Below, piece by piece: positions 1-64,000 of a DNA stretch of 64,000 nucleotides. Made by a program: the position numbers and the translations under genes. A model generated the notes under the pieces. That model made no database searches. It saw only the letters and a list, made by a program, of their open reading frames with translations, and had not been told where the DNA came from. This DNA is from Paraglaciecola sp. T6c (lineage in GTDB: Bacteria; Pseudomonadota; Gammaproteobacteria; Enterobacterales; Alteromonadaceae): positions 2,790,001 to 2,854,000 of the forward strand of contig NC_008228.1 in assembly GCF_000014225.1 (NCBI RefSeq). Direction: 5' to 3'. Every line of letters begins with the position of its first letter. Position 1 is the stretch's first letter.

Positions 1-2
1 GT

Positions 3-827
3 CAGATATCTCGGGAACATAACAAAACCCCTGATGAGGCGTATGAGCACATCATGAACTTGGCGCCTTCTGAAATTCAGGATCAGATCGAGGCGGTGCT
101 TGAGGAATACCAAAATCTAGCTGATTTGCCGATTAAACTCGAAGAGCTTCATGCTGAATGTGTCTCGGGCAAATTGGATTGGGATCAAGACTCAGGCTTT
201 GAAGAACTCACAGAGCCAACTGAGGGCTGGTATGTGTGGCGCCAGCATCAAGGCGTAATAGACAGACGCCCCGCGGGTTTCATCCCGCAAGTTTGGAGCA
301 TCTTTAAGCACACCACTGGGTTAGTTATTGGTAACAAAATGGACAAGCGTAACCGGGTTGCCAGCGATATGGTTCTCAGTGACATGACCCAAGGCGAAGC
401 CGCATTTGCGCTGTTGATAGAGCAGATGTTAAACAACATTCAAGCGCCAGAGTATCGCCAGCTTACGGTGGAAACCATGAGCGCTCTCGGTCGCTTCTTT
501 GAACAAAACCCAAGTTTACAGATTGATGAGGCGCTGATTGTTGATGTAACCATCGGCCATGCTGTGCACCTAGCCTACAGCGAAGTTCACCCTGAACGAA
601 TGGATAATTACGCAGAGCATAAAGGCCAAGCCTGGGATAGTTTTTATCATCGCTCTCCCATGGAAACCACCCTATTTATCGTCTCTGCGCTGCGTAAGTT
701 GTTAACGTTACGCTCAGCAAGTGAAGGGTTAGCTAGTGATGAAATAAAGAACATCGAAGCAGCAGATAGCGAACTAACCAGTGATAAAACTGCCAGCGAC
801 GCATCGCCTACAGAAGCACAAGAGTAG
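3..827 (+). CDS. C-terminal part of a phosphorylase kinase alpha/beta-like (GH15-related) protein, 5' end outside the window
   Basis: The reading frame is open from the first in-frame codon at 3, with no stop before the ATG at 54, so the gene almost certainly begins upstream of the window. The visible part resembles the C-terminal region of eukaryotic phosphorylase kinase alpha/beta subunits: a GFIPQVWSIFKHTTGL block, then an APEYRQLTVETMSAL block that parallels the PEYRQLLVEA segment of those proteins. In that family an N-terminal GH15-like (alpha/alpha)6 domain precedes this region. Bacterial homologues are annotated as glycoside hydrolase 15-related and have no proven role. The last 30 or so residues are an acidic Ser/Asp/Glu-rich tail. 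A tandem repeat begins over the stop codon and a strong terminator follows. The family call is made by eye and is moderately secure. Confidence 0.7.
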   Translation, partial: QISREHNKTPDEAYEHIMNLAPSEIQDQIEAVLEEYQNLADLPIKLEELHAECVSGKLDWDQDSGFEELTEPTEGWYVWRQHQGVIDRRPAGFIPQVWSIFKHTTGLVIGNKMDKRNRVASDMVLSDMTQGEAAFALLIEQMLNNIQAPEYRQLTVETMSALGRFFEQNPSLQIDEALIVDVTIGHAVHLAYSEVHPERMDNYAEHKGQAWDSFYHRSPMETTLFIVSALRKLLTLRSASEGLASDEIKNIEAADSELTSDKTASDASPTEAQE

Positions 828-866
828 GCTCAAGAGTAACCTCGAGAGTAGCCTCAAGAGCCATAA
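819..866 (+). repeat. Four imperfect 12-bp tandem repeats over a stop codon
   Basis: Units CAAGAGTAGGCT, CAAGAGTAACCT, CGAGAGTAGCCT and CAAGAGCCATAA follow each other directly. The TAG in the first unit is the stop codon of the upstream gene, so the array runs from the end of the coding region into the 3' untranslated region. It looks like slippage-generated sequence; no function is implied. Confidence 0.7.
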
Positions 867-894
867 TTTCAGACGTTCTCAATTTTTTATTGTA

Positions 895-930
895 AAGGCA
901 CTAGGTTTACATCAAATCTAGTGCCTTTTT
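895..930 (+). terminator. Rho-independent terminator
   Basis: AAGGCACTAGGTTT pairs with AAATCTAGTGCCTT around a 5-nt loop (ACATC), a 14-bp stem with one G-U pair, followed by a run of T. It ends the phosphorylase-kinase-like gene. The gap 828-1180 otherwise holds only the 12-bp repeats and presumably the promoter of the LysE gene, which I could not define. Confidence 0.9.
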
Positions 931-1180
931 CGTCAGTAGGCGAAATCGTTCACAACTGCTGCACGTGATCTTGTCAACAAACCATTTAGGCATGTTACAC
1001 CGCGTTGGTTCATTACATGAGTTCTGCAGGATTGTTTAGGGAGGTATGTTTACAATAAAGAGCAAGGCGATAAACCACAAGTTCGTATGTTTAGGGGACA
1101 CTGGCAATAGTATTCCTAGTAAATCAATCTGATATGGGTAAACTGCTCGGGTTTTAATTTGCCAACTTGGATGCGCATTC

Positions 1181-1795
1181 ATGCCAGATTTAGCTCTTCT
1201 CGCGGTATTTATTCCCACTTTCTTTTTCGTTTCTATTACACCTGGTATGTGTATGACATTGGCCATGACCTTGGGTATGAGCGTGGGTGTACGCCGCACA
1301 ATGTGGATGATGATAGGTGAAGTCGTTGGTGTTGCCCTTGTCGCTATTGCCGCCGTCATCGGTGTGGCCAGTGTGATGCTCAACTACCCAAGTGTTTTTA
1401 ACGTGTTCAAATGGGTGGGCGGCGCATATTTAGCTTACTTGGGGCTCAAGATGTGTTTTGCTCATAATAAGGTCACCACAGATCATAACCCTACTTTTAC
1501 CTCTCGCGGGAAGCTTGCGTCACAAGGCTTTATTACCGCCATTGCTAATCCCAAAGGTTGGGCGTTTATGGTGACCCTTTTACCGCCCTTTATTAGCGTA
1601 ACCCAATCCCTTACTGGGCAACTTGTTGTGCTGGTGAGCTTGATCATGCTCAGTGAGTTTTTGTGTATGCTTATTTACGCCACCGGCGGCAAAAGCCTGC
1701 GCTTATTTTTAAATCGCGGTAACAACATCCGCTGGATGAACGCCATCGCTGGTAGCTTGCTAATTGGCGTTGGCGCCTGGTTAGCCTTTATTTAG
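1181..1795 (+). CDS. LysE/RhtB family amino-acid exporter
   Basis: 204 residues, the normal length for the LysE/RhtB family of inner-membrane amino-acid efflux carriers. The N-terminal helix carries the family's PG motif (residues about 10-30, ending SITPGMCMTLAMTLGMSVG). About six hydrophobic segments follow, including the G-A-Y-L-A-Y-L-G-L element that marks the third helix. The substrate cannot be told from sequence; homoserine, threonine, leucine or another amino acid are all possible. It stands alone between a terminator upstream and a convergent two-component operon. No clear Shine-Dalgarno precedes the ATG, but this is the first start that keeps the whole N-terminal helix. Confidence 0.88.
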   Translation: MPDLALLAVFIPTFFFVSITPGMCMTLAMTLGMSVGVRRTMWMMIGEVVGVALVAIAAVIGVASVMLNYPSVFNVFKWVGGAYLAYLGLKMCFAHNKVTTDHNPTFTSRGKLASQGFITAIANPKGWAFMVTLLPPFISVTQSLTGQLVVLVSLIMLSEFLCMLIYATGGKSLRLFLNRGNNIRWMNAIAGSLLIGVGAWLAFI

Positions 1796-1888
1796 GTTGG
1801 CCTCTAATAGATAAGCCATTATTAGCGCTTTATCAAACGTGCGATGCGCAGCGCATTGCGAAGCCCAAGTATCAGTGAAGCCCAGGTA

Positions 1889-2536
1889 TCACTTTTCTAC
1901 CAGCCCATGGTCAACCGCGTAACAGATAAGCTCAGCCAGGGACTCAATATTTAATTTGCTCTTCATATTGCGCCTATGCGCCTCAACGGTTCTAAAACTG
2001 ATATTAAGAATGCGCGCGATTTCTTTACTCGATTTACCTTGGGCAACATGGGTTAAAATGAGCTGCTCCCGGGTAGTGAGCTTTTGACTGGTGTCTTTGA
2101 TTGGCTTATCAATCAGCATTTTTGCAATTGAACTGCTGAAGTGGGTTTGTCCCTTAGCGACGGCCTTAATTGCGTAATACACCTCTTCCGATGTCGTGTC
2201 TTTTAAAATATAGCCAGATGCGCCCGCTTGAATCGAACTTGTCACAAACTCGGGGCTATCGTGCATGCTAAATATCAACACTTTGGTGTCATCGAGACTG
2301 TCAGTGATAATTTCAGTGGCATCGATGCCGTTCATAGAGGGCATACTGATGTCCATTAAGATCACATCAGGTTTTAAATCGAGCGCCTTTTCCAGTGCAT
2401 CTTTGCCATCATGGGTCATGCCGACAATTTCAATGTCATCATAAAACGACAAACAGGCGCTAAGTCCCCCTTGTACCATAGGGTGGTCATCTACCAGCAA
2501 TAGTCGTATCGGTTGCTCACTGTGTGTTTCGGTCAT
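1889..2536 (-). CDS. NarL/FixJ (LuxR-type) response regulator
   Basis: 215 residues. The N-terminal receiver domain (about 10-125) has the acidic pair VDDH, the phospho-acceptor Asp at residue 62 in LMDISMPSMNG, and a conserved Lys in GYILKD. The C-terminal LuxR-type helix-turn-helix (about 150-210) includes SSKEIARILNISFRTVEAHR. Its start overlaps the stop of the upstream histidine kinase by 4 bp (ATGA), so the two are translationally coupled as a two-component pair. The divergent neighbour is a TRAP transporter operon, its likely target (inference). Direct repeats in the intergenic region (4028-4051) could be the binding site. Confidence 0.93.
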   Translation of the reverse strand: MTETHSEQPIRLLLVDDHPMVQGGLSACLSFYDDIEIVGMTHDGKDALEKALDLKPDVILMDISMPSMNGIDATEIITDSLDDTKVLIFSMHDSPEFVTSSIQAGASGYILKDTTSEEVYYAIKAVAKGQTHFSSSIAKMLIDKPIKDTSQKLTTREQLILTHVAQGKSSKEIARILNISFRTVEAHRRNMKSKLNIESLAELICYAVDHGLVEK

Positions 2537-3927
2537 ACTGAAGGGCCTTGTGTAGCTGTGTGAGTATTAGCGTAGCTAGCTTTTGGAATTCGCGCAGTAA
2601 CCTGTGTTCCGTCGTTTGACGAGTGTACGTTGAATTCCCCTAGATGATATTCTACGCGCTCGGCCAAATTTCGTAATCCTATCCCATAGTCATCAGGTTT
2701 ATCTGTGTTGTGGGCATCAAAACCGCATCCATTGTCGCTGATCGTCAACGTTAGCCACTTGTCTTTGATAGTCATCTCGATATTTACTTCGCTGGCGTGT
2801 GCGTGCTTTTGCACGTTAATCAAGGATTCTTGCACCACACGATATAAAGTCGTACTGATCCCATTTTGCACTAACTTTCGTACTGCTGGCTTAGTCACAT
2901 TCACTGCGATCCCTGTTTGTTCACTAAATTCGGTAGCTAGTGCGTCCATTGCGGCAGACAAACCCAACTCGTCTAATATTCTGGGGTGCAAATGATGGGA
3001 TATTCGGCGTATTTCACTGATAGCATCTTGCAGATTACTTTGGGCGTGCTCCAACGGTTGAGGCTTATCGACCTTGGCTCTTTTCAGCCATAAACCTGTC
3101 GCTTCTAATGAGTACTTAATAGAGACCAACACTTGCACAATACCATCGTGTAATTCTCGCGATATGTGCCGACGCTCTTCCTCCTGCATGTTGATGATCT
3201 TAAGCCCCAATTCACTGATTTTTTGATCGGTCTTTTTCTTTTGACTTAAATTTAGAATCAGTCCCAGCAGAAATATAAGAAATATGGACGACATGGCTAC
3301 GAGCAATATGATCTGCTTAGTTTTATTAATGTGCTGGTCAATTTCTCGCTGCAGTTTATTTAGTTGACTGTTTACGTCATCTAAGTACACACCCGTACCA
3401 ATCATCCAATTCCATTTCTCAAGAAACACTGAGTAACCCATTTTTTCAGACATTTCATTCGCAGAAGGTTTTCGCCAAGGGTAACGGTGAAATCCCCCAC
3501 CTGCCTTGGCGTTAGCCAGCAGAATTTGTATCGTCTTATCACCGTTTTCGCCTTCAAGCTCCCACCAATTTTTACCGACTCTGTAGGGCTCTTTAGGGTG
3601 CACCACGCCATTGCCGTCACCGTCATAAACGAAAAAGTAGCCGTCATTACCGCTGTAGGTCATATCGTGAATTATCTCGGTAACGCGGGCTTTCGCTTCA
3701 TCGTCATCTATGGCGCTGTTTTCGTAAGCGTCTGACATGGCTGAGACAGCAAGTAGGGTGTAGTTTTCCAGCTCTTGATGCTTTTGTTCAATAAGAAAGT
3801 TTTCTAGGGTATCAACACTTTGATTGGAGAGGTCTCGGTATTCATCTGTCACTAAGAAGTACGTCAAGATAGACGTCAATACTACCTGCAGCACTGCAAT
3901 AAACAGCAGTCTTAAGGGTAAAGTCAT
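2533..3927 (-). CDS. Cache-domain sensor histidine kinase (HisKA_3 type)
   Basis: 464 residues. A transmembrane helix at about 5-26 and a second at about 205-226 bracket a periplasmic sCache_2-type domain, recognisable from GYFFVYDGDG, HPKEPYRVGKN, GGGFHRYPWRKP and WNWMIGTGVYLDDV. The cytoplasmic part has a HisKA_3 dimerisation domain with the phospho-acceptor His260 in RRHISRELHD, and a HATPase_c domain with the N box (residues about 360-385) and DNGCGFD. sCache_2 domains commonly bind small carboxylates. Lying divergent to a TRAP operon, this kinase plausibly senses the same organic acid (inference). It forms an operon with the downstream response regulator. Confidence 0.92.
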   Translation of the reverse strand: MTLPLRLLFIAVLQVVLTSILTYFLVTDEYRDLSNQSVDTLENFLIEQKHQELENYTLLAVSAMSDAYENSAIDDDEAKARVTEIIHDMTYSGNDGYFFVYDGDGNGVVHPKEPYRVGKNWWELEGENGDKTIQILLANAKAGGGFHRYPWRKPSANEMSEKMGYSVFLEKWNWMIGTGVYLDDVNSQLNKLQREIDQHINKTKQIILLVAMSSIFLIFLLGLILNLSQKKKTDQKISELGLKIINMQEEERRHISRELHDGIVQVLVSIKYSLEATGLWLKRAKVDKPQPLEHAQSNLQDAISEIRRISHHLHPRILDELGLSAAMDALATEFSEQTGIAVNVTKPAVRKLVQNGISTTLYRVVQESLINVQKHAHASEVNIEMTIKDKWLTLTISDNGCGFDAHNTDKPDDYGIGLRNLAERVEYHLGEFNVHSSNDGTQVTARIPKASYANTHTATQGPSV

Positions 3928-4027
3928 ATTAATTGCGCCTTGAAGCCGAGCAAATTCAGCGTGTTAAATTATTGTGAACGTTAAAGTAGGATTATTTCAG
4001 TCTTTCCGCTTGGGCGCCAACCTACTT

Positions 4028-4051
4028 CTACCTAGGTAAAACTACCTAGTA
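4028..4051. promoter_or_regulatory. Direct repeat in the kinase/dctP divergent region, candidate regulator site
   Basis: CTACCTAGGTA and CTACCTAGTA occur 14 bp apart (start to start); the first contains the palindrome TACCTAGGTA. They lie in the 243-bp gap between the divergent histidine kinase and dctP, where a NarL-type regulator of the TRAP operon should bind. Function is inferred from position only. Confidence 0.4.
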
Positions 4052-4170
4052 CAAATGGGTGTTCATACGAATAGTTACACACTCACAAACATTTAACATT
4101 CCTCTAACAGTTTTTCACTTGGCGTTAGCAAATCGCCGATGTGACCTTTGAACATTTATGAGGAATTCCC

Positions 4171-5244
4171 ATGAAAGCAACACATTTATTACTCACGTTA
4201 GCACTGGCTCTAGGCCTCAATGCGCCAACCAGTGCCGCCGATGGCAAAAAGTATCGCTGGCGCCTAGCGGAAACTTGGGGCCCTAACTTCCCCATATTCG
4301 GTGATGCTAGCAAAAACATGGCAAAAATGGTCAAGGAGATGTCTGACGGGCGTCTAACCATTCGCATCGATTCAGCCAACAAACATAAATCAGCGTTAGG
4401 CATTTTCGATTTTGTAAAAAGCGGCCAATACCAAATGGGTCACTCGGCATCTTATTATTGGAAGGGCAAAGACTTTAACACCATGTTTTTTACCACAGTG
4501 CCGTTCGGTATGACCGCCCCTGAGCAATATGCCTGGTTCTATTATGGTGGCGGTATGGAGTTGATGAAAGAAACCTATGATCAATACGGTATATTGTCGT
4601 TTCCTGGCGGTAACACTGGCGTGCAAATGGGTGGTTGGTTCAGAAAAGAAATTAACACTGTTGAGGATTTAAAAGGACTTAAGATGCGTATTCCTGGTTT
4701 CGCCGGTGAAGTACTGGCTAAGCTTGGAGCAAGTCCGACGAACATCCCGTCTGCCGAGCTTTACACAGCATTAGAACGTAACACCATTGATGCCTTAGAA
4801 TGGGTTGGCCCGTCTCTTGATTTACGTATGGGCTTTCACAAAATAGCGCCTTACTACTACACCGGCTGGCAAGAGCCCGCAACTGAACTGCAGTTTATGG
4901 TCAATCAAAAAGCCTATGATTCTTTGCCTGCTGATCTACAAAAAATACTCACTGTGGCCATGAAAACCGCTGCTTACGATATGTATTCACAGTCTACCCA
5001 TGAAAATGGTGTGAACTTAAAAGCCCTGCAAAGCGAATACCCGAATGTGAAAATTCGGACCTTCCCGCAACCAGTGATGAATGCCATTCGTGACGCGAAT
5101 GACGAGCTATTGGCAGAGTTTGCAGCAAAAGATAAAGAAACAGCCAAAATATTGAAGTCCATCAAGACTTACCAAGAGCAGGTACGCGCTTGGACTAAGT
5201 TCGCCGACCAAGCCTACCTAGAAAGCTTCGAGTCAAACGAGTAA
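4171..5244 (+). CDS. dctP: TRAP transporter periplasmic solute-binding protein (DctP family, TakP-like)
   Basis: 357 residues with a signal peptide (cleavage likely after PTSA, near residue 23). The mature protein matches the DctP solute-binding fold of the subgroup that includes the 2-oxoacid binder TakP: GLKMRIPGFAGEV carries the conserved ligand-carboxylate Arg, and DALEWVGPSLDL and YYYTGWQEPATELQ line the pocket in that subgroup. Organic acids such as 2-oxo acids or lactate are therefore the best guess; many relatives are loosely labelled mannitol/chloroaromatic. The start is preceded by TGAGGAATTCCC. A strong hairpin separates it from dctQ-dctM, as expected where binding protein is needed in excess over the membrane subunits. 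Confidence 0.93.
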   Translation: MKATHLLLTLALALGLNAPTSAADGKKYRWRLAETWGPNFPIFGDASKNMAKMVKEMSDGRLTIRIDSANKHKSALGIFDFVKSGQYQMGHSASYYWKGKDFNTMFFTTVPFGMTAPEQYAWFYYGGGMELMKETYDQYGILSFPGGNTGVQMGGWFRKEINTVEDLKGLKMRIPGFAGEVLAKLGASPTNIPSAELYTALERNTIDALEWVGPSLDLRMGFHKIAPYYYTGWQEPATELQFMVNQKAYDSLPADLQKILTVAMKTAAYDMYSQSTHENGVNLKALQSEYPNVKIRTFPQPVMNAIRDANDELLAEFAAKDKETAKILKSIKTYQEQVRAWTKFADQAYLESFESNE

Positions 5245-5249
5245 CAAAA

Positions 5250-5287
5250 AGGCTTGAAGACTCAGTTTAATGTGAGTCTTCAAGCCT
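5250..5287 (+). terminator. Strong intercistronic hairpin after dctP
   Basis: AGGCTTGAAGACTCA pairs perfectly with TGAGTCTTCAAGCCT (15 bp) around an 8-nt loop. No T-run follows directly, so it may act less as a full terminator than as a 3' stabiliser or attenuator that keeps dctP mRNA above dctQM. The remaining 98 bp to dctQ could hold a second promoter, which I could not identify. Confidence 0.65.
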
Positions 5288-5385
5288 ATTCCCTGTCCTT
5301 TTACTTACTTTTAATTTTAGGCTGGCTGCCTGTCACGGTTTATTCCATAGGTGACGGCACATAGGCCCTGTGTCAGAGATTTATT

Positions 5386-5916
5386 ATGAATACAGTCGTT
5401 AAGTTACTAGGCAAATTTATAGATGGCGTTGGCCATTTATGCAGTGTGCTGATGATGTTAATGATTTTGAACGTGTTTTATGACGTCATCATGCGTTACT
5501 TCTTCAATGAAGTCAGTATTGGTATGCAAGAGCTAGAATGGCACTTGTTCGCTGCCATGTTTATGTTCGGGATTGGTTATACCTTAAAAGCCGACGGCCA
5601 CGTGCGCGTCGATGTATTTTACGACAACTTTAGCCCTCGAGTGAAAGCCTATATCAACTTATTCGGGGCCTTGCTGTTTGTGCTGCCCGTCACCCTGTTG
5701 ATCCTTTATTACAGCTGGGACTACACCCTTGAAGCCTACGAAATGGGCGAAGGCAGTGCCGATCCTGGTGGCTTGCCCCACCGCTTTATCATTCGCGGTG
5801 TTATCCCCGTTTCATCGATGTTTCTGATTTTGTGCGCCCTGTACGTGATGCTCGAACAAATACAACGTCTTAGCGGCACCTTTACCCCCTCCACAGATCA
5901 TAAGGACGCCATCTAA
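5386..5916 (+). CDS. dctQ: TRAP transporter small membrane subunit DctQ
   Basis: 176 residues with four predicted membrane helices (about 15-37, 48-70, 92-115, 138-160), standard for DctQ. The DctQ signature is visible as RYFFNEVSIGMQELEWHL in helix 1-2 and GYTLKADGHVRVDVFY in the following loop. DctQ pairs with DctM in the inner membrane and helps dock the periplasmic binding protein. The stop overlaps the ATG of dctM by one base (TAATG), so they are translationally coupled. Confidence 0.94.
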   Translation: MNTVVKLLGKFIDGVGHLCSVLMMLMILNVFYDVIMRYFFNEVSIGMQELEWHLFAAMFMFGIGYTLKADGHVRVDVFYDNFSPRVKAYINLFGALLFVLPVTLLILYYSWDYTLEAYEMGEGSADPGGLPHRFIIRGVIPVSSMFLILCALYVMLEQIQRLSGTFTPSTDHKDAI

Positions 5917-7196
5917 TGACAGGTTTAGTATTATTTGGCATTGCCTTGCTGTGCTTATTCATGGGTTATTCCGTGGCGTTTACCTTCGCTGGGGTATCCG
6001 TGCTTATTGGTGTGATTGTGCTCGGCGCAGACCTATTCGCTTTTATGCCTTATCGCATCATGAGCATCATGGAAAACACCACCATGATGGCCATTCCGAT
6101 GTTTGTTTTTATGGGCATAGTGCTGCAAAAAACCGGTCTAGCAGAGCGCCTACTTGAATCGTCAGCCAAGTTATTCGGCGGTATATCGGGGGGCGTTGCC
6201 GTTTCTACTATTATAGTCGGCGCGTTATTAGCAGCCTCTACCGGTGTCGTTGGCGCAAGCGTCGTTGCCATGGGCGTGATTTCCTTGCCCGTCATGCTTA
6301 AAAATAATTATCACCAACCGACCGCAGCTGGTGTAATATGCGCCGCCGGCACGCTCGGGCAGATCATTCCACCGTCTATTATCTTGATTATTTTAGGCGA
6401 TGTAATGGGCGTTCCCGTTGGCGATTTGTTTCGCGCTGCCGTTATTCCAGGCGTATTACTGATAGTGGTGTATACCCTGTACATCCTAATTTTAGGAAAA
6501 GTTAAACCTGAATTTTGCCCGCCGATTGACGTCACAGAAGATAAGCGAACCATCATTGTACAAGCCATTAAAGACATCTTTCCGCCACTACTGCTTATTG
6601 TTACCGTGCTGGGTTCGATTTTCACTGGTATTGCGACCCCCACGGAGTCATCAGCTATTGGCGCTGTGGGTGCATTAGTGTTATCAGCTATGTATGGGCG
6701 CTTTTCATTCAAAGGTGTACACGAAATATCGGGCGAAACGGTAAAAGTCACCGCCATGATCTTCGCTGTGCTCGTCGGTGCTACTGCGTTTTCAATGGTG
6801 TTTAGCTACTCTGGTAGCGAATATCTTGTGGAGGACTTCTTCTTAGACTTACCAGGAGACAAATGGACCTTCATCATACTGGCCATGCTGACCATTTTAC
6901 TCCTTGGTTTCTTTATCGATTTTATTGAAATTTCGTTCCTGATTGTTCCCATTCTGACGCCAGTTGCCATGGTGCTGGATATCGATTTAATTTGGTTCGC
7001 CATCTTAATTTCAATGAATCTGCAAACCTCATTTTTAACGCCCCCCTTTGGCTTTAGTTTGTTCTATTTAAAAGGCGTGGCACCTAAATCTCTTAAAACC
7101 ACCACCATCTATAAAGGCGTAGTGCCCTTTATTTTGATGCAAGTCTTGGTCTTGCTGCTGGTCGTTTTATTTCCTGAACACCTTATATTGCAATAA
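5916..7196 (+). CDS. dctM: TRAP transporter large membrane subunit DctM
   Basis: 426 residues and highly hydrophobic, the usual length for DctM. It carries the internal two-fold repeat of the family: GTLGQIIPPSIILIILGD in the first half and NLQTSFLTPPFGFSLFYLKG in the second. DctM is the sodium-coupled substrate permease. It is coupled to dctQ by a one-base overlap and followed 18 bp later by a porin gene, suggesting one transcript supplies outer- and inner-membrane uptake. Confidence 0.95.
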   Translation: MTGLVLFGIALLCLFMGYSVAFTFAGVSVLIGVIVLGADLFAFMPYRIMSIMENTTMMAIPMFVFMGIVLQKTGLAERLLESSAKLFGGISGGVAVSTIIVGALLAASTGVVGASVVAMGVISLPVMLKNNYHQPTAAGVICAAGTLGQIIPPSIILIILGDVMGVPVGDLFRAAVIPGVLLIVVYTLYILILGKVKPEFCPPIDVTEDKRTIIVQAIKDIFPPLLLIVTVLGSIFTGIATPTESSAIGAVGALVLSAMYGRFSFKGVHEISGETVKVTAMIFAVLVGATAFSMVFSYSGSEYLVEDFFLDLPGDKWTFIILAMLTILLLGFFIDFIEISFLIVPILTPVAMVLDIDLIWFAILISMNLQTSFLTPPFGFSLFYLKGVAPKSLKTTTIYKGVVPFILMQVLVLLLVVLFPEHLILQ

Positions 7197-7214
7197 CACA
7201 CATAGGACATACAC

Positions 7215-8246
7215 ATGAAAAAATCTATGCTCGCGTTAGCCATGCTATCCCCCCTTGTAGCCAGCCAATCTGCACAAGCAGAAGTCACCGCTTATGGCCG
7301 AGTGCTATATGACATCGTTAAAGACGACACCTCTGATGACCTTTACTTCGGCCGCCACGAGTTCGCTGAATCTACCATAGGTGTTAAAGGCTCTGTTGAA
7401 TACAATGAACTGACTTTCGGGGCGCAAGTGGAAATTGGCCTAGATGAAGGGGTATCTAATATCCTGCATGACGGCACCAACTCACGCAATCGTATTCAAG
7501 AAATATGGGTACAAGGTAAGTTTGGTAAAGTGAAAATGGGGACAGGCGCGAGTATTACTTGGATCGTTTCTGATGTGGATCAATCAGGCACTTGGTGGTC
7601 AGACCCACTAGGCATGAGCCAACGCTTTGGCTCAACTCGCCGCGGCCCGGTCGGTGAAAGCCAAACGCCATTCGTTCAAACGCAGTCTATTTTCAGCGAG
7701 CGTATCGTGTACGAATCTCCAACGTTTTTAGACGGTGCTAAATTCTACGCCCAATACGGCGAAGACAGCAGTTACGAAATGGCGATTAAATACGCCGCCA
7801 ACGGTTGGCGCGTTAATGCATGGTCTACTGATTTCGGCGATGCAGACAACGACGAAGACCCGCAAGCAAACATTGATGGTAATAGTACTGCTGGTTTTCT
7901 CGGAGCTGAAAGCGGTTACGGTATTCTCGCCGGCTACCTTCATGATTCAGGCGTTAACTTCAGCGCAACTTATGGCGTAGCTGACCAAGTGGACGGTGGC
8001 GACCGCGATTTCTTAAACTGGAAATTGGGTTATACCCAAGGCAAGCACGCGGTTAGTTACAGCATGGGTAATTATGCCTCAGAAGACGCCGCGGGTATTG
8101 AGGGACCTGACCATACAAGAACTACCGTCGCTTATCATTTTTCTCCTGTGGGCGGTGTCAGTTTCTGGGTGCAAGCGACCAAAGGTGATACTGACGAAGA
8201 AGAAAGCTTCAACGCATTTGCACTTGGTGGCATGGTGCGCTTTTAG
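7215..8246 (+). CDS. Outer-membrane general porin (Gram-negative porin family)
   Basis: 343 residues. A classic signal peptide ends in SAQA near residue 22. The mature protein starts with the porin strand EVTAYGRVLYDI, followed by alternating beta strands, and ends in Phe after GGMVRF, the outer-membrane insertion signal. ENELTFGAQ-like strands and a long loop around residues 120-160 (constriction loop position) fit a 16-stranded trimeric porin. It follows dctM by 18 bp with no terminator between, so it likely passes the TRAP substrate across the outer membrane (inference from co-transcription). Confidence 0.9.
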   Translation: MKKSMLALAMLSPLVASQSAQAEVTAYGRVLYDIVKDDTSDDLYFGRHEFAESTIGVKGSVEYNELTFGAQVEIGLDEGVSNILHDGTNSRNRIQEIWVQGKFGKVKMGTGASITWIVSDVDQSGTWWSDPLGMSQRFGSTRRGPVGESQTPFVQTQSIFSERIVYESPTFLDGAKFYAQYGEDSSYEMAIKYAANGWRVNAWSTDFGDADNDEDPQANIDGNSTAGFLGAESGYGILAGYLHDSGVNFSATYGVADQVDGGDRDFLNWKLGYTQGKHAVSYSMGNYASEDAAGIEGPDHTRTTVAYHFSPVGGVSFWVQATKGDTDEEESFNAFALGGMVRF

Positions 8247-8270
8247 TAATATTCGCTGTATCTGCATAGC

Positions 8271-8321
8271 AAAAAGTCCGGCTTCAGTTACACATTTCGC
8301 GTTAATGTTGCCGAACTTTTT
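8271..8321 (+). terminator. Possible weak terminator after the porin gene
   Basis: AAAAAGTCCGGC and GCCGAACTTTTT can pair (11 of 12, one C/A mismatch) around a long 27-nt loop, and the second arm ends in a T-run. The long loop makes it a weak candidate, and partial read-through into the next small gene is likely. Confidence 0.4.
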
Positions 8322-8349
8322 GCGTTTCCCATTAGGTAAGGATTTTAAT

Positions 8350-8730
8350 ATGTGTACACTTTCCAAGACTGCATTAGGCATGGCATTCGCTGGGTTAATG
8401 GCTGTCAGTACCGCTACTCTCGCCCAAGAAGAGCTCGAAGGACCAGGCGTATTCTCTGGAGAAAAGGGCGAATTCTCTTTAAGCAAAATGTTCTCTGGCG
8501 AAGAAGCTCCCACACAACACCAAGTGCAAGCCCAAGCGAAAGAGCAGAATAATAACTCAACAGTTACAGGCGCGGATGCTAAGCCAACAGCGTTAGGAGC
8601 AACCGCACGAAAAGACGAGTTTTCTCAGTTTAAAGCGTACAAAGTAGCAAAAACTAACAACAGCCCAACCTACCAAGAATTTTTGCTGTGGCTCGAATAT
8701 CAAGACTACAAAAACAATAAAAGCGACTGA
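8350..8730 (+). CDS. Small secreted protein of unknown function
   Basis: 126 residues when started at the ATG at 8350, which is preceded by AGGTAAGGA at a good distance. An earlier in-frame start at 8074 would overlap the porin and is rejected. A signal peptide runs to about residue 25 (cleavage near TLAQ). The mature part has a short repeat (GVFSGEKGEFS, then KMFSGEEAP), a Gln/Asn/Ala-rich linker, and a charged C-terminal segment with FSQFKAYKVAK and YQEFLLWLEYQDYK. I do not recognise the family. Its place after the TRAP-porin genes and before a strong terminator suggests the same transcript. It could be a periplasmic or outer-membrane-associated accessory. Confidence 0.72.
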   Translation: MCTLSKTALGMAFAGLMAVSTATLAQEELEGPGVFSGEKGEFSLSKMFSGEEAPTQHQVQAQAKEQNNNSTVTGADAKPTALGATARKDEFSQFKAYKVAKTNNSPTYQEFLLWLEYQDYKNNKSD

Positions 8731-8745
8731 TTAGTCGCTTTTATT
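8716..8745 (+). terminator. Rho-independent terminator overlapping a stop codon
   Basis: AATAAAAGCGACT pairs perfectly with AGTCGCTTTTATT (13 bp, loop GATT), followed by TT. The TGA stop of the small secreted protein lies inside the stem. It closes the dctPQM-porin transcript. Confidence 0.88.
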
Positions 8746-8795
8746 TTGAACCAAATGAGCGGTTCATTATTTACATGACGCTGAGACGTTAGGCG

Positions 8796-9338
8796 CTATT
8801 GTGGGATAACCCCGCACGCGACACGCTCGCCGCCGCCACCTAGTGCTTTGGGTGAATCAGAATAATTGTCGCCACCCGCGTGGATCATGATTGCACGGCC
8901 TTCTATGTCATCCAATTCTAACTCTGGAGCGAATACTGGTTGGGTAGCGTTACCTTTTTCATCAACAACCAACGTCGGTAAATCCCCTTCGTGGCCTTCT
9001 TCTGACCAAGGCACGCTGTGCTTATCGGTATCTTCTGGGTCATAGTGTCCTCCGGCTGCACCGCCTAACACTTTTTTGCCGTCTTTCATCGACGCAGAAC
9101 AGTCGCCATTTTGATGAATATGAAAACCGTGAACACCCGGTGTTAAACCACTTAAGTTAGGTGTAAACACCACGCCATCATCATCATAATCCTTAACCAT
9201 CACGTTGCCGATGCTTTCACCGGTTTCCAGGTTATTCATCACTACTTTTTTACCCTCATCATGATGGGCGGCAATGCTTGTTGCGCTAAGAGCCAAAGAG
9301 ATCGATCCCACTAGTACTGGTAATAAAAACTTCTTCAT
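8796..9338 (-). CDS. sodC: Periplasmic Cu,Zn superoxide dismutase
   Basis: 180 residues from the ATG at 9338, chosen because GGAGGA sits just upstream; a TTG 12 bp earlier would swallow that ribosome-binding site. A signal peptide (MKKFLLPVLVG...) is cleaved near residue 23. Metal ligands are clear: GFHIHQNGDCS, the bridging His in GGHYDPE, HSVP, then IMIHAGGDNYSD. The GERVACG motif supplies the second half of the conserved disulfide and the active-site Arg. It converts superoxide to hydrogen peroxide and oxygen in the periplasm. It is a single-gene unit convergent with the TRAP-porin transcript. Confidence 0.96.
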   Translation of the reverse strand: MKKFLLPVLVGSISLALSATSIAAHHDEGKKVVMNNLETGESIGNVMVKDYDDDGVVFTPNLSGLTPGVHGFHIHQNGDCSASMKDGKKVLGGAAGGHYDPEDTDKHSVPWSEEGHEGDLPTLVVDEKGNATQPVFAPELELDDIEGRAIMIHAGGDNYSDSPKALGGGGERVACGVIPQ

Positions 9339-9740
9339 AACGTCCTCCAAATTTTGCGATTAAAATTACCGCTGTCATTGAGTCGCCGAGATGCGGTAAT
9401 CGGTTTTCGACTCAAACAAGGGAGCATAAAATACACCAATGCGACATATACTTGCTTAGACTCCTTTAAGCCGTCTATTACAAGGGTAATAGCGCTCCCC
9501 CGTTACTTAGTCGTTTAGTTGCTAAGCCCGCTTAAGGTCGAAAAAAAGCGTTTATTTACTCAGATAGATGAATATTTTACATAGCTTTGACGATGCGTTA
9601 GCCGTGTCTTAGCCCAAATAGGCGACTATTACTTTCATATTGCGTCAATATATGCAAAATTTGCCTCGGCTAGCATTAACTTACATATTCAGAAATTTGA
9701 TATTTCATTGTAAGTATTATCCATATAGGAAGGGGAACAC
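9339..9740. other. 402-bp intergenic region between divergent sodC and a STAS-like gene
   Basis: No coding sequence is supported here. ATTACCGC at 9365-9372 and GCGGTAAT at 9393-9400 form an 8-bp inverted repeat just upstream of sodC, which could be a regulator site or leader hairpin. The rest is AT-rich and should hold both promoters; I could not assign them. Confidence 0.4.
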
Positions 9741-10136
9741 ATGAGTCTTGAGCACGGAAATCATCTAATCACAATTGAAGATAATGTAATTGTAATTGAG
9801 CTCGCAGGAAGCTTTAACGAATTCGGTGCCAAAGCACTTACTGACGATATAAGAAAAGCAATTAAGCAGTTTGAAGGAGCCCCATTCTGTATATTGATAA
9901 ACGACTTTGCCTTAGAAGGGATAACGCCAGAAGGCTACAAAGAAATTGATGAGTACAACGCGTGGCTCAATACTCAAAATATGATTGCCAAAGCGGTCGT
10001 GGTCAAAATTGACATATTATCCAAAATGGAGGAATCGCGTATTCCCGCGAAAGCCCAGCAAAATATTAAATCGTTTAAAAATATACCTGACGCTTTACTT
10101 TGGCTAAAGATGCAAACAAAACGCGCCGCCACATAA
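9741..10136 (+). CDS. STAS/SpoIIAA-like domain protein
   Basis: 131 residues, no signal peptide, predicted cytoplasmic. The alternating strand/helix order and segments such as NVIVIELAGSFNEFGAKALTD, FCILINDFALEGITPEGY, and the C-terminal block SFKNIPDALLWLKMQ look like a SpoIIAA-like STAS domain as found in marine gammaproteobacteria. Such domains bind ligands or partners in regulation. AGGAAGGGGAACAC precedes the ATG, a strong ribosome-binding site. A shorter paralogue follows at 10292. Family assignment is by eye and tentative. Confidence 0.65.
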   Translation: MSLEHGNHLITIEDNVIVIELAGSFNEFGAKALTDDIRKAIKQFEGAPFCILINDFALEGITPEGYKEIDEYNAWLNTQNMIAKAVVVKIDILSKMEESRIPAKAQQNIKSFKNIPDALLWLKMQTKRAAT

Positions 10137-10291
10137 CAGGTGGCGTTCTGCTGATTGTGGCCCGTCACTTATGCCGTTTACCTGTCTGCAAGGCGACAAA
10201 CTCAATAGGATTCCACCGCCTTGATTTCAAACGCAGATAGCCAACTTAAATGCCTTATAAGTAATGACTGAGTATTAAAAAGAGGTACAGG

Positions 10292-10537
10292 ATGGAACTC
10301 TCACATGGACATTATTCAATCGTGCTTGATGAGCACATCGTCACGATTTCCCTCACTGATAATTTCAATCAGACCAGCGAACATGCCCTGGTTGTTCCAT
10401 CCGGTGCCGTTCGAAAAATCAACGACCCGCGAATTCTTGTAAAGGCGAATCAGAACGCTCGTAGCTTTGACAATGTGCCTGATGCACTTGTTTGGTTAAA
10501 GAAAGAGGCCGCCATAAGCGACAAGCCAGAAAATTAG
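10292..10537 (+). CDS. Internally deleted paralogue of the preceding STAS-like protein
   Basis: 81 residues. The first 33 or so align with the N-terminus of the 131-residue neighbour (MELSHGHYSIVLDEHIVTI against MSLEHGNHLITIEDNVIVI). The last 35 or so align with its C-terminus (FDNVPDALVWLKKEA against FKNIPDALLWLKMQT). About 48 residues between, including the central strands, are missing without loss of frame. AGAGGTACAGG precedes the ATG. It is either a decaying tandem duplicate or a minimal derivative. Without the core strands it is unlikely to fold as a full STAS domain, so it may be a pseudogene that still reads open. Confidence 0.55.
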   Translation: MELSHGHYSIVLDEHIVTISLTDNFNQTSEHALVVPSGAVRKINDPRILVKANQNARSFDNVPDALVWLKKEAAISDKPEN

Positions 10538-10683
10538 TTTCTAATCCCCCCTTAACAACATGGAGAGACTCTTGAGTATCAAAAATACTGCCCAAAACTA
10601 CGGTTTTCTAACATCACTTTATGAAACATGACCGAACCTTGAACAAAATGACAAGGGGTCAGTAGTTCTGAGTAGGCTTTCAC

Positions 10684-10716
10684 AAAAAACAGAGCATCTT
10701 TTGCAAGATGCTCTGT
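10684..10716 (-). terminator. Rho-independent terminator of the Spy-like gene
   Basis: Read on the minus strand, ACAGAGCATCTT pairs perfectly with AAGATGCTCTGT (12 bp, 4-nt loop GCAA), followed by TTTTTTG. It lies 46 bp beyond the Spy/CpxP-like stop. Confidence 0.88.
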
Positions 10717-10761
10717 TGTAATGTTAAATGAAATCAGGCGTTATGTACTTGATTTAATTAA

Positions 10762-11205
10762 TTACGCTTTGTCGTCACGTTTCTTATGATGGCGTTTGGC
10801 ACGCTTCTCACTGATCTCATTAAATTTTTCAAGCTGTTCAGCGGTTAATATTTGCTGCACTTTGATCCGCATATCGGCCATTTTCAACACTCTTGCTTTT
10901 GCACGTTCCGCACTTAAATCGGCGAGTTGACTAAGCTCTTGCTCATAACTGGCGTCGCTGGGATCAAGCGCCGCTAGTTGCGCTTTAAGCGACGTTTGTG
11001 TGCCCTTTGCTGGGCGGTTCGCTTTCATTTCTTCTTTCAACGCTTTAAGTTGATCTTTTTGCTCATCGCTTAAGTCGAGCACGCGTGCCATTTTATGAAT
11101 GGGTAAGAAGCCTTGGCCTCTGTGACCGTCAGAATGCTTTGCACCAGCAAAAGCCGTTGTTGCAATACATGCACTTAATAAAACGCCAGTAATTAATTTT
11201 TTCAT
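10762..11205 (-). CDS. Spy/CpxP-family periplasmic chaperone (LTXXQ motif)
   Basis: 147 residues with a signal peptide cleaved near AFA-GAKH (residue 21). The mature protein is helical and carries two LTxxQ-type motifs of the Spy/CpxP family: LSDEQKDQLKALK near residue 45 and LTAEQLEKFNEI near residue 120. His-rich ends (KHSDGHRGQG and KRHHKKR) may bind metal. Spy-like chaperones bind unfolded proteins; CpxP also restrains the sensor CpxA. The gene is divergent from cpxRA with a perfect CpxR box in between, so Cpx control is very likely. CpxP and Spy cannot be told apart by eye. Confidence 0.9.
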   Translation of the reverse strand: MKKLITGVLLSACIATTAFAGAKHSDGHRGQGFLPIHKMARVLDLSDEQKDQLKALKEEMKANRPAKGTQTSLKAQLAALDPSDASYEQELSQLADLSAERAKARVLKMADMRIKVQQILTAEQLEKFNEISEKRAKRHHKKRDDKA

Positions 11206-11318
11206 CTTAATATTCCTACTTAGTTTGGGTCATTAAAATAAATGACGTGGGTAAAAGGTTTATCTAATCAACGGGGCTCAGTATGCACATTACGTTCGAT
11301 AAGTAGGGTTAAGCTAGT

Positions 11319-11333
11319 GTAAAGTTCAGTAAA
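11319..11333. promoter_or_regulatory. CpxR box between spy/cpxP-like gene and cpxR
   Basis: GTAAAGTTCAGTAAA is an exact match to the CpxR consensus GTAAA-N5-GTAAA. It lies 40 bp before the cpxR ATG and 114 bp before the divergent Spy-like start. A weaker copy, GTAAAGCGGGTAAT, follows at 11351-11364. It should autoregulate cpxRA and induce the chaperone. Confidence 0.8.
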
Positions 11334-11372
11334 GTTAATCCTAGATGAATGTAAAGCGGGTAATCTCTGCCT

Positions 11373-12107
11373 ATGAAAAATGAAAAGTACAAAATCCTAT
11401 TAGTAGACGACGATGAAACTCTTTGTTCTTTGCTGAGCGAGTTTTTGCAAGAAGAAGGCTTTGAGGTTGAAACGCTGCATTCAGGTAATGCCGCCACAGA
11501 GCGCTTATTGCAAAGTGATGAATTCGACACGGTAGTGCTCGATATAATGATGCCTGGCATGTCCGGACTTGACGTATTACGTAGCGTGCGCGCTAAACGC
11601 CAAGTTCCTATATTAATGCTAACGGGACGTGGCGACGACATTGACAGAATTGTGGGTCTTGAAATGGGCGCCGATGACTATTTAGGTAAACCCTGTAACC
11701 CAAGAGAACTCAGTGCACGGATTAAGGCCATCATTCGTCGCACCGAAAACTCCCTTGGCAACGGCGCAGCGGGCAAAACGATTGTGCATGCTCTGTTGCA
11801 TGGCATAGAGCTCGATACTGGCACACGTACCGCGGTTGTGAATAACACCACCCTGCCATTAACCAGTGCGGAATTTAATGCGTTAAGTTTATTGATGGAG
11901 CGCGCTGGGCAAACCATTACCAAGCAAGACATGACGCAAGAAGTGCTAAACCGCCCACTTGAAGCTTATGATCGCGCCATGGACGTACACATTAGCCGAA
12001 TTCGACAAAAACTATCCTCACAGGGGATAAACGATGTGATCAAGTCAATTCGCGGCGTCGGTTATCAGATGTTAACCGAGCAACAGCCAACCCAAAGTGA
12101 CGACTAA
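11373..12107 (+). CDS. cpxR: OmpR-family response regulator CpxR
   Basis: 244 residues. The receiver domain has the acidic cluster VDDDE, phospho-acceptor Asp57 in VVLDIMMPG, Thr84 and Lys106 in YLGKPCNPREL. A winged-helix OmpR-type DNA-binding domain (about 145-238) ends in RGVGYQML. Its place divergent from a CpxP/Spy-like gene, immediately before the kinase (2-bp gap), and the consensus CpxR box upstream together support CpxR rather than another OmpR-type regulator. It controls the envelope-stress response. Confidence 0.9.
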   Translation: MKNEKYKILLVDDDETLCSLLSEFLQEEGFEVETLHSGNAATERLLQSDEFDTVVLDIMMPGMSGLDVLRSVRAKRQVPILMLTGRGDDIDRIVGLEMGADDYLGKPCNPRELSARIKAIIRRTENSLGNGAAGKTIVHALLHGIELDTGTRTAVVNNTTLPLTSAEFNALSLLMERAGQTITKQDMTQEVLNRPLEAYDRAMDVHISRIRQKLSSQGINDVIKSIRGVGYQMLTEQQPTQSDD

Positions 12108-12109
12108 GC

Positions 12110-13462
12110 ATGGCAAAATTTAGCACTTTGTTAGCATCTACGTATCACAAGATAGGCTTCAAACGCTTGTTCTGGCGCGTTTTTATTTGGTTTTGGTTAT
12201 CCAGCTTGTTGGTGATGTTTGCCACCAGCTTTGTGATCATCAGTAAATACTCTTCAGAAGACTACACCAAACGCTACAGCAATGACGTGCTCACCCAAGC
12301 GGAGCGGATCGTATGGCGCTATGAGCAGACGTTGATTCCACATGCAAACCGGTCGATAAAATTAAAAAATTGGATCAATAAAAAAGAGAACCGCCGGGGT
12401 CATCTGATGTCGATGCTGATAATGGATGACACTAACCAGCGTATTTATCATTACCGCTTTAACAAAGTAAAACCTGAAGACCGCCTCGAATACTCGGTGT
12501 TAGGTCCCTCGGGGCGAAGCTACCTAGTTTTCAGTAAAAAACCGCAAGCGCCTAGGATATACACGCAACTAATGTATCGGTTCCAATCGCTGCAGTTCGT
12601 TTTCATTTTTTTTGCATCGGCATTGGTCAGTGCGTTACTCAGCTGGAGTATAACGCGACCATTAAATTATCTCGGTTCGTTTAGTCGTCACTATGCCAAC
12701 AAGCAAGAAGTTGCCCCACTGCCGCGTGCATTGCTTACCCGAGGCGATGAGGTGGCTGATTTAGCCCAAGACATCGAATTTATGATCAATAAAACTCATG
12801 CCGCAGCCACTGCTCAGCAACAATTACTGCATGATGTATCCCATGAATTGCGTGCCCCACTGGCCCGTTTGCAAGTATCGGCTGCACTTATCGAACAGAA
12901 AAGCCCAGACAGTCGTCACGTTAAACAAATACACAATGATTGTTTGCGCATTGATCAACTTATTCAGCAGATCCTCGATTACTCTAAACTTGAACAGGGT
13001 AACCCAGCTCAGGAGCCTTGTAGTATTAACGCGTTGTGCGAGCAAGTGATTAAAAACATGGCCGTTACCTATCCTAATATTCCAGTCACATTCAAAGCGG
13101 ATAACAAGGCACAGTTAAATGGCTACCCAGAAGCATTATTGCAAGCATTCGACAACATCATTGGTAATGCCTGTAAATATTCATCTGACGGGCAATCAGT
13201 AGACATTAGCGTACACAACAGAGAAAACAGTATCGTCGTCAGCGTACGGGATCATGGCCCTGGCGTGGATGAAAGTGAAATGGCTAAATTACTGCAACCC
13301 TTTTATCGCGCTGGCAATAAAATGCACACCAATGGGTTTGGTTTAGGGCTGAGTATCGCACTTAAGGCCATCAACAAACATCAAGGCGAACTTCGTATGT
13401 CAACACCCGACGGTGGCGGATTGCTTGTTGAAATAATACTGCCTCAAGATACACTCGCTTAG
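12110..13462 (+). CDS. cpxA: Envelope-stress sensor histidine kinase CpxA
   Basis: 450 residues. Two membrane helices (about 21-45 and 160-180) flank a periplasmic sensor of about 115 residues. A HAMP-like linker (ITRPLNYLGSF...) leads to the HisKA domain with phospho-acceptor His245 in LHDVSHELRAPLARL and a HATPase_c domain with the N box (NIIGNACKYS), DHGPGVDE and GFGLGLSIA. The gene follows cpxR after 2 bp and is surely co-transcribed. A 14-bp palindrome (CAATATCGATATTG, 13504-13517) lies in the short gap beyond the stop. Confidence 0.9.
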   Translation: MAKFSTLLASTYHKIGFKRLFWRVFIWFWLSSLLVMFATSFVIISKYSSEDYTKRYSNDVLTQAERIVWRYEQTLIPHANRSIKLKNWINKKENRRGHLMSMLIMDDTNQRIYHYRFNKVKPEDRLEYSVLGPSGRSYLVFSKKPQAPRIYTQLMYRFQSLQFVFIFFASALVSALLSWSITRPLNYLGSFSRHYANKQEVAPLPRALLTRGDEVADLAQDIEFMINKTHAAATAQQQLLHDVSHELRAPLARLQVSAALIEQKSPDSRHVKQIHNDCLRIDQLIQQILDYSKLEQGNPAQEPCSINALCEQVIKNMAVTYPNIPVTFKADNKAQLNGYPEALLQAFDNIIGNACKYSSDGQSVDISVHNRENSIVVSVRDHGPGVDESEMAKLLQPFYRAGNKMHTNGFGLGLSIALKAINKHQGELRMSTPDGGGLLVEIILPQDTLA

Positions 13463-13537
13463 CATATTGGGACTCTAGCCATATATGATCAGAGCCCTCC
13501 CCTCAATATCGATATTGCGCAATATTGTGCGCGGCTG

Positions 13538-14794
13538 CTAAGCGAACTCTTTGATGATAGACGCTGACAAAGGCGCGCTATTATCCGTGAGTTTATTTTT
13601 ATCTACCTGTTCCATGGCGTTAATAAATTTTGTGCCCAAGACATAAGCTTTGGCATTATTGACGGCATCTACGGCTAACAACTCATTCCCTTTAAAATAC
13701 CAAACCGAGAAACTATCAGGTTTATCTAACTCTTTGCGCATGACAACATCATCGTAGCCTTGTGATAAGCCCACCATTTGCAACTTAATATTATATTGAT
13801 CCGACCAAAACCAAGGCACAGGCTGAGTTTTGAATGCTTTATGGCAGATAGCAGCGGCGGCCACTTTCCCTTGGTCTAACGCATTTTGCACTGATTCAAG
13901 TCGCAACCATCGTTGGTAATGCGGGTTAAACTGGGCGCAACAATCACCGATAGCAAATATATCCTGTGCACTGGTTTGATTAGCTTCATTAACCACTATG
14001 CCGTTGTTGATCTCCAAATTGGCTTTATCCGCTAAAGCAGTGTTCACTCGCACACCCACGCCCACTATGATGATATCCGCAGGGTATTCGCTACCATCAC
14101 TGCAGACAACGCTATTCTCATTTGCGTTTGTTTTTATCTCACTGACGTTTTTATCATTATGTACCTCTACGCCATGCTGGCGATGCAAGGCATAAAAGTA
14201 GTCAGACATCATAGGTGCAGTCACCCTCGCCAATAACCGAGGCTCTCTCTCTAGCACTGTCACTACCGCGCCAGATTTTCGTAACGAAGCGGCAGTTTCG
14301 AGTCCCACATAACCTCCGCCTATCACAACAACGCGTTTTTGCTCACTTTGTTTAAACGCGGTAGCAATGGCATGTGCATCATCTGCGGTACGAATAGTGT
14401 AAAGGTGCTTAGCAGAGTCAATCCCAGGGATGGGTGGAGTGATCGGGCTTGCCCCAGTGGCTAATACCAACTGGGTGTACGGATGGCGCGTACCATCATC
14501 AAGCAAAACCTGTTTGTTCTTACTTTTAACATCCACCACGCTCACCCCTAGCATCAAGCTAATGTCTGCTTTTTGATAACCTTGTTCTGGTTTTAGCAAC
14601 TGGCCAGCAGGTTCATTTGCAATCAAGTGTGTTTTTGATAAAGGCGGCCGGTGATATGGCAGGTTACAGTCTGCATCAATAAGAGTAATACGCCCCTCGT
14701 AACCCTCTTTACGTAGGGCAAACGCTAGGTTAACACCGCCATGACTCGCACCGACTATGATGCATCTTTGTCTTGAAATCGTTGTGCTTGTCAT
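13538..14794 (-). CDS. NAD(P)H-dependent ferredoxin reductase (putidaredoxin reductase type)
   Basis: 418 residues, typical for FAD-dependent class I ferredoxin/rubredoxin reductases. The FAD Rossmann motif is CIIVGASHGGVNLAFAL near residue 12. YHRPPLSK follows at about residue 47, and the NAD-binding motif VVVIGGGYVGLETAASLR lies near residue 155. The FAD-closing motif IFAIGDCC is near residue 280. It passes electrons from NAD(P)H to the ferredoxin encoded 88 bp upstream, which feeds the P450. The three genes form one minus-strand unit: P450, ferredoxin, reductase. Confidence 0.94.
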   Translation of the reverse strand: MTSTTISRQRCIIVGASHGGVNLAFALRKEGYEGRITLIDADCNLPYHRPPLSKTHLIANEPAGQLLKPEQGYQKADISLMLGVSVVDVKSKNKQVLLDDGTRHPYTQLVLATGASPITPPIPGIDSAKHLYTIRTADDAHAIATAFKQSEQKRVVVIGGGYVGLETAASLRKSGAVVTVLEREPRLLARVTAPMMSDYFYALHRQHGVEVHNDKNVSEIKTNANENSVVCSDGSEYPADIIIVGVGVRVNTALADKANLEINNGIVVNEANQTSAQDIFAIGDCCAQFNPHYQRWLRLESVQNALDQGKVAAAAICHKAFKTQPVPWFWSDQYNIKLQMVGLSQGYDDVVMRKELDKPDSFSVWYFKGNELLAVDAVNNAKAYVLGTKFINAMEQVDKNKLTDNSAPLSASIIKEFA

Positions 14795-14882
14795 GACTCA
14801 GTCACCTTTTATGCTCATTTTTATTCTATGCCAATACATATTTGTGGATACTTTACTTGGGTGCAAAGTAGGTTGTTGCTGG

Positions 14883-15191
14883 TTAGCCTGCTACGGTCAG
14901 CACTAAACCATCTAGCGCTGGCGTAATGTTAATTTGACAACACAAACGGCTGTATTCATTGGCATCATCGTCAAGCTCTAGCATGTCTTTTTCAATCTCA
15001 CTGGCTTCGCCCACTAACGCATACTGCTCCTGTGCCACATGCACATGGCAGGTTGCGCAAGAGCACACGCCTCCGCAGTCCCCATCAATACCTGCAACAT
15101 TGTTTTCTACTGCTAGAGCCATCACTGAACCGGACTCGCCCTCGACCACAACAGGAATATTGCCTTGTGTCATAAATGTAATTTTTGCCAT
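14883..15191 (-). CDS. 2Fe-2S ferredoxin (putidaredoxin type)
   Basis: 102 residues. Cluster ligands follow the adrenodoxin/putidaredoxin pattern C-x5-C-x2-C: Cys39, Cys45 and Cys48 within GDCGGVCSCATCHV, with the fourth ligand at Cys84 or Cys85 in SRLCCQI. Extra Cys43 and the doubled C-terminal Cys make the exact ligands slightly ambiguous. It shuttles single electrons from the reductase gene downstream to the P450 gene upstream. Confidence 0.95.
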   Translation of the reverse strand: MAKITFMTQGNIPVVVEGESGSVMALAVENNVAGIDGDCGGVCSCATCHVHVAQEQYALVGEASEIEKDMLELDDDANEYSRLCCQINITPALDGLVLTVAG

Positions 15192-15287
15192 TTTCTAACC
15201 TTCTTTATTTTTCGCTTTCATGCGTGACAATCGTGCACGCGGATCGCTGGTAAAGTGAACTACCCACAGGATGAGTAACGCGGAAAT

Positions 15288-16445
15288 TTATCGAGGATGA
15301 ATATTAACGTGCAGTTTATGAAACCCCACTTTACGTTCGAATTCGCCCAAATATTCTATGTTTTCTTCGAAATCAATAATGTCGATTGAGCCCACTTTAG
15401 CCATCAAGGTTTCAATCAATACCCGCATAATTTGCCTAGCATGTGTGGCCCCTAAACAGTTGTGATGACTGAAACCAAAACTCACATGCGGGTTTAACTT
15501 TCTATCTAAGATGACGTCATTTGGCGATTCGAAAACACTTTCGTCGCGATTGGCCGATGCCCAACAAAGGGACACGCGAGAATCAGCTTTAATCGCATGT
15601 TCACATACTTGAGTGTCTTGCGTGACCACGCGGCCCATCTGGGTGAGCGGCGTGAAATAACGAATAAGTTCTTCAATCGCACGGCCAATAATTTCGGGCT
15701 CATTACGTAATCTAGCCAATGATTCAGGGTGCTGCGCAAAGTAGCTGACCGTATTTGTCACGGCGTTGATAACAGTGTCTCGCCCGCCCGCAAAGGTGAG
15801 TATCATGATCCCTTTGATTTCTTCGTGTGTTAGCTTTTTGCCCTCAACCTCTGCCGCTAACAATACACTGTACAAATCGCCCTCTGGATTGGGGGATGAG
15901 GCCTTTATTTTTTCATCAATGTAATCATATAGGATGGCCGCTTTGTCGCCATCTAGGGGGTCATCTTCACTGCGAAACACATGCGTACCCCAGCCAATCC
16001 ATGTATCTGCTTCATCTGCGTCGGTATTAAGTAATAAGGTAAGCGCACGCGATTGCAGGCATAGTGCAAAGTCTTCTACCACGTCAATGCTATCGGCCTT
16101 TAATACGTCATCCACCAAGGCATTAACTTGCTGAGCCAAGGTTTCTTGGTACTGCGCCTTTAAGGGGCGTTTAAACCAAGGGTCAAGCAAGGAGCGAAAT
16201 GCGCCGTGTAACGGCGGGTCCACTTCAAAAGGTATTTGCCGAGTGTCACGAATGTTCACTTCAGAGGGAATAACGATGCGCCCTGGGGCTGCACCAGATT
16301 GAAAGGTCTTCCAATTGTGCGCTGTCTTACGCACATCTTTGAGACGTAAAATCATGGTCACAGGATCATCTTGATCGTTCATATGCGCACACCCACTTGA
16401 CACGCGAGCTTCTTTAAACGGATCTGAAGATTGGTAATTTTTCAT
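15288..16445 (-). CDS. Cytochrome P450 monooxygenase
   Basis: 385 residues from the ATG at 16445 (preceded by GGGGCTCATA); TTG/ATG starts up to 45 bp earlier are possible. P450 landmarks: I-helix oxygen-binding AGGRDT, K-helix ExxR in EELIRYFTP, and the haem-binding FGFSHHNCLGATH with the axial Cys at about residue 330. The loop departs from the usual FGxGxHxCxG in having Ser for the second Gly. It is a soluble class I bacterial enzyme using the ferredoxin and reductase encoded next to it. Marine P450s with this arrangement are known to demethylate 6-O-methyl-D-galactose. The adjoining alcohol dehydrogenase and S-formylglutathione-hydrolase-like gene and a GH86 gene in the window fit that role (inference). 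Alkane or terpene hydroxylation is the alternative. Confidence 0.95.
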   Translation of the reverse strand: MKNYQSSDPFKEARVSSGCAHMNDQDDPVTMILRLKDVRKTAHNWKTFQSGAAPGRIVIPSEVNIRDTRQIPFEVDPPLHGAFRSLLDPWFKRPLKAQYQETLAQQVNALVDDVLKADSIDVVEDFALCLQSRALTLLLNTDADEADTWIGWGTHVFRSEDDPLDGDKAAILYDYIDEKIKASSPNPEGDLYSVLLAAEVEGKKLTHEEIKGIMILTFAGGRDTVINAVTNTVSYFAQHPESLARLRNEPEIIGRAIEELIRYFTPLTQMGRVVTQDTQVCEHAIKADSRVSLCWASANRDESVFESPNDVILDRKLNPHVSFGFSHHNCLGATHARQIMRVLIETLMAKVGSIDIIDFEENIEYLGEFERKVGFHKLHVNIHPR

Positions 16446-16544
16446 TATGAGCCCCATGCAGTCTTGATGTTGATAACAACTGTTTAACAACTTGAGGACT
16501 ATCTTAAGAGCGTAAAAGAAAGATAAATACCTAGATACTCACTA

Positions 16545-16556
16545 AAAATATCAAAT
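16545..16556 (-). promoter_or_regulatory. Candidate AraC-type operator upstream of the P450 gene
   Basis: On the minus strand this reads ATTTGATATTTT, matching 10 of 12 positions of the TTTTGATACTTT motif found twice upstream of the divergent alcohol dehydrogenase. It lies 100 bp before the P450 start. Shared motifs in both promoters suggest control by the AraC protein encoded between them; the site is AT-rich, so chance is not excluded. Confidence 0.35.
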
Positions 16557-16651
16557 TTCGACCTTGATTAAGGGCTGATGAGTGAAAAATAGGCGTTTAC
16601 ACCTGAAAAATAACATATTCGTATACAAAGGCCGGTGAGAGAATAGTGTTT

Positions 16652-17527
16652 TTAGGCTGTTTCTGCGATCAACATTCTGCGATTTATATCGCTTCGGTAT
16701 TGATAAGGCGTTACGCCGTAATACTTTTTAAAATGAGCAATGAAGTGGGATGGGCTGGAAAATTCCATCTCGTAACTTATTTGAGTGACAGAGTATTTGC
16801 TTTGACTGAGCATTCGAGCCCCATGATAGAGCTTGTGTTGCAAAATATAATTGGCGTAAGTGTGACGAAAGACACTTTTGAATAAACGAGAAAAATGAGA
16901 AGTCGATAAGTGACATTTTTCAGCAGCCTCCCCCACCGACAAATTAACATACTTATCGTGTTTAAATAGATTAATCACCGGCAGCAAACGCGAAAATCCG
17001 TGAGATTGTTTTAGGGTATGCTCGCTATTTTGCGTCACCGCTTGCGCCTGATCCGCAATCCACAAAAGTAGTAACGACAGTAACGTAAGGCTCTTCTCAC
17101 TGCGAGGTTGCTGTTCGAAACACTCCACCAGCCACCTGGTTTGTTGCTGAACGATCAACGTATTCTTGCTGTCCATTCTCAGGTGCATGCCGCGGTTAAA
17201 CATTGGCTTGATAGATTGAAATTGCGGCAAATCAAGCACTTCAGGTAAGAACTGAATCAGGTACCAAGACTTAGCCTTAGGGCCTATTTCATAGTTATGT
17301 ACTTCTAGCGCGGGTGTTAGCACTATGTCACTATTGTGTAATGTAGAGTCTCCTTGGCTTGAAAAGTAGCTGCCCTGAATATCTTCAAAAATAATCAGTT
17401 CATGTACTTCATGAAAGTGCATCAAACATGAATACGGCTCTTCTTCTTGATAACTTACTTTTTGTATATCGAATAAATATTCTTTGGCGATACACAAAGG
17501 CTCACAATAGACATTTTGTTGCTTCAC
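16652..17527 (-). CDS. AraC-family transcriptional regulator
   Basis: About 291 residues from a GTG at 17527 with GAGG five bases upstream; a TTG at 17551 would add 8 residues. The N-terminal half is a cupin-like ligand-binding domain (LMHFHEVHELIIFED near residue 40). The C-terminal HTH_18 domain (about 190-285) has two helix-turn-helices: SVGEAAEKCHLSTSHFSRLF and SVTQISYEMEFSSPSHFIAHF followed by the YGVTPYQYR signature. It sits between the P450 operon (same strand, 206 bp downstream) and the divergent alcohol dehydrogenase, so it likely controls both in response to a sugar or its derivative. Confidence 0.93.
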   Translation of the reverse strand: MKQQNVYCEPLCIAKEYLFDIQKVSYQEEEPYSCLMHFHEVHELIIFEDIQGSYFSSQGDSTLHNSDIVLTPALEVHNYEIGPKAKSWYLIQFLPEVLDLPQFQSIKPMFNRGMHLRMDSKNTLIVQQQTRWLVECFEQQPRSEKSLTLLSLLLLWIADQAQAVTQNSEHTLKQSHGFSRLLPVINLFKHDKYVNLSVGEAAEKCHLSTSHFSRLFKSVFRHTYANYILQHKLYHGARMLSQSKYSVTQISYEMEFSSPSHFIAHFKKYYGVTPYQYRSDINRRMLIAETA

Positions 17528-17582
17528 CGGAACCTCATTGTTAACAGTCAATCACTATCAATATAAATCAGTCTACCCTCAT

Positions 17583-17649
17583 TTTTGATACTTTGTCACC
17601 GGAATGTGACATAAATTGGCGCGGGTTCATGCTCTAATTTTGATACTTT
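17583..17649 (+). promoter_or_regulatory. Repeated motif and inverted repeat between araC-like gene and alcohol dehydrogenase
   Basis: TTTTGATACTTT occurs at 17583-17594 and again, identical, at 17638-17649, 55 bp apart (about five helical turns). Between them lies a perfect inverted repeat TGTCAC-N6-GTGACA at 17594-17611. Both are plausible operators for the AraC protein and a second factor; a similar motif lies before the P450 gene. Confidence 0.5.
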
Positions 17650-17681
17650 TACAGAATAGAAAAACGTTGAGAGATCACCTT

Positions 17682-18800
17682 ATGCAACACGTCGAACGCC
17701 AATCTAAAGCTATTGTGTCAAATGGCAGGGGCCAATACGAATTGGTCACTCTGCGAGTGTCGGCCCCAGGGAAAGGTGAAGTACGAGTCAAAATACAGGC
17801 CTCTGGTTTATGCCACACCGATTGGGACTCCATTCAGAATTGGGACAAAACCTTTGTTGTTGGTCATGAAGGTGCAGGTGTCATAGACGCTGTTGGTGAA
17901 GACGTCACCGGATTGAACGTAGGCGATAAAGTAATACTTAATTGGTCAATCCCCTGTGGGCACTGTTTTGCTTGTCAGCAAGGAAATGTACACATTTGTG
18001 AAAATAACTCGCCCGTGTGCGGCAATGGCCTTTGCGGACATGCTCACGCCAGCGCGACAACGCAATCGGGTACGGCAATCGAGCGTTCGTTTCATTTAGG
18101 AACGTTAAGTGAATACACGGTCGTCAAAGCAGCGGCGATAGTTAAATTCGAGCATGACATCCCCTTTTCATCAGCCTCTATTGTGGGCTGCGGCGTTATG
18201 ACAGGCTATGGCTCGGTCGTTAATGCAGCGCAAGTGAAAGCCGGTAGTACAGTCTGCGTCATTGGCTGTGGCGGGGTCGGTTTAAACGTGATTCAAGCGG
18301 CGCGTATATCTGGCGCGCGAAAAATCATCGCAATTGACATCAACCAGGAACGACTTGAGCAAGCGAAAGCATTTGGCGCCACCCACGGAATTATCTCTAT
18401 TCAAAACGATCTGGATTTTGCCCAAATGAGTGCATTGGTGAAAGAACTCACGCAAGGACGAGGAGCTGATTATGCGTTTGAATGTACGGCAATTCCCGCG
18501 TTAGGCTCGGCTCCTTTGGCGCTTATTCGAAATGCGGGCACAGCAGTACAAGTTAGTGGTATCGAGCAGCGCATTGATTTTAACTGTGAGTTATTCGAGT
18601 GGGACAAAATTTACATGAACCCCTTATATGGTAAATGTAACCCACAAACGGACTTTCCAGCTTTATTGGACTTATATTCAAATGGCCAACTCAAGCTCGA
18701 TGAACTCGTGACAAAAACCTATTCACTGGAAAACGTGGCTGATGGCTTTGACGATATGCTCAACGGGCGTATCGCTAAAGGCGTTATCATATTTGATTAA
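17682..18800 (+). CDS. Zinc-dependent alcohol dehydrogenase, class III-like
   Basis: 372 residues from the ATG at 17682; a TTG 66 bp upstream is unlikely. Medium-chain fold with catalytic-zinc ligands in GLCHTDWDS and GHEGAGV, and a complete structural-zinc lobe CGHCFACQQGNVHIC. The NAD motif is VIGCGGVGLNVIQAARISGA. Length and architecture resemble class III (S-hydroxymethyl-glutathione) dehydrogenases and related enzymes of algal-sugar clusters. Downstream comes an S-formylglutathione-hydrolase-like esterase, so formaldehyde oxidation is the likely role, although direct oxidation of another alcohol made by the P450 cannot be excluded. It is divergent from the AraC gene. Confidence 0.9.
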   Translation: MQHVERQSKAIVSNGRGQYELVTLRVSAPGKGEVRVKIQASGLCHTDWDSIQNWDKTFVVGHEGAGVIDAVGEDVTGLNVGDKVILNWSIPCGHCFACQQGNVHICENNSPVCGNGLCGHAHASATTQSGTAIERSFHLGTLSEYTVVKAAAIVKFEHDIPFSSASIVGCGVMTGYGSVVNAAQVKAGSTVCVIGCGGVGLNVIQAARISGARKIIAIDINQERLEQAKAFGATHGIISIQNDLDFAQMSALVKELTQGRGADYAFECTAIPALGSAPLALIRNAGTAVQVSGIEQRIDFNCELFEWDKIYMNPLYGKCNPQTDFPALLDLYSNGQLKLDELVTKTYSLENVADGFDDMLNGRIAKGVIIFD

Positions 18801-18813
18801 TCAGGAGACACCC

Positions 18814-19626
18814 TTGAGCATTAAACAACTAGAAGTATCGGCCCCTGAATATAGCCCAGCAAAGACACAATTCGTGACCATCCACTCTAGCTATTTAGAT
18901 GCGCGCCACGACATCAGCTTGTATAACGCATACTCTACTAAGCCCGATATTCCGGTCATACTGTTTTTGCACGGTGTCTATGGCAACCACTGGGTTTGGA
19001 TGAATCTAGGTGGCATACATCAGGTTTATGACGCTTTGCAAAATCAAGGGTTAGAAGAGTTCTTGCTGGTGATGCCATCGGATGGGGGCTTAAAAGATGG
19101 CTCTGCTTATCTGCCCCTTGGACAAACAGGTGATTATGAGAAGTGGATAATCGACGATGTCATTCAGGCGGTTAAACAAGTCAAAGTCCCCTATGTCACA
19201 GACAAAAGCCGTTGGTATATTAGTGGCTTATCCATGGGCGGATACGGCGCTTTGCGTTTGGGGGTAAAATATCCTGAGCAATTTAGCGCAATATCCGCGC
19301 ACTCATCTATCACCCGAATTGAAGACATGGCGCAGTTTGTTAATACCCCTTTATCCTTTTATGATTGCGCCAATGCCAACGAAACAAACATATTATATTG
19401 GGCGGGAAAAAACGCCGCAGCTCTGCCCCCTATTCGTTTCGACTGCGGCACTGATGACCCTCTGCTTGCATCTAATCAGTGGTTAAATCGCCAATTTCTT
19501 GCCTTTGGCATCGACCACATGTACCAAGAGTATCCTGGGGCACATCAATGGTCATATTGGCATGAGCATGTGGCAAAAAGCTTTACATGGTTTTCAAATA
19601 TCGAAAAAAGTCATAAAAAGCGATAA
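18814..19626 (+). CDS. Esterase D-family hydrolase, S-formylglutathione hydrolase-like
   Basis: 270 residues from a TTG start at 18814, chosen because AGGAG lies 6 bp upstream and an earlier ATG would lie deep inside the preceding gene. Alpha/beta hydrolase with oxyanion region LFLHGVYGNHWVW, nucleophile Ser in GLSMGGYGALRLG, Asp in DCGTDDPLL and His in PGAHQWSYWHEH. The family (PF00756) includes S-formylglutathione hydrolase, which completes glutathione-dependent formaldehyde oxidation to formate. Only 13 bp from the alcohol dehydrogenase stop, it is surely co-transcribed. It could also be a carbohydrate acetyl/feruloyl esterase, but there is no signal peptide. Confidence 0.85.
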   Translation: MSIKQLEVSAPEYSPAKTQFVTIHSSYLDARHDISLYNAYSTKPDIPVILFLHGVYGNHWVWMNLGGIHQVYDALQNQGLEEFLLVMPSDGGLKDGSAYLPLGQTGDYEKWIIDDVIQAVKQVKVPYVTDKSRWYISGLSMGGYGALRLGVKYPEQFSAISAHSSITRIEDMAQFVNTPLSFYDCANANETNILYWAGKNAAALPPIRFDCGTDDPLLASNQWLNRQFLAFGIDHMYQEYPGAHQWSYWHEHVAKSFTWFSNIEKSHKKR

Positions 19627-19656
19627 AAAGCAGCGTAGTGAGTTGCTTTTTATCGC
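19620..19656 (+). terminator. Hairpin at the end of the esterase gene
   Basis: GCGATAAAAAGCA pairs perfectly with TGCTTTTTATCGC (13 bp) around an 11-nt loop, overlapping the TAA stop. The stem contains the T-rich tract but none follows it, so termination efficiency is uncertain. Confidence 0.6.
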
Positions 19657-19738
19657 ACTGAGAATGTAAATGACTTTGACAGCATTCACTTTTGCTAATT
19701 AGCTCGCTCTCCTGCTAATAAGATTACCGCTTCCAGTA

Positions 19739-20389
19739 CTACAAATCATGTAGAAACCGGTCAGATCTTGGCAGGTAGTAATTGTCATAGTCCAAAGACA
19801 TCACCACCTGTTTCGCCCTGCCGATAATTTCATCACGTGGTATTAAACCTATCACGCGGGAGTCAGCACTGTTATCGCGGTTATCCCCCATAGCCAAATA
19901 GTAATTTGAGGGAATGTCTACCGCGCGGAAGTTTGCTAACGCAGAGCCGTTATTTGCCACGCGGATACGGTGTTGAATGCCCAGCAGATCCTCCGTGACC
20001 TCAGTGAAATTATCTATGTTGGCTAAATCTGCATAACCAATTTGTCGCCCGTTAATAAACAGCACGTTATCCATTAATGCGACGGTATCCCCGGGCACCC
20101 CTACCACACGTTTGACCAATCTTTTTTCTGATACTGCAGAGTCGAATACAATAATGTCACCGCGCATCGGATCAGCTAACTTGTACAAAGAGTGATGAAC
20201 GAAAGGGGTACTCACGTCATAGGCTAATTTATTCACGAGGATCCGGTCACCCTCGACTATGGTCGGTAACATAGAGCCTGTCGGCACTTCGTTCCAATCG
20301 GCCACAGCACTTCTAAACACGCACATCAAAGCAATGAACAACACCATCGCTCTGTTGTCTTTATACAGTTTAGTTAATTTTGTCATCAT
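19739..20389 (-). CDS. lepB: Signal peptidase I
   Basis: 216 residues, shorter than the main proteobacterial LepB (about 300-325), with a single N-terminal membrane helix (about 14-30) instead of two. Catalytic Ser39 is in VPTGSMLPTI and general-base Lys93 in LVKRVVGVPGD; the C-terminal box GDNRDNSADSRVIG is complete. It should cleave Sec/Tat signal peptides at the periplasmic face. The short form suggests a second, accessory signal peptidase rather than the housekeeping enzyme next to lepA. ATGATG gives two adjacent possible starts. Confidence 0.93.
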   Translation of the reverse strand: MMTKLTKLYKDNRAMVLFIALMCVFRSAVADWNEVPTGSMLPTIVEGDRILVNKLAYDVSTPFVHHSLYKLADPMRGDIIVFDSAVSEKRLVKRVVGVPGDTVALMDNVLFINGRQIGYADLANIDNFTEVTEDLLGIQHRIRVANNGSALANFRAVDIPSNYYLAMGDNRDNSADSRVIGLIPRDEIIGRAKQVVMSLDYDNYYLPRSDRFLHDL

Positions 20390-20398
20390 CTTAAGCCC

Positions 20399-20428
20399 TT
20401 GTTTATCCGAGCATTGTTTATCTGAGCA
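20399..20428 (-). repeat. 15-bp tandem duplication just upstream of the signal peptidase gene
   Basis: TTGTTTATCCGAGCA and TTGTTTATCTGAGCA stand end to end with one mismatch, starting 10 bp before the lepB start codon, in its leader or core promoter. The rest of the 323-bp divergent gap (20390-20712) holds no coding sequence I can support; it must carry promoters for lepB and the GGDEF gene. Confidence 0.6.
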
Positions 20429-20712
20429 GACATGCTGCTATCGGCTGCGTGTTATCATCGCTATACAAGCACTTAATATTGCAGCTAAGCGCCAATAATA
20501 TCGTGTTCATTTGTTACCAATAATGTACGAAGCGTAAAGTGCGTTAACATTGGACTCATGACCTCCCTTGATGTTTGAATGAAAAATGAGCGTTTAATGC
20601 TACCTATGACTTTTTACCCATGTAATACTTGAATACTATTTATGCTGCGCACCTCATTTGCGCAAGTGTAAAGCGTAAGTTTTTGCTTAGCACTATATAC
20701 ACGGAGTTCACT

Positions 20713-22869
20713 TTGGATTGGAGGAAACCAATAGCACGACGAAATGCTGTTTTTTTATGCGCACTGTTATGCCATGGCAATGTCATAGCTCAAGTCGGTG
20801 TTAACCCGTTTCAAGTAGACCACATTCCTACTTATACTGAAATCAATCCGCTTAAACGTGCTATTGAGCTTGCCCGTAAGCAAGGCGAAATGAACAAAGC
20901 CGAAGCACTCACTGAGCAGTTTCAGCAGCTAGCGGTTAGCAAAAACGACGCCTTAGCACTCGCTGATGTGTATTTTGAACAAGCAAGGAATACCATGGAG
21001 CGCAATCATTATGCGCCCGCACATGACTTGCTCAATAAAGCCATCAATGTGTATCAAGAACAAGGCGATCAGGCCGGACTCGCTAAGGCATATCGGCAGC
21101 GCGGATTAACCTATCGCTACCAATCTAACTATCCTCAGGCTTTAGAATACATCTATTCAGCTATGCAAATCAGTCAGCAGCAAAATGATACTTCTGCCGT
21201 TGCTTCTACCTACAACAGTATAGGGCTTGTGCTGGAGAAGATGGGACTGCTAGAAGGTGCAGCCCAAGCACATCAAAGTGCATTAGAAATGCATCATGAG
21301 TTGGATGATAAAAATGGTATCGCCAGCGCCCTGTACAACCTTGGTGACCTTCGACGCCTGATGGGAGACGACAAACTCGCCCTGACTTATTTTCAAGACG
21401 CTCTTAAAATAGATTTAGCCTCTGAGGAAAAGAAGTACATTGCTTATAGCCACAATAAAGTCGGCTTCCAGTTCATTCAACTCGCCGATTATGAGCAAGC
21501 TAGATATCACTTAACAGAAGCTTTGACGCTCTTTCAACAGATTCAAGCGCCAAGAGACACAGATTGGGCAATATTGTCCATGGCTACCTTAGAAATGAAC
21601 TTGGGTAACTTACCCCTTTCTCGTACCATGTTAGACGGTGTTATCGAGCGAGCAATTGACAAGCAGTATAAGAGCTTATTGGTTGATGCTTATCGCACAT
21701 CTGCGCAATTAGCCCTACTTGATGAAGATACTGAATTGGCATTGCAGCACATTGATGCGGGTGTGACACAAGCCAAAAAGAATAATGAATCCCATGACGA
21801 AGCGCTGCTAGAAGCGTTACGGGTAAAAGCGTATCTGCAGGAAGATGCCCTCAGGCAAGCCTTAGATGCTTTGCTTTATCAAAAAAAGTTAGACGATGAA
21901 ATACTCAACACCACTCGAATCAAAACTATAGCGACACTGCAATCTCAAACAGAGTTCGTGCGCCGTGCCCAACAAATTAAATTATTGGAAAAAGAACAGG
22001 CGTTAACTCAAGTCACATTGAAGCAAGCGCAATGGAGCAGAAACGTTTGGCTAGCGTCGATTGTCGTCAGTGCCATTTTATTTGCCCTTGTTTACGGTCG
22101 TATTTCCCAGCGCAGATTAAACAAGCGACTTAGCGAAGAAGTGGCAATTCGTACACTTGAATTGAGCCAGAAAAATGTCGAGTTACAAGCCGCTTATCGG
22201 GAAATGGAAGCCATTAGCCTAACCGACAAGCTTACTGGCATTAACAACCGGCGCTTTTTAGAGAATCACATAGAAACAGATTTGGAAAAAAGCCAACGAA
22301 TTTATGATGATTGGCGAGATGGTAAAACACCCACACCTCACCAAGGGGATATTGTCGTTTTCATGATTGATATGGATCACTTCAAGCGTGTGAACGATGA
22401 ACACGGTCATCATGTTGGTGACGAAGTGTTACGGCAACTTACAAAGCGCCTAGCGCGCGTGTTTAGGCAGTCAGATTATCTAGTGCGCTGGGGCGGTGAA
22501 GAGTTTGTTGGGATCGCGCGTTTTATAGATCGTAGTGACGCGCCCCTGTTGGCTCAGCGCTTACTTGATGAAGTCAGCGCTAGTCCATTTCGTCTTTCAG
22601 ATAAAGCACTGTCTCACTACACCTGCTCTATCGGTTATGTGTGTTATCCGCCGATTTTAGAACACAGCCAGCAAACGGATTGGAAAACCTTGATCGCCCT
22701 AGCCGACGGATGCTTATATCAAGCCAAAAAAAGCGGACGTAACGCCTGGGTGGGCATTGAAAAAGTTCACCAACCGACGTTGGACCTTATTGAGCTGTGT
22801 TCGCAATATTTTGAGGACTCGGCTCCTACTAACAAGATAACCGTGTTGACCTCGCAAAAATCCCACTAA
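20713..22869 (+). CDS. TPR-repeat diguanylate cyclase (GGDEF)
   Basis: 718 residues from a TTG at 20713 preceded by ACGGAG; this yields a proper signal peptide (MDWRKPIARR, then a hydrophobic stretch ending VIAQ). The ATG at 20629 would bury it. A periplasmic sensor of TPR helices spans about 70-420 (for example AYRQRGLTYRYQSNYPQALEY and NLGDLRRLMGDDKLALTYFQ), then a coiled coil, a membrane helix (about 440-460) and a cytoplasmic GGDEF domain. The active site is intact, GGEEF at residue 594, with an inhibitory RxxD site (RQSD) five residues before it. It makes cyclic di-GMP in response to an unknown periplasmic partner. Confidence 0.92.
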   Translation: MDWRKPIARRNAVFLCALLCHGNVIAQVGVNPFQVDHIPTYTEINPLKRAIELARKQGEMNKAEALTEQFQQLAVSKNDALALADVYFEQARNTMERNHYAPAHDLLNKAINVYQEQGDQAGLAKAYRQRGLTYRYQSNYPQALEYIYSAMQISQQQNDTSAVASTYNSIGLVLEKMGLLEGAAQAHQSALEMHHELDDKNGIASALYNLGDLRRLMGDDKLALTYFQDALKIDLASEEKKYIAYSHNKVGFQFIQLADYEQARYHLTEALTLFQQIQAPRDTDWAILSMATLEMNLGNLPLSRTMLDGVIERAIDKQYKSLLVDAYRTSAQLALLDEDTELALQHIDAGVTQAKKNNESHDEALLEALRVKAYLQEDALRQALDALLYQKKLDDEILNTTRIKTIATLQSQTEFVRRAQQIKLLEKEQALTQVTLKQAQWSRNVWLASIVVSAILFALVYGRISQRRLNKRLSEEVAIRTLELSQKNVELQAAYREMEAISLTDKLTGINNRRFLENHIETDLEKSQRIYDDWRDGKTPTPHQGDIVVFMIDMDHFKRVNDEHGHHVGDEVLRQLTKRLARVFRQSDYLVRWGGEEFVGIARFIDRSDAPLLAQRLLDEVSASPFRLSDKALSHYTCSIGYVCYPPILEHSQQTDWKTLIALADGCLYQAKKSGRNAWVGIEKVHQPTLDLIELCSQYFEDSAPTNKITVLTSQKSH

Positions 22870-23026
22870 GCGAATAATTTATCACAGTGATGATCATGTA
22901 ACATTTCTATTGACTCGTACGTCTTCAATCCCCATGTTAATTTTTTGCACCCAATTGATTTATCATCTCTTCGAGCAACGATTTTGTGCGTCGTTTTCGA
23001 AGAAAACCACGACAGGATCAACAAAA

Positions 23027-24148
23027 ATGAATAAAACCAAACAACTATTTACCCACATTTCGTCACAAGGCGAACTCAATATCACGCTAAAAGAGGTCGA
23101 CGTACCTAAGCCAAAAGCCCATGAGATAGTGGTGCAAATGCACGCAGCGCCCATTAATCCCTCTGATATGTGGCCCATGTTTGGCCCGGCGGATCTATCA
23201 AAAGCAACACTAAGTGATGACAAAACGACTTACAGCGCCCCTGTTCACCCAGGTATGTTGCCGCGCATTAAATCACGATTAGACCAGACCTTGCCTATTG
23301 GCAATGAAGGAGCAGGTGTGGTTGTGGCTGCTGGCGATAGCGAAAAGGCGCAATCTTTATTAGGCAAGACAGTCGCAGTGCTAACGGGCGCTTGTTATAC
23401 CCAATATTGCTGCGTTCCTATTCAGGCGTGTATTGTCCATCATGACGATACCACGCCTTTGGCTGCGGCTTCGTCGTTCGTTAACCCATTGACGGCACTT
23501 GGCATGGTTGAAACGATGCGCATGGAAGGCCATAAGGCATTAGTGCATACCGCTGCTGCATCAAGCTTAGGCATAATGCTGAATAAAATTTGCCTAAAAG
23601 AAGGTGTACAACTGGTAAATATTGTACGCAAACAAGAACAAGTAGATTTACTAACAAAGCTAGGGGCTAAATACGTTGTTAATTCTACTAGTGAGACGTT
23701 TAAAAAGGATTTGTACAAAGCAATAGAGGCCACCGGTGCAACGCTTGCATTTGATGCAATTGGCGGCGGTGAACTGGCAAGTGACATTTTAGCCGCGATG
23801 GAAGCGGTGGGTAGCAAAGATGCAACGGGCTTCAATACTTATGGCTCGCTTGATAACAAGCAAGTGTACATATACGGTGGCCTTGATTTCTCCCCTACCA
23901 CACTCAATCGCGCATTTGGCATGACGTGGAGTGTCGGCGGCTGGTTATTGATGCGCTTCCTAGGCAAGTTAGATGCCACTAAGGTAGCCGAATTACATCA
24001 ACGCGTGGCAGATGAAATTAATACCACATTCGCCATAGAATCAAGTGTAGAGCTTAGCTTTGAAGAAGCCTTAGACCCGCAAACAGTTGTTAAATATTTT
24101 GCTAAATCAACTGGCGGTAAGTACATATTGAACCCTAATAAGGGTTAA
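23027..24148 (+). CDS. MDR-superfamily (quinone oxidoreductase-like) dehydrogenase
   Basis: 373 residues from the ATG at 23027 with AGGA upstream; an earlier ATG at 22910 adds an unlikely 39 residues. GroES-like N-terminal domain (INPSDMWPMFGP, GNEGAGVVVAAGD) and a Rossmann domain (HTAAASSLGIMLNKICLKEG) are those of zinc-lacking MDR enzymes such as quinone oxidoreductase; the structural-zinc cysteines are absent. The substrate is unknown, probably reactive quinones or enals. The LysR-type gene downstream on the same strand may regulate it. Confidence 0.88.
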   Translation: MNKTKQLFTHISSQGELNITLKEVDVPKPKAHEIVVQMHAAPINPSDMWPMFGPADLSKATLSDDKTTYSAPVHPGMLPRIKSRLDQTLPIGNEGAGVVVAAGDSEKAQSLLGKTVAVLTGACYTQYCCVPIQACIVHHDDTTPLAAASSFVNPLTALGMVETMRMEGHKALVHTAAASSLGIMLNKICLKEGVQLVNIVRKQEQVDLLTKLGAKYVVNSTSETFKKDLYKAIEATGATLAFDAIGGGELASDILAAMEAVGSKDATGFNTYGSLDNKQVYIYGGLDFSPTTLNRAFGMTWSVGGWLLMRFLGKLDATKVAELHQRVADEINTTFAIESSVELSFEEALDPQTVVKYFAKSTGGKYILNPNKG

Positions 24149-24163
24149 TTATTTGCCTGACGT

Positions 24164-24190
24164 TTCACTGAGGGGGTAACCCTCAGTGAA
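24164..24190 (+). terminator. Hairpin after the MDR oxidoreductase gene
   Basis: TTCACTGAGGG pairs perfectly with CCCTCAGTGAA (11 bp, loop GGTAA), 15 bp beyond the stop. No T-run follows, so it is a weak terminator or an mRNA 3' end stabiliser. Confidence 0.55.
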
Positions 24191-24355
24191 CTACTTACTG
24201 TTTACACTCACGCAGTCCTGCGTAGCATCGCCAAATCCAGCGCTTTTCGTCATCAATATTCTCACCTCGTGTTATGTTTAATGCTTATCGTTATATTGAT
24301 AATAAAGTCGCGTTATGGAAAACTTTCAAAATCTTATTGAAAGTTAGGGTAGCCT

Positions 24356-25264
24356 TTGAAAAATCTGCATGATTTGAGAATATTTTGTGAAACCGCACAG
24401 CAAGGCAGCCTATCAGCTTGCGCTAGGAAGATGGATTTGTCTCCTGCTGTGGTTAGCGCTTCGTTGAAACGTTTGGAAGCCGACCTGGGTGTTCTATTAT
24501 TTATTCGGTCTACTCGAAATCTGCGGTTAACCCAGAAAGGCGAACAATTTTTGCGCCATTGCATTGATGCACTCAGTATTTTAGATGAAGCCACCACGCA
24601 AATGCACAGCGAAGATACAGAGTTAAGTGGGGTTATTCAGCTTTCAGCCCCTTCAGATTTGGGCCGAAATTTACTACTGCCATGGCTTGATGAGTTCATG
24701 ACGCTACATCAAAAATTGGAAATACGACTGCAGTTATCAGACAGCCCCGCCGACTTATATAGTCAACCAGTCGATTTAGCCTTGCGTTACGGCAAACCAA
24801 AAGACTCCGGCTTTATTGCCATTCCGGTTGCTGCTAACAATGTTCCGGTATTGTGCGCTTCACCCAGTTATATTGAACAATTTGGCTCGCCCAACACGTT
24901 GCAAGAACTCACGCAACACAATTGTTTATGTCACGGACATAATGATACTTTGCATTCTCGCTGGGTATTCAATAAAGACAACAAAAACACCAGCATTGAT
25001 GTAACCGGTAATCGGCAGTGTAAAGATGGCGACATCACCCGTAAATGGGCCATTGCTGGAAAAGGTATTGCTAGGAAGTCTCAATTGGATATCGTTCAAG
25101 ACCTAATACAAGGGCGATTGATTGAGCTTGATGTAGATGGTTGGCAAGGAGAAACATTTCCTCTTAACCTAATTTGTGCTGAAAGGCGGTTACTCAGCCC
25201 AACCGTGAACGCATTTAAGATCGATCTACAGCAAAAGGTCGCTGCGCTGCTTACCCAACTCTAA
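24356..25264 (+). CDS. LysR-family transcriptional regulator
   Basis: 302 residues starting with TTG. The N-terminal winged helix-turn-helix (LRIFCETAQQGSLSACARKM, SPAVVSASLKRLEADLGV) is followed by a substrate-binding domain (about 90-300) of the CrgA/DsdC-like subgroup (VDLALRYGKPKDSGFIA). It is in line with, not divergent from, the oxidoreductase upstream, 207 bp away, so its target is unclear. Confidence 0.92.
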   Translation: MKNLHDLRIFCETAQQGSLSACARKMDLSPAVVSASLKRLEADLGVLLFIRSTRNLRLTQKGEQFLRHCIDALSILDEATTQMHSEDTELSGVIQLSAPSDLGRNLLLPWLDEFMTLHQKLEIRLQLSDSPADLYSQPVDLALRYGKPKDSGFIAIPVAANNVPVLCASPSYIEQFGSPNTLQELTQHNCLCHGHNDTLHSRWVFNKDNKNTSIDVTGNRQCKDGDITRKWAIAGKGIARKSQLDIVQDLIQGRLIELDVDGWQGETFPLNLICAERRLLSPTVNAFKIDLQQKVAALLTQL

Positions 25265-25322
25265 CGCAGCAAACTGTCATTGAACGCCTAGCACCGCTAT
25301 CTAGGCCTTAGCGTCACATTTG

Positions 25323-26150
25323 CTATAGAAGTAATTGGTTGGTATTTAACCGGTAGCCTACCCCTTTGACCGTAAGGATCCACCTTGGGTTATCCGGGTC
25401 CACTTCGACTTTTTTGCGCAGTAAATGCATGTACTGATATAAATCCGACTTGTTTGCGCGCCGTGTATCTGGCCATAGTTTCTCAATAATTTTTTCGGTG
25501 CTGCAAACATGGTCATGCACTTGCGCTAACAAGGTAAACAATTTGAACTCTTTGCTGGTTAGCATTACGTCCTTGCCCTGACAAAATACCGTTCTGCAGT
25601 TGTGATTTATGACAAAAGGGCCAACCACATATTGCTCTTCTTCATCAAGTATTGTGCTATTGAGTATCATCGGTTGCAGATTACTTTGTACGGAACCAAA
25701 TATCGCAGGAATACCGCGTCTATCAATAGCATTTCGCCGTTCACTATTGCGCCTTTCTTCCCTTTGATGGCTCTCATTAGCAATCACCTGACTGAGGTAT
25801 CTGTCTAGACGGCCGCTTAAATCGGTTTCATCAAAATAGTTCACCCAGGACAAGTGATGATTGAATCCTGCATCACTTTTGCTGTAAATAGCACAAATGG
25901 GGATCTCTGACTGAGTATGAATTTGCTGCAATATTTTAAGATGCGAAGCCATTAGTTCTGCCGATACCGCTCGCAAATCAATCAATACCACCTTACATAC
26001 ATGATTGACGCTTTCAATATTGAGTGGATACGTCGGTGAAACAGAGCGAAAAGAAAAATTATTAGCAATGCTGATACCCGTGAGTAAACCGATTAAAAAG
26101 CTGTCGTTTGATATCACCAGCACGCCTTGCTGTGCTTGAGTAAGCGTCAT
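25323..26150 (-). CDS. Winged-helix regulator with a degenerate receiver domain
   Basis: 275 residues. The C-terminal OmpR/PhoB-type winged helix (about 170-270) is clear: MLTSKEFKLFTLLAQVHDHV and WILTVKGVGYRLN. The N-terminal 125 residues have a CheY-like strand/helix order, but the acidic pair is reduced to ISND, the acceptor position reads VVLIDLRAV and no Lys is evident at the switch position, so phosphorylation is doubtful. A highly basic linker (REERRNSERRNAIDRRG) joins the halves. It is divergent from the NSD-repeat/Fap-like locus across a 624-bp gap and is its likely regulator (inference). Confidence 0.85.
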   Translation of the reverse strand: MTLTQAQQGVLVISNDSFLIGLLTGISIANNFSFRSVSPTYPLNIESVNHVCKVVLIDLRAVSAELMASHLKILQQIHTQSEIPICAIYSKSDAGFNHHLSWVNYFDETDLSGRLDRYLSQVIANESHQREERRNSERRNAIDRRGIPAIFGSVQSNLQPMILNSTILDEEEQYVVGPFVINHNCRTVFCQGKDVMLTSKEFKLFTLLAQVHDHVCSTEKIIEKLWPDTRRANKSDLYQYMHLLRKKVEVDPDNPRWILTVKGVGYRLNTNQLLL

Positions 26151-26774
26151 GATCTCATCCTTTAGTTGTCTTAACCAGATGGACTCTACTCACAAGACAG
26201 CCTAAATTTGAGTAAATAAAACAGAATCCTATTCTGAAATGTCTGATTAATTCACGTAACCCTAAGAAGATAGCAATAACCGAACCACTTAAATTAACAT
26301 TAAGTAATACTGACACTTAATCTATACACTAATTATATTAATGTCTGTCATTAAGCATTCATGTAAAAAAAACCGACATGAGAGTGTGCAGATGTTTTTA
26401 ATTATTCAGTGCCAACATTCGCATTCATTTAAAAAATACGTTCATTCATTGTGTATATATTAATTAAAGAAGATTTTGTGAATTTCAAATTCCATTAAAT
26501 AAACCTACCCCATATCGCCCAGCAAAAAGAGAATTTACTTTACCCAAATTTTAAAAGAACCAAGCTGATACTGGTCCTTAACGCTATTTTTGAGGTTAAT
26601 TTAATATGTATTTAATGGAATTTTTAGTTTCCATTTAACTACAGTTGATGCGGGAGATTAAGAACAAGATAAATGTTCAATTTCCTTTTTCATAATTTGA
26701 ATATTAAGGCGTTGCTATTTTCAGTGTGACGATCAGTGAATGGTAACCAATCGTTTTTTAATGGAGCATAAAAG
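26151..26774. other. 624-bp AT-rich regulatory region upstream of the NSD-repeat gene
   Basis: No gene is supported here. ATTCCATTAAAT (26489-26500) and its exact complement ATTTAATGGAAT (26610-26621) form a 12-bp inverted repeat 110 bp apart; a third TTCCATT follows at 26629-26635 and makes a short hairpin with the second. GAACA-N7-TGTTC lies at 26662-26678. The unusual length and repeats suggest a complex promoter for the repeat protein and its divergent regulator. Confidence 0.5.
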
Positions 26775-28733
26775 ATGAAATCATTTAATAAAAGTTTATT
26801 AGCAGCAAGCATGGCTATCATACTCGGTTCAGCAACCAGTGTATGGGCAAACCCTACCAATACCGCAAACGAAGTTGCTGATTCCCAAACAGCCACAGCC
26901 AGTGCTGATAGCACCGGAGACTCTTCCGCTGCGGCAAATGAGAACTCTACCGCCAATACCGACAACAGCACTGACTCTTCTGACAACAGCGACGCAAGTT
27001 CTGCCTCTGGGTCTGAGGTTGCAGCAAATAATGGCAGCATGGCCGCAACTGATAATAGTGACAATTCAGACAATTCCGATGCGTCTGATAACAGTGATAA
27101 CTCAGACAATAGTGATAACTCTGATGGCAGTTCTGCTTCAGGGTCTGAAGTTGCCGCAAATAATGGCAGCATGGCCGCAACTGATAATAGCGACAATTCA
27201 GACAATTCCGATGCGTCTGATAACAGTGATAACTCAGACAATAGCGATAACTCTGATGGCAGCTCTGCTTCAGGGTCAGAAGTTGCAGCAAATAATGGCA
27301 GCATGGCCGCAACTGACAACAGCGATAACAGCGATAACTCTGATATGAGTGACAATTCAGACAACTCTGATAACAGTGATAAATCCGACGGAAGTTACGC
27401 ATCATCCACTGAATCTGCCGCCAACAATGGAAGTACGGCTATGAGTGATCGTTCTGACAACTCAGACAACTCAAATAACAGCGACAACTCTGACAATTCT
27501 GATAGCAGCAATAATTCTGATAACAGTGATAAAAGCGATGGTAGCTACGCTTCAGCCACCGACTCTGCGGCAAATAACGGCAGTATGGCGATGACAGACC
27601 GCTCTGATAACTCAGATAATAGCGACAACTCTGATAACTCAGATAATAGCGACAACTCTGACAATTCAGATAGCTCAAGCTCAGACAGCAGTGACAACAG
27701 TTATGCTATGGGCACTGAGGCGACTGCAAACAACGGCAGCACCGCCATGAGTGACCGCTCTGATAATTCAGACAGCAGCAATAACTCTGATAACTCTGAT
27801 AATAGCGATAACAGCAACAATAGCGACAACAGCTATGCATCAGCATCAGACGCAGCAGCCAATGGCGGCAGTACCGCTAGTTCTGACCGATCAGACAACA
27901 GCATGGCAAGTGCCAGTGCGATGGGCTCTGCAGCCGCTAATGGCGCAAGTACCGCCTCGGTAGACAACAGTGATAATAGCGACAACAGCATGGCGCGCGC
28001 CAACGCGATGGGTGCCGCGTCAGCCAATGGTGGCAGTACAGCCAGCACGGACAATAGCGACAACTCAGATAATTCGGATAATTCAGACAACAGCAACAAT
28101 TCTGACAACTCTGATAACGCTGACAACAGCTATGCTAGTTCGTCCATGGGAGGCGCGTCGGCTAATGGCGGCAGTACAGCCAATGTTGATAACTCTGACA
28201 ATTCTGACAACTCAGATAATTCAGACAACAGTGACAATAGCGATAATAGCTACGCTAATGCGGCCGAAGGTGGCGCCTCTGCTAATGGTGGCAGCACAGC
28301 CACCGTAGACAACAGTGACAGCAGTGATAATAGTGATAACAGTGACAATAGTTATGCCAGTGCCGCCGAAGGTGGCGCCTCTGCCAATGGTGGTAGCACA
28401 GCCTCTGTTGATAATAGTGACAACAGCGATAACAGTGATAACAGCGACAGTAGCTCGGCTTGGTCCGAAGGCTGGGGAACGTCTGCGGCGAATAACGGCG
28501 GAGTGGCCACCACGACTTACAGTGTCAATGATTCATACTTAACTGGCACAGTAACAGGCAACTACGTCACGTACAGCTTTGATAATCAGTCAACTATCGC
28601 TAGTAACAATAGTATGTCTGATACGTTCAATGGAACCGCTGGTATCAACCAAAACGTGCAGAACCTAGGGCACAATGCCTTAGCTCAGCAGCAAGTATCC
28701 TTCCAAGGGAATGTCAATGTGAACCCACAATAA
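26775..28733 (+). CDS. Secreted Asn-Ser-Asp repeat protein, candidate Fap-like amyloid or matrix subunit
   Basis: 652 residues. A signal peptide (MKSFNKSLLAASMAIILGS...) is cleaved near VWA at residue 25. Residues about 60-570 are dominated by runs of the triplet N-S-D, split at 12-13 places by a spacer of the form A-x-A-N-N/G-G-S-x-A. The first three modules are 44-residue near-copies. About one residue in three to four is Asp, so the chain is acidic and probably disordered or calcium-responsive. The last 80 residues differ: they are Asn/Gln-rich with FNGTAGINQNVQNLGHN, a motif shared with the next protein. AATGGAGCATAAAAG precedes the ATG. Neighbours resemble fapD and fapF, so this is the likely fibre or matrix component. 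Function is inferred. Confidence 0.88.
   Translation: MKSFNKSLLAASMAIILGSATSVWANPTNTANEVADSQTATASADSTGDSSAAANENSTANTDNSTDSSDNSDASSASGSEVAANNGSMAATDNSDNSDNSDASDNSDNSDNSDNSDGSSASGSEVAANNGSMAATDNSDNSDNSDASDNSDNSDNSDNSDGSSASGSEVAANNGSMAATDNSDNSDNSDMSDNSDNSDNSDKSDGSYASSTESAANNGSTAMSDRSDNSDNSNNSDNSDNSDSSNNSDNSDKSDGSYASATDSAANNGSMAMTDRSDNSDNSDNSDNSDNSDNSDNSDSSSSDSSDNSYAMGTEATANNGSTAMSDRSDNSDSSNNSDNSDNSDNSNNSDNSYASASDAAANGGSTASSDRSDNSMASASAMGSAAANGASTASVDNSDNSDNSMARANAMGAASANGGSTASTDNSDNSDNSDNSDNSNNSDNSDNADNSYASSSMGGASANGGSTANVDNSDNSDNSDNSDNSDNSDNSYANAAEGGASANGGSTATVDNSDSSDNSDNSDNSYASAAEGGASANGGSTASVDNSDNSDNSDNSDSSSAWSEGWGTSAANNGGVATTTYSVNDSYLTGTVTGNYVTYSFDNQSTIASNNSMSDTFNGTAGINQNVQNLGHNALAQQQVSFQGNVNVNPQ
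26997..27392 (+). repeat. Three 132-bp near-identical direct repeats within the NSD-repeat gene
   Basis: The spacer sequence AATGGCAGCATGGCCGCAAC recurs near 27030, 27162 and 27294, a constant 132 bp (44 codons). The copies differ mostly at third codon positions; the third diverges towards its end. This implies recent module duplication and probable length variation between strains. Confidence 0.8.
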
Positions 28734-28764
28734 CCTCCTTATTGTAGGCTTCATTTCAAGGATA

Positions 28765-28798
28765 AATAAGTTACTGGCGGCAGCGCCAGTAACTTATT
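28765..28798 (+). terminator. Strong intercistronic hairpin after the NSD-repeat gene
   Basis: AATAAGTTACTGGCG pairs perfectly with CGCCAGTAACTTATT (15 bp, loop GCAG). No T-run follows. It separates the repeat protein from the smaller genes 82 bp downstream and could let the major product be made in excess. Confidence 0.65.
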
Positions 28799-28814
28799 AA
28801 TAAGGATACTAGCC

Positions 28815-29162
28815 ATGAAGATATTATCGAGAGTTACCTGCGTATCATCTTTGTTACCGTTACTTTTATCGGTGTCTTTTTGTGTAACTGCACAACCAAA
28901 TATAGATGAAATGCCACCCGTGTTGCTCGAAGATTTAGAGCAAGAACGTGGTATGGGTGGTGTGGTGGATGTGACCAACAATAGCCACTTAGAGGCTGTA
29001 CTGACCAACAATTACAATTCAAATAGTGTGACCGGAAATAACACAATTGATCGCGGCTCGTTCAATGAAGCGGCCGGCGTTTTTTCTATTATTCAAAATA
29101 CCGGTAACAACGTCATTATTCAGGACTCTACCATTATCACAGTGACCATTGCCCCTAATTAA
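28815..29162 (+). CDS. Small secreted Asn-rich protein, possible minor fibre subunit or nucleator
   Basis: 115 residues with a signal peptide cleaved near VTAQ (residue 26). An acidic leader-like stretch LLEDLEQERGMGGVVD follows, then an Asn-rich region. Its tail, FNEAAGVFSIIQNTGNNVIIQ, matches the C-terminal motif of the NSD-repeat protein (F-N-x2-A-G-x5-Q-N-x-G-x-N-x3-Q). AAGGA lies upstream. By analogy with FapB/FapC, where minor and major subunits share motifs, this may be the minor subunit. The GMGG sequence might be cut by the C39 peptidase encoded next (inference). Confidence 0.75.
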   Translation: MKILSRVTCVSSLLPLLLSVSFCVTAQPNIDEMPPVLLEDLEQERGMGGVVDVTNNSHLEAVLTNNYNSNSVTGNNTIDRGSFNEAAGVFSIIQNTGNNVIIQDSTIITVTIAPN

Positions 29163-29181
29163 CGGATGAATAGGTGTACAC

Positions 29182-29853
29182 ATGAGACTTTTACTTTGTT
29201 TGTTACTGTTATTGACCACTTCCCCCGCTTGGGGCGGCCTAGTCGATTTTAACGGCCAATTTTCGATTAAAGTTTCCAGTATTGCCGAGCTACGCTTTAA
29301 AACCATTTACAAACAACAATATGACTTCAGCTGCGGCTCGGCCACGTTAGCAAGCTTATTATCGTTTCATTACGACGACCAAGTGAATGAATTAAGCGTG
29401 TTTAAAGACATGTTCGCACATGGCAACAAAGAAAAAATTAAGCATCAAGGGTTTTCTCTACTCGATATGAAACACTATCTGACTCGTCGAGGCTATAACG
29501 CAAATGGTTTCAAAATCACTCTCAAACAACTAGCCAGTGCGCAGCTTCCTGCCATCACAATTATTAATAACAACGGTTACATGCACTTCGTGATCATCAA
29601 AGGCAGTAATGACTCCGAGGTGCTAGTGGGTGATCCAGCAGTTGGTATTAAGTCGATAAAAATAGATGCTTTTCAACAGATGTGGGGAGACCGAATTGTG
29701 TTTGTAATACAAGATCGAAAGGACATAGCCGTTAATCATTACAAGAACGATCAACAAAACGATCATCTCGTTAGGGCAAACTTAGGGTTGGCCATCGACC
29801 ATGCCAGCCTAGGGCTATTTAACGTATTGCAGCCATCCAGCGTCGACTTTTAA
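29182..29853 (+). CDS. C39-family cysteine peptidase, FapD-like
   Basis: 223 residues with an N-terminal signal peptide (to about residue 18), so a periplasmic enzyme rather than the usual C39 domain of a bacteriocin ABC exporter. The catalytic triad is visible: Cys51 in YDFSCGSATLASLL, His135 in GYMHFVIIKG and Asp151 in VGDPAVG. The oxyanion Gln is in KQQYDFSCG. GFSLLDMKHYLTRRGY is also characteristic of stand-alone C39 proteins such as FapD of the Pseudomonas amyloid operon. It probably processes one or more of the neighbouring exported proteins. It lies 19 bp after the small Asn-rich gene. Confidence 0.9.
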   Translation: MRLLLCLLLLLTTSPAWGGLVDFNGQFSIKVSSIAELRFKTIYKQQYDFSCGSATLASLLSFHYDDQVNELSVFKDMFAHGNKEKIKHQGFSLLDMKHYLTRRGYNANGFKITLKQLASAQLPAITIINNNGYMHFVIIKGSNDSEVLVGDPAVGIKSIKIDAFQQMWGDRIVFVIQDRKDIAVNHYKNDQQNDHLVRANLGLAIDHASLGLFNVLQPSSVDF

Positions 29854-29868
29854 GTGAAGGACTCATTT

Positions 29869-30351
29869 ATGAATATGCCAGCAGCCGTTCGCACCTTAAC
29901 CACTCGCATTAACGCTATTAGCGTACTTTTAATGGCAACCTCCACCTACAGTACTCACGCCCTTTCTGCTAACAAATTGACTGAGCATACTCAGTGGGAG
30001 CCCGTTGCAGAAAGTGCGTTGGCAGAGTTGCGCGCAGGCTTTGTGCTCGGTAATGGCGTGGTGGTGGATTTAAATTTTCAAAAAAGCATATTCAGAAACG
30101 GCGAATTAGTCAGTCATTCCTATTTTCAAACCCCGCAAGATTTTGCTTTACTAAGCAAAGACCAATTTTCTTTGCAGTCCATTTTGCCTACCAATTCATT
30201 AAATACCGTTTTACAGAACACATTAGATAACCAAACGTTATCCGCAATAACCAATATCGATATCACAATAAAGAACTTAGAGCATGCAAAACAAGCCTTT
30301 TCCCAAGACCAATTATATAACACGTATTTTAACGCCATAGCGCACCAGTAG
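29869..30351 (+). CDS. Secreted protein of the Fap-like locus, function unknown
   Basis: 160 residues from the ATG at 29869, preceded by AAGGA; a GTG 15 bp earlier is less likely. A signal peptide ends near THA (about residue 31). LAELRAGFVLGNGVVVDLNF follows, which recalls the leader-like LEDLEQERGMGG segment of the small protein two genes upstream. The rest is mixed polar with no known domain. It starts 15 bp after the C39 gene and belongs to the same transcript. By position it may correspond to FapE or FapA, but I see no clear similarity. Confidence 0.7.
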   Translation: MNMPAAVRTLTTRINAISVLLMATSTYSTHALSANKLTEHTQWEPVAESALAELRAGFVLGNGVVVDLNFQKSIFRNGELVSHSYFQTPQDFALLSKDQFSLQSILPTNSLNTVLQNTLDNQTLSAITNIDITIKNLEHAKQAFSQDQLYNTYFNAIAHQ

Positions 30352-30496
30352 CACCTAAGTCATAGGTGGATTCAAAGGATGTAGCTTAGTGATGTATTAA
30401 TAAGCCATATATCAATCGACAGTTTGCCAGAACACGATGCGGCCAAAAACTTATTATATTTAGCTGGTTATTGCGTGAGTACTTGAACGTTAATCA

Positions 30497-31822
30497 CTAA
30501 AACGTCACCGGCAGTCTGAAGTTCAAACGCGTATCTTGTGCATCATCTGTCACACCGATCGCCAATGACAGACTGACGTTTGTTGAGGGCGAATATCGAA
30601 ACGAGTAGCCTATAATTAACTGGCCAATATCGAGTTGGCTCCCGTCTATTTTTATATCGTTGATCTTTGATTTCAACACATGCTTATGAGAATAACTCAG
30701 ACTCATGGATGCCCGTTCATTCAATGATACCCCAAGACCGAAGCTGATCCCCGCGCTGTCACCTGGGTCAACATTACCCACCTCCTCGTCTGTGTCCATG
30801 TTGTATCCATAACTTAAATTTCCAAAAAATACGCCGGGATCAGTCGCATAAATAGCAGTAACGCTAGGTTGAATACTCACATACCCCGAGCCTGTTGGCA
30901 GCTCTGTGGGAAATACCGCGCCGGGGGTCGATTGCATAAATTCAACTTCAAATGGGCTGGTACCAGTAGGAATAGTCGCCACAAGGTTTGCGACAAAAAT
31001 GGGGCCTCCATCTTTTGGGTTATTGAGTTGATAACGGGTCGACACCTCAATATCCCCTAGCCCATGGCCGTCAGCGTTAAAGATCTCATCTTCACTTACC
31101 CCGACACTGACAGGGCGTGACCGCTGGCTATCACTTCGTGCGAGATAAGGCACTTTCAAATCGACTTCCCAGCGCTCGGTGATCCCATAACGGGCTGAAA
31201 TACTGCCAATAAAGCTGTGTCGTTTAATTTCGCGCAGATCAATAAGCCCCACAACTAATGCTGGTATGAAAGAAAAAGCATCTAAGAAAACCCGATTGTT
31301 ATCGGTATATGAATAGCCAAAAGAAGGCTCTAAGACGAATGTGCCTTTACCGGATAACACACCGCTAAAGGTATCTCCTAATTCAGGAATGGCGCTGGCG
31401 CCAATCACATTTGACGACTTAGGCGGAGCTTGACCAACGGGCTTGTTTTGCGCCACGTTAGAGGTTGTTGATTGCGTTGGTTTAGCCTGCTTAGGTTTCG
31501 ATGTTGATGTATTAGTACCAGCTACATTGTGTGATGTACCTTTGTTCGGGTTTTTATTTGAGTTTTCATCCGACCCCGTTGCCTGATTATTCGCCATAAG
31601 GGCATTCACCATGCGCGTCAGTGCTTCTATTTTCTCACCTTGCTTGGTTAATAAAACCCGCTGCCGTTCAAGCTCAGTTTTGTATTGATTGACAGATGTA
31701 TCATCACCCTCAATATTCTGTGCAGCATAAGTCATTGACGATGAACTTAGCCAAAAAGCCAGCGCAAATTTTGATAATTTGAAAGAAAAGAGGGGGGTTA
31801 TCTGATTTACGACGTTTTCCAT
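30497..31822 (-). CDS. Outer-membrane coiled-coil/beta-barrel protein, FapF-like exporter
   Basis: 441 residues. A signal peptide precedes a coiled coil at about residues 42-75 (YKTELERQRVLLTKQGEKIE), then a Ser/Thr/Asn/Pro-rich linker to about 140, then a beta-barrel from about 155 to a C-terminal Phe (NFRLPVTF). The barrel resembles the phenol MetA-pathway family (VLEPSFGYSYTDN, ISARYGITERWEVDLKVPYL). FapF, which exports amyloid subunits, has the same order: coiled coil, linker, barrel, at about 430 residues. It is convergent with the repeat-protein operon, whereas in Pseudomonas fapF lies in line. Aromatic transport is the alternative. Confidence 0.85.
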   Translation of the reverse strand: MENVVNQITPLFSFKLSKFALAFWLSSSSMTYAAQNIEGDDTSVNQYKTELERQRVLLTKQGEKIEALTRMVNALMANNQATGSDENSNKNPNKGTSHNVAGTNTSTSKPKQAKPTQSTTSNVAQNKPVGQAPPKSSNVIGASAIPELGDTFSGVLSGKGTFVLEPSFGYSYTDNNRVFLDAFSFIPALVVGLIDLREIKRHSFIGSISARYGITERWEVDLKVPYLARSDSQRSRPVSVGVSEDEIFNADGHGLGDIEVSTRYQLNNPKDGGPIFVANLVATIPTGTSPFEVEFMQSTPGAVFPTELPTGSGYVSIQPSVTAIYATDPGVFFGNLSYGYNMDTDEEVGNVDPGDSAGISFGLGVSLNERASMSLSYSHKHVLKSKINDIKIDGSQLDIGQLIIGYSFRYSPSTNVSLSLAIGVTDDAQDTRLNFRLPVTF

Positions 31823-31986
31823 AACTAATCCTTTATTCGTTTACGAAAACATTTAAACCTTTACAACGTATAAATTAATTTATCCTGCATTAAAAATAGT
31901 GAATGAGTGAATAAAACTCAAATTTTAATCTATAAAATTGCATTCTAGTTATTAAATAAAAAGACTTAACCCCTAAATTGATAAGT

Positions 31987-32025
31987 ATAAAAAACACCCA
32001 ATACCAGTCATTAATATTGGGTGTT
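31987..32025 (-). terminator. Rho-independent terminator of the TonB-receptor gene
   Basis: Read on the minus strand, AACACCCAATA pairs with TATTGGGTGTT (11 bp, 11-nt loop), followed by TTTTATAC. It lies about 90 bp after the receptor stop and insulates the FapF-like gene downstream on the same strand. Confidence 0.8.
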
Positions 32026-32117
32026 ATGAGTTTTAATGCAGGTAAATAAAATAGCGCTTTATTAGTCCCTTAAAAATCGGCTTTAAATACCTTTTGGAAT
32101 TTAACATTCAGTAGCGA

Positions 32118-34415
32118 TTAAAAGAAATGGTAGCTCATTTGCAGTTTAATCGTACGCTGCGTATTCAATGTTTCCGAGGTAATACCTTGATCGCCCGTAG
32201 GCGCACCTAAAATAGCACCTATGGGTGCCGCCGGCGGTCCGCTAAAATCACTCGCCCGTTCATTTGTGAGATTCTGCGCTACCAACATCACTTCCCAAGT
32301 ATCGTCGTTAGAATATAAACCTAGGGTAAAATCTAGCGTGGTTAAACTATCAGACGCGTAAGTTTCATTTATTTGACTGAACATGCTATCTCGGTAGCGC
32401 ACAGAGCCGCTCGAACGCAGATGCATATCCCAAGACTCGAGTTCATTGGTGTACAAGTAACCAATATTACCTGTCCACTTTGGCGCTTGCGCTAAATCGC
32501 TGCCATCCTCTTTGTGCGTTGAATCAGCAAAGGCGAGTGCTCCATTTATTTGGATATCTTGGGTAACTTGCCATTTACTGTCAATCTCAAACCCTTTCGA
32601 TTTCACATCTGTGTTTTGAGTAATAAAACTGGCACTGGCGCCTGTGACTAAAAATGAGGTTTCTTGAAAATCATCAATGTCTGTATAAAATAAAGCAATG
32701 TTAAGGTTCATGCTGTTGTTTAGTAACACCATCTTCGACCCTACTTCATACGTATGTGTTTCTTCTGTTGCCACTCGCGCCCCGCCATCTTCAACATTTA
32801 ACGACGGATTGGCACTGCTCACTTCAGCAGATTCTGCGAATCCCCCTGTCTTGCTCCCTACCCCATAAGAGCTGTAAACAACGGTATTATCAGACCATTC
32901 GTATTTCACGCTGACATTACCGTTTAAAAAACTATCATCAAATGTTAAGTCAGACTCAAACGGAGGATTTACCACCGTATTCCAAAGCGTAGCTAGCTCG
33001 CCTTGAACGCGATCAAACTGCACATCTTTACTTTCATCCGTGTAACGTAAACCTCCAGATACCGTTAACTTTTCAGAGAGATAGACATCTGATTGAATAA
33101 ACGCAGACAGCGTGTCTGTTTGCTGTTTGAAATCATTGCCGAAAGACCCATTGAACAACTGCCCTGCGTTATCCGGCGGAAAGTTAGGAGTGTTATAAAA
33201 TTGCTCCTCTAAAGAATCCCAATCGCTCTCAAAGTAAAAGAGACCCATCATGTAATCGAAGTCGTCTCTCCCCTCAGACGCTAACCGAAATTCCTGTGAA
33301 AACTGATCATAGGTTTCTGCTCGTTTAAAGTACGTGCTGTAATAGTCAACTTCACCTGTAGTGACATAAGTCAACTCGTCAAAGGCATTGCCAAAATCAA
33401 AGTCGTCATAAAATAGAATGTCGTATTTAGCGTAAGAGGTAATTGAGGTTAGCGTAAAATCATCCAGACTTTTTTCAACGGTTAAATTATAGGAATCAAC
33501 GGTGGTATCGTGATAACTCTCTTCATTGGGGCACTGTGTACACACCGCGCTTTTGGTGTCATCGAGTTGCGCTTCACCGATGACGGCCAACACGTCGTCG
33601 CTGAAATAATCGCCGTTATCCACAAACTGATAACCGTTGCCGATGCGCTCACTGTCTGAATGTTGATAAACCCCGGTCACAATGATTGAATCTGTGGGCT
33701 CATACAACGCTGTAATGCGCAGACCTGTGTCGTTATCTTCAGGCACGTCTCGCCCAGTGGCCAGATTTTCAACCCAACCGTTTTGATCCACATAATGGCC
33801 AGCAACGCGCACACTAAAATTATCAGCCAATGGAATATCCAGCCCACCATCGACCGTCCAACCATCATTTACGAATTCCCGAGCCACCTTTATATTCCCT
33901 TCAAACACATCACTGGGCTTTTTAGAAATAACACTTATGGCGCCCAAACTGGTATTTTTACCCAGTAGCGTACTTTGCGTACCTTTAATGACCTCAATGC
34001 GCTCTACATCAAAAAACGCCGCTGAGTACATACGCCCTTTTCCAACGAACATACCGTCTTGAAATAAGGCAACCGATTGATCAAAAGACTGTGTGCGAGC
34101 AGGCGTGCCTAACCCGCGCAAAGTCAGCGCTAAGCCGTCATCAGGCGCGCGAGAAAACACCATGCCCGGCACTAAATCCGCCATCTCGAACAAGTCATCG
34201 ATGCCATATTCATCAAGCAGGGCGCCAGAAACAGCGGTTACCGTGGCAGGTACTTCTTGTAACGTTTGTACCCGCTTCTGAGACGTGATTTCAATCACTT
34301 CTAGTGCAGGCCCACCTTGCGTTTCAACGTCTGGTGTTTGGCCAATCGCAATCGGCGAGATAGCGCCTGCAAAAACCGTCAATAAACTCGCTGTTATTTG
34401 ATTAATTCTTATCAT
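32118..34415 (-). CDS. TonB-dependent outer-membrane receptor
   Basis: 765 residues. A signal peptide (to about 25) is followed by a TonB-box-like ALEVIEITSQKR, then the plug domain (about 50-165) with VPATVTAVSG and RIEVIKGTQSTLLGKNTSLGAISV, and a 22-strand barrel ending in aromatic YHFF. No N-terminal signalling extension for a sigma/anti-sigma pair is present. Substrate uptake is energised by TonB-ExbBD. It is divergent from the BKACE catabolic operon across a 323-bp gap, so it likely imports that operon's substrate rather than iron (inference). Confidence 0.95.
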   Translation of the reverse strand: MIRINQITASLLTVFAGAISPIAIGQTPDVETQGGPALEVIEITSQKRVQTLQEVPATVTAVSGALLDEYGIDDLFEMADLVPGMVFSRAPDDGLALTLRGLGTPARTQSFDQSVALFQDGMFVGKGRMYSAAFFDVERIEVIKGTQSTLLGKNTSLGAISVISKKPSDVFEGNIKVAREFVNDGWTVDGGLDIPLADNFSVRVAGHYVDQNGWVENLATGRDVPEDNDTGLRITALYEPTDSIIVTGVYQHSDSERIGNGYQFVDNGDYFSDDVLAVIGEAQLDDTKSAVCTQCPNEESYHDTTVDSYNLTVEKSLDDFTLTSITSYAKYDILFYDDFDFGNAFDELTYVTTGEVDYYSTYFKRAETYDQFSQEFRLASEGRDDFDYMMGLFYFESDWDSLEEQFYNTPNFPPDNAGQLFNGSFGNDFKQQTDTLSAFIQSDVYLSEKLTVSGGLRYTDESKDVQFDRVQGELATLWNTVVNPPFESDLTFDDSFLNGNVSVKYEWSDNTVVYSSYGVGSKTGGFAESAEVSSANPSLNVEDGGARVATEETHTYEVGSKMVLLNNSMNLNIALFYTDIDDFQETSFLVTGASASFITQNTDVKSKGFEIDSKWQVTQDIQINGALAFADSTHKEDGSDLAQAPKWTGNIGYLYTNELESWDMHLRSSGSVRYRDSMFSQINETYASDSLTTLDFTLGLYSNDDTWEVMLVAQNLTNERASDFSGPPAAPIGAILGAPTGDQGITSETLNTQRTIKLQMSYHFF

Positions 34416-34667
34416 TTCTATGTGCCCGTCCTGTTACTTTTATATTTGTGACTCGCTCTAAGTAGTGCAATTCAACCACCATGCGATATGAGTGTACCGA
34501 TCAATTTTTAAACTACAGACAGCTTCACACCGTGTCAAATAAATGTATATTTTTTGTTAAAAACAATAACTGGCGCACTAGAACACCATCCAAAACCTTT
34601 ATCAAACAACTGATAAATAAGATAAATTCTTTAAATTAACAGTCTGGAACACTAATTTAACTATTCG

Positions 34668-34718
34668 TTGACATATAAAAAATTCGTTGTTAATCTCAAT
34701 TTTCGATACAGATGTACC
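34668..34718 (+). promoter_or_regulatory. Sigma-70 promoter with overlapping candidate IclR operator
   Basis: TTGACA at 34668-34673 and TAATCT at 34691-34696 are spaced by 17 bp, a near-consensus sigma-70 promoter for the catabolic operon starting at 34739. GATACAGATGTACC at 34705-34718, an imperfect palindrome right at the expected transcription start, shares the GATACA half-site with the palindrome before the iclR gene. The remaining part of the 323-bp gap (34416-34667) holds no gene and should contain the receptor promoter. Confidence 0.65.
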
Positions 34719-34738
34719 ACATAGTGAATAGGTGAGAT

Positions 34739-35614
34739 ATGAAAATTAATGACATAAAACGAGTACACAGAATTCCAAAAGTTGACATGGATAAAATGAT
34801 CGATGAAGAAAATAAAAGTAACGACACCGGGATGCAGTTTTACGACCTAAGCCATGAATGGGGTTTGGGACAGCCTTGTTGGCCTTACTTTGAAGATGTC
34901 AAAATCGAGCGTCTTCATGGTCATTCTCGTTCAGGGGTTCTGACGCAAAAAATCACCACAGTAATGCATTCAGGTACCCACATTGACGCCCCAGCTCACG
35001 TGGTTGAAGGCACCCCATTTATGGATCAAATGCCACTGCCAAGATTCTTCGGTGCAGGTGTTGTGGTGTCTATTCCCAAGAAAAAGTGGGAAGTCATTAC
35101 AGCTGAAGATCTTGAAAACGTTCGTCCTAAAATACGCGAAGGCGATATCGTTATTATCAATACAGGTTGGCACCATACCTATGCTGATTCTGCTGAGTAT
35201 TATCATTATGGCCCAGGACTGTACCGTGAAGCGGGCGAGTGGTTAGCAAAGAAGAAAGTCAAAATGGTCGGTATTGATGTGCAAGCACTTGATCATCCGC
35301 TGGGTACGGCTATCGGTCCACATGGCACAGGACCTCTTATTCCTCATCTTGAAGACGAGTACCGTGAATTCACCGGCGGTCGTGGCATTAAAGAAGATTT
35401 TCCTGATTGGGAGCCGTGCCATAGAGCCCTGTTGAACAGTGGTATTTGCGGCATTGAGAATGTGGGTGGCGAACTAGACAAAGTCACTGGCAAGCGCTGC
35501 ACTATTGCTGCATTCCCATGGCGCTGGAAAGGCGGCGACGGTTGTATGGTGCGCCTCGTGGCGATGGTTGACCCTAAAGGTGAGTACCGTATCGAGCAAG
35601 GAGACACAGAGTAA
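34739..35614 (+). CDS. Cyclase-family metal-dependent hydrolase
   Basis: 291 residues, PF04199 (kynurenine-formamidase/cyclase) fold. The metal-binding motif HxGTHxDxPxH is complete: His77, His81, Asp83, His87 in MHSGTHIDAPAHV. GIDVQALDHPLG and a C-terminal Glu/His region complete the active site. The family hydrolyses amides, lactones or enol-lactones. It is the first gene of the operon, so it likely acts early on the imported substrate. AGGTGAGAT precedes the ATG. The 125-bp gap to the next gene has no terminator. The true substrate is unknown. Confidence 0.88.
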   Translation: MKINDIKRVHRIPKVDMDKMIDEENKSNDTGMQFYDLSHEWGLGQPCWPYFEDVKIERLHGHSRSGVLTQKITTVMHSGTHIDAPAHVVEGTPFMDQMPLPRFFGAGVVVSIPKKKWEVITAEDLENVRPKIREGDIVIINTGWHHTYADSAEYYHYGPGLYREAGEWLAKKKVKMVGIDVQALDHPLGTAIGPHGTGPLIPHLEDEYREFTGGRGIKEDFPDWEPCHRALLNSGICGIENVGGELDKVTGKRCTIAAFPWRWKGGDGCMVRLVAMVDPKGEYRIEQGDTE

Positions 35615-35739
35615 ACAGGTCGAAACCGCGGGTTTATCTGTCATGCATATAAATCCGCGATGTCTCCCGATTTTGTTTTCCGATGCTATTTCCAGATGCA
35701 ATACCTTTCTGATTCAGTACATCCAGCAGGAATAAGACT

Positions 35740-36651
35740 ATGTTCTCCTCATCTCACATTACGGTTATTGGCGCAGGGCTTATGGGCTGTGGCATCGCGC
35801 AAGTATTTGCCAACAAAGCAATACAAGTCACCTTGTACGATCCGATTGAAGGTGCTCGCCAAACCGCAAAACAAAAAATTGCGGCCAATTTGACCGCCCT
35901 ATCCCAATCCTTGAGTACGCTCGATTTCATTCACATCAGCGACGACTTAGAGACCGCCGTCGCCGATGCCGATTTTGTGATTGAAGCGGCGCCCGAAAAA
36001 CTACCGTTAAAGCGACAGATATTTACAGATATTCTGCGTCATGCACGACCAGACACCATTCTGGCCAGCAACACATCCGTGATCCCCATCAAGGAGATCT
36101 TTGAAGGCTTGGACTGTAATGAGCGGATCGTAGGTTGCCATTGGTGGAACCCACCTTATTTAGTGCCGCTTGTAGAAGTAGTACAAAGCGAACAGTCGTC
36201 TCTGGCCACGGTTGAAAGCATGATGTCGCTGTTAGCCTTCGCGGGGAAAAAACCAGTACATATCCATAAAGACGTTCCAGGTTTTGTAGGTAATCGCATG
36301 CAGCATGCCTTATGGCGAGAAGCAATAGCGCTAATTAATGACGGGGTATGCACGGCCGAAGGTATAGACACAGTCGTGAAAAATAGCTTTGGTCTGCGAA
36401 TGCCCGTGCTTGGCCCAATTGAAAATGCCGATTTGGTAGGCCTGGACTTAACCTTGGACATTCATAATGTCATTTTGGCCAGCATCAACCGCGATACCGT
36501 CCCTTCTGACATCCTTAAAAGCAAGGTTGAAAAAGGTGAATTAGGAATAAAAACCGGCCAAGGCTTTAAACGTTGGACTGACGAAAGCGCCCAAACCCTG
36601 CGAGAAAATCTGAGCAAATATTTAGTCAATACCGTGAATTCTAAAGGATAA
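35740..36651 (+). CDS. 3-hydroxyacyl-CoA dehydrogenase family protein (3-hydroxy acid dehydrogenase)
   Basis: 303 residues, the length of single-function 3-hydroxyacyl dehydrogenases. NAD motif VIGAGLMGCGIAQVF at the N-terminus; catalytic region includes GCHWWNPPYLVPLVEVV and the C-terminal dimer domain VPGFVGNRMQHALWREA. The HWWNPP form, in place of the HFFNP seen in beta-oxidation enzymes, is like that of carnitine dehydrogenase and lambda-crystallin relatives that act on free hydroxy acids. With a BKACE gene 3 bp downstream, the likely reaction is oxidation of a 3-hydroxy acid to the 3-keto acid that BKACE cleaves. Confidence 0.9.
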   Translation: MFSSSHITVIGAGLMGCGIAQVFANKAIQVTLYDPIEGARQTAKQKIAANLTALSQSLSTLDFIHISDDLETAVADADFVIEAAPEKLPLKRQIFTDILRHARPDTILASNTSVIPIKEIFEGLDCNERIVGCHWWNPPYLVPLVEVVQSEQSSLATVESMMSLLAFAGKKPVHIHKDVPGFVGNRMQHALWREAIALINDGVCTAEGIDTVVKNSFGLRMPVLGPIENADLVGLDLTLDIHNVILASINRDTVPSDILKSKVEKGELGIKTGQGFKRWTDESAQTLRENLSKYLVNTVNSKG

Positions 36652-36654
36652 ACC

Positions 36655-37587
36655 ATGAAAAAGAACAAAAAGGTCATTATTACCTGCGCAGTAACTGGCG
36701 CAATGCACACCCCAACCATGTCGGATGCCCTGCCATTTACCCCAGAAGACATCGCCCAACAATCTGTTGATGCCGCACAAGCCGGTGCATCCATTATTCA
36801 TTTACACGCACGTAACCCGGAAACGGGGGAACCCACGGGCGACCCAAAAGTATATGAGCAGTTTTTACCAGTGATTAATGAACGCACCGACGCAGTCATC
36901 AACCTGACTACAGGCGGTAGCCCTACCATGACGGTTGAAGAACGTTTGTGGGCGGCAATGGAAGTTAAACCTGAAATGTGTTCGCTGAATATGGGCAGCT
37001 TAAACTTCGCCATGTTTCCCCTCGCAGACCGTTATAAGTCTTGGAAGTACAGCTGGGAAGAACCCTATGTTCGTAACAGCGATGACTTTATTTTTCGTAA
37101 TACCTTTCGTGATATCGAGAAAATCATGAACATCATGGGCGACCACGGAACCAAATTTGAACATGAATGTTATGACGTGGGACACCTTTATAATCTGGCC
37201 TATTTTGCCGATCGCGGCTTAATCAAACCGCCATTCTTCATTCAAACTATATTCGGCATTATGGGCGGTATTGGCGCAGATGAAGATAACCTAATGTTCA
37301 TGCGCAAAACGGCTGACAAATTGTTCGGTGACGATTACCACTGGTCCGTTTTAGCGGCAGGTAAAAATCAGATGCCTTTCTCTACCCAAGCCGCTTTAAT
37401 GGGCGGCAATGTGCGCGTCGGCCTAGAAGACAGCTTGTTTATTGGACGCGGGGAACTCGCTACCAGTAACGCCCAGCAGGTCACCAAAATCAAGCGCATC
37501 CTGAGTGAATTTTCGTTAGAAATAGCCACGCCAGCAGAAGCGCGTCAAATATTGAACCTCAAAGGCAAGGACAACGTCAGCTTTTAA
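36655..37587 (+). CDS. Beta-keto acid cleavage enzyme (BKACE, DUF849 family)
   Basis: 310 residues, standard for the BKACE family whose founder is 3-keto-5-aminohexanoate cleavage enzyme. It is a TIM barrel with zinc ligands in IIHLHARNPETG (HxH) and EHECYDVGH, the substrate-region INLTTGGSPTMTVEER, and GNVRVGLEDSLFIGRGELATS at the C-terminal end. BKACEs condense a beta-keto acid with acetyl-CoA and split it to acetoacetate and a new CoA ester. The start follows the dehydrogenase stop after 3 bp, so the two act in sequence. The side chain of the keto acid cannot be predicted by eye. Confidence 0.94.
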   Translation: MKKNKKVIITCAVTGAMHTPTMSDALPFTPEDIAQQSVDAAQAGASIIHLHARNPETGEPTGDPKVYEQFLPVINERTDAVINLTTGGSPTMTVEERLWAAMEVKPEMCSLNMGSLNFAMFPLADRYKSWKYSWEEPYVRNSDDFIFRNTFRDIEKIMNIMGDHGTKFEHECYDVGHLYNLAYFADRGLIKPPFFIQTIFGIMGGIGADEDNLMFMRKTADKLFGDDYHWSVLAAGKNQMPFSTQAALMGGNVRVGLEDSLFIGRGELATSNAQQVTKIKRILSEFSLEIATPAEARQILNLKGKDNVSF

Positions 37588-37678
37588 TGCTGTCTGGCCA
37601 TATTCAGGCGCGTGAGTGAGTCTCCCCCGCCTCATTTTATAAGAACGTTAGTCATATCAATGACAGCAGGTGCAACAA

Positions 37679-38023
37679 ATGAATGTAACCAAATTAGAAG
37701 ACGCCATGCCTTATCAGGCCCCGGGGCATTTCGATGTTTGCGGCCTTCGCTTACAAGGCTGGGATGCAAGTGACACAGAAAATTTTTGGGTAGGACTTTC
37801 ACACTTTTTGCCCGGCGGCGGTGCACAAGGAGATGTATCCCCACTAGAGAAAGTTTACGTCGTGCTTGAGGGCTCAGTCAGTATTACTCACGACAATAAA
37901 GAGGTCATTTTGGGGCCTTTAGACAGTTGTCGTATTCCGCCTAATGCCAAGCGGACACTTATCAATAAAACCAATAATACGGTCAGCATGTTAGTGATCA
38001 TGCCTTATCCGGAGAATAAATAA
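37679..38023 (+). CDS. Cupin-domain protein
   Basis: 114 residues from the ATG at 37679 (GTG at 37670 is an alternative). Small single-domain cupin: LPGGGAQGDVSPLEKVYVVLEG forms motif 1 in degenerate form (no H-x-H), and LGPLDSCRIPPNAKRTLINK forms motif 2. Lost metal ligands argue against a classical dioxygenase. Its stop overlaps the next ATG by one base. It may be an isomerase, lyase helper or ligand sensor of the pathway. Confidence 0.85.
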   Translation: MNVTKLEDAMPYQAPGHFDVCGLRLQGWDASDTENFWVGLSHFLPGGGAQGDVSPLEKVYVVLEGSVSITHDNKEVILGPLDSCRIPPNAKRTLINKTNNTVSMLVIMPYPENK

Positions 38024-38823
38024 TGAATAACTATCTTACGAATCCAGCCAGCCTGTTTGATTTAAAAGGAAAGGTCGCGCTTGTTACGGGTGCAACTGGT
38101 GCATTTGGTCAAGTTGCCGCTCGCGTGATCGGCAATTCTGGGTGCAACCTGTTACTAACAGGTGGCAACAAAGAGGCGTTGGAATCACTGGCAGAATCCC
38201 TAAGGCAAGAAGGAATACATGTTGCCACACGTAACACTCGTCCAAGCACCGAACAAGAATGCGATGCCATGGTCGAACAAGCGGTTTCTACCTATGGCAA
38301 GCTCGATATTCTAGTGGTGGGCTCTGGTGTAAATGACGTAGATCCCATTCAAGATTTAAGCACCGAGCGTTGGCAAAAAGTGATGGACGCCAACGTGCGG
38401 GATTCTTGGCTGTTATGCAAAGCCGCGGGTAAACAGTTCATGAGCCAGGGCGGCGGCGGCAAAGTCGTATTGGTTTCATCTGCGCGAGGTAAGCTTGGAC
38501 ATCCTGCGGGTTATTCAGCGTACTGCCCATCTAAGTCGGCGGTTGACGGCTTAACCAGAGCATTGGGCTGCGAATGGGGCAAACACAACATTACCGTGAA
38601 TGCTATCGCCCCCACCGTATTTCGCTCGAACCTAACAGCCTGGATGTTTGAAGACAACGAGCCAGGCAAAAGTACCCGAGAAAATATTCTCGCTCGCATT
38701 CCTATGGGCCGCTTGGGTGAGCCAGAAGACCTTGCCGGTCCCCTGCTCTTTCTTGCATCAGACGCATCGAGCTTTCATACCGGACACGTAATTTACGCAG
38801 ACGGCGGTTACTCAGCAGGTTAG
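38023..38823 (+). CDS. Short-chain dehydrogenase/reductase
   Basis: 266 residues, classical SDR. Cofactor motif TGATGAFGQVAA (TGxxxGxG), Ser in VVLVSSARGK, catalytic Tyr and Lys in YSAYCPSKSAVDG, and the C-terminal HTGHVIYADGGYSAG. It should oxidise or reduce a hydroxyl/keto group with NAD(P). Translationally coupled to the cupin gene (TAATG). Within the operon it probably handles an intermediate before or after the BKACE step. Confidence 0.93.
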   Translation: MNNYLTNPASLFDLKGKVALVTGATGAFGQVAARVIGNSGCNLLLTGGNKEALESLAESLRQEGIHVATRNTRPSTEQECDAMVEQAVSTYGKLDILVVGSGVNDVDPIQDLSTERWQKVMDANVRDSWLLCKAAGKQFMSQGGGGKVVLVSSARGKLGHPAGYSAYCPSKSAVDGLTRALGCEWGKHNITVNAIAPTVFRSNLTAWMFEDNEPGKSTRENILARIPMGRLGEPEDLAGPLLFLASDASSFHTGHVIYADGGYSAG

Positions 38824-38901
38824 CATGGTGATCAAATTGCCATGTTGGGCGACCTTACCGGACGCCCACACCCAGACTGTTAATAATAAGAAGAGCTATT
38901 T

Positions 38902-40371
38902 ATGAAAACCAGCATGTTGTTCATTGTTTTACTTTATGAAATTGTCACTATCTGCGGCGTCGCCCTTTGGTTGAAACGCGGAAAAAGTCAATCCACGCAT
39001 AATGACAGTGAGTTTGCACTAGGTGGTCGCAGCCTACCTGTGGGAGTGGTTGCGGCCACCATGGCACTGACCGTGCTGGGTACAGCACATATATTAGGCG
39101 TGTTTGAAATGGTTTGGGGAGTGGGTGCAGCTGCTATTTGGTTTAGTATCGCTCATGTAATTTTACTGGTTGTGGTGTGTTACAGCACTGGGTTGTGGGT
39201 GCGCCGTCTTAGAGTGACAACAGTGCCAGAACTGCTAGAGCACCTTTTCGGCAAAGGGATCAGAGTGCTCGTTTCCTGCGTTATGGCCGGGATCATTTTT
39301 GGTATTCTAACCATAGAGACTCAAGGGCTTGGCATCATCATTAATGCGATGACAGGCTGGGGTATCACCAATGGGGCCATAGCGGGTGGGGTTATCGGCA
39401 TATTCTACGTTGTGCTAGCGGGTATGAAAGAAGTCGGTTGGATCAACCTCATCAATGCGGTTGTTATGTATGTCGGGCTTATTTTAGCCACAATTTTTAT
39501 GGCCTTGCGTCTACCTGGCGGTAATTTTGATTCAGTGGCTGAGCATTTTGTATCACAAGACATGGATTACATGATATCCGTTTTTGGCAACTCACAAATT
39601 TTGATGACCTTTACCCTGGGCATGGTGGTTGCGGTACTGTTTAGCCAATCAGTGAATCAAATGCTATTACAAACGGCCATGTCCGCCAAAGATGAGAAAA
39701 CGATTAAAAAAGCACTGTGGATAGCAGCGCCCGTTAATGGTTTATTTGGTGTTTTTGCAGTGGTGCTGGGCCTTACCGCGATGACTATTCCTGAATTTGC
39801 CGAACTCGGGCCGAAAAAGGCCGCCACCCAAATGTTAGTAGAATACCTTCCTCCTTGGTTAGGAGCATTACTGTTAGCGTCATTTCTAGCAGCCATTTTA
39901 TCGACTTTCGCTATGACAGCACTCAGCCCAGCCACTATTTTTAGTAATGATATTTATAAGGGGCTATTTAAACCTGACGCGACCGAAGCGCAAATGACCA
40001 AGGTGACCCAGATTGCGATTGTGGTATTGGCCAGTATTGCTATCGCGGTGGCATCATTTTTACCGCCTATATTAGCCGCAATGACCTGGTTATTTGCCTG
40101 GTTAATACCCGTATTCTTCATCATCATCTACGGCTTGTTCTGGCAGCGCAGCGCACTGGCGGCACTCATTACATTGGTCACCGTGTGGGCGGGCAATTTT
40201 TTATGGTCTTTTTCAGATATTGCTTTGAACCTTGGATTACTCAAGAGCAATGCAGTTATGGCGTTGACCGCCTCTATCGCAGTGGGATGTGTGGCAAATC
40301 TTCTGATTAAAGGTGAAAAAGCTTACTTCAAAAGCCAAACTTACCTTGACCTAAAAACAACAAGTAATTAA
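38902..40371 (+). CDS. Sodium:solute symporter (SSS family)
   Basis: 489 residues with about 13 membrane helices, in the SSS family (LeuT-like fold). The segment FALGGRSLPVGVVAATMALTV is the family's first unwound helix region, and LASFLAAILSTFAMTALSPATIFSNDIYK carries the conserved Ser/Thr sodium-site region of helix 8. It imports the operon's substrate, or a part of it, across the inner membrane. Two tiny membrane-protein genes follow directly, as seen with some SSS transporters that have small accessory subunits. Confidence 0.93.
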   Translation: MKTSMLFIVLLYEIVTICGVALWLKRGKSQSTHNDSEFALGGRSLPVGVVAATMALTVLGTAHILGVFEMVWGVGAAAIWFSIAHVILLVVVCYSTGLWVRRLRVTTVPELLEHLFGKGIRVLVSCVMAGIIFGILTIETQGLGIIINAMTGWGITNGAIAGGVIGIFYVVLAGMKEVGWINLINAVVMYVGLILATIFMALRLPGGNFDSVAEHFVSQDMDYMISVFGNSQILMTFTLGMVVAVLFSQSVNQMLLQTAMSAKDEKTIKKALWIAAPVNGLFGVFAVVLGLTAMTIPEFAELGPKKAATQMLVEYLPPWLGALLLASFLAAILSTFAMTALSPATIFSNDIYKGLFKPDATEAQMTKVTQIAIVVLASIAIAVASFLPPILAAMTWLFAWLIPVFFIIIYGLFWQRSALAALITLVTVWAGNFLWSFSDIALNLGLLKSNAVMALTASIAVGCVANLLIKGEKAYFKSQTYLDLKTTSN

Positions 40372-40392
40372 CATAAAATTTACAGGTGACTT

Positions 40393-40488
40393 ATGTTTTG
40401 GAGCATATTTTCTACAACCCTTGTGATCATCGCACTCATTTTGGTGTTAGGTACTTTGGTCGCAAAATTTCTCAGTGAGTCTAATTAA
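40393..40488 (+). CDS. 31-residue single-helix membrane peptide, possible symporter accessory subunit
   Basis: Encoded 21 bp after the symporter stop, with AGGTGA four bases before the ATG. The peptide MFWSIFSTTLVIIALILVLG continues to a short polar end (FLSESN). It is a single hydrophobic helix. Too short for standard gene calling, but the good ribosome-binding site, its place and its match to the 'symporter small accessory protein' idea make it credible. Confidence 0.65.
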   Translation: MFWSIFSTTLVIIALILVLGTLVAKFLSESN

Positions 40489-40514
40489 ATAGACATGACG
40501 ATAAGAGGTGATTT

Positions 40515-40613
40515 ATGGACACAGTAACAACATTCTGGATGGCTGGCGTGGTCTTTATGATGTTCGCATATGGCGCTATCGCGTTAAGTGGCTACGTTAA
40601 ATACAAAAAATAA
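40515..40613 (+). CDS. 32-residue single-helix membrane peptide, second possible symporter accessory subunit
   Basis: AGAGGTGA lies four bases before the ATG, the same layout as the preceding tiny gene 26 bp upstream. The peptide begins MDTVTTFWMAGVVFMMFAYG and ends in the positively charged VKYKK, a typical N-out/C-in single-pass segment. A strong terminator follows, so the operon ends with this gene. Small subunits of this size are known for sodium-coupled transporters, for instance MetS with MetP. Confidence 0.7.
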   Translation: MDTVTTFWMAGVVFMMFAYGAIALSGYVKYKK

Positions 40614-40646
40614 CGCCACCCTATTTCTGGATGGGACACACTTCGT

Positions 40647-40680
40647 AAAAAGGGCGCCATATTGCTATGGCGCCCTTTTT
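40647..40680 (+). terminator. Bidirectional Rho-independent terminator
   Basis: AAAAAGGGCGCCAT pairs perfectly with ATGGCGCCCTTTTT (14 bp, loop ATTGCT); A- and T-runs at both ends make it work in both directions. It separates the catabolic operon from the convergent iclR gene. Confidence 0.95.
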
Positions 40681-40701
40681 GATTGTAAATGCTTTAACCG
40701 A

Positions 40702-41475
40702 TTACATGGCGCCTTTACCTAACGCTAACTCAATGGTGGTTTTGTATTCACGCAGCTGTTTAGCAAGTTGCTTTTTATTACGATTAAAACGCACAGTGGG
40801 AACCGGAATGGAAATCGCAATATTGCGCCCATAAGGGTCTTCAATCGCCACGCCAATTGCGCACACCCCTTCACAGTGTTCCTCCTTATCAAACGCTACA
40901 CCATTCTTACGAATACTGGCGATTTCAGTGAGCAACTGTTCGGTGCTAGTGATGGTTGAATGGGTCAAGGCTTTAATAGGGTGAGCGTCAACAAAAGCCA
41001 TAACTTCTTCGTCACTCATGGTAGCAAGCATCGCCTTGCCATTGGCGCAGCTGTAGATCGAAAAGGCATGCCCTACCGCAGAGACCGCGCGTAATTGGTG
41101 GGTATCAGTGGTGACCTGATCAATAAAGATCATGTTTTCAGCGTCTTGCACAGATAAATCCACTGTCTCCCCTACTTCATCTGACAAGTTCTTCATGTGA
41201 GGTATGAGTACTCTGTCAATATCTGCCTTCGCCGCAGAGCCCAAAGACACGAGCCCCGGCCCTAAGCGCACGCGAGAGGTAGGACTTGCTGCAATTAAAA
41301 AACCTTCAGAAGCCAGTGAGTTAACGATACGCTGCACGGTTGAACGCGCAAGTTTGACGTTCTTGGCGATAGCACTAAGACTCAACCCTTCAGGGTGCCC
41401 CTCAAGCGTTCGCAAGATGTTAGCAGCACGAGAGATTACTTGTATCCCTTGGCGCGAGCTAGGTTCATTTTCCAT
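40702..41475 (-). CDS. IclR-family transcriptional regulator
   Basis: 257 residues. An N-terminal winged helix-turn-helix (about 10-70: ISRAANILRTLEGHPEGLSL, AKNVKLARSTVQRIVNSLASEG) is followed by the IclR effector-binding domain (about 85-250: ETVDLSVQDAENMIFIDQV, SIYSCANGKAMLATM, CEGVCAIGVAIEDPYG). It lies convergent to the BKACE operon and is its likely repressor. A palindrome upstream of its own start resembles a half-site at the operon promoter, supporting this. Confidence 0.94.
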   Translation of the reverse strand: MENEPSSRQGIQVISRAANILRTLEGHPEGLSLSAIAKNVKLARSTVQRIVNSLASEGFLIAASPTSRVRLGPGLVSLGSAAKADIDRVLIPHMKNLSDEVGETVDLSVQDAENMIFIDQVTTDTHQLRAVSAVGHAFSIYSCANGKAMLATMSDEEVMAFVDAHPIKALTHSTITSTEQLLTEIASIRKNGVAFDKEEHCEGVCAIGVAIEDPYGRNIAISIPVPTVRFNRNKKQLAKQLREYKTTIELALGKGAM

Positions 41476-41514
41476 ATGGTCACCTCGTATTAGTAATATG
41501 AAAACACATACCTA

Positions 41515-41539
41515 AAATGTATCACGATACAATACATTT
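41515..41539. promoter_or_regulatory. Nested palindromes upstream of iclR-type gene, candidate autoregulatory operator
   Basis: AAATGTAT and ATACATTT (41515-41522, 41532-41539) flank a second perfect palindrome TGTATC-AC-GATACA (41518-41531). IclR proteins usually bind imperfect palindromes close to their own promoter; this one lies 40-64 bp before the start codon. Confidence 0.6.
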
Positions 41540-41608
41540 CAACCAGTTTTTATTGGTACTACATGCACGTTATCAACCTAAGTCAAAGTAGACCGCACCA
41601 CTACCTAG

Positions 41609-42016
41609 CTATTTCTGACGGTTATCCACGCTCATTTGACCAGTACCCCGTGCGGCCAATATCAGCAATCCCGCCATAATGGCCATATTTTTTACAAAGT
41701 TCTGCGTTTCATGAGCAATATTGCCGCCTTCGGGTAAGTTCCAAAAATTATGCATAAATAGACTAATAATCAGCGTTAAGCCGGCTAATAAAAATGCCGC
41801 AAATCGGCCTTTAAAACCGATAATAATCGCCAGCCCAGCGGTTAATTGTATGACAATGGTAAGCAGTAAAAGCGGCGTCACAAGCGGAACGTTATGATGC
41901 TCCATGTACTGACTCATGGCGTCAAAACTTACTATTTTTTGAAGGCCTGGCGCTATAAAATATAAGCCAAGTAGTAACCTACCCACTAGCAGACACGCGG
42001 TTTCAAACATATTCAT
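41609..42016 (-). CDS. DoxX-family membrane protein
   Basis: 135 residues with four membrane helices, typical DoxX/YphA. Markers: LLLGLYFIAPGLQKIVSFD in helix 1, GLAIIIGFKGRFAAFLLAG in helices 2-3, and FMHNFWNLPEGG in the following loop. Family function is poorly defined (redox or quinone-linked membrane roles). It is a single gene; the 292-bp gap to the next gene upstream holds nothing I can name. Confidence 0.9.
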   Translation of the reverse strand: MNMFETACLLVGRLLLGLYFIAPGLQKIVSFDAMSQYMEHHNVPLVTPLLLLTIVIQLTAGLAIIIGFKGRFAAFLLAGLTLIISLFMHNFWNLPEGGNIAHETQNFVKNMAIMAGLLILAARGTGQMSVDNRQK

Positions 42017-42308
42017 ACGATTTCCTTATTGTTATTATTAAAGGCCACTGAGGCGCTGTTGCAAACACACTGACAATACAGCATGCGAAGGCGGATAAAC
42101 TAGGAAGGGCTGCTCTTTACTGAGCATTTTTTATCGAGCCATAAGCTATGCAAAAAAAGCAGATGCTTGCGATTCTAGCAGCTCAATATTAAAAGCACTT
42201 AACCTCGTATAAATGCTTCATTGGCCCTAAAGTAAAAGCGATGGGTATGATAAACTTGCCGCTCTTTCACCCCAATGCTAAATCGATCTACACGACACAC
42301 TATCGCCA

Positions 42309-44012
42309 ATGACATCTAATCAACCCTCTTGCTTTACGACGTTTTCTGCTGATGTTTCCGCAGATATTTTGTCCTCTACGTTACCTGAAAAATTTACGTT
42401 TCCATTTTACTACCAGCCTCACGCGTTGTGTCAGCTTGCAGCAAAAGAGCTGCAACAGCATATACTGACGCAAACGGATTGGTATCATAATTTCGGTTTA
42501 ACTGACGACCCTGCATTGATTATTGGCAAAATGTTCGGAGTATTGTTGGTCAAAAACAGTGTCGGCAAGCTGGGCTATTTAAGTGCTTTTTCCGGCAAGT
42601 TAGCTGAGCAAAATCACTTACCCAAGTTTGTACCTCCTGTGTTTGATATGCTGGCAAGCGATAGTTTTTTTCATGATGAGCAGCACATGATCAAGCAGAT
42701 AACAGCCGAGCTTGATGTTATTTTGCAAGACTCTGCATACCAGCTTGCCAAAGACAACTTTGCCCATACCCAAGCGAATTGCCTTGCTGAAATTGAACAA
42801 AAGCGTTTACGTGTCGTTGCTAATCGCGCTAAACGAAAAGCGCTACGAGATAATACCACTGCTGAGCCAGAAAACGCTGAGCTTGAGTCGCTGTTTAAGT
42901 CCTTAGCAGCCCAAAGCATTGAAGAAAAGCTTGAATTTACCCAACACAAAAAAGATCTATTGAGCACGATAGCCTCGGCTAAAGACTCCCTCGATAAATT
43001 TGAACGACAAATACAATCCCTAAAGAAACGACGTAAAACACTTTCAGCACAGCTACAGCAGCGTCTTTTCGAGCAGTACCAATTTTTAAATGCGCTTGGG
43101 GATAACAAATCGTTGGCCGCAATATTCAGTGACACCGTTATGCGCACACCTCCTGCTGGTGCGGGTGAATGTGCCGCCCCCAAACTGCTGCATTATGCTT
43201 ATAGCCATAATTTAACGCCTGTTGCCATGGCGGAGTTTTGGTGGGGGGCTTCGCCTAAATCACAAGTGCGCAAACACAAGCAGTTTTACCCTGCATGTAT
43301 TGGAAAATGCCAACCCATTTTGAATCACATGCTTGAGGGGTTAACAGTAGAAGAAAATCAGCTATTGAAAAACGCAGCTGACGGCGAGCAAATAGAGATC
43401 ATTTACCAAGACGATGAAATGCTTATCATCAATAAACCGGCCCAGTTGTTATCTGTACCGGGTAAGCATATCAGTGATTCTGTTTATACCCGCATCAAAG
43501 CAATGCTGCCCCATGCCACAGGATCATTAATAGTGCATCGCTTGGATATGTCCACTTCAGGTTTGATGGTCATTGCGTTAAGCACTGCTGCCCACAAGGT
43601 GCTGCAAAAACAGTTTATCAGCCGGCAAGTCAGCAAACGCTATATGGCCCTTATTGATGGCATTGTAACTGATGAAAACGGCGTTATTACTTTGCCGCTA
43701 GCAGGTGATTTTTATGACAGGCCCAGACAATGCGTATGTGAAAAAACCGGCAAACCAGCCCACACCACGTGGCAAGTGATTGAACGGCGCCACAAAACAC
43801 AGCAAACTAAGGTATATCTGCACCCCAGAACAGGACGAACACACCAATTACGTGTTCATTGCGCCCACGAGCGCGGGTTAAACATGCCGATTGTGGGGGA
43901 CGATTTGTACGGTACTCAAGCCCGTCGTTTACATTTACATGCGCAATATTTGGGCTTGTTTCACCCGGTATCCAATCAATGGCTTGAGTTTAGCTGCAAC
44001 CCTGATTTTTAA
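42309..44012 (+). CDS. RluA-family pseudouridine synthase with long N-terminal extension
   Basis: 567 residues, about twice the size of a plain RluA. The synthase domain lies at about 355-560, with IIYQDDEMLIINKPAQLLSVPG, the catalytic Asp in IVHRLDMSTSGL, and HPRTGRTHQLRVH. No S4 domain is present. The first 350 residues contain a long coiled coil (about 165-250, rich in Glu, Lys, Leu) that probably helps RNA binding. Similar extended proteins in gammaproteobacteria are annotated as 23S rRNA/tRNA pseudouridine synthases. It isomerises uridine in RNA; the target base is not predictable. Confidence 0.9.
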   Translation: MTSNQPSCFTTFSADVSADILSSTLPEKFTFPFYYQPHALCQLAAKELQQHILTQTDWYHNFGLTDDPALIIGKMFGVLLVKNSVGKLGYLSAFSGKLAEQNHLPKFVPPVFDMLASDSFFHDEQHMIKQITAELDVILQDSAYQLAKDNFAHTQANCLAEIEQKRLRVVANRAKRKALRDNTTAEPENAELESLFKSLAAQSIEEKLEFTQHKKDLLSTIASAKDSLDKFERQIQSLKKRRKTLSAQLQQRLFEQYQFLNALGDNKSLAAIFSDTVMRTPPAGAGECAAPKLLHYAYSHNLTPVAMAEFWWGASPKSQVRKHKQFYPACIGKCQPILNHMLEGLTVEENQLLKNAADGEQIEIIYQDDEMLIINKPAQLLSVPGKHISDSVYTRIKAMLPHATGSLIVHRLDMSTSGLMVIALSTAAHKVLQKQFISRQVSKRYMALIDGIVTDENGVITLPLAGDFYDRPRQCVCEKTGKPAHTTWQVIERRHKTQQTKVYLHPRTGRTHQLRVHCAHERGLNMPIVGDDLYGTQARRLHLHAQYLGLFHPVSNQWLEFSCNPDF

Positions 44013-44120
44013 ATTACCTCAGGTCGGTATTTGCTAAAAGTCGATTATTTATAGCTTGAGCAGTGAAAGTCATCACTGCAATGAGTATTATACCCATTCT
44101 TCTCGCTACTATCGGTGTAT

Positions 44121-45560
44121 ATGGCTTCTCTATTTCCTTCTTTATCAAAACTGCCACTGACTACGGTAGCGCTTATTGTAGTCTGTGCAGGCTCATTTAT
44201 TGGTCCTTTGGGCATGGCGTCTGTCAATATTGCGATCCCGGATCTTGCCGCTGAGCTTCAAGCCAACGCCAAAATGGTCAGTTGGCTGCCCACTATCTTT
44301 TTACTCGCGAATGTCGCGTTGATGCTGCCTTTTGGCAAGCTGGCGGATAATTACGGGCGCAAGCGCATTTATAGCTATGGTCTGGTGCTTAATGTTATTT
44401 CGTCCACCATGTGCGCTTTGGCATTTAATATTGAATGGTTATTGTTTTGGCGATTCATGCAAGGCGCCGCCGCGGCGATGATATTCGGTACCGGTGTGGC
44501 TATTTTGACCTCGGTTACCCCAGCAGAAAGACGCGGATTCGCGCTAGGGATAGCGGCAGCCTGCGTATACATAGGATTAACTGTCGCCCCAGCGGTTGGC
44601 GGCTGGCTCACAGAGTTATGGGGTTGGCGTTCAGTATTTTTATTTCAAGTGCCTTTAGTCGTTATGTTGCTGGTACTCATCAAAATGCGTATGCATGGGG
44701 AATGGAAAAACGAACGTAAAGCGAAATTTGATTGGCGAGGCTCGGGGATTTTCATTATTGCTGCCACATGTCTCGTTTTTGGGTTAAGCCAATTACCTTC
44801 CGTTCTGGGCTTTTTATTGCTGGGTATAGCATTGATTTTTATGGTCTGGTTCGTGGTTCATCAGTCAAAACGGGATCAACCTCTGATACGGGTACAGATG
44901 TTTAAGGAAAGCCGAGTATTCTCTATGTCTTTGGCCACGTCACTACTGATGTATGCCAGTAACTATCCCCTAACCTTCTTGCTCAGCTTGTATCTGCAAT
45001 ATGTGAAAGGGTTTAGCCCGTCTGAATCTGGGCAAATTATCTTATTGCAGGCAATGGCCATGGCATTTTTAGCGCCACTGTCGGGTAAACTATCAGATAA
45101 GGTTCAGCCCAGATTACTCGCGACCACAGGTTGCGCTATTGTGGCGTGTGGCTTCTTTATTTTAAGTCGAATGGATATTGATACCCAAGCTTGGTATATC
45201 GGCAGCTCATTGCTGCTTGTTGGTATTGGTTTTGGTTTGTTCTCTACCCCTAATAACAACGCCATTATGGGCGCTGTGCACAGTACCGAGTTGGGCGTGG
45301 CGTCGGCATCATTAAATTTAGCTAGGACCATAGGTAACCTTGTTGGCATGAGCATGGTGAATTTGTTGGTGCACCATTACATTGGCGATGCGCAAATCGT
45401 GCCTCAGCAGTACCCAGCACTATTACAGACGGTGCTTGTCGCGTTAAATATATCGTTCGGGTGTGTGGTTATCGCTTGCATCATATCCGGCTTTCGTGGG
45501 CGAGAAGCAAAACCTGACACCCCTATCACAGTAAACGACAAAGATGAACCGGCCCCCTAG
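44121..45560 (+). CDS. MFS transporter, DHA2 (14-helix drug:proton antiporter) family
   Basis: 479 residues from the ATG at 44121 (a GTG two codons earlier is the alternative). About 14 membrane helices. The MFS motif A is GKLADNYGRKRIYSYGLV, and the antiporter motif C-like GLTVAPAVGGWLTELWGWR is in helix 5. Likely exports toxic compounds; no adaptor or outer-membrane channel gene is adjacent. It ends at a strong bidirectional terminator. Confidence 0.92.
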   Translation: MASLFPSLSKLPLTTVALIVVCAGSFIGPLGMASVNIAIPDLAAELQANAKMVSWLPTIFLLANVALMLPFGKLADNYGRKRIYSYGLVLNVISSTMCALAFNIEWLLFWRFMQGAAAAMIFGTGVAILTSVTPAERRGFALGIAAACVYIGLTVAPAVGGWLTELWGWRSVFLFQVPLVVMLLVLIKMRMHGEWKNERKAKFDWRGSGIFIIAATCLVFGLSQLPSVLGFLLLGIALIFMVWFVVHQSKRDQPLIRVQMFKESRVFSMSLATSLLMYASNYPLTFLLSLYLQYVKGFSPSESGQIILLQAMAMAFLAPLSGKLSDKVQPRLLATTGCAIVACGFFILSRMDIDTQAWYIGSSLLLVGIGFGLFSTPNNNAIMGAVHSTELGVASASLNLARTIGNLVGMSMVNLLVHHYIGDAQIVPQQYPALLQTVLVALNISFGCVVIACIISGFRGREAKPDTPITVNDKDEPAP

Positions 45561-45577
45561 TTGAGTTATGCCAACAC

Positions 45578-45612
45578 AAAAAAAGAGTTGCTCTAGGAGC
45601 AACTCTTTTTTT
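45578..45612. terminator. Bidirectional Rho-independent terminator
   Basis: AAAAAAAGAGTTGCTC pairs perfectly with GAGCAACTCTTTTTTT (16 bp, 3-nt loop TAG). It lies between the convergent MFS and RNA-helicase genes and serves both. Confidence 0.95.
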
Positions 45613-45660
45613 AAATATTGCCCTTAACCAAGGCCACGCTTTGTTCTACATTTATGACGC

Positions 45661-46941
45661 TTATTTACTCGTTCGTTTTGCCTTAGGTTTTGCTTTTGGC
45701 TTTGTCTTAGTAGCGCTTTTATCCATACGAATGACGGTCTGCGATGCCTTGTTAGTACGGCTGTTTTTACTGTGTTTACGCACCGTTTTAAGTAAAGATT
45801 CGCGGCTACTAAATGCAAAGTCAGGGCGTGAAATACGTTTGATTTTGCCGTTAATTAAACGCTCTATCCTCTCTACTGTGCGCTCTTCTTCACGGCTCAC
45901 AAATGAAATAGCATTACCCTGCTGCCCAGCGCGACCTGTACGCCCAATACGGTGCACGTAATCTTCTGGTAAGTAAGGTAAGTTGTAATTCACTACATAA
46001 TCAAGGCCTTGAATATCTAGGCCGCGGGCCGCCACTTCCGTTGCAATAAGGACCTGTAATTTGGCTGATTTAAAATCTGCGATTGCACGGCGGCGCGCGC
46101 CCTGGCTTTTATCAGCATGGCAAACTGCAGCATCAATTTTACTGGTTTTAAGAGCGGCCATCAGTTTATCCGCTTGCTCTTTAGTACTGGTAAAGACCAA
46201 TACCTGATACCAGTTTTGCTCAGCTAATAACGTCTTGAACAAACGAATTTTGTCTTCTTCAGACACAGGATACATCACATGCTGCACGGTATCCGCGGCA
46301 CTGTTTAATTGCGTGGCGCGAATCTCTTGGTGATTTTTAAGCAGCTTATGGGCAAGCTCGTTCACGGTAGGGGAAATGGTCGCTGAAAATAACAATGTTT
46401 GGTGAGCAGAGGTGATTTGCGCCAGCATTTGGCGTACATCGGCGATAAAGCCCATGTCCAACATACGATCGGCTTCATCGAGGACCACAAATTCAACGTT
46501 AGCCAATTCGACATTTTTCAACGTCATGTGCTCCAATAATCGCCCAGGAGTCGAAATAACAATGTCCACACCAGCGCTTAATTTACTGGCTTGGCCGCCT
46601 AATTTTACGCCGCCATAAAGAGCCGTGACTGAGATGTCAGTGAATTTCGCGTAGTTCGCAATATTGGTTGCTAGTTGTTCGGCAAGCTCTCGGGTCGGCG
46701 TTAAAATAAGCGCTCTGGGTGTACCCGGTGTCGTCTTTTTAGGCTTGTTTAACATTTGCTGTAAAATAGGCACAGCAAACGCAGCTGTTTTACCCGTACC
46801 TGTTTGCGCACTGGCTAACACGTCACGACCGCGGCGAGCAACCACGATGGCTTGCTGCTGGATTGGGGTCATTTTTTTATAGCCGCAAGCATCAATGGCT
46901 TGTTGCAATTCTGGCGCTAAATCTAATGATGAAAAGTTCAT
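45661..46941 (-). CDS. rhlE: DEAD-box ATP-dependent RNA helicase, RhlE-like
   Basis: 426 residues from the ATG at 46941 (MNFSSLDLAPEL); an in-frame start 39 bp earlier is unlikely. All DEAD-box motifs are present: Q motif (YKKMTPIQQQAI), AQTGTGKT, PTRELAEQ, DEADRMLDMGF, SATISP, VLVFTSTKEQAD, ATEVAARGLDI and HRIGRTGRAGQ. The C-terminus is a Lys/Arg-rich tail (KTKPKAKPKAKRTSK), typical of RhlE-type helicases, which help ribosome assembly and cold growth. The 5' flank is unusually long (566 bp without genes), which could include a regulated leader. Confidence 0.9.
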   Translation of the reverse strand: MNFSSLDLAPELQQAIDACGYKKMTPIQQQAIVVARRGRDVLASAQTGTGKTAAFAVPILQQMLNKPKKTTPGTPRALILTPTRELAEQLATNIANYAKFTDISVTALYGGVKLGGQASKLSAGVDIVISTPGRLLEHMTLKNVELANVEFVVLDEADRMLDMGFIADVRQMLAQITSAHQTLLFSATISPTVNELAHKLLKNHQEIRATQLNSAADTVQHVMYPVSEEDKIRLFKTLLAEQNWYQVLVFTSTKEQADKLMAALKTSKIDAAVCHADKSQGARRRAIADFKSAKLQVLIATEVAARGLDIQGLDYVVNYNLPYLPEDYVHRIGRTGRAGQQGNAISFVSREEERTVERIERLINGKIKRISRPDFAFSSRESLLKTVRKHSKNSRTNKASQTVIRMDKSATKTKPKAKPKAKRTSK

Positions 46942-47507
46942 GCTAATTTCTCTTTCTGGCAGACAAAAACATAGACGCAACTTGTTTACATGCTATCTGT
47001 GTAAATAGTTGCCATGACGTTATTTATCATATCGTAACGTCTGAATGTTGAATTTGCGTGATGGGTTAAAAAACGATGGCGAAATATACAGGAAATTCTA
47101 TTTCGATTCACAACTATATCAACCAATACAGCACTTAATGAACCTAATCGGGCTATAACTGAAAATTACACGTTAAAAATGAAACAAAACACCCGCCACT
47201 TTCGCCAACAAAGTGGCATTGAGCAGACCCCCTTGCTTGATTAAATATCTATTCATCAATCTCACTCCTCCTGTTGCGAATAAAATTTGGATCCCATCAC
47301 ATCATGGATCGCACATCACGAAGTAAACATAAAATAGGTTTCCCAGGCATTGATGAAAAAAGTCATTGTCCTTATTGGTAAACAGGTTAATACACATTTG
47401 CACGTTCGCCCAAACGAACGATGTTCCTGTATTGAGTTACGCTCATCGATTCTTAGTGGAACGTCCAAGACGTATATTGTTGCAAGGCGCTTACTTCTTT
47501 TAGAACC
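46942..47507. other. 566-bp region without a supported gene
   Basis: It lies between the rhlE start and the lysR stop, both on the minus strand. Two orphan hairpins are visible: GCCACTTT/AAAGTGGC (47195-47217) and CGTTCG/CGAACG (47403-47420). A 52-codon open frame at 47353-47511 has no good start context and runs into lysR, so I do not call it. The part next to rhlE (to about 47100) is AT-rich and presumably its promoter and leader. Confidence 0.45.
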
Positions 47508-48431
47508 CTAAGATGGCGGGGGAATAACGCGTTTAGCAATAGCCAGTAGCTTCTGCCGCATCCAACTATTCAGTGGGTCGTGCTCCGCTTGCTTATGCCA
47601 GTACATGTGTACAGGCAAAATGGGTACCTCGAACGGCAAAGGAACGACCTCAACGGGCATTTGTTGTTTTAGTAATCGCGCATAGGCGTTGGGCATGGTG
47701 AGCAACATGTCACAGCGACTGATGACACTGGTTGCAGCAAAGTAATGTTCACATTTTAAAGCAAACTTGCGCGCAACAGCATGTTTAGCCAGTGCCATAT
47801 CTACGGTATTGACCGCAGAATCTTTAAAGGTCACTAACGCATGCTCGGCCTTAATGTAATTAGCCAAGCTCATATCAGATAATATGGGGTGGCCTTTGCG
47901 GCAAATTAACGAAAAATGTTCATCACAAATCAATGTATGATGAATATCATTACTGGTTGGTGTAAGCACATCGATTACGATGTCGAGAGCTTGGCTTTCA
48001 AGAGCAGCCTCCATGTCTAGACGGCTCACTTGGCGGCTGTGCACTGTAATATTTGGAGTGTTAGCCATCAGATCAGTGGCCAATTCAGGAAAGAATATAG
48101 ACTCGAGGATATCCCTAAAACCAAACTTCATTTCGCGCTGATATTGATGGACGTCAAAGTCGCCAATGTCGTGCAAAGTGGACTCTAGCTCTGCCACCGA
48201 GCTAAGTACCCTGGGCATAATCGTTTGGCACAGTTGAGTGGCGATCATTTTGCGTCCGTGGCGCACAAATAGCGGATCCTGATATTTATCTCTGAGCCTT
48301 GAAAGTGCATGACTCACCGCGGGTTGACTGAGATGGAGTCGTTTACCTGCTCCAGTAATTGAGCCTTCTTGGTAAACCGCGACAAGAATAAGAAATAAAT
48401 TTAAATCAATTTTACTATGCAACATATTCAT
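47508..48431 (-). CDS. LysR-family transcriptional regulator (NodD/LinR-like subgroup)
   Basis: 307 residues. Winged helix-turn-helix at the N-terminus (LFLILVAVYQEGSITGAGKR, LSQPAVSHALSRLRDKYQDPLFVRHGR), then a substrate-binding domain. The DPLFVRHGR sequence and the short effector domain are those of the NodD/LeuO-like LysR subgroup. It is divergent from the class II aldolase gene across 81 bp, so it very likely regulates it. Confidence 0.93.
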   Translation of the reverse strand: MNMLHSKIDLNLFLILVAVYQEGSITGAGKRLHLSQPAVSHALSRLRDKYQDPLFVRHGRKMIATQLCQTIMPRVLSSVAELESTLHDIGDFDVHQYQREMKFGFRDILESIFFPELATDLMANTPNITVHSRQVSRLDMEAALESQALDIVIDVLTPTSNDIHHTLICDEHFSLICRKGHPILSDMSLANYIKAEHALVTFKDSAVNTVDMALAKHAVARKFALKCEHYFAATSVISRCDMLLTMPNAYARLLKQQMPVEVVPLPFEVPILPVHMYWHKQAEHDPLNSWMRQKLLAIAKRVIPPPS

Positions 48432-48437
48432 ACTTTG

Positions 48438-48466
48438 GAATAAAATAACATCATTCGTATTTATTC
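48438..48466. promoter_or_regulatory. Imperfect inverted repeat between lysR and aldolase genes
   Basis: GAATAAAATA and TATTTATTC face each other with a 10-bp spacer, one base of asymmetry, in the 81-bp divergent gap immediately beside the lysR start. This is the expected place for a LysR operator. Confidence 0.4.
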
Positions 48467-48512
48467 TATTAGTTATTAGACTGGTGTCAAATCATCCAAA
48501 TTGGAGTAAGAC

Positions 48513-49319
48513 GTGAGCAACAAGATTCAACAAGATGCGAAACACATGGCTATTGGCGCAGGTAAATTTAAAATTCCGATGCCGCCCTCGTTTAGTGATA
48601 AATTTGAACAACGTGAATACGAAAAACAACACTTAGCCGCGGGTTTTAGAGCGTTTGCGCTACATCATTTTGATGAAGGTTTAGCTGGCCATATTACCCT
48701 GCGCGACTGCATAGAGCCTGATACGTTTTGGGTCAACCCTCTAGGTATTCATTTTTCTATGATTAAGGCGTCTGATTTAGTGCGTATTGATCATCTAGGA
48801 AATATTATTGATGGTGCACATGCCGTCAATAACGCTGCATTTGCAATACATTCTCGTCTCCATATGGCCCGGCCTGATGTGAATGCGGTTGCTCACGCGC
48901 ACACTAAATATGGCAGAGCATTTTCTTCATTAGGCCAACCTCTGCTACCAATTTCTCAAGACGCGTGCATGTTCTTTGAAAATCACGGTATTTTTGCCAC
49001 GTTCACAGGTGTAGTGGCTGAAAAAGAGGAAGGCGATATGATTGCTGAATCGCTGGGTGAACACAGTGCGGTTATTTTACAAAATCATGGTCTTATCACA
49101 GTGGGCTCATCGGTTGATGCAGCTGTGGCAAACTTTATTTTGATGGATAGCTGTTGTCAAAGCCAGTTACTGGCACAAGCTGCGGGGCCATTGACCTTAA
49201 TAAATCCAGATATTGCCCGTAAGACCAAAGCAGCCAACGGCTCTGAGCTCGTGACTTGGGGCAATTTCCAGCCTTTATATTCGATGTTGTTAGCGCAAGA
49301 CGCCAGTTTCTTAGAGTAG
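48513..49319 (+). CDS. Class II aldolase/adducin-family protein
   Basis: 268 residues from a GTG preceded by TTGGAGTAAGAC. Zinc-binding residues of the class II aldolase fold are visible in VAHAHTKYGRAFSS (HxH) and in SAVILQNHGLIT (His). The early Glu-bearing loop GLAGHITLRDCIEPDTFWVNPLG matches the adducin-type subgroup. It could be a sugar-phosphate aldolase, but this subgroup often lacks a known substrate. Paired with the divergent LysR gene. No kinase or isomerase gene is adjacent, so the pathway is not evident. Confidence 0.88.
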   Translation: MSNKIQQDAKHMAIGAGKFKIPMPPSFSDKFEQREYEKQHLAAGFRAFALHHFDEGLAGHITLRDCIEPDTFWVNPLGIHFSMIKASDLVRIDHLGNIIDGAHAVNNAAFAIHSRLHMARPDVNAVAHAHTKYGRAFSSLGQPLLPISQDACMFFENHGIFATFTGVVAEKEEGDMIAESLGEHSAVILQNHGLITVGSSVDAAVANFILMDSCCQSQLLAQAAGPLTLINPDIARKTKAANGSELVTWGNFQPLYSMLLAQDASFLE

Positions 49320-49387
49320 GCATTACGCCCAAACCTAGCCTATCGAGATGAACAACGCTGTTACGCCTTGTTCATCTATTGGCGTTA

Positions 49388-50308
49388 TCAGCCTTGTTGA
49401 CGCAAGTAATCTAATGCGCCTATTACTGCAGCGACTTGGGCCAGAACGCACTCTTCCGGCGTAGCCGTTTCGCTATCAGGATAGACCTCAGTGGTTGTAG
49501 TGTAGCGTGCATTAGAAAACCCAGCACATAAGCCTAAATCTTTCAGTGCATAGTTAATGACCCCGTGTTGCGTCATAGGTGCACCGATCAATTTACCTTC
49601 GCTATCAGGCAACGCGATATGCGTGACTTGCTCAACACTTTTCACCACCGCACGTTGAAATGCATCTTGCGGATTTTGGGTATCGCCGACGGTGTAAAAG
49701 CCATCAGGAATTTGCCATATATCTTGCACAACTCCGTCTCTTGCACCAAGGGCTGGTCTAAACTCGCTGTTATCAGTGTCAGTCGTCTCATGTAAATCAA
49801 TATGAGCGTGGATCGTTAGGCCGAGATTGCTCACATACGCCATGATTTGAGCCGCTTCTGGTGACATACTTTGGGGTACAAATGAGCGATTTGGATCTAT
49901 CGCCATTGGGTTCCAACGATTGATTGTTTCGTATCCCCACGGGCTGATACAGGGAGCGATGATAAGGTTAAAGTCCGTTAAATAATCAATCCCGTGACGC
50001 ATAGCAAAACGCAATGCCCCTTGAACACCACTTGTCTCATAACCGTGCACTCCACCGGTGACTAATACAGTTGGTTTATTGAGGTCGAATTCTTTGCTGG
50101 TAATAGCATAGAGGGCGTAAGGGCCGCTTTCGTAATCCAGCGTGCCGTATTGCTCCACATTAAATTGAGAGCGAAGGCTGTCGATATGAACAACCACTTC
50201 ATTTTGATAGCTTCGCTTAATGGTTTGTTGCGTTAACCATTGGTCTTTTTCAGATTGTGTCCAAGGAATACCGGGTCTACCGATGTGATACGTGAGCTCT
50301 TGATTCAT
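49388..50308 (-). CDS. M14-family metallocarboxypeptidase/aspartoacylase-like
   Basis: 306 residues with no signal peptide. Zinc-site motif VTGGVHGYETSG (HxxE), substrate Arg region DPNRSF, third zinc ligand in HAHIDLHETTD, and a Glu in TTTTEVYPD near the C-terminus that fits the catalytic glutamate. This set is that of the M14 family, most like the succinylglutamate desuccinylase/aspartoacylase branch. It would remove a C-terminal residue or an N-acyl group from a small substrate in the cytoplasm. Convergent with the aldolase gene. Confidence 0.85.
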   Translation of the reverse strand: MNQELTYHIGRPGIPWTQSEKDQWLTQQTIKRSYQNEVVVHIDSLRSQFNVEQYGTLDYESGPYALYAITSKEFDLNKPTVLVTGGVHGYETSGVQGALRFAMRHGIDYLTDFNLIIAPCISPWGYETINRWNPMAIDPNRSFVPQSMSPEAAQIMAYVSNLGLTIHAHIDLHETTDTDNSEFRPALGARDGVVQDIWQIPDGFYTVGDTQNPQDAFQRAVVKSVEQVTHIALPDSEGKLIGAPMTQHGVINYALKDLGLCAGFSNARYTTTTEVYPDSETATPEECVLAQVAAVIGALDYLRQQG

Positions 50309-50531
50309 GAATTACCTTACAGATTTTTATCTAAACACGGTCAGTGACAATGCGTAGTATCATAAAGTATTTGCTGAGCAGTGTCAGAGAGAGACCAAAT
50401 TATTCAAATTTAAATCAATACTCTATTGTCAGCTTATCTTGACTGTGAGGAATAGAACCTTGACGTGCTAAAGAGCCGACGATGTCACTCAGTTGAGTAA
50501 CATCGCATATGATAGGGAATGTTTATACAGG

Positions 50532-50918
50532 CTATACGGAAGGCTCTCGGGTAAAGCATCGACGCCTTGCTAAAGTACGTTGATTTTCCTGGCTAAGCAG
50601 CATGTCTATACCCTCTTTTTTCATAGGTGTTTTTTCACAGCGAGTTAGTTCGCCATCCGCGACCAAGGATAAATATCGACTGCAACACACCCGCAAAAAG
50701 GAAGTAAAGTTACTTAAATCTAACTCTGCTTCTTGTGATTCAAAATAAAGCTTGGTGATGAGCTGATTAACCGACATATCATCACGGAAGGCAATTTCGG
50801 CTAACACATCCCAAAAGAAATTTTCTAATCGAATTGAGGTCACAACACCTTCTATGCGCAATGACTTAGTTCTACTCAACCATTGTTCTGATTCTGCCTC
50901 AATGAACAACTGACACAT
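50532..50918 (-). CDS. Ribbon-helix-helix domain protein (RHH_4 type)
   Basis: 128 residues from the ATG at 50918, chosen for AAGGAGCTTTAGT directly upstream; an earlier start adds 10 residues. The central part matches the RHH_4 domain: KSLRIEGVVTSIRLENFFWDVL, MSVNQLITKLYFES, and NFTSFLRVCCSRYL. Members are putative DNA-binding or sulfotransferase-associated proteins of unknown role. No obvious partner gene. Confidence 0.85.
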   Translation of the reverse strand: MCQLFIEAESEQWLSRTKSLRIEGVVTSIRLENFFWDVLAEIAFRDDMSVNQLITKLYFESQEAELDLSNFTSFLRVCCSRYLSLVADGELTRCEKTPMKKEGIDMLLSQENQRTLARRRCFTREPSV

Positions 50919-51057
50919 ACTAAAGCTCCTTTTAGAATGTCCTGACATACTTTAACGATAAATGAGTGTGTTCCAACTTGGAACCACGTACGAAGTTAAT
51001 CATGAAGCACACCAGATAGGGTAACAAAACTATACTACAAAGTGCTTGGCTCTGCTT

Positions 51058-51696
51058 TTACCGCCGCAGTAAACCCATTTCGTGACGCAATTGACGTAAA
51101 TAGTGATGCATGAAATCAGTTCTGATCCGCCCTTCTCTTTTCGCTTCCTCGGTGTGAAGCATTTCCTCTATCCTGAGCAATTTTTGAAAAAAATGATCAA
51201 GAGTAAACTGTGAATCATCGACATCTCTATACAAAGCAAAAGGATCATCAGGCTCGTAAAAATCGCGCTGTATCGAGGTACCCACTTGCAAACATCTTGC
51301 AACACCTATCGCTCCAATGGCGTCTAGTCTGTCAGCGTCTTGCACCGCGCAAGCTTCTAAGCTTTTAGGTGCGACATTAGCACTGTAGCTATGTGCAACA
51401 ATAGCGTGATGAATATGGTCAAAATGCGTTTTTGGGTAGCCAATTTCGGATAAGAAGGTCACCGCTTTATCCGCCGCTAAGCGTGAGCTTGACGCTCTCT
51501 CAGGATGATCCTTTGGCAAAGTCACACAATCATGTAACCACACCGCGGGCATAACAACCCACTCGTCAGCCTTTTCCGCTTCACATAACTGTTTCGCATT
51601 TAGAACAACCCGCTTAACGTGTTGAAAATCATGGGCGGCGTCGGTGTCCATTTCTACTTTTATGAACTCAGCCATTTTGACCACGAATAGGTCCAT
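51058..51696 (-). CDS. HD-domain phosphohydrolase
   Basis: 212 residues. HD-domain metal ligands: His in DAAHDFQHVKRV, the HD pair in AVWLHDCVTLP, and a later His/Asp set (HHAIVAHSYSA, VQDADRLDAIGAIG). This pattern fits the YedJ-like HD hydrolases, which act on nucleotides or other phosphoesters. The exact substrate is unknown. It stands alone. Confidence 0.9.
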   Translation of the reverse strand: MDLFVVKMAEFIKVEMDTDAAHDFQHVKRVVLNAKQLCEAEKADEWVVMPAVWLHDCVTLPKDHPERASSSRLAADKAVTFLSEIGYPKTHFDHIHHAIVAHSYSANVAPKSLEACAVQDADRLDAIGAIGVARCLQVGTSIQRDFYEPDDPFALYRDVDDSQFTLDHFFQKLLRIEEMLHTEEAKREGRIRTDFMHHYLRQLRHEMGLLRR

Positions 51697-51870
51697 TTTG
51701 GTCCACCTAATAACTCGTGCGTTACATCATCAAAGGTTGTATATTTTTCAATCACCTATTTTTAATAAGGTTATCGAATTACTTGAAGAATTAGGCACTA
51801 TAATTGGTACGAAAACGAGCAGTTCGAATTACAAACAGTACATTATTCGGAATATTTACTAAACGCTAGC

Positions 51871-52206
51871 CTAAAAGCGGGTGTCATTTTCACACGGTAT
51901 TCCGTCATCATCGCCGTCCATTCTTGTATCTGGACAATGCTGTAAAAAATATTCAGCTTCAGCGCGAGATGTCATTTGTCCGCAATATTGGCGACCATCA
52001 CAACGAAAATTCATTATCATGGGTGCCGGTTTTCTTGCTGGTGACGCTGATACTTTGGGTATTTGGTTAGCCCGCATTTCCACGGGAGATTGTCGCGTAG
52101 GTTTTTGCGCTTGTTCTGATTGCGAAGTATTCGATTGTGCTTCTGGCTCCCCAATATATTGAAGAGCAGCAAACAGCACAGCCGCTAAAATGATTAATTT
52201 TCCCAT
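51871..52206 (-). CDS. Excalibur calcium-binding domain protein
   Basis: 111 residues. An N-terminal hydrophobic segment (about 4-17) anchors or exports the protein; a Pro/Ser/Gln-rich linker follows; the C-terminal 45 residues are an Excalibur domain: FRCDGRQYCGQMTSRAEAEY, then DGDDDGIPCE, the calcium-binding loop with the terminal Cys. It is probably periplasmic and often found fused to nucleases; here it stands alone. Confidence 0.92.
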   Translation of the reverse strand: MGKLIILAAVLFAALQYIGEPEAQSNTSQSEQAQKPTRQSPVEMRANQIPKVSASPARKPAPMIMNFRCDGRQYCGQMTSRAEAEYFLQHCPDTRMDGDDDGIPCENDTRF

Positions 52207-52331
52207 TTTCGAATTCTTTATCTATGCCCTAGCTTAGGGCAACAATATAACAACATTTGCCATCCAAACCAGCGTCGATAGGTATTTAAAGGCGTACATA
52301 GCTATTTTTTCAATGACCTATGCTGCTTAGT

Positions 52332-53147
52332 TTAATCTCGCAGTGCCCCAAGCGGGTTAATCTGTAACATCTTGTTCTGTTTATATTCTTTATGCATTTG
52401 GGAATACCGTTCCAATAGGCTTGCCAGCCATACCCTGTACTTATCAGACTTTAGTGTTTCATTTACATCAATTAGTAAGCCGGTATGAGGTGATTTTTTT
52501 GAAAAGGAAAAGTACAGATCGCCTTTCAGTAATCCATTAGGTGAGTCGACAATTTCACTATTAAGATCATACAGATTCAGCAAGTGTCGTCCAGATTGAC
52601 GACCAAGTATCACTGCGTCAATTCTGTTAAGTTTCAACATCGATAACAATGCTTGATGATTTTTGACGCGAATGACGTGGCTATTGTTAGCTAAATAATC
52701 ATCTAACTCATTGCCTAGGCTTACACCACGGACTAAGCCTATTAATTTGCCTTTAAGCGTTTCTAGGCCGTTAAAGTCAAAGTAATTGTCTTTATTGACG
52801 AACATAGCATTTTCATTCATTGCCATTGGCTCAGAGGAAAACACTGAATATTCTTCACGATGTGAATTTTTGAAAGAACAGATATTAAGATCAACCTCTC
52901 CTTTCTCTATCATTTGTTGGCAACGCTTCCATGGGCCTACGTAAGTAAGGTCAACATCGTATCCGAGTGCACCAAAAAGATCAGTTGCGACCCGAGCACA
53001 TACTCCGACAATCTTATCGTCCTCAAGCCAATTCCATGGGGCATAATCGTGATGTCCACAGGCTGTCAATATAGGCTTGTGCTCAGCGCTCGAAACCTGA
53101 AACATCATTAAGCTTGCTATTAACCACACTACCAATCTGTAATTCAA
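52332..53147 (-). CDS. Periplasmic amino-acid-binding-like protein (SBP_bac_3)
   Basis: 271 residues from a TTG at 53147; the next ATG would cut into the signal peptide. After a signal peptide (to about residue 21), two lobes of the SBP_bac_3 fold are recognisable (YAPWNWLEDDKIVGVCARVA, GEVDLNICSFKNSHREEYSVFS, LKGKLIGLVRGVSLG). No ABC permease or ATPase is nearby, so this is one of the stand-alone proteins common in Alteromonadales and may sense rather than transport. Confidence 0.85.
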   Translation of the reverse strand: MNYRLVVWLIASLMMFQVSSAEHKPILTACGHHDYAPWNWLEDDKIVGVCARVATDLFGALGYDVDLTYVGPWKRCQQMIEKGEVDLNICSFKNSHREEYSVFSSEPMAMNENAMFVNKDNYFDFNGLETLKGKLIGLVRGVSLGNELDDYLANNSHVIRVKNHQALLSMLKLNRIDAVILGRQSGRHLLNLYDLNSEIVDSPNGLLKGDLYFSFSKKSPHTGLLIDVNETLKSDKYRVWLASLLERYSQMHKEYKQNKMLQINPLGALRD

Positions 53148-53298
53148 ATACTCAGCCTATATCAAATTAATCGCCTACAACGTCTCATTGTTGATTTCAG
53201 CGTGATTGAAAATAACGCAGTATGACGTAAAGCACCAATTTAAATGATGCGTAATAGTGATGCAACCAACTGATTTGAATAATAAAAGATAAAATTAT

Positions 53299-53337
53299 CA
53301 CTATGTATATAGCCACCATGCGATGGCTACCATAGTG
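53299..53337 (-). terminator. Candidate terminator of the alpha-glucan operon
   Basis: CACTATG/CATAGTG outside and TAGCCA/TGGCTA inside form a bulged 13-bp stem just past the GH31 stop. On the minus strand it is followed by GATAATTTTATC, a weak T-rich stretch. Confidence 0.5.
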
Positions 53338-53348
53338 TTATTTGAAGA

Positions 53349-55775
53349 TTAAAACACCTGAACTGAAGTATCTGCGTCCCATCCAAATTTCACCTCAAGC
53401 GTGTTGGTTTCACTGTCCCAACGGGTCCCACGGTTTGCGTTTAAAAACGTCGTTTTGTCTTTAATCTGTGGTAATTGTTTGTCACCCACCAGCACTTGAT
53501 TAATATCTTGCGGCCAATTATGGATCCAAAGTGACACCATCCTGCTTCCCGGCATGCCTTTGAATTCTCCTGTGCGTTTAAGTTCAAACACTAAAGAATC
53601 GGGTTTGCTCTCGTCAACTTGACGCTTGGCTGTGAACGTCAGCGTTTCAAATGCCTTATCGCGAATAGCGTGAGGGTTTTTACCGTCATCGTTGTACATA
53701 ACGGACGTGGACGTTAACGCGCTTTTATCCGCGTAATAATGTAAATCGAGTGTTTTGGTTGAATAATCATCCGTACTCAGTACGGGTAACGTCATAGGGA
53801 TAATAGCCCCACCTCTAGCCAAGACAGGCAGCAACTTTATGTCAGTAGGCATGGTTATCGTTTGATCACCCTCATAGCGCTCGTCACTCCAAAAATTGAA
53901 CCAAGCTCCTTTGGGTAAGGTGATGCTGACCTCGTTCTGATTTGCTTGAGTGATAGGTTTAACCAATAACGCATCTCCCCAAAAATATTGATCCTTTACA
54001 TCGATGAGCGATATGTCATTTTCGTTTTCAAAAAACATCGGACGCATCAAGGGCATACCGGTCAAACTGTTCTCAAATGCCAAAGAGTAATTGTACGGCA
54101 TCATGGCGTAACGCAACTCTACATAGGTACGAAGAATATCCTTGGTTTTGCCTTTATGAAACACCGGTTCTGGGGCAATATTGTCTTGTGCGTGGGGTCT
54201 AAAAACAGGTTGAAAAATACCGTATTGCAACCAGCGAATATACATTTGCGGATCGAACACGTCGCCTCCTGCAAATCCGCCTAAATCAGAGTGAGTGTAC
54301 CCCAAGCCTAGCAAGCCCATTTGCAGTGATAATTCAACTTGCGGTTTCAAGCCATCCCAAGAGCGACTGACATCACCTGTCCATGGGATCATGCCGTAGC
54401 GCTGTGAGCCAACAAAACCTGAGCGCATCATGATAAAGGGTCTGGTGTTCGGCGCTAACGACACCTGATGTTGATAAACTTGTTCCGCCCACTTATGACC
54501 GTATGCATTGTGCACCTCGTCACCGGTTGCCAACATTCCATTAAGGTTATGCTGAGCATCTGCTGGGTGCACCTCTGGCTCACCTAAATCTCCCCACCAA
54601 CCCGCTACACCCTGTTTGTACAACGCTGCGTAGGTTTGGTTAAACCAATCGCGGGCGTCGTTATCGAACACATCAATTAGACCGGTATTGCCAAAGTAAA
54701 AATCGAATTGATAAGGATGACCTTCAGGATCTTTTACCAAGGCATTGTGCGTGACTGCCTCTTGCCAGTTTTTAGACGAAGACAGAATAAAAGGCTCAGT
54801 TATCACGACTGTTTTTACACCTTCTTTACGCAGATCACTGATCATCTTGACTGGCGTAGGAAAGGTCTTTTCGTCCCAACTCAAATTACCCATATGGCCT
54901 TTGATATCCGCTCCGAACCAATATAGGTCGAGCACGAGTGCATCCAATGGAAATCCGGATTCTTGGTATTGTTTTACCGTATCTCGCACTTCTTGCTCAC
55001 TACGATAGCCAAAGCGCGAGGCGAAACTGCCTAATGCCCATCTAGGCGGCAAAGGCTGCTTCCCCGTCACAGTGACGAAATTTTCAATTAACGATGGGTA
55101 GGTTTTTCCTGCAACGACAATGTAACTGGTACGTCCGCCTATCGCTTCAAAGCGCATTTCATCGCTATTGCTAGCACCTAAATCCATTTCCCCGCGGGCA
55201 GAGTTGTCGAATATCAATACATACTTATTACTCGACATAACAGCGGATAAACCGAAATACATCTGATTTGACTCAGTGGTGTAGCCGTAATGCGCTTTGT
55301 TATAAAGAGGAAAGCGCTGACCGCGACGATCCATCCCCACTATGCGCTCACCCCCACCAAGTAACTTTTCATTTTCTTGCAAATCGAAACTAAAACCTCG
55401 CTTGTCAGCGTCAATGAACAAGCCTTGTTGCTCAGCTAACAGTAGTTTGTCATCACGAAAATAGCGGATCCGCAGGGGCGATTTATCTATTTGTGCACGA
55501 ATACCAGGTGCGCTTAGCGTAAGGCGTGATGCATCATCTGATATCGTCAATTCTGTTTGCTTTGCGACCCCATCGATCGCAAATGATGGGAGTTGTTTAA
55601 TGCCTTTGGGTTGATAAAAGACTTCAAAAGAATCACTCGCCAGTGCCGTAATGCTAAGTTGCCCTTCATCAGTTTGAATATGCAGTACTTGGCCATTCAA
55701 TTCGTGTGATTGATACTCACTACTTGCCGCCGTAAATGCCAATAAAATCAGGCTAAGTCCAAATAACCGCATCAT
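53349..55775 (-). CDS. GH31 alpha-glucosidase
   Basis: 808 residues from the ATGATG at 55775, where a proper signal peptide (MMRLFGLSLILLAFTAASS) begins; a start 93 bp upstream is rejected. GH31 architecture: an N-terminal beta-sandwich (GLGGGERIVGMDRRGQRFPL-type region) and a TIM barrel with PPRWALGSFASRFGYRS, the catalytic nucleophile Asp in GWWGDLGEPEVH, and the acid/base Asp in IPWTGDVSRSWDGLK. C-terminal beta domains follow. It should release glucose from the ends of alpha-glucans in the periplasm. Last gene of the minus-strand operon with GH13 and esterase genes. Confidence 0.94.
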   Translation of the reverse strand: MMRLFGLSLILLAFTAASSEYQSHELNGQVLHIQTDEGQLSITALASDSFEVFYQPKGIKQLPSFAIDGVAKQTELTISDDASRLTLSAPGIRAQIDKSPLRIRYFRDDKLLLAEQQGLFIDADKRGFSFDLQENEKLLGGGERIVGMDRRGQRFPLYNKAHYGYTTESNQMYFGLSAVMSSNKYVLIFDNSARGEMDLGASNSDEMRFEAIGGRTSYIVVAGKTYPSLIENFVTVTGKQPLPPRWALGSFASRFGYRSEQEVRDTVKQYQESGFPLDALVLDLYWFGADIKGHMGNLSWDEKTFPTPVKMISDLRKEGVKTVVITEPFILSSSKNWQEAVTHNALVKDPEGHPYQFDFYFGNTGLIDVFDNDARDWFNQTYAALYKQGVAGWWGDLGEPEVHPADAQHNLNGMLATGDEVHNAYGHKWAEQVYQHQVSLAPNTRPFIMMRSGFVGSQRYGMIPWTGDVSRSWDGLKPQVELSLQMGLLGLGYTHSDLGGFAGGDVFDPQMYIRWLQYGIFQPVFRPHAQDNIAPEPVFHKGKTKDILRTYVELRYAMMPYNYSLAFENSLTGMPLMRPMFFENENDISLIDVKDQYFWGDALLVKPITQANQNEVSITLPKGAWFNFWSDERYEGDQTITMPTDIKLLPVLARGGAIIPMTLPVLSTDDYSTKTLDLHYYADKSALTSTSVMYNDDGKNPHAIRDKAFETLTFTAKRQVDESKPDSLVFELKRTGEFKGMPGSRMVSLWIHNWPQDINQVLVGDKQLPQIKDKTTFLNANRGTRWDSETNTLEVKFGWDADTSVQVF

Positions 55776-55917
55776 TATTTTTCGTCCAGTTGAAATGTGT
55801 ATTTTTATCATAAGTAGGTGCGAATTCTCTTTAATGTGCTCATTGCTAATGCATTGCAGCAATAACATGTATCTTCAATATAGGTGTCGATTAGGCAACT
55901 CCCAATTAATAACAAGC

Positions 55918-56784
55918 CTAATGTATCTCAAACAGCCATTCAATCGCATCGGTAAATGAATCACCCCAAAGTTGTTCATTGTGTTGCCCACCAGCGATGG
56001 ATACGAATTGCATGTTTTCACGAGGGTGACCCTGCTCTTTAATCAATCGCTGCATTTTGTCTGTATCAGCAATCATCCCGTCGCCCTCATTACTGCCGTA
56101 TAACACGTATAGACGAGCGGAATCTTTGCTTCTATGTAGCCTGGTATCACTGAACACATCTTGCGAATACCAATAAGAGGGAGAAAAAATAGCGGCTTTG
56201 CCGAACACATCTGGGTAATTGTGTATGGCGTAGTGGGTGATTAAGCCGCCCATTGAGCTGCCCATCATCGCGGTGTTTTTTACATCGACTTTAGTGCGAT
56301 AGTTGTTGTCGATATAAGGTTTCACTACATCCACAATCAACTGCATATATGCTTTTCCTTGTGCTTCCCCAAAGCGTTTATTGGCCCATGGACTAAGCTC
56401 ATTCATCCGAAAATCACCGCCGTTATCGATGGCAACAACGATAAATTTTCGTCCTGATGTTTTAGCCAGCGCGTTTAGACTTTCATCCACTCCCCATTCT
56501 TCAGCGTAAGCCGTGGCATTATCAAACAGGTTCTGTCCGTCATGCATGTAAATAACAGGGTATGACTGAGTTTCATGCTCATAATTCGGCGGTAGATAAA
56601 GGCGAACAGTTCTTTGGCGATCCAGTTCAGGTATTAAAAACGGATAAGGTAATACAGATACATTCGACGCGGCCGACGTCGGGCGCTGAATAACTTCGCC
56701 GCAACCAGATAGTACGAAAAACGTGAACACCATACCCATCACTAAAAACAACAGACGACTCAAACTCGCTATCCAATTCCGCAT
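55918..56784 (-). CDS. Esterase D-family alpha/beta hydrolase lipoprotein
   Basis: 288 residues. The signal sequence ends in a lipobox (FFVLSGCGEV, Cys28), so it is an envelope lipoprotein. Esterase (PF00756) fold: YPVIYMHDGQNLFD, the nucleophile Ser in MMGSSMGGLITHYA, Asp in YGSNEGDGM (or nearby) and His in GGQHNEQLW. Homologues frequently accompany starch and alpha-glucan genes and may deacylate substituted sugars. 47 bp downstream of the GH13 stop, so one operon. Confidence 0.9.
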   Translation of the reverse strand: MRNWIASLSRLLFLVMGMVFTFFVLSGCGEVIQRPTSAASNVSVLPYPFLIPELDRQRTVRLYLPPNYEHETQSYPVIYMHDGQNLFDNATAYAEEWGVDESLNALAKTSGRKFIVVAIDNGGDFRMNELSPWANKRFGEAQGKAYMQLIVDVVKPYIDNNYRTKVDVKNTAMMGSSMGGLITHYAIHNYPDVFGKAAIFSPSYWYSQDVFSDTRLHRSKDSARLYVLYGSNEGDGMIADTDKMQRLIKEQGHPRENMQFVSIAGGQHNEQLWGDSFTDAIEWLFEIH

Positions 56785-56831
56785 TTATCCTGCCTTTACA
56801 ATGTGGTTATCAAAAATTCTACCTGCGTGTT

Positions 56832-58784
56832 TTACTTCACGAGGTTCAGTACCACAGATTGTAACGATCCTAGCGTCATTGATATACGACCTTTTTGATT
56901 TTCCACGTTAATATTCATTTTTTGCTCACTGAGTAAATCGAACATCGTATATTCGCCATCAGGTAGCCCCCATTGAGAAATTAAGCTTTCGGGGATCACT
57001 AATTCGAACTGTTTCCCCCCTTGACTAAAGTTACTGACTACCACTATTTTTTGCTCGTCATCGAAGCGGCTGAATGCGTAAATAGACTCGCTGTATGTTG
57101 CTTCATCATTATCGTTGTTCTGATTAAGATTAACTGAATGCAAGTCCGCATAGGGCCCCGCCATCGCGCTTTGGCTTGCTGAGATACGTAACACCCGGCG
57201 ATAGTAATCCCGGAGGGCTTTTTCGCTTGGGGCTAACATCGCACCGTCGAATTTTCCTTGGTTCATCCAGCGTTGATGCGCTGGAACGCCAGCATAATCA
57301 AAAATGGTGGTGCGAGAGGCTGAACCAAAGCCCATATTTTCACTGCCATCTTCCCCCACTTCTTGGCCAAAATAAATGAGTGTCGGCGCGCGGCTTATTA
57401 AGGCTGATACGACTAATGCCGGCTTTCCTAATTCACTGCTGCCAGCAAACTGAGGGCTAGCGATGCGCTGCTCATCATGATTTTCCAAAAAGTGCAGCAT
57501 ATGCATCTCTATATCCGCTACTTCTGAATGCGCTTTTGTAATAACAGAAGCGGGTAATTGACCTTGCATGACCCCTTTTAAACTGTCATAAAAGCCGACT
57601 TTATCGTACAAGAAGTCCATTTTTCCCTGAGTAATATACTCTCGATACTTAGTCGGATCGTACACTTCAGCCAGTAAAAATGCCTCCGGATTGGTGTGTT
57701 TAATGTGCGAATTTAGATAACTCCAAAACGCCACTGGCACCATTTCAGCCATGTCGTATCGAAACCCATCTACACCTTTTGCCAACCAGTACTGGGTAAT
57801 ATCACGAAATTTAATCCATGAGTCCGGCACACTCTTATTTGTCCAGAACACCACATGTTCATCGGCCGTTTTGTCGGCATATTGCGCGGGTAGCGTGGCG
57901 AAATCGTAGCTCCCATCAGGCTTAACGCCGTAATTAACTTTCACTGTTTCATACCAATCATTGGCATCAGGTTGTGCTTTGCGTGAACCATTGCCCGTCC
58001 ACTTTGCGGGTGATTCTTTAAATTCCCCGTCAGCTAACGAGTGGGTTTCCCCGCCTAAAGGTTGATATCCTTGAGGGGCTTTTGGCACCGTGAAATCTTG
58101 CCCAACGACATAATAAAAGTTGTTATCTCGCGCATATTCAAGACTTACATCATCCTTTTCACCGAAATCACTCATACCATCAGGTTTTGCCAGCGATTGA
58201 TAATTTCTTGCCACGTGGTTAGGCACAATATCAATGATGACTTTCATGCCGTTTTTATGCGTGCGCTTTATCAGTGCCTCGAATTCTGCCAACCGGTTTG
58301 CTGGATCATCTGCCAAATCTGGGTTAACCGTGTAATAATCCTTTACAGCATATGGCGAGCCCGCTCTGCCTTTAACCACATCGGGATCGTCATTTGAAAT
58401 ACCGTACTCGCTATAGTCGGTGATCACATCGTGATGGGGTACGCCCGTATACCAAATATGACTGACGCCGAGTTCTTTTATGCCTTGCAGGGCTTCATCG
58501 GTAAAATCACTGAATTTCCCAACGCCGTTTTCTTCAATGGTGCCCCATGGCTTATTGGTGGTATTGGTATTGCCAAATAACCGGGTAAACACCTGGTACA
58601 CCACTGGCTTCACGTGCTCGTGCGTCATGTTCGCCACTGCGACGCCCCCCTTATATTGAACGTTTTCATCTCGCTTACCCGATTCATGCGAACAGGCAAA
58701 TAAACTACTAGTAAGCACTACAAGAGGCACACTCCACGCGCGAGTAAAAGAATATGAGAGCATGTATGACAACGGTAAACGCAT
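56832..58784 (-). CDS. GH13 alpha-amylase-family lipoprotein
   Basis: 650 residues from the ATG at 58784 (TTG 15 bp upstream possible). Lipobox TSSLFACSHES puts the lipid-anchored Cys at residue 31. GH13 catalytic signatures: VIIDIVPNHVAR, nucleophile Asp in GVDGFRYDMAEM, acid/base Glu in AFLLAEVYDP, transition-state Asp in FLENHDEQRIAS. It hydrolyses internal alpha-1,4 bonds of starch or glycogen-like glucans at the cell surface or in the periplasm. First gene of the operon with esterase and GH31, and divergent from the GH86 gene. Confidence 0.95.
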   Translation of the reverse strand: MRLPLSYMLSYSFTRAWSVPLVVLTSSLFACSHESGKRDENVQYKGGVAVANMTHEHVKPVVYQVFTRLFGNTNTTNKPWGTIEENGVGKFSDFTDEALQGIKELGVSHIWYTGVPHHDVITDYSEYGISNDDPDVVKGRAGSPYAVKDYYTVNPDLADDPANRLAEFEALIKRTHKNGMKVIIDIVPNHVARNYQSLAKPDGMSDFGEKDDVSLEYARDNNFYYVVGQDFTVPKAPQGYQPLGGETHSLADGEFKESPAKWTGNGSRKAQPDANDWYETVKVNYGVKPDGSYDFATLPAQYADKTADEHVVFWTNKSVPDSWIKFRDITQYWLAKGVDGFRYDMAEMVPVAFWSYLNSHIKHTNPEAFLLAEVYDPTKYREYITQGKMDFLYDKVGFYDSLKGVMQGQLPASVITKAHSEVADIEMHMLHFLENHDEQRIASPQFAGSSELGKPALVVSALISRAPTLIYFGQEVGEDGSENMGFGSASRTTIFDYAGVPAHQRWMNQGKFDGAMLAPSEKALRDYYRRVLRISASQSAMAGPYADLHSVNLNQNNDNDEATYSESIYAFSRFDDEQKIVVVSNFSQGGKQFELVIPESLISQWGLPDGEYTMFDLLSEQKMNINVENQKGRISMTLGSLQSVVLNLVK

Positions 58785-58950
58785 AAAGATAGTATCCAAT
58801 ACAGATAAATTAACAAATTAGTCACAAATCATACCTGCCATCCCTTACCCCGCATAGCGCCCTACATACGTATTCATCACCAAAGCAATGAAACAATCAC
58901 GGTCAAGAAGCCTGTATAAGACAACCCTTCACGTAAAACACCAAACATTT

Positions 58951-58992
58951 TTGTTAACAATTAATTACACTTTGTTAACCAAGTAATATAAT
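58951..58992 (+). promoter_or_regulatory. Paired operator-like palindromes and promoter upstream of the GH86 gene
   Basis: TTGTTAACAA (58951-58960) is a perfect palindrome. TTGTTAACC (58972-58980) repeats most of it 21 bp later, two helical turns. Between and after them lie a -35-like ATTACA (58964-58969) and a -10 TATAAT (58987-58992), 17 bp apart. The 303-bp gap also serves the divergent GH13 gene, so the site may control both. Confidence 0.6.
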
Positions 58993-59087
58993 CTATTGCC
59001 CGCAACTAACCCAATTTACGTGTCGATTCAGTTTTAAGCGAGTTAGTTGAGCCTGTAAAACCACCACATACATAATAGGAACGCACT

Positions 59088-62000
59088 ATGTTAAAAGTCA
59101 TTCCGTGGTTGCTTGTAACGTCGAGTTTGGTCGCGATACCAACATACATACACGCAACGACAGAGGTAGTTGTTAATTTGAATGTCAAACATTCAGTTGA
59201 AGGTAAATCTGAATTTGAGCGCAAAAACCATATAAAACTGCATTCCACGCTAAACGATAATGATTGGCAGGGTGAAGAAGACAAACTTAAGTATATGATG
59301 GAAGAGTTAGACGTTTATTTTGGTCGAGATAACGGTGGCACCGTTTGGAATTTTAACCAAGCCATTGAGGACCCAGCCAACATAGGTTATGCAGATCCGC
59401 AGAATATCATCGCTCGGGGTCAAGCCCAGCGCGAAACCAATTGGGGACAAAACAAGTCTGCTTTACATCAATACGATGGCCGAGGAGACTTGATGATAGG
59501 CGGCCAACCCAGAGCGCATTATCTAGGTAACACTTCACCTTGTTGCGGTGGAAGTGCTTGGCAAGCAAAAGGTGGCGACGCGGTCGGTGATTTCCTTGGA
59601 CAATATGTTAACGAGTTTTTTCGTTCTGCGGGTGATCCCGTGACAAAGGGACACCTAGCGCCCGTTTACTTTGAAGTGCTTAACGAACCTCTTTATCAGG
59701 TAACGGATGCGCCACATGAACTCGGATTAGAGCAGCCCATCCCGCCAATCGATATTTTTACCTTTCATAACGACGTTGCCGATGCTTTTCGACAACACAA
59801 CACCCATATAAAAATTGGTGGCTTTACGGTGGCATTCCCTATATTTGAGCAAAGAGAGTTTGCTCGCTGGGAAGAAAGAATGAAGCTATTTATTGATACC
59901 AGTGGCAGCCATATGGATGTGTATTCAACCCATTTTTATGATCTTGAGGACGACAATCGTTTTAAAGGTAGTCGACTCGAAGCAACATTAGACATGATAG
60001 ATCAATATTCGCTACTCGCTTTAGGTGAAACCAAACCTCACGTTATTTCAGAATATGGCGGCCGAAATAGACCCATGGAAAATGCGCCTTGGTCTGCATT
60101 ACGCGATTGGTGGTTTCTTAAAACCGCTAGCCCCATGTTAATGCAATTTCTCAGTCGTCCCGATTCCGTCTTAACCTCTATTCCCTTTGTCCCCATCAAA
60201 GCGTTGTGGGGCACGGCAGCAGACGGTACGCCCTACAATTGGCGATTACTTCGTCAACAAAAGGAAGCACCGAATGAAACCGGTGAAAACTGGGTATTTA
60301 CTGAAATGGTCAAATTTTATCAGCTATGGTCCGATGTAAAAGGCACTCGCGTTGATACCTTTTCCACTAACAGTGATTTCCTTATTGATAGCTATGTACA
60401 AAATGACAAAGCATATGTGCTGATCAGTAATCTTACTGAACAAGCGGAAAAAATTGTTGTGCACAAGTACGGCGCGCCTGCGTCAAGTCAGCCCACGACA
60501 CGCATTAAGCATCTGTATCTCAAAGGCGCAGCCCCCGCGCTTGATGAAACAAGTCATGCGTCAGATATCCAAGAAGTCACGATTGCTGCTGAAGCGACTA
60601 TGGTAATCGAATACGATTACCCTTCAGACATCGTCATCAACGAAACATCACAAGAGAAAAAGTATTTTGCCACTGAATATTTAAAACCCATTTCAGCCAA
60701 TCAAATCAGTCGCTTTAATATTAATTCGGTTGCTACAAGCGCGCTTGGTGAAGGCATATTGCGCGTTGTTGTTGGGCGTAAGTTAGGCAAGTCTCTCGCA
60801 CCAACTATCGCTGTTAATGGAGAAACCTTAACAGCTTCAGCACAAATTTCTGGGGATATTCAGAACACCCGAGGCGACTTTTTTGGTGTTATCGAATTTC
60901 CTGTCCCCATTGACCTTTTGCGCACTAATAACGAAATAGATGTGACCTTTGGCGATGATGGGGGACATATTGCCAGCGTGAACCTTAAAGTGTTTAGCTT
61001 CACATCAGATGTCCGCCCCAGTGCTGGCCCTGTAAAGGGGATCACTATTGAGCCCACATCGGCTGTGGTCGCTGTGGGAAGCACACTACAACTAAACCCC
61101 ACTATCACCCCGTACTTTGCCACCAACCAAAATTATTTTTTGCAATCCAGTGCGCCCGAGGTGGCTACTGTAACGCAAACAGGTTTGGTGAGTGCCTTAA
61201 TGCAGGGGGAAGCGAGGATCACTGCAACCACTGAAGAGGGCAGCTTTATTGCTCAGGTAGACATCGAGGTTGAGTTGCCCTCCCCTACGTCGATCACATT
61301 CGATGATCAAAGCATTTACGCAAGTACGGTATATACCGCAGGTGAAGCTATGCACGTCACCACTGAGTATGATGCTGGTACGGGCCATACTGTGACGGCA
61401 GCACTTGGCGGGGTCGAATACAGACTGCGTCATTTAACCGCTAGTTTTGGCTTAATATCTGATGTTGCTATTGTGCAAGATGGTCACGCGGTCAATACTC
61501 AACGTGGTACATCTAGCGTCGAATTAGCCCTACCCACCAATTTACAAGCCAGTGCAGACCTCCCTGATGGCGAGTTCTATTTTTTATTTGTTAGGGTGGT
61601 TTCTAGTAACGGGGAAACTCAATCAACAAGTGCTTTCCCGGTTAGTATTGAAGCAGGCAATATTGACACAAGCCCGTCGTTAACACTGGATGATGCGCGT
61701 AAATATCGCGATACAATCTACAAAACAGACCAACAACTTACTGTAACAGCACATTATCAGGCGGGCGATGGAAATACAGTGACGAGTGAGCAAGGCGGCG
61801 TGCGCTTTTACCTACGTGAACTGGACGCAAATTTTGGCCTCATCAATGACATCATTATCGAAGATGCCTCAGCAATCGGTCAACAAGTAGGTGCTGCCAC
61901 CGCTACCTTTTCACTAGCAGACTTAACGCCCAGCGCAGCCTTACCTGCTGGGCATTTTTACTATTTGTTTGCTGTTTTTAATAGCACCAACGGCGATAAA

Positions 62001-62603
62001 TATAACATTCCTGGTGTATTTCCCATTCGTATCGAGCAAGAGGTGAGTGAGCTTTCCTTGACATTTAGCGAGCCGAATTTATATCGCTCCACAGACTACG
62101 AAGTGGGCGGTTCATTAGCGGTTTCAGTTGATTTTGATATGGGTACAGGCAACGCTGTCAGTGATGAGCTAGGCGGTATACGTTTCTTCTTACGCCATCT
62201 GAGAGAAGACTACTCTATGGTTAAAGACATCATACTCGAAGATGCCAATGCAATTGGTCAGCAATCGGGCTCAGCCAGCGTCACGTTTTCCCTCGCCAAT
62301 ATAGCGGCGAGTGATGCACTACCCGCCAATGATTTTTACTTTCTTTATGTACTCGTCAAGTCCACTGACGGCGCCACCCAAGACCTCGCTGTGCAACGTA
62401 TCAACATCGTCAGCCCTGCGTTGGTCGGCGATTACGACCTAGATGGCGACGTGGATATCAACGACATACAAAGCTTAATCGTTGCTATTCATATGCGGCA
62501 ATCTATCGACCTGTCTTTTGATATGAATAGCGATGGTACGGTTAACTTACTCGACACACGACTACTCATGAACGCATGCACCCGAACCCGCTGTGCACCC
62601 TAG
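59088..62603 (+). CDS. Secreted GH86 beta-agarase/porphyranase with Ig-like domains and a C-terminal dockerin
   Basis: 1171 residues. Signal peptide to about residue 23 (IHA). The GH86 catalytic module (about 30-560) shows DVYFGRDNGGTVWNFNQAIED, the acid/base Glu200 in EVLNEPLY and nucleophile Glu322 in HVISEYGGRNRP. A beta-sandwich (to about 645), a Big_2 domain (about 647-727) and three tandem homologous modules of about 120 residues (from about 734, 863 and 988) follow. The last 59 residues are a type I-like dockerin: two calcium loops, DYDLDGDVDIND and DMNSDGTVNLLD. It cuts agar or porphyran outside the cell. GH86 contains both activities. A secreted cohesin-like protein follows 31 bp downstream. 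Confidence 0.93.
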   Translation: MLKVIPWLLVTSSLVAIPTYIHATTEVVVNLNVKHSVEGKSEFERKNHIKLHSTLNDNDWQGEEDKLKYMMEELDVYFGRDNGGTVWNFNQAIEDPANIGYADPQNIIARGQAQRETNWGQNKSALHQYDGRGDLMIGGQPRAHYLGNTSPCCGGSAWQAKGGDAVGDFLGQYVNEFFRSAGDPVTKGHLAPVYFEVLNEPLYQVTDAPHELGLEQPIPPIDIFTFHNDVADAFRQHNTHIKIGGFTVAFPIFEQREFARWEERMKLFIDTSGSHMDVYSTHFYDLEDDNRFKGSRLEATLDMIDQYSLLALGETKPHVISEYGGRNRPMENAPWSALRDWWFLKTASPMLMQFLSRPDSVLTSIPFVPIKALWGTAADGTPYNWRLLRQQKEAPNETGENWVFTEMVKFYQLWSDVKGTRVDTFSTNSDFLIDSYVQNDKAYVLISNLTEQAEKIVVHKYGAPASSQPTTRIKHLYLKGAAPALDETSHASDIQEVTIAAEATMVIEYDYPSDIVINETSQEKKYFATEYLKPISANQISRFNINSVATSALGEGILRVVVGRKLGKSLAPTIAVNGETLTASAQISGDIQNTRGDFFGVIEFPVPIDLLRTNNEIDVTFGDDGGHIASVNLKVFSFTSDVRPSAGPVKGITIEPTSAVVAVGSTLQLNPTITPYFATNQNYFLQSSAPEVATVTQTGLVSALMQGEARITATTEEGSFIAQVDIEVELPSPTSITFDDQSIYASTVYTAGEAMHVTTEYDAGTGHTVTAALGGVEYRLRHLTASFGLISDVAIVQDGHAVNTQRGTSSVELALPTNLQASADLPDGEFYFLFVRVVSSNGETQSTSAFPVSIEAGNIDTSPSLTLDDARKYRDTIYKTDQQLTVTAHYQAGDGNTVTSEQGGVRFYLRELDANFGLINDIIIEDASAIGQQVGAATATFSLADLTPSAALPAGHFYYLFAVFNSTNGDKYNIPGVFPIRIEQEVSELSLTFSEPNLYRSTDYEVGGSLAVSVDFDMGTGNAVSDELGGIRFFLRHLREDYSMVKDIILEDANAIGQQSGSASVTFSLANIAASDALPANDFYFLYVLVKSTDGATQDLAVQRINIVSPALVGDYDLDGDVDINDIQSLIVAIHMRQSIDLSFDMNSDGTVNLLDTRLLMNACTRTRCAP

Positions 62604-62634
62604 TCAAACAAAATAAGAATAAGGAATATATCTC

Positions 62635-63162
62635 ATGAAAAAATTACTGTTAATTTTAGCACTGTGTTTTAGCCTACCCAGCCAAGCGAACTTGCTTACC
62701 CTAGATGTCAGTTCGCCTGAATTAAACATAGGCGAGGCGCTTTCGGTCACCGTATCCGCTACAAATTTTGATCCATTCAGTACTCTGGGCTTTGAAATAG
62801 AATTTGACACTGATCTTTTTGCTTTCGCGCCTAATTCGGTGGGCGGTGACTTAGCAAATACTGGAGCATTTATTTTTGAGGTCAGCGCACAAACGTATGG
62901 TGTTGCGATGTCTTTTATCGACTTTGAGGATTTTACGCAGCCAAACTTTAGTGCATTCACGTTTAATTTGACCGCTATTGCCTCTGGTTCCACTGACTTT
63001 ACCTTAGCCAATATCCAATCCTTTATGCCCATTGACAGTGCGGCTCTAAACGCGTCAGCGCAAGTTAACTCAGTACCCGCAGCAGGCACGTTCAGCATTT
63101 TTCTTTTTACTGCATTTTGCCTCGCGCTGCGTCACCGCACTCGGGCCCGGTTAACTAGCTAA
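62635..63162 (+). CDS. Secreted cohesin-like protein with a C-terminal sorting/anchor tail
   Basis: 175 residues. Signal peptide MKKLLLILALCFSLPSQA. Residues about 22-140 look like a cohesin: SPELNIGEALSVTVSATNFD, then LGFEIEFDTDLFAFAP, VAMSFIDFEDF and a final FTFNLTAIASG strand. The tail (from about 147) reads VPAAGT, a hydrophobic stretch, then RHRTRAR, the order of a PEP-CTERM-like sorting signal. AAGGA precedes the ATG and no terminator separates it from the GH86-dockerin gene. It is the natural candidate to hold that enzyme on the cell surface. The cohesin call rests on pattern alone. Confidence 0.8.
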   Translation: MKKLLLILALCFSLPSQANLLTLDVSSPELNIGEALSVTVSATNFDPFSTLGFEIEFDTDLFAFAPNSVGGDLANTGAFIFEVSAQTYGVAMSFIDFEDFTQPNFSAFTFNLTAIASGSTDFTLANIQSFMPIDSAALNASAQVNSVPAAGTFSIFLFTAFCLALRHRTRARLTS

Positions 63163-63439
63163 AAGGGACTAAAAAAAGAGCCATAAAACACTACCACCTC
63201 GTATCAGGCGAACATCCGCACGTGTTCGCCCTGATGCGCACATTCTCCCTGTCGGTAACGAGCAAATGGCAGCATTATCGCACCACATTTAACTGCAGAT
63301 ATGACAGCAATTCCTACGTTATTTTATATCTTAACCAAGGTAGTATGATAATATCGCTCGCGTTTATACGCCCTTCCCCCTTTTCACAACTTGACTAAGA
63401 AATCGACATCGAAATCCCGTCACGTTAACTGAGTATCAC

Positions 63440-63937
63440 ATGCCCGATTACCCACGGTTACCCCATGAGCTGGAACGCTTAAGTGCGTTAAAAAACTTGA
63501 ATATCATTGACACAGAGCAAGACCAATTACTTGATGCGATTACCCTTGAGGCAAGAAATCATTTTAATAGCAAATCTTGTTTAATCAGCTTAATTACTGA
63601 AGACCGTCAGTGGTTTAAATCAAAACAAGGCTTGGACGTAACAGAGACACCACGAAAAATTTCATTTTGTACATACGCCATTGCCGAGGAAGAATACTTG
63701 ATCATTCCAGACTCCCTTGCTGATGAGCGTTTTAAAAATAATCCTTTGGTAACAGGCGCCCCATTCATTCGCGCATACGCTGGTAGTATTTTACATACGG
63801 GCGAAGGTTACGAAGTGGGCACATTTTGTCTGTTGTTTGATAAGCCTCGTGTGTTCACTGACGAAGATATCAGCGTTTTACAACGCTTCGGCTCCGCGGC
63901 AGAAAAAGTACTAATTGAAGGTTATAGCGTTCGATAG
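63440..63937 (+). CDS. GAF-domain protein
   Basis: 165 residues, almost entirely one GAF domain: ERLSALKNLNIIDTEQDQ, SCLISLITEDRQWFKSKQGL, ISFCTYAIAEEEYLIIPDSL, GTFCLLFDKPRVFTDED. Such short stand-alone GAF proteins usually bind small ligands; often the same domain is fused to GGDEF or kinase domains, which are absent here (stop at 63935-63937). The final 63 bp of the window hold nothing recognisable. Confidence 0.88.
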   Translation: MPDYPRLPHELERLSALKNLNIIDTEQDQLLDAITLEARNHFNSKSCLISLITEDRQWFKSKQGLDVTETPRKISFCTYAIAEEEYLIIPDSLADERFKNNPLVTGAPFIRAYAGSILHTGEGYEVGTFCLLFDKPRVFTDEDISVLQRFGSAAEKVLIEGYSVR

Positions 63938-64000
63938 TGTTCTTTAAGCGCGAGCTCTGACTACCTATTTTATGTAATCACAGGTTGTCTGTTTAGTACT

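Follow-up and report, generated by a model that had tools for sequence, protein, structure and literature searches.

A recurring dockerin-cohesin gene pair beside many secreted proteins suggests an undescribed way of holding enzymes at the cell

RESULTS

A secreted GH86 enzyme with a dockerin precedes a small cohesin gene

The role of cohesins and dockerins outside cellulosomes is a long-standing question, and it is raised anew by two adjacent genes of the gammaproteobacterium Paraglaciecola sp. T6c: what does a secreted enzyme ending in a dockerin do with a cohesin encoded next door? Both genes lie in the window, i.e., the whole 64,000-nucleotide stretch that we analyzed (contig NC_008228.1, positions 2,790,001 to 2,854,000), with the following features in window coordinates.

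59088..62603, + strand: secreted GH86 (beta-agarase-like) enzyme with C-terminal dockerin, 1171 aa (ORF list, Pfam, alignment to solved structures)
59088..59159, + strand: predicted N-terminal signal peptide of the enzyme, approximately residues 1-24 (judged by eye from the translation)
59160..61058, + strand: GH86 catalytic region and beta-sandwich domains, residues 25-657 (8h97 alignment; PF18206, PF18040)
61029..61256, + strand: Big_2 Ig-like domain, residues 648-723 (PF02368, E = 3.1e-14)
61287..62411, + strand: linker of three similar modules of about 120 aa each (by eye in the translation)
62412..62600, + strand: dockerin, residues 1109-1171, with two Ca-binding loops and two helices (PF00404, alignment, AlphaFold2, Foldseek)
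62577..62594, + strand: C-x4-C motif (Cys1164 and Cys1169) that follows the second dockerin helix (column counts in paired dockerins)
62604..62634, no strand: intergenic gap, 31 bp, with a ribosome-site-like AAGGA
62635..63162, + strand: small secreted cohesin with CTERM-like tail, 175 aa (ORF list, translation, Pfam, alignment)
62635..62688, + strand: predicted signal peptide of the cohesin, residues 1-18, ending in SQA (translation and alignment)
62692..63054, + strand: cohesin domain, approximately residues 20-140 (PF00963 at 17 bits, profile against PDB, model, Foldseek)
63073..63159, + strand: CTERM-like sorting tail composed of VPAAG, a hydrophobic helix and a basic end (model helix; comparison with controls)

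The two ORFs (59088-62603 and 62635-63162) are codirectional, and a scan of the 31 bp between them found no terminator-like site, in agreement with the layout described in an earlier note on this DNA. The AAGGA run stands directly before the cohesin-gene ATG, as judged by eye. A minus-strand ORF overlapping the cohesin gene (62604-63098) was set aside as mechanical. The enzyme matches PF18206 (E = 1.3e-21) and PF18040 (E = 2.5e-26), and its long similarity to solved GH86 enzymes places it in that family. Its best solved relative is the beta-agarase 8h97 (E = 5e-147 over residues 25-657), as against E = 1.3e-64 for the GH86 porphyranase 4aw7. On the E-values of these relatives, the enzyme is likelier to be a beta-agarase than a porphyranase, which had been a first guess; the GH86 enzyme of the earlier note keeps its family, and porphyran becomes the less likely of the two substrates named there. 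The Pfam scan gave no convincing match for the linker modules, only a subthreshold one to DIX.

The dockerin and the cohesin are recognizable by profile and predicted structure

PF00404 scored the dockerin at 19.8 bits in hmmscan and at 25.0 bits in a whole-genome search, i.e., on either side of its cut-off of 22.9. The AlphaFold2 model (pLDDT 87.1) contains two helices, and the first 17 Foldseek rows are all dockerins, but these hits are weak, none having an E-value below 0.001. Four Asp columns are invariant in all 80 of the paired dockerins described below, which together with the model helices gives the two Ca-binding loop-helix repeats of a type I dockerin and upholds the proposal of a double calcium loop at the enzyme's C terminus. 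The C-x4-C motif is likewise found in 80/80; the profile that collected this set (E up to 1e-6) itself contains C-x4-C. It is missing from five divergent paired dockerin modules, and we dropped it as a defining mark.

The window cohesin reached 17.0 bits with PF00963, under the gathering cut-off of 24.1. A paralogue in the same genome scored 32.1 bits, above that cut-off, and PF00963 matches 12 of the 13 aligned cohesins (E up to 1). A PDB search with the family profile recovered solved cohesins (3l8q, E = 5.7e-13). In a Foldseek search with the predicted structure, a moderately confident model (pLDDT 68.7, pTM 0.52; other four models, 37 to 55), rows 1 to 26 are cohesins as judged from title and chain length, the best E-value being 3.4e-5 with a TM score of about 0.5. 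The cohesin fold surmised in the earlier note is therefore present in the prediction.

The cohesin carries a CTERM-like tail, and its genome carries an exosortase

The cohesin ends in VPAAGT, a hydrophobic stretch and RHRTRAR, which is a CTERM layout, and its model places a helix at residues 149-174. No PEP-CTERM model matched this tail in searches of the protein; of the 13 aligned cohesins, 10 match PF07589 (E up to 1). Such tails occur in 79 of 80 partner cohesins versus 8 of 114 control ORFs. The single exosortase gene of the genome is XrtA (296.6 bits; cut-off, 208), and it stands beside four further XrtA-system genes, all above their cut-offs. As to PEP-CTERM sorting, the genome has the exosortase and the window cohesin lacks the model match; the PEP-CTERM-type tail claimed earlier holds in its layout only. 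Among related genomes, an exosortase is present in 42/43 with the cohesin and 43/44 with the dockerin, compared with 73/118 overall. The exceptions are G017, a cohesin genome (92% complete draft) in which no exosortase was found, and G038, a dockerin genome in which neither cohesin nor exosortase was found.

A tail of this kind could also serve inside the envelope. The cohesin would then be a folding or secretion adaptor tethered to the inner membrane, which catches the dockerin and afterwards frees the enzyme into the medium. The predicted tail helix is consistent with such a tether, GlyGly-CTERM proteins have been proposed to be anchored transiently before they cross the outer membrane (PMC3237569), and Shewanella ExeM is described as residing almost solely in the cytoplasmic membrane fraction (PMC6085458). 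However, a calcium-dependent plug would be odd for a transient contact, and the co-occurrence with exosortases suggests sorting. We regard this alternative as unlikely.

The two genes are neighbors in relatives

The profiles were trained on 14 dockerins (A1) and 13 cohesins (A2). From the cohesin matches that a separate search listed in 118 related genomes (to E of about 4.5e-5) we kept 93 rows, of which 85 have E values up to 1e-9 and 8 are weaker, the majority of the latter spanning the model; other weaker, mostly partial rows were left out. Nine of these 93 were then discarded for being weak or partial (one of them adjoins a dockerin), which left 84 full-length cohesins. Among the matches listed, 76 of the 84 have a dockerin within 6 kb, in every case on the same strand, where chance would give about 0.35 of 84; the dockerin comes before the cohesin in 65 and after it in 11. 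Because the A2 rows had been chosen for adjoining dockerins, the count without them, 63/71, is the fairer one. For five of the 8 remaining cohesins, an adjoining gene terminates in a divergent dockerin-like sequence; a profile identified three of these (E = 7e-5 to 1e-2), and two were recognized by eye. In three cases the dockerin is N-terminal and the cohesin gene lies just upstream, with 111, 111, and 248 bases between the matches; the two modules therefore stay close. Homologous loci in which the genes were never together, the finding that would have spoken against the earlier note, are thus not what relatives show.

Adjacency is not universal. Of 93 strong dockerins in the 118 genomes, 17 lack a listed cohesin at this distance of 6 kb; two of these (G003) have an adjoining cohesin by local profile, and another (G050) has a neighbor that matches cohesin over its first 36 residues only. 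Among 15 genomes sampled later, the adjacent cohesin was found in 9, and none was found within 1.5 kb in 6. A collection scan with a profile of six closer dockerins yielded 13 loci only.

Divergence of dockerins and cohesins is correlated (r = 0.655) over 80 pairs from 43 genomes, with duplicates removed and six genomes (seven pairs) outside the 118. Permuting cohesins within genomes gave a mean r of 0.18 (sd, 0.06), and 0 of 2,000 permutations reached 0.655. Joint inheritance of neighbors can also explain this correlation. One may go further and suppose that there is no binding between the two proteins: the dockerin would be an end cap stabilized by calcium, and the cohesin would be an unrelated protein of the surface, inherited together with it in the operon, as the dockerins without a nearby cohesin might suggest. 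Yet many cargo families that are unrelated to one another show the pairing, both gene orders occur (over the 80 pairs, cohesin after dockerin in 65 and before it in 15), and in the nuclease ExeM the adjacent cohesin goes with the dockerin tail, which makes this explanation very improbable.

The ExeM comparison covered 49 of 92 matches listed, namely, the best 30 and a further 20, one of them a repeat, selected mainly for having no listed dockerin. Of the 21 loci whose ExeM ends in a dockerin, 16 have an adjacent cohesin, versus 0 of the 28 others (flanks of about 0.8 to 3 kb), groups that are not a random sample because loci were picked partly for no listed dockerin; one of the 21 dockerin ends (L204) was assigned by eye. 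Four of the 28 end in GlyGly-CTERM, one of them in the same genus.

The cargo is varied

The genome of the window holds five dockerin ORFs and four cassettes in which a dockerin cargo is paired with a cohesin: GH86, the ExeM nuclease, a PKD/PPC protein, and an IgGFc-binding-domain protein. Elsewhere too the cargo varies, including nucleases, proteases, a phosphatase, and other proteins. We therefore rejected a device dedicated to agar or porphyran: the dockerin, the cohesin fold, the CTERM-like tail, and the conserved adjacency of the earlier interpretation stand, and its restriction to one red-algal enzyme was too narrow.

Might several dockerin enzymes instead share cohesins in trans, forming multienzyme complexes as on a cellulosomal scaffold? 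The cohesin of the ExeM cassette does sit between two dockerin enzymes, ExeM and a dockerin-ended S8 protease, and in G029 four dockerins lack a nearby cohesin and one cohesin is unpaired. Against this, partner cohesin ORFs of the 80 pairs are short (160 to 245 aa), with space for one cohesin each, so that a lone partner cannot bridge enzymes, and the 175-aa ORF of the window is no scaffoldin. A shared scaffold is very improbable and was set aside.

DISCUSSION

Our best reading, to which we give a probability of about 70%, is that the locus represents one cassette of an enzyme-retention system with two components, i.e., a split C-terminal sorting signal. The exported enzyme would bear a dockerin in place of an anchor of its own, and the adjacent gene would supply a monovalent cohesin whose tail is CTERM-like. 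We infer that exosortase A processes this tail and delivers the cohesin to the envelope or the exopolysaccharide layer, where calcium-dependent binding of the dockerin would keep the enzyme near the cell. Computed support for a split signal comes from both modules, the tails, the conserved adjacency, the correlated divergence, the co-occurrence with exosortases, and the ExeM tail contrast. We also lean toward a broader proposal, that marine gammaproteobacteria possess a general, undescribed form of split sorting: a dockerin, usually disulfide bearing, may be an address tag on unrelated exported proteins that are retained by exosortase-sorted, monovalent cohesin-CTERM adaptors, and it may be evolutionarily interchangeable with a one-piece GlyGly-CTERM. 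Marine bacteria offer many small, adjacent, separately testable candidate pairs, and a natural control is at hand in the same nuclease, ExeM, with GlyGly-CTERM instead. If true, the proposal would account for how a group of polymer degraders holds nucleases, proteases, and agarases close to the cell, link the exosortase system to a noncovalent adaptor, and provide a source of protein-pairing tags.

As in the cellulosomal pairs of Clostridia, the enzyme bears the dockerin and the anchor bears the cohesin, with the same folds. However, the cohesin is single here and there is no scaffoldin, a CTERM-like tail takes the place of the Gram-positive wall anchor, and the dockerins are mostly of the C-x4-C kind and belong to marine gammaproteobacteria. 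Isolated modules outside cellulosomes are known from Saccharophagus degradans, ANME archaea, and Archaeoglobus; the parts of the accounts consulted report two dockerin-like and six cohesin-like ORFs in the S. degradans genome (PMC2386152) and abundant cohesins and dockerins in ANME-1 and ANME-2a archaea (PMC5244752), but describe no adjacent enzyme/anchor cassettes or tail swap and leave function open. PEP-CTERM/exosortase A sorting shares with our locus the CTERM layout, as well as XrtA with its exopolysaccharide genes in the same genome, but here the signal stands on a separate adaptor and not on the enzyme. The GlyGly-CTERM/rhombosortase anchoring of ExeM concerns the same enzyme family and apparently the same need; there, in contrast, the signal is in one piece on the enzyme, and no cohesin was seen beside four such loci.

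Adjacent GH86 and cohesin genes

An ORF check placed the two genes on one strand of the window:

59088-62603, same strand as the small gene: GH86 enzyme gene
62635-63162, same strand as the GH86 gene: small cohesin gene

A terminator scan of the 31-bp gap between them found no terminator-like site, so the coordinates, spacing and terminator-free gap given in the earlier note were all correct. The nearest solved relatives of the enzyme are GH86 beta-agarases (8h97, E 5e-147), and the GH86 porphyranase 4aw7 is less close. The GH86 identity thus stands, and of the two proposed substrates, agar or porphyran, similarity favors a beta-agarase. Three similar modules of ~120 aa without a convincing Pfam match lie between its Ig-like domain and the dockerin (61287-62411). 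A neighboring divergent group of genes for GH31, esterase and alpha-amylase-type enzymes (53349-58799, minus strand) points to alpha-glucan use, which places the GH86 gene outside any evident agar locus on that side.

Profile matches and alignment identified the C-terminal 63 residues of the enzyme as a two-loop dockerin, in agreement with the module described previously. Its model (pLDDT 87.1) has two helices, and the best 17 structural rows were all dockerins, with weak E-values (0.066 at best). The small protein consists of a signal peptide, a cohesin domain and a CTERM-like tail. By itself, this protein scored 17.0 bits with PF00963, short of the cut-off; the cohesin fold proposed for it was nevertheless supported by the match of the family profile to solved cohesins (E 5.7e-13) and by a model of moderate confidence (68.7, pTM 0.52) whose 26 best structural matches were cohesins. 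The tail has the CTERM layout but matched no PEP-CTERM model.

Recurrence and cargo of the cassettes

Searching the single contig of the Paraglaciecola sp. T6c genome (5,187,005 bases) revealed three cassettes besides the window pair, with an ExeM/NucH nuclease, a 1376-aa PKD/PPC protein and a 623-aa protein with an IgGFc-binding domain. As the nuclease-associated cohesin also adjoins, on its far side, the gene of a dockerin-ended S8 protease, five dockerin genes stand beside four cohesin genes in total. This non-GH86 cargo argues against a device dedicated to one red-algal enzyme. Eight PEP-CTERM matches in this genome exceed the cut-off, two of them being cassette cohesins.

Among 118 related genomes, this one included, the dockerin profile matched 53, and the cohesin profile, searched separately, matched 67 at E <= 0.001, with many weaker matches confined to the tail. 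A dockerin lies within 6 kb of 76 of the 84 full-length cohesins (E <= 1e-9, 43 genomes), against a chance expectation of ~0.35, and of 63 of 71 once the profile's 13 training cohesins are removed. The pair therefore recurs in relatives, so that the refuting outcome named in the earlier note, homologous loci in which the genes are never together, did not arise. The dockerin comes before the cohesin in 65 of the 76 and after it in 11, and is on the opposite strand in none. Five of the eight cohesins without a listed dockerin adjoin a divergent dockerin-like gene end (three reach the dockerin profile at E 7e-5 to 1e-2, two were judged by eye), and three are unpaired. These five ends (loci L171-L174 and L176) are cysteine-free, and some belong to ExeM-type nucleases.

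Pairing is looser on the dockerin side, where 76 of 93 strong dockerins (E <= 1e-11) have a cohesin within 6 kb among the matches listed. Of the other 17, two in genome G003 adjoin a cohesin by local profile, and a third, in G050, has a neighbor whose match to the cohesin profile is limited to its first 36 residues. In genome G029, four strong dockerins lack a cohesin nearby, including one on a GH86 enzyme resembling the window enzyme, and a single cohesin elsewhere in the genome is unpaired; this arrangement suggests use in trans.

According to Pfam and NCBIfam, the dockerin-bearing genes of the surveyed loci encode ExeM/NucH nuclease, S8, M4, M9 and M43 peptidases, a GH86 enzyme, a GH42-like enzyme, a metallophosphoesterase, and proteins with BNR, CBM, PKD, PASTA, VWA or IgGFc-binding domains. 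Some of this cargo has no cohesin neighbor; in G029, for example, none was found in the stretch examined around the GH42-like protein. Further GH86-like dockerin proteins were identified in G003, G004, G029 and G070. Five loci (L099, L102, L107-L109) share a conserved ~1270-aa family, of which the one member scanned (L109) is an M4-type metalloprotease, with a cohesin upstream and a ~150-aa protein downstream that has a lipobox-like start in some.

Beyond the family, the dockerin profile matched 13 of 370 sampled gammaproteobacterial genomes, 10 of them outside it. Seven of these 10 have a cohesin gene at most 0.8 kb from the dockerin, once at a contig end, and three have none within 1.5 kb. 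A further 397 genomes of the phylum yielded five new matching genomes, two with an adjacent cohesin and three without. The pair was also present in two metagenome-assembled genomes labeled Acidobacteria and Desulfobulbaceae (L132 6209-7719; L133 1856-5811), subject to the customary reservation about binning.

Conserved features and covariation of the pairs

The genes of 80 pairs extracted from 43 genomes are separated by a median of 37 bp. All 80 dockerins share four invariant aspartates and C-x4-C, having been collected at E <= 1e-6 by a profile that itself contains these cysteines; as C-x4-C is absent from the five divergent ends beside cohesins, the motif is widespread without being obligatory. 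The 80 dockerins also differ in another pair of cysteines, one preceding Ca loop 1 and the other within helix 2: both occur in 27 and neither in 53, never just one. This pair is likely a disulfide clamp marking a dockerin subtype. The C-x4-C and this all-or-none pattern suggest disulfides, which would fit a periplasm-folded protein.

A CTERM-like tail is found on 79 of the 80 partner cohesins; among 114 control ORFs of comparable size, 8 have one. The sole exception (L082 3803-4285, minus strand) ends soon past VPEPG, perhaps owing to a frameshift or misassembly.

Dockerin and cohesin distances correlate over all pairs (r 0.655) and within genomes (0.78, 66 comparisons). Shuffling partners within genomes gave 0.18 (sd 0.06), and the observed r was reached in none of 2000 trials; joint inheritance of neighboring genes would likewise raise this correlation. 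Genes with an N-terminal dockerin have their cohesin gene upstream (L188 7003-14317, L187 3760-7955, L222 and L226), and the two modules therefore remain near in the DNA. In L231 (1-3188), a single cohesin gene sits between a dockerin-ended gene and one with a near-start dockerin.

A putative split sorting signal

Exosortase occurs in 73 of the 118 genomes; among those that have a full-length cohesin the figure is 42 of 43, and among those that have a strong dockerin, 43 of 44. The exceptions are a draft of 92% completeness (G017) and a genome with a dockerin that lacks both cohesin and exosortase (G038). The T6c exosortase, XrtA, is encoded next to four further exopolysaccharide genes of the XrtA system. 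The genome also encodes a rhombosortase (183.6 bits, cut-off 84), but the tail of the window cohesin has no glycine-rich motif.

The tail of ExeM varies between genomes, being a dockerin in some and of another kind in others. Of 49 distinct ExeM loci among 92 matches listed, a non-random sample, 21 have a C-terminal dockerin or dockerin-like module, 16 of them with a cohesin gene next, whereas no cohesin gene was found in the flank examined of the other 28. Four of these 28 end in the one-piece tail GlyGly-CTERM, one of them in the same genus as T6c, and two genomes (G035 and G044) carry both versions. Given this contrast, dockerin plus cohesin-CTERM appears to replace the one-piece signal on ExeM. 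In Shewanella, GlyGly-CTERM ExeM was found with the cytoplasmic membrane fraction and was absent from the medium, and it kept its membrane location even after deletion of the putative anchor (PMC6085458).

The simplest reading of the cassette is a split sorting signal, in which the dockerin would be the enzyme's tag and the envelope signal would sit on the small cohesin adaptor rather than on the enzyme. We infer dockerin-cohesin binding, exosortase processing, a surface or matrix location and retention of the enzyme. The main rival is that the cohesin acts as a transient adaptor inside the envelope.

Among the papers listed by searches of the open PMC literature, we found no description of such adjacent dockerin/cohesin cassettes. 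The Saccharophagus genome paper had noted ORFs resembling dockerins and cohesins in this marine gammaproteobacterium and suggested that binding be tested (PMC2386152). According to a review (PMC12484212), engineered E. coli displays neoagarobiose hydrolase via an Archaeoglobus cohesin-dockerin pair, probably the study PMC9705933; this is a man-made version of the role that the window cassette seems to play.
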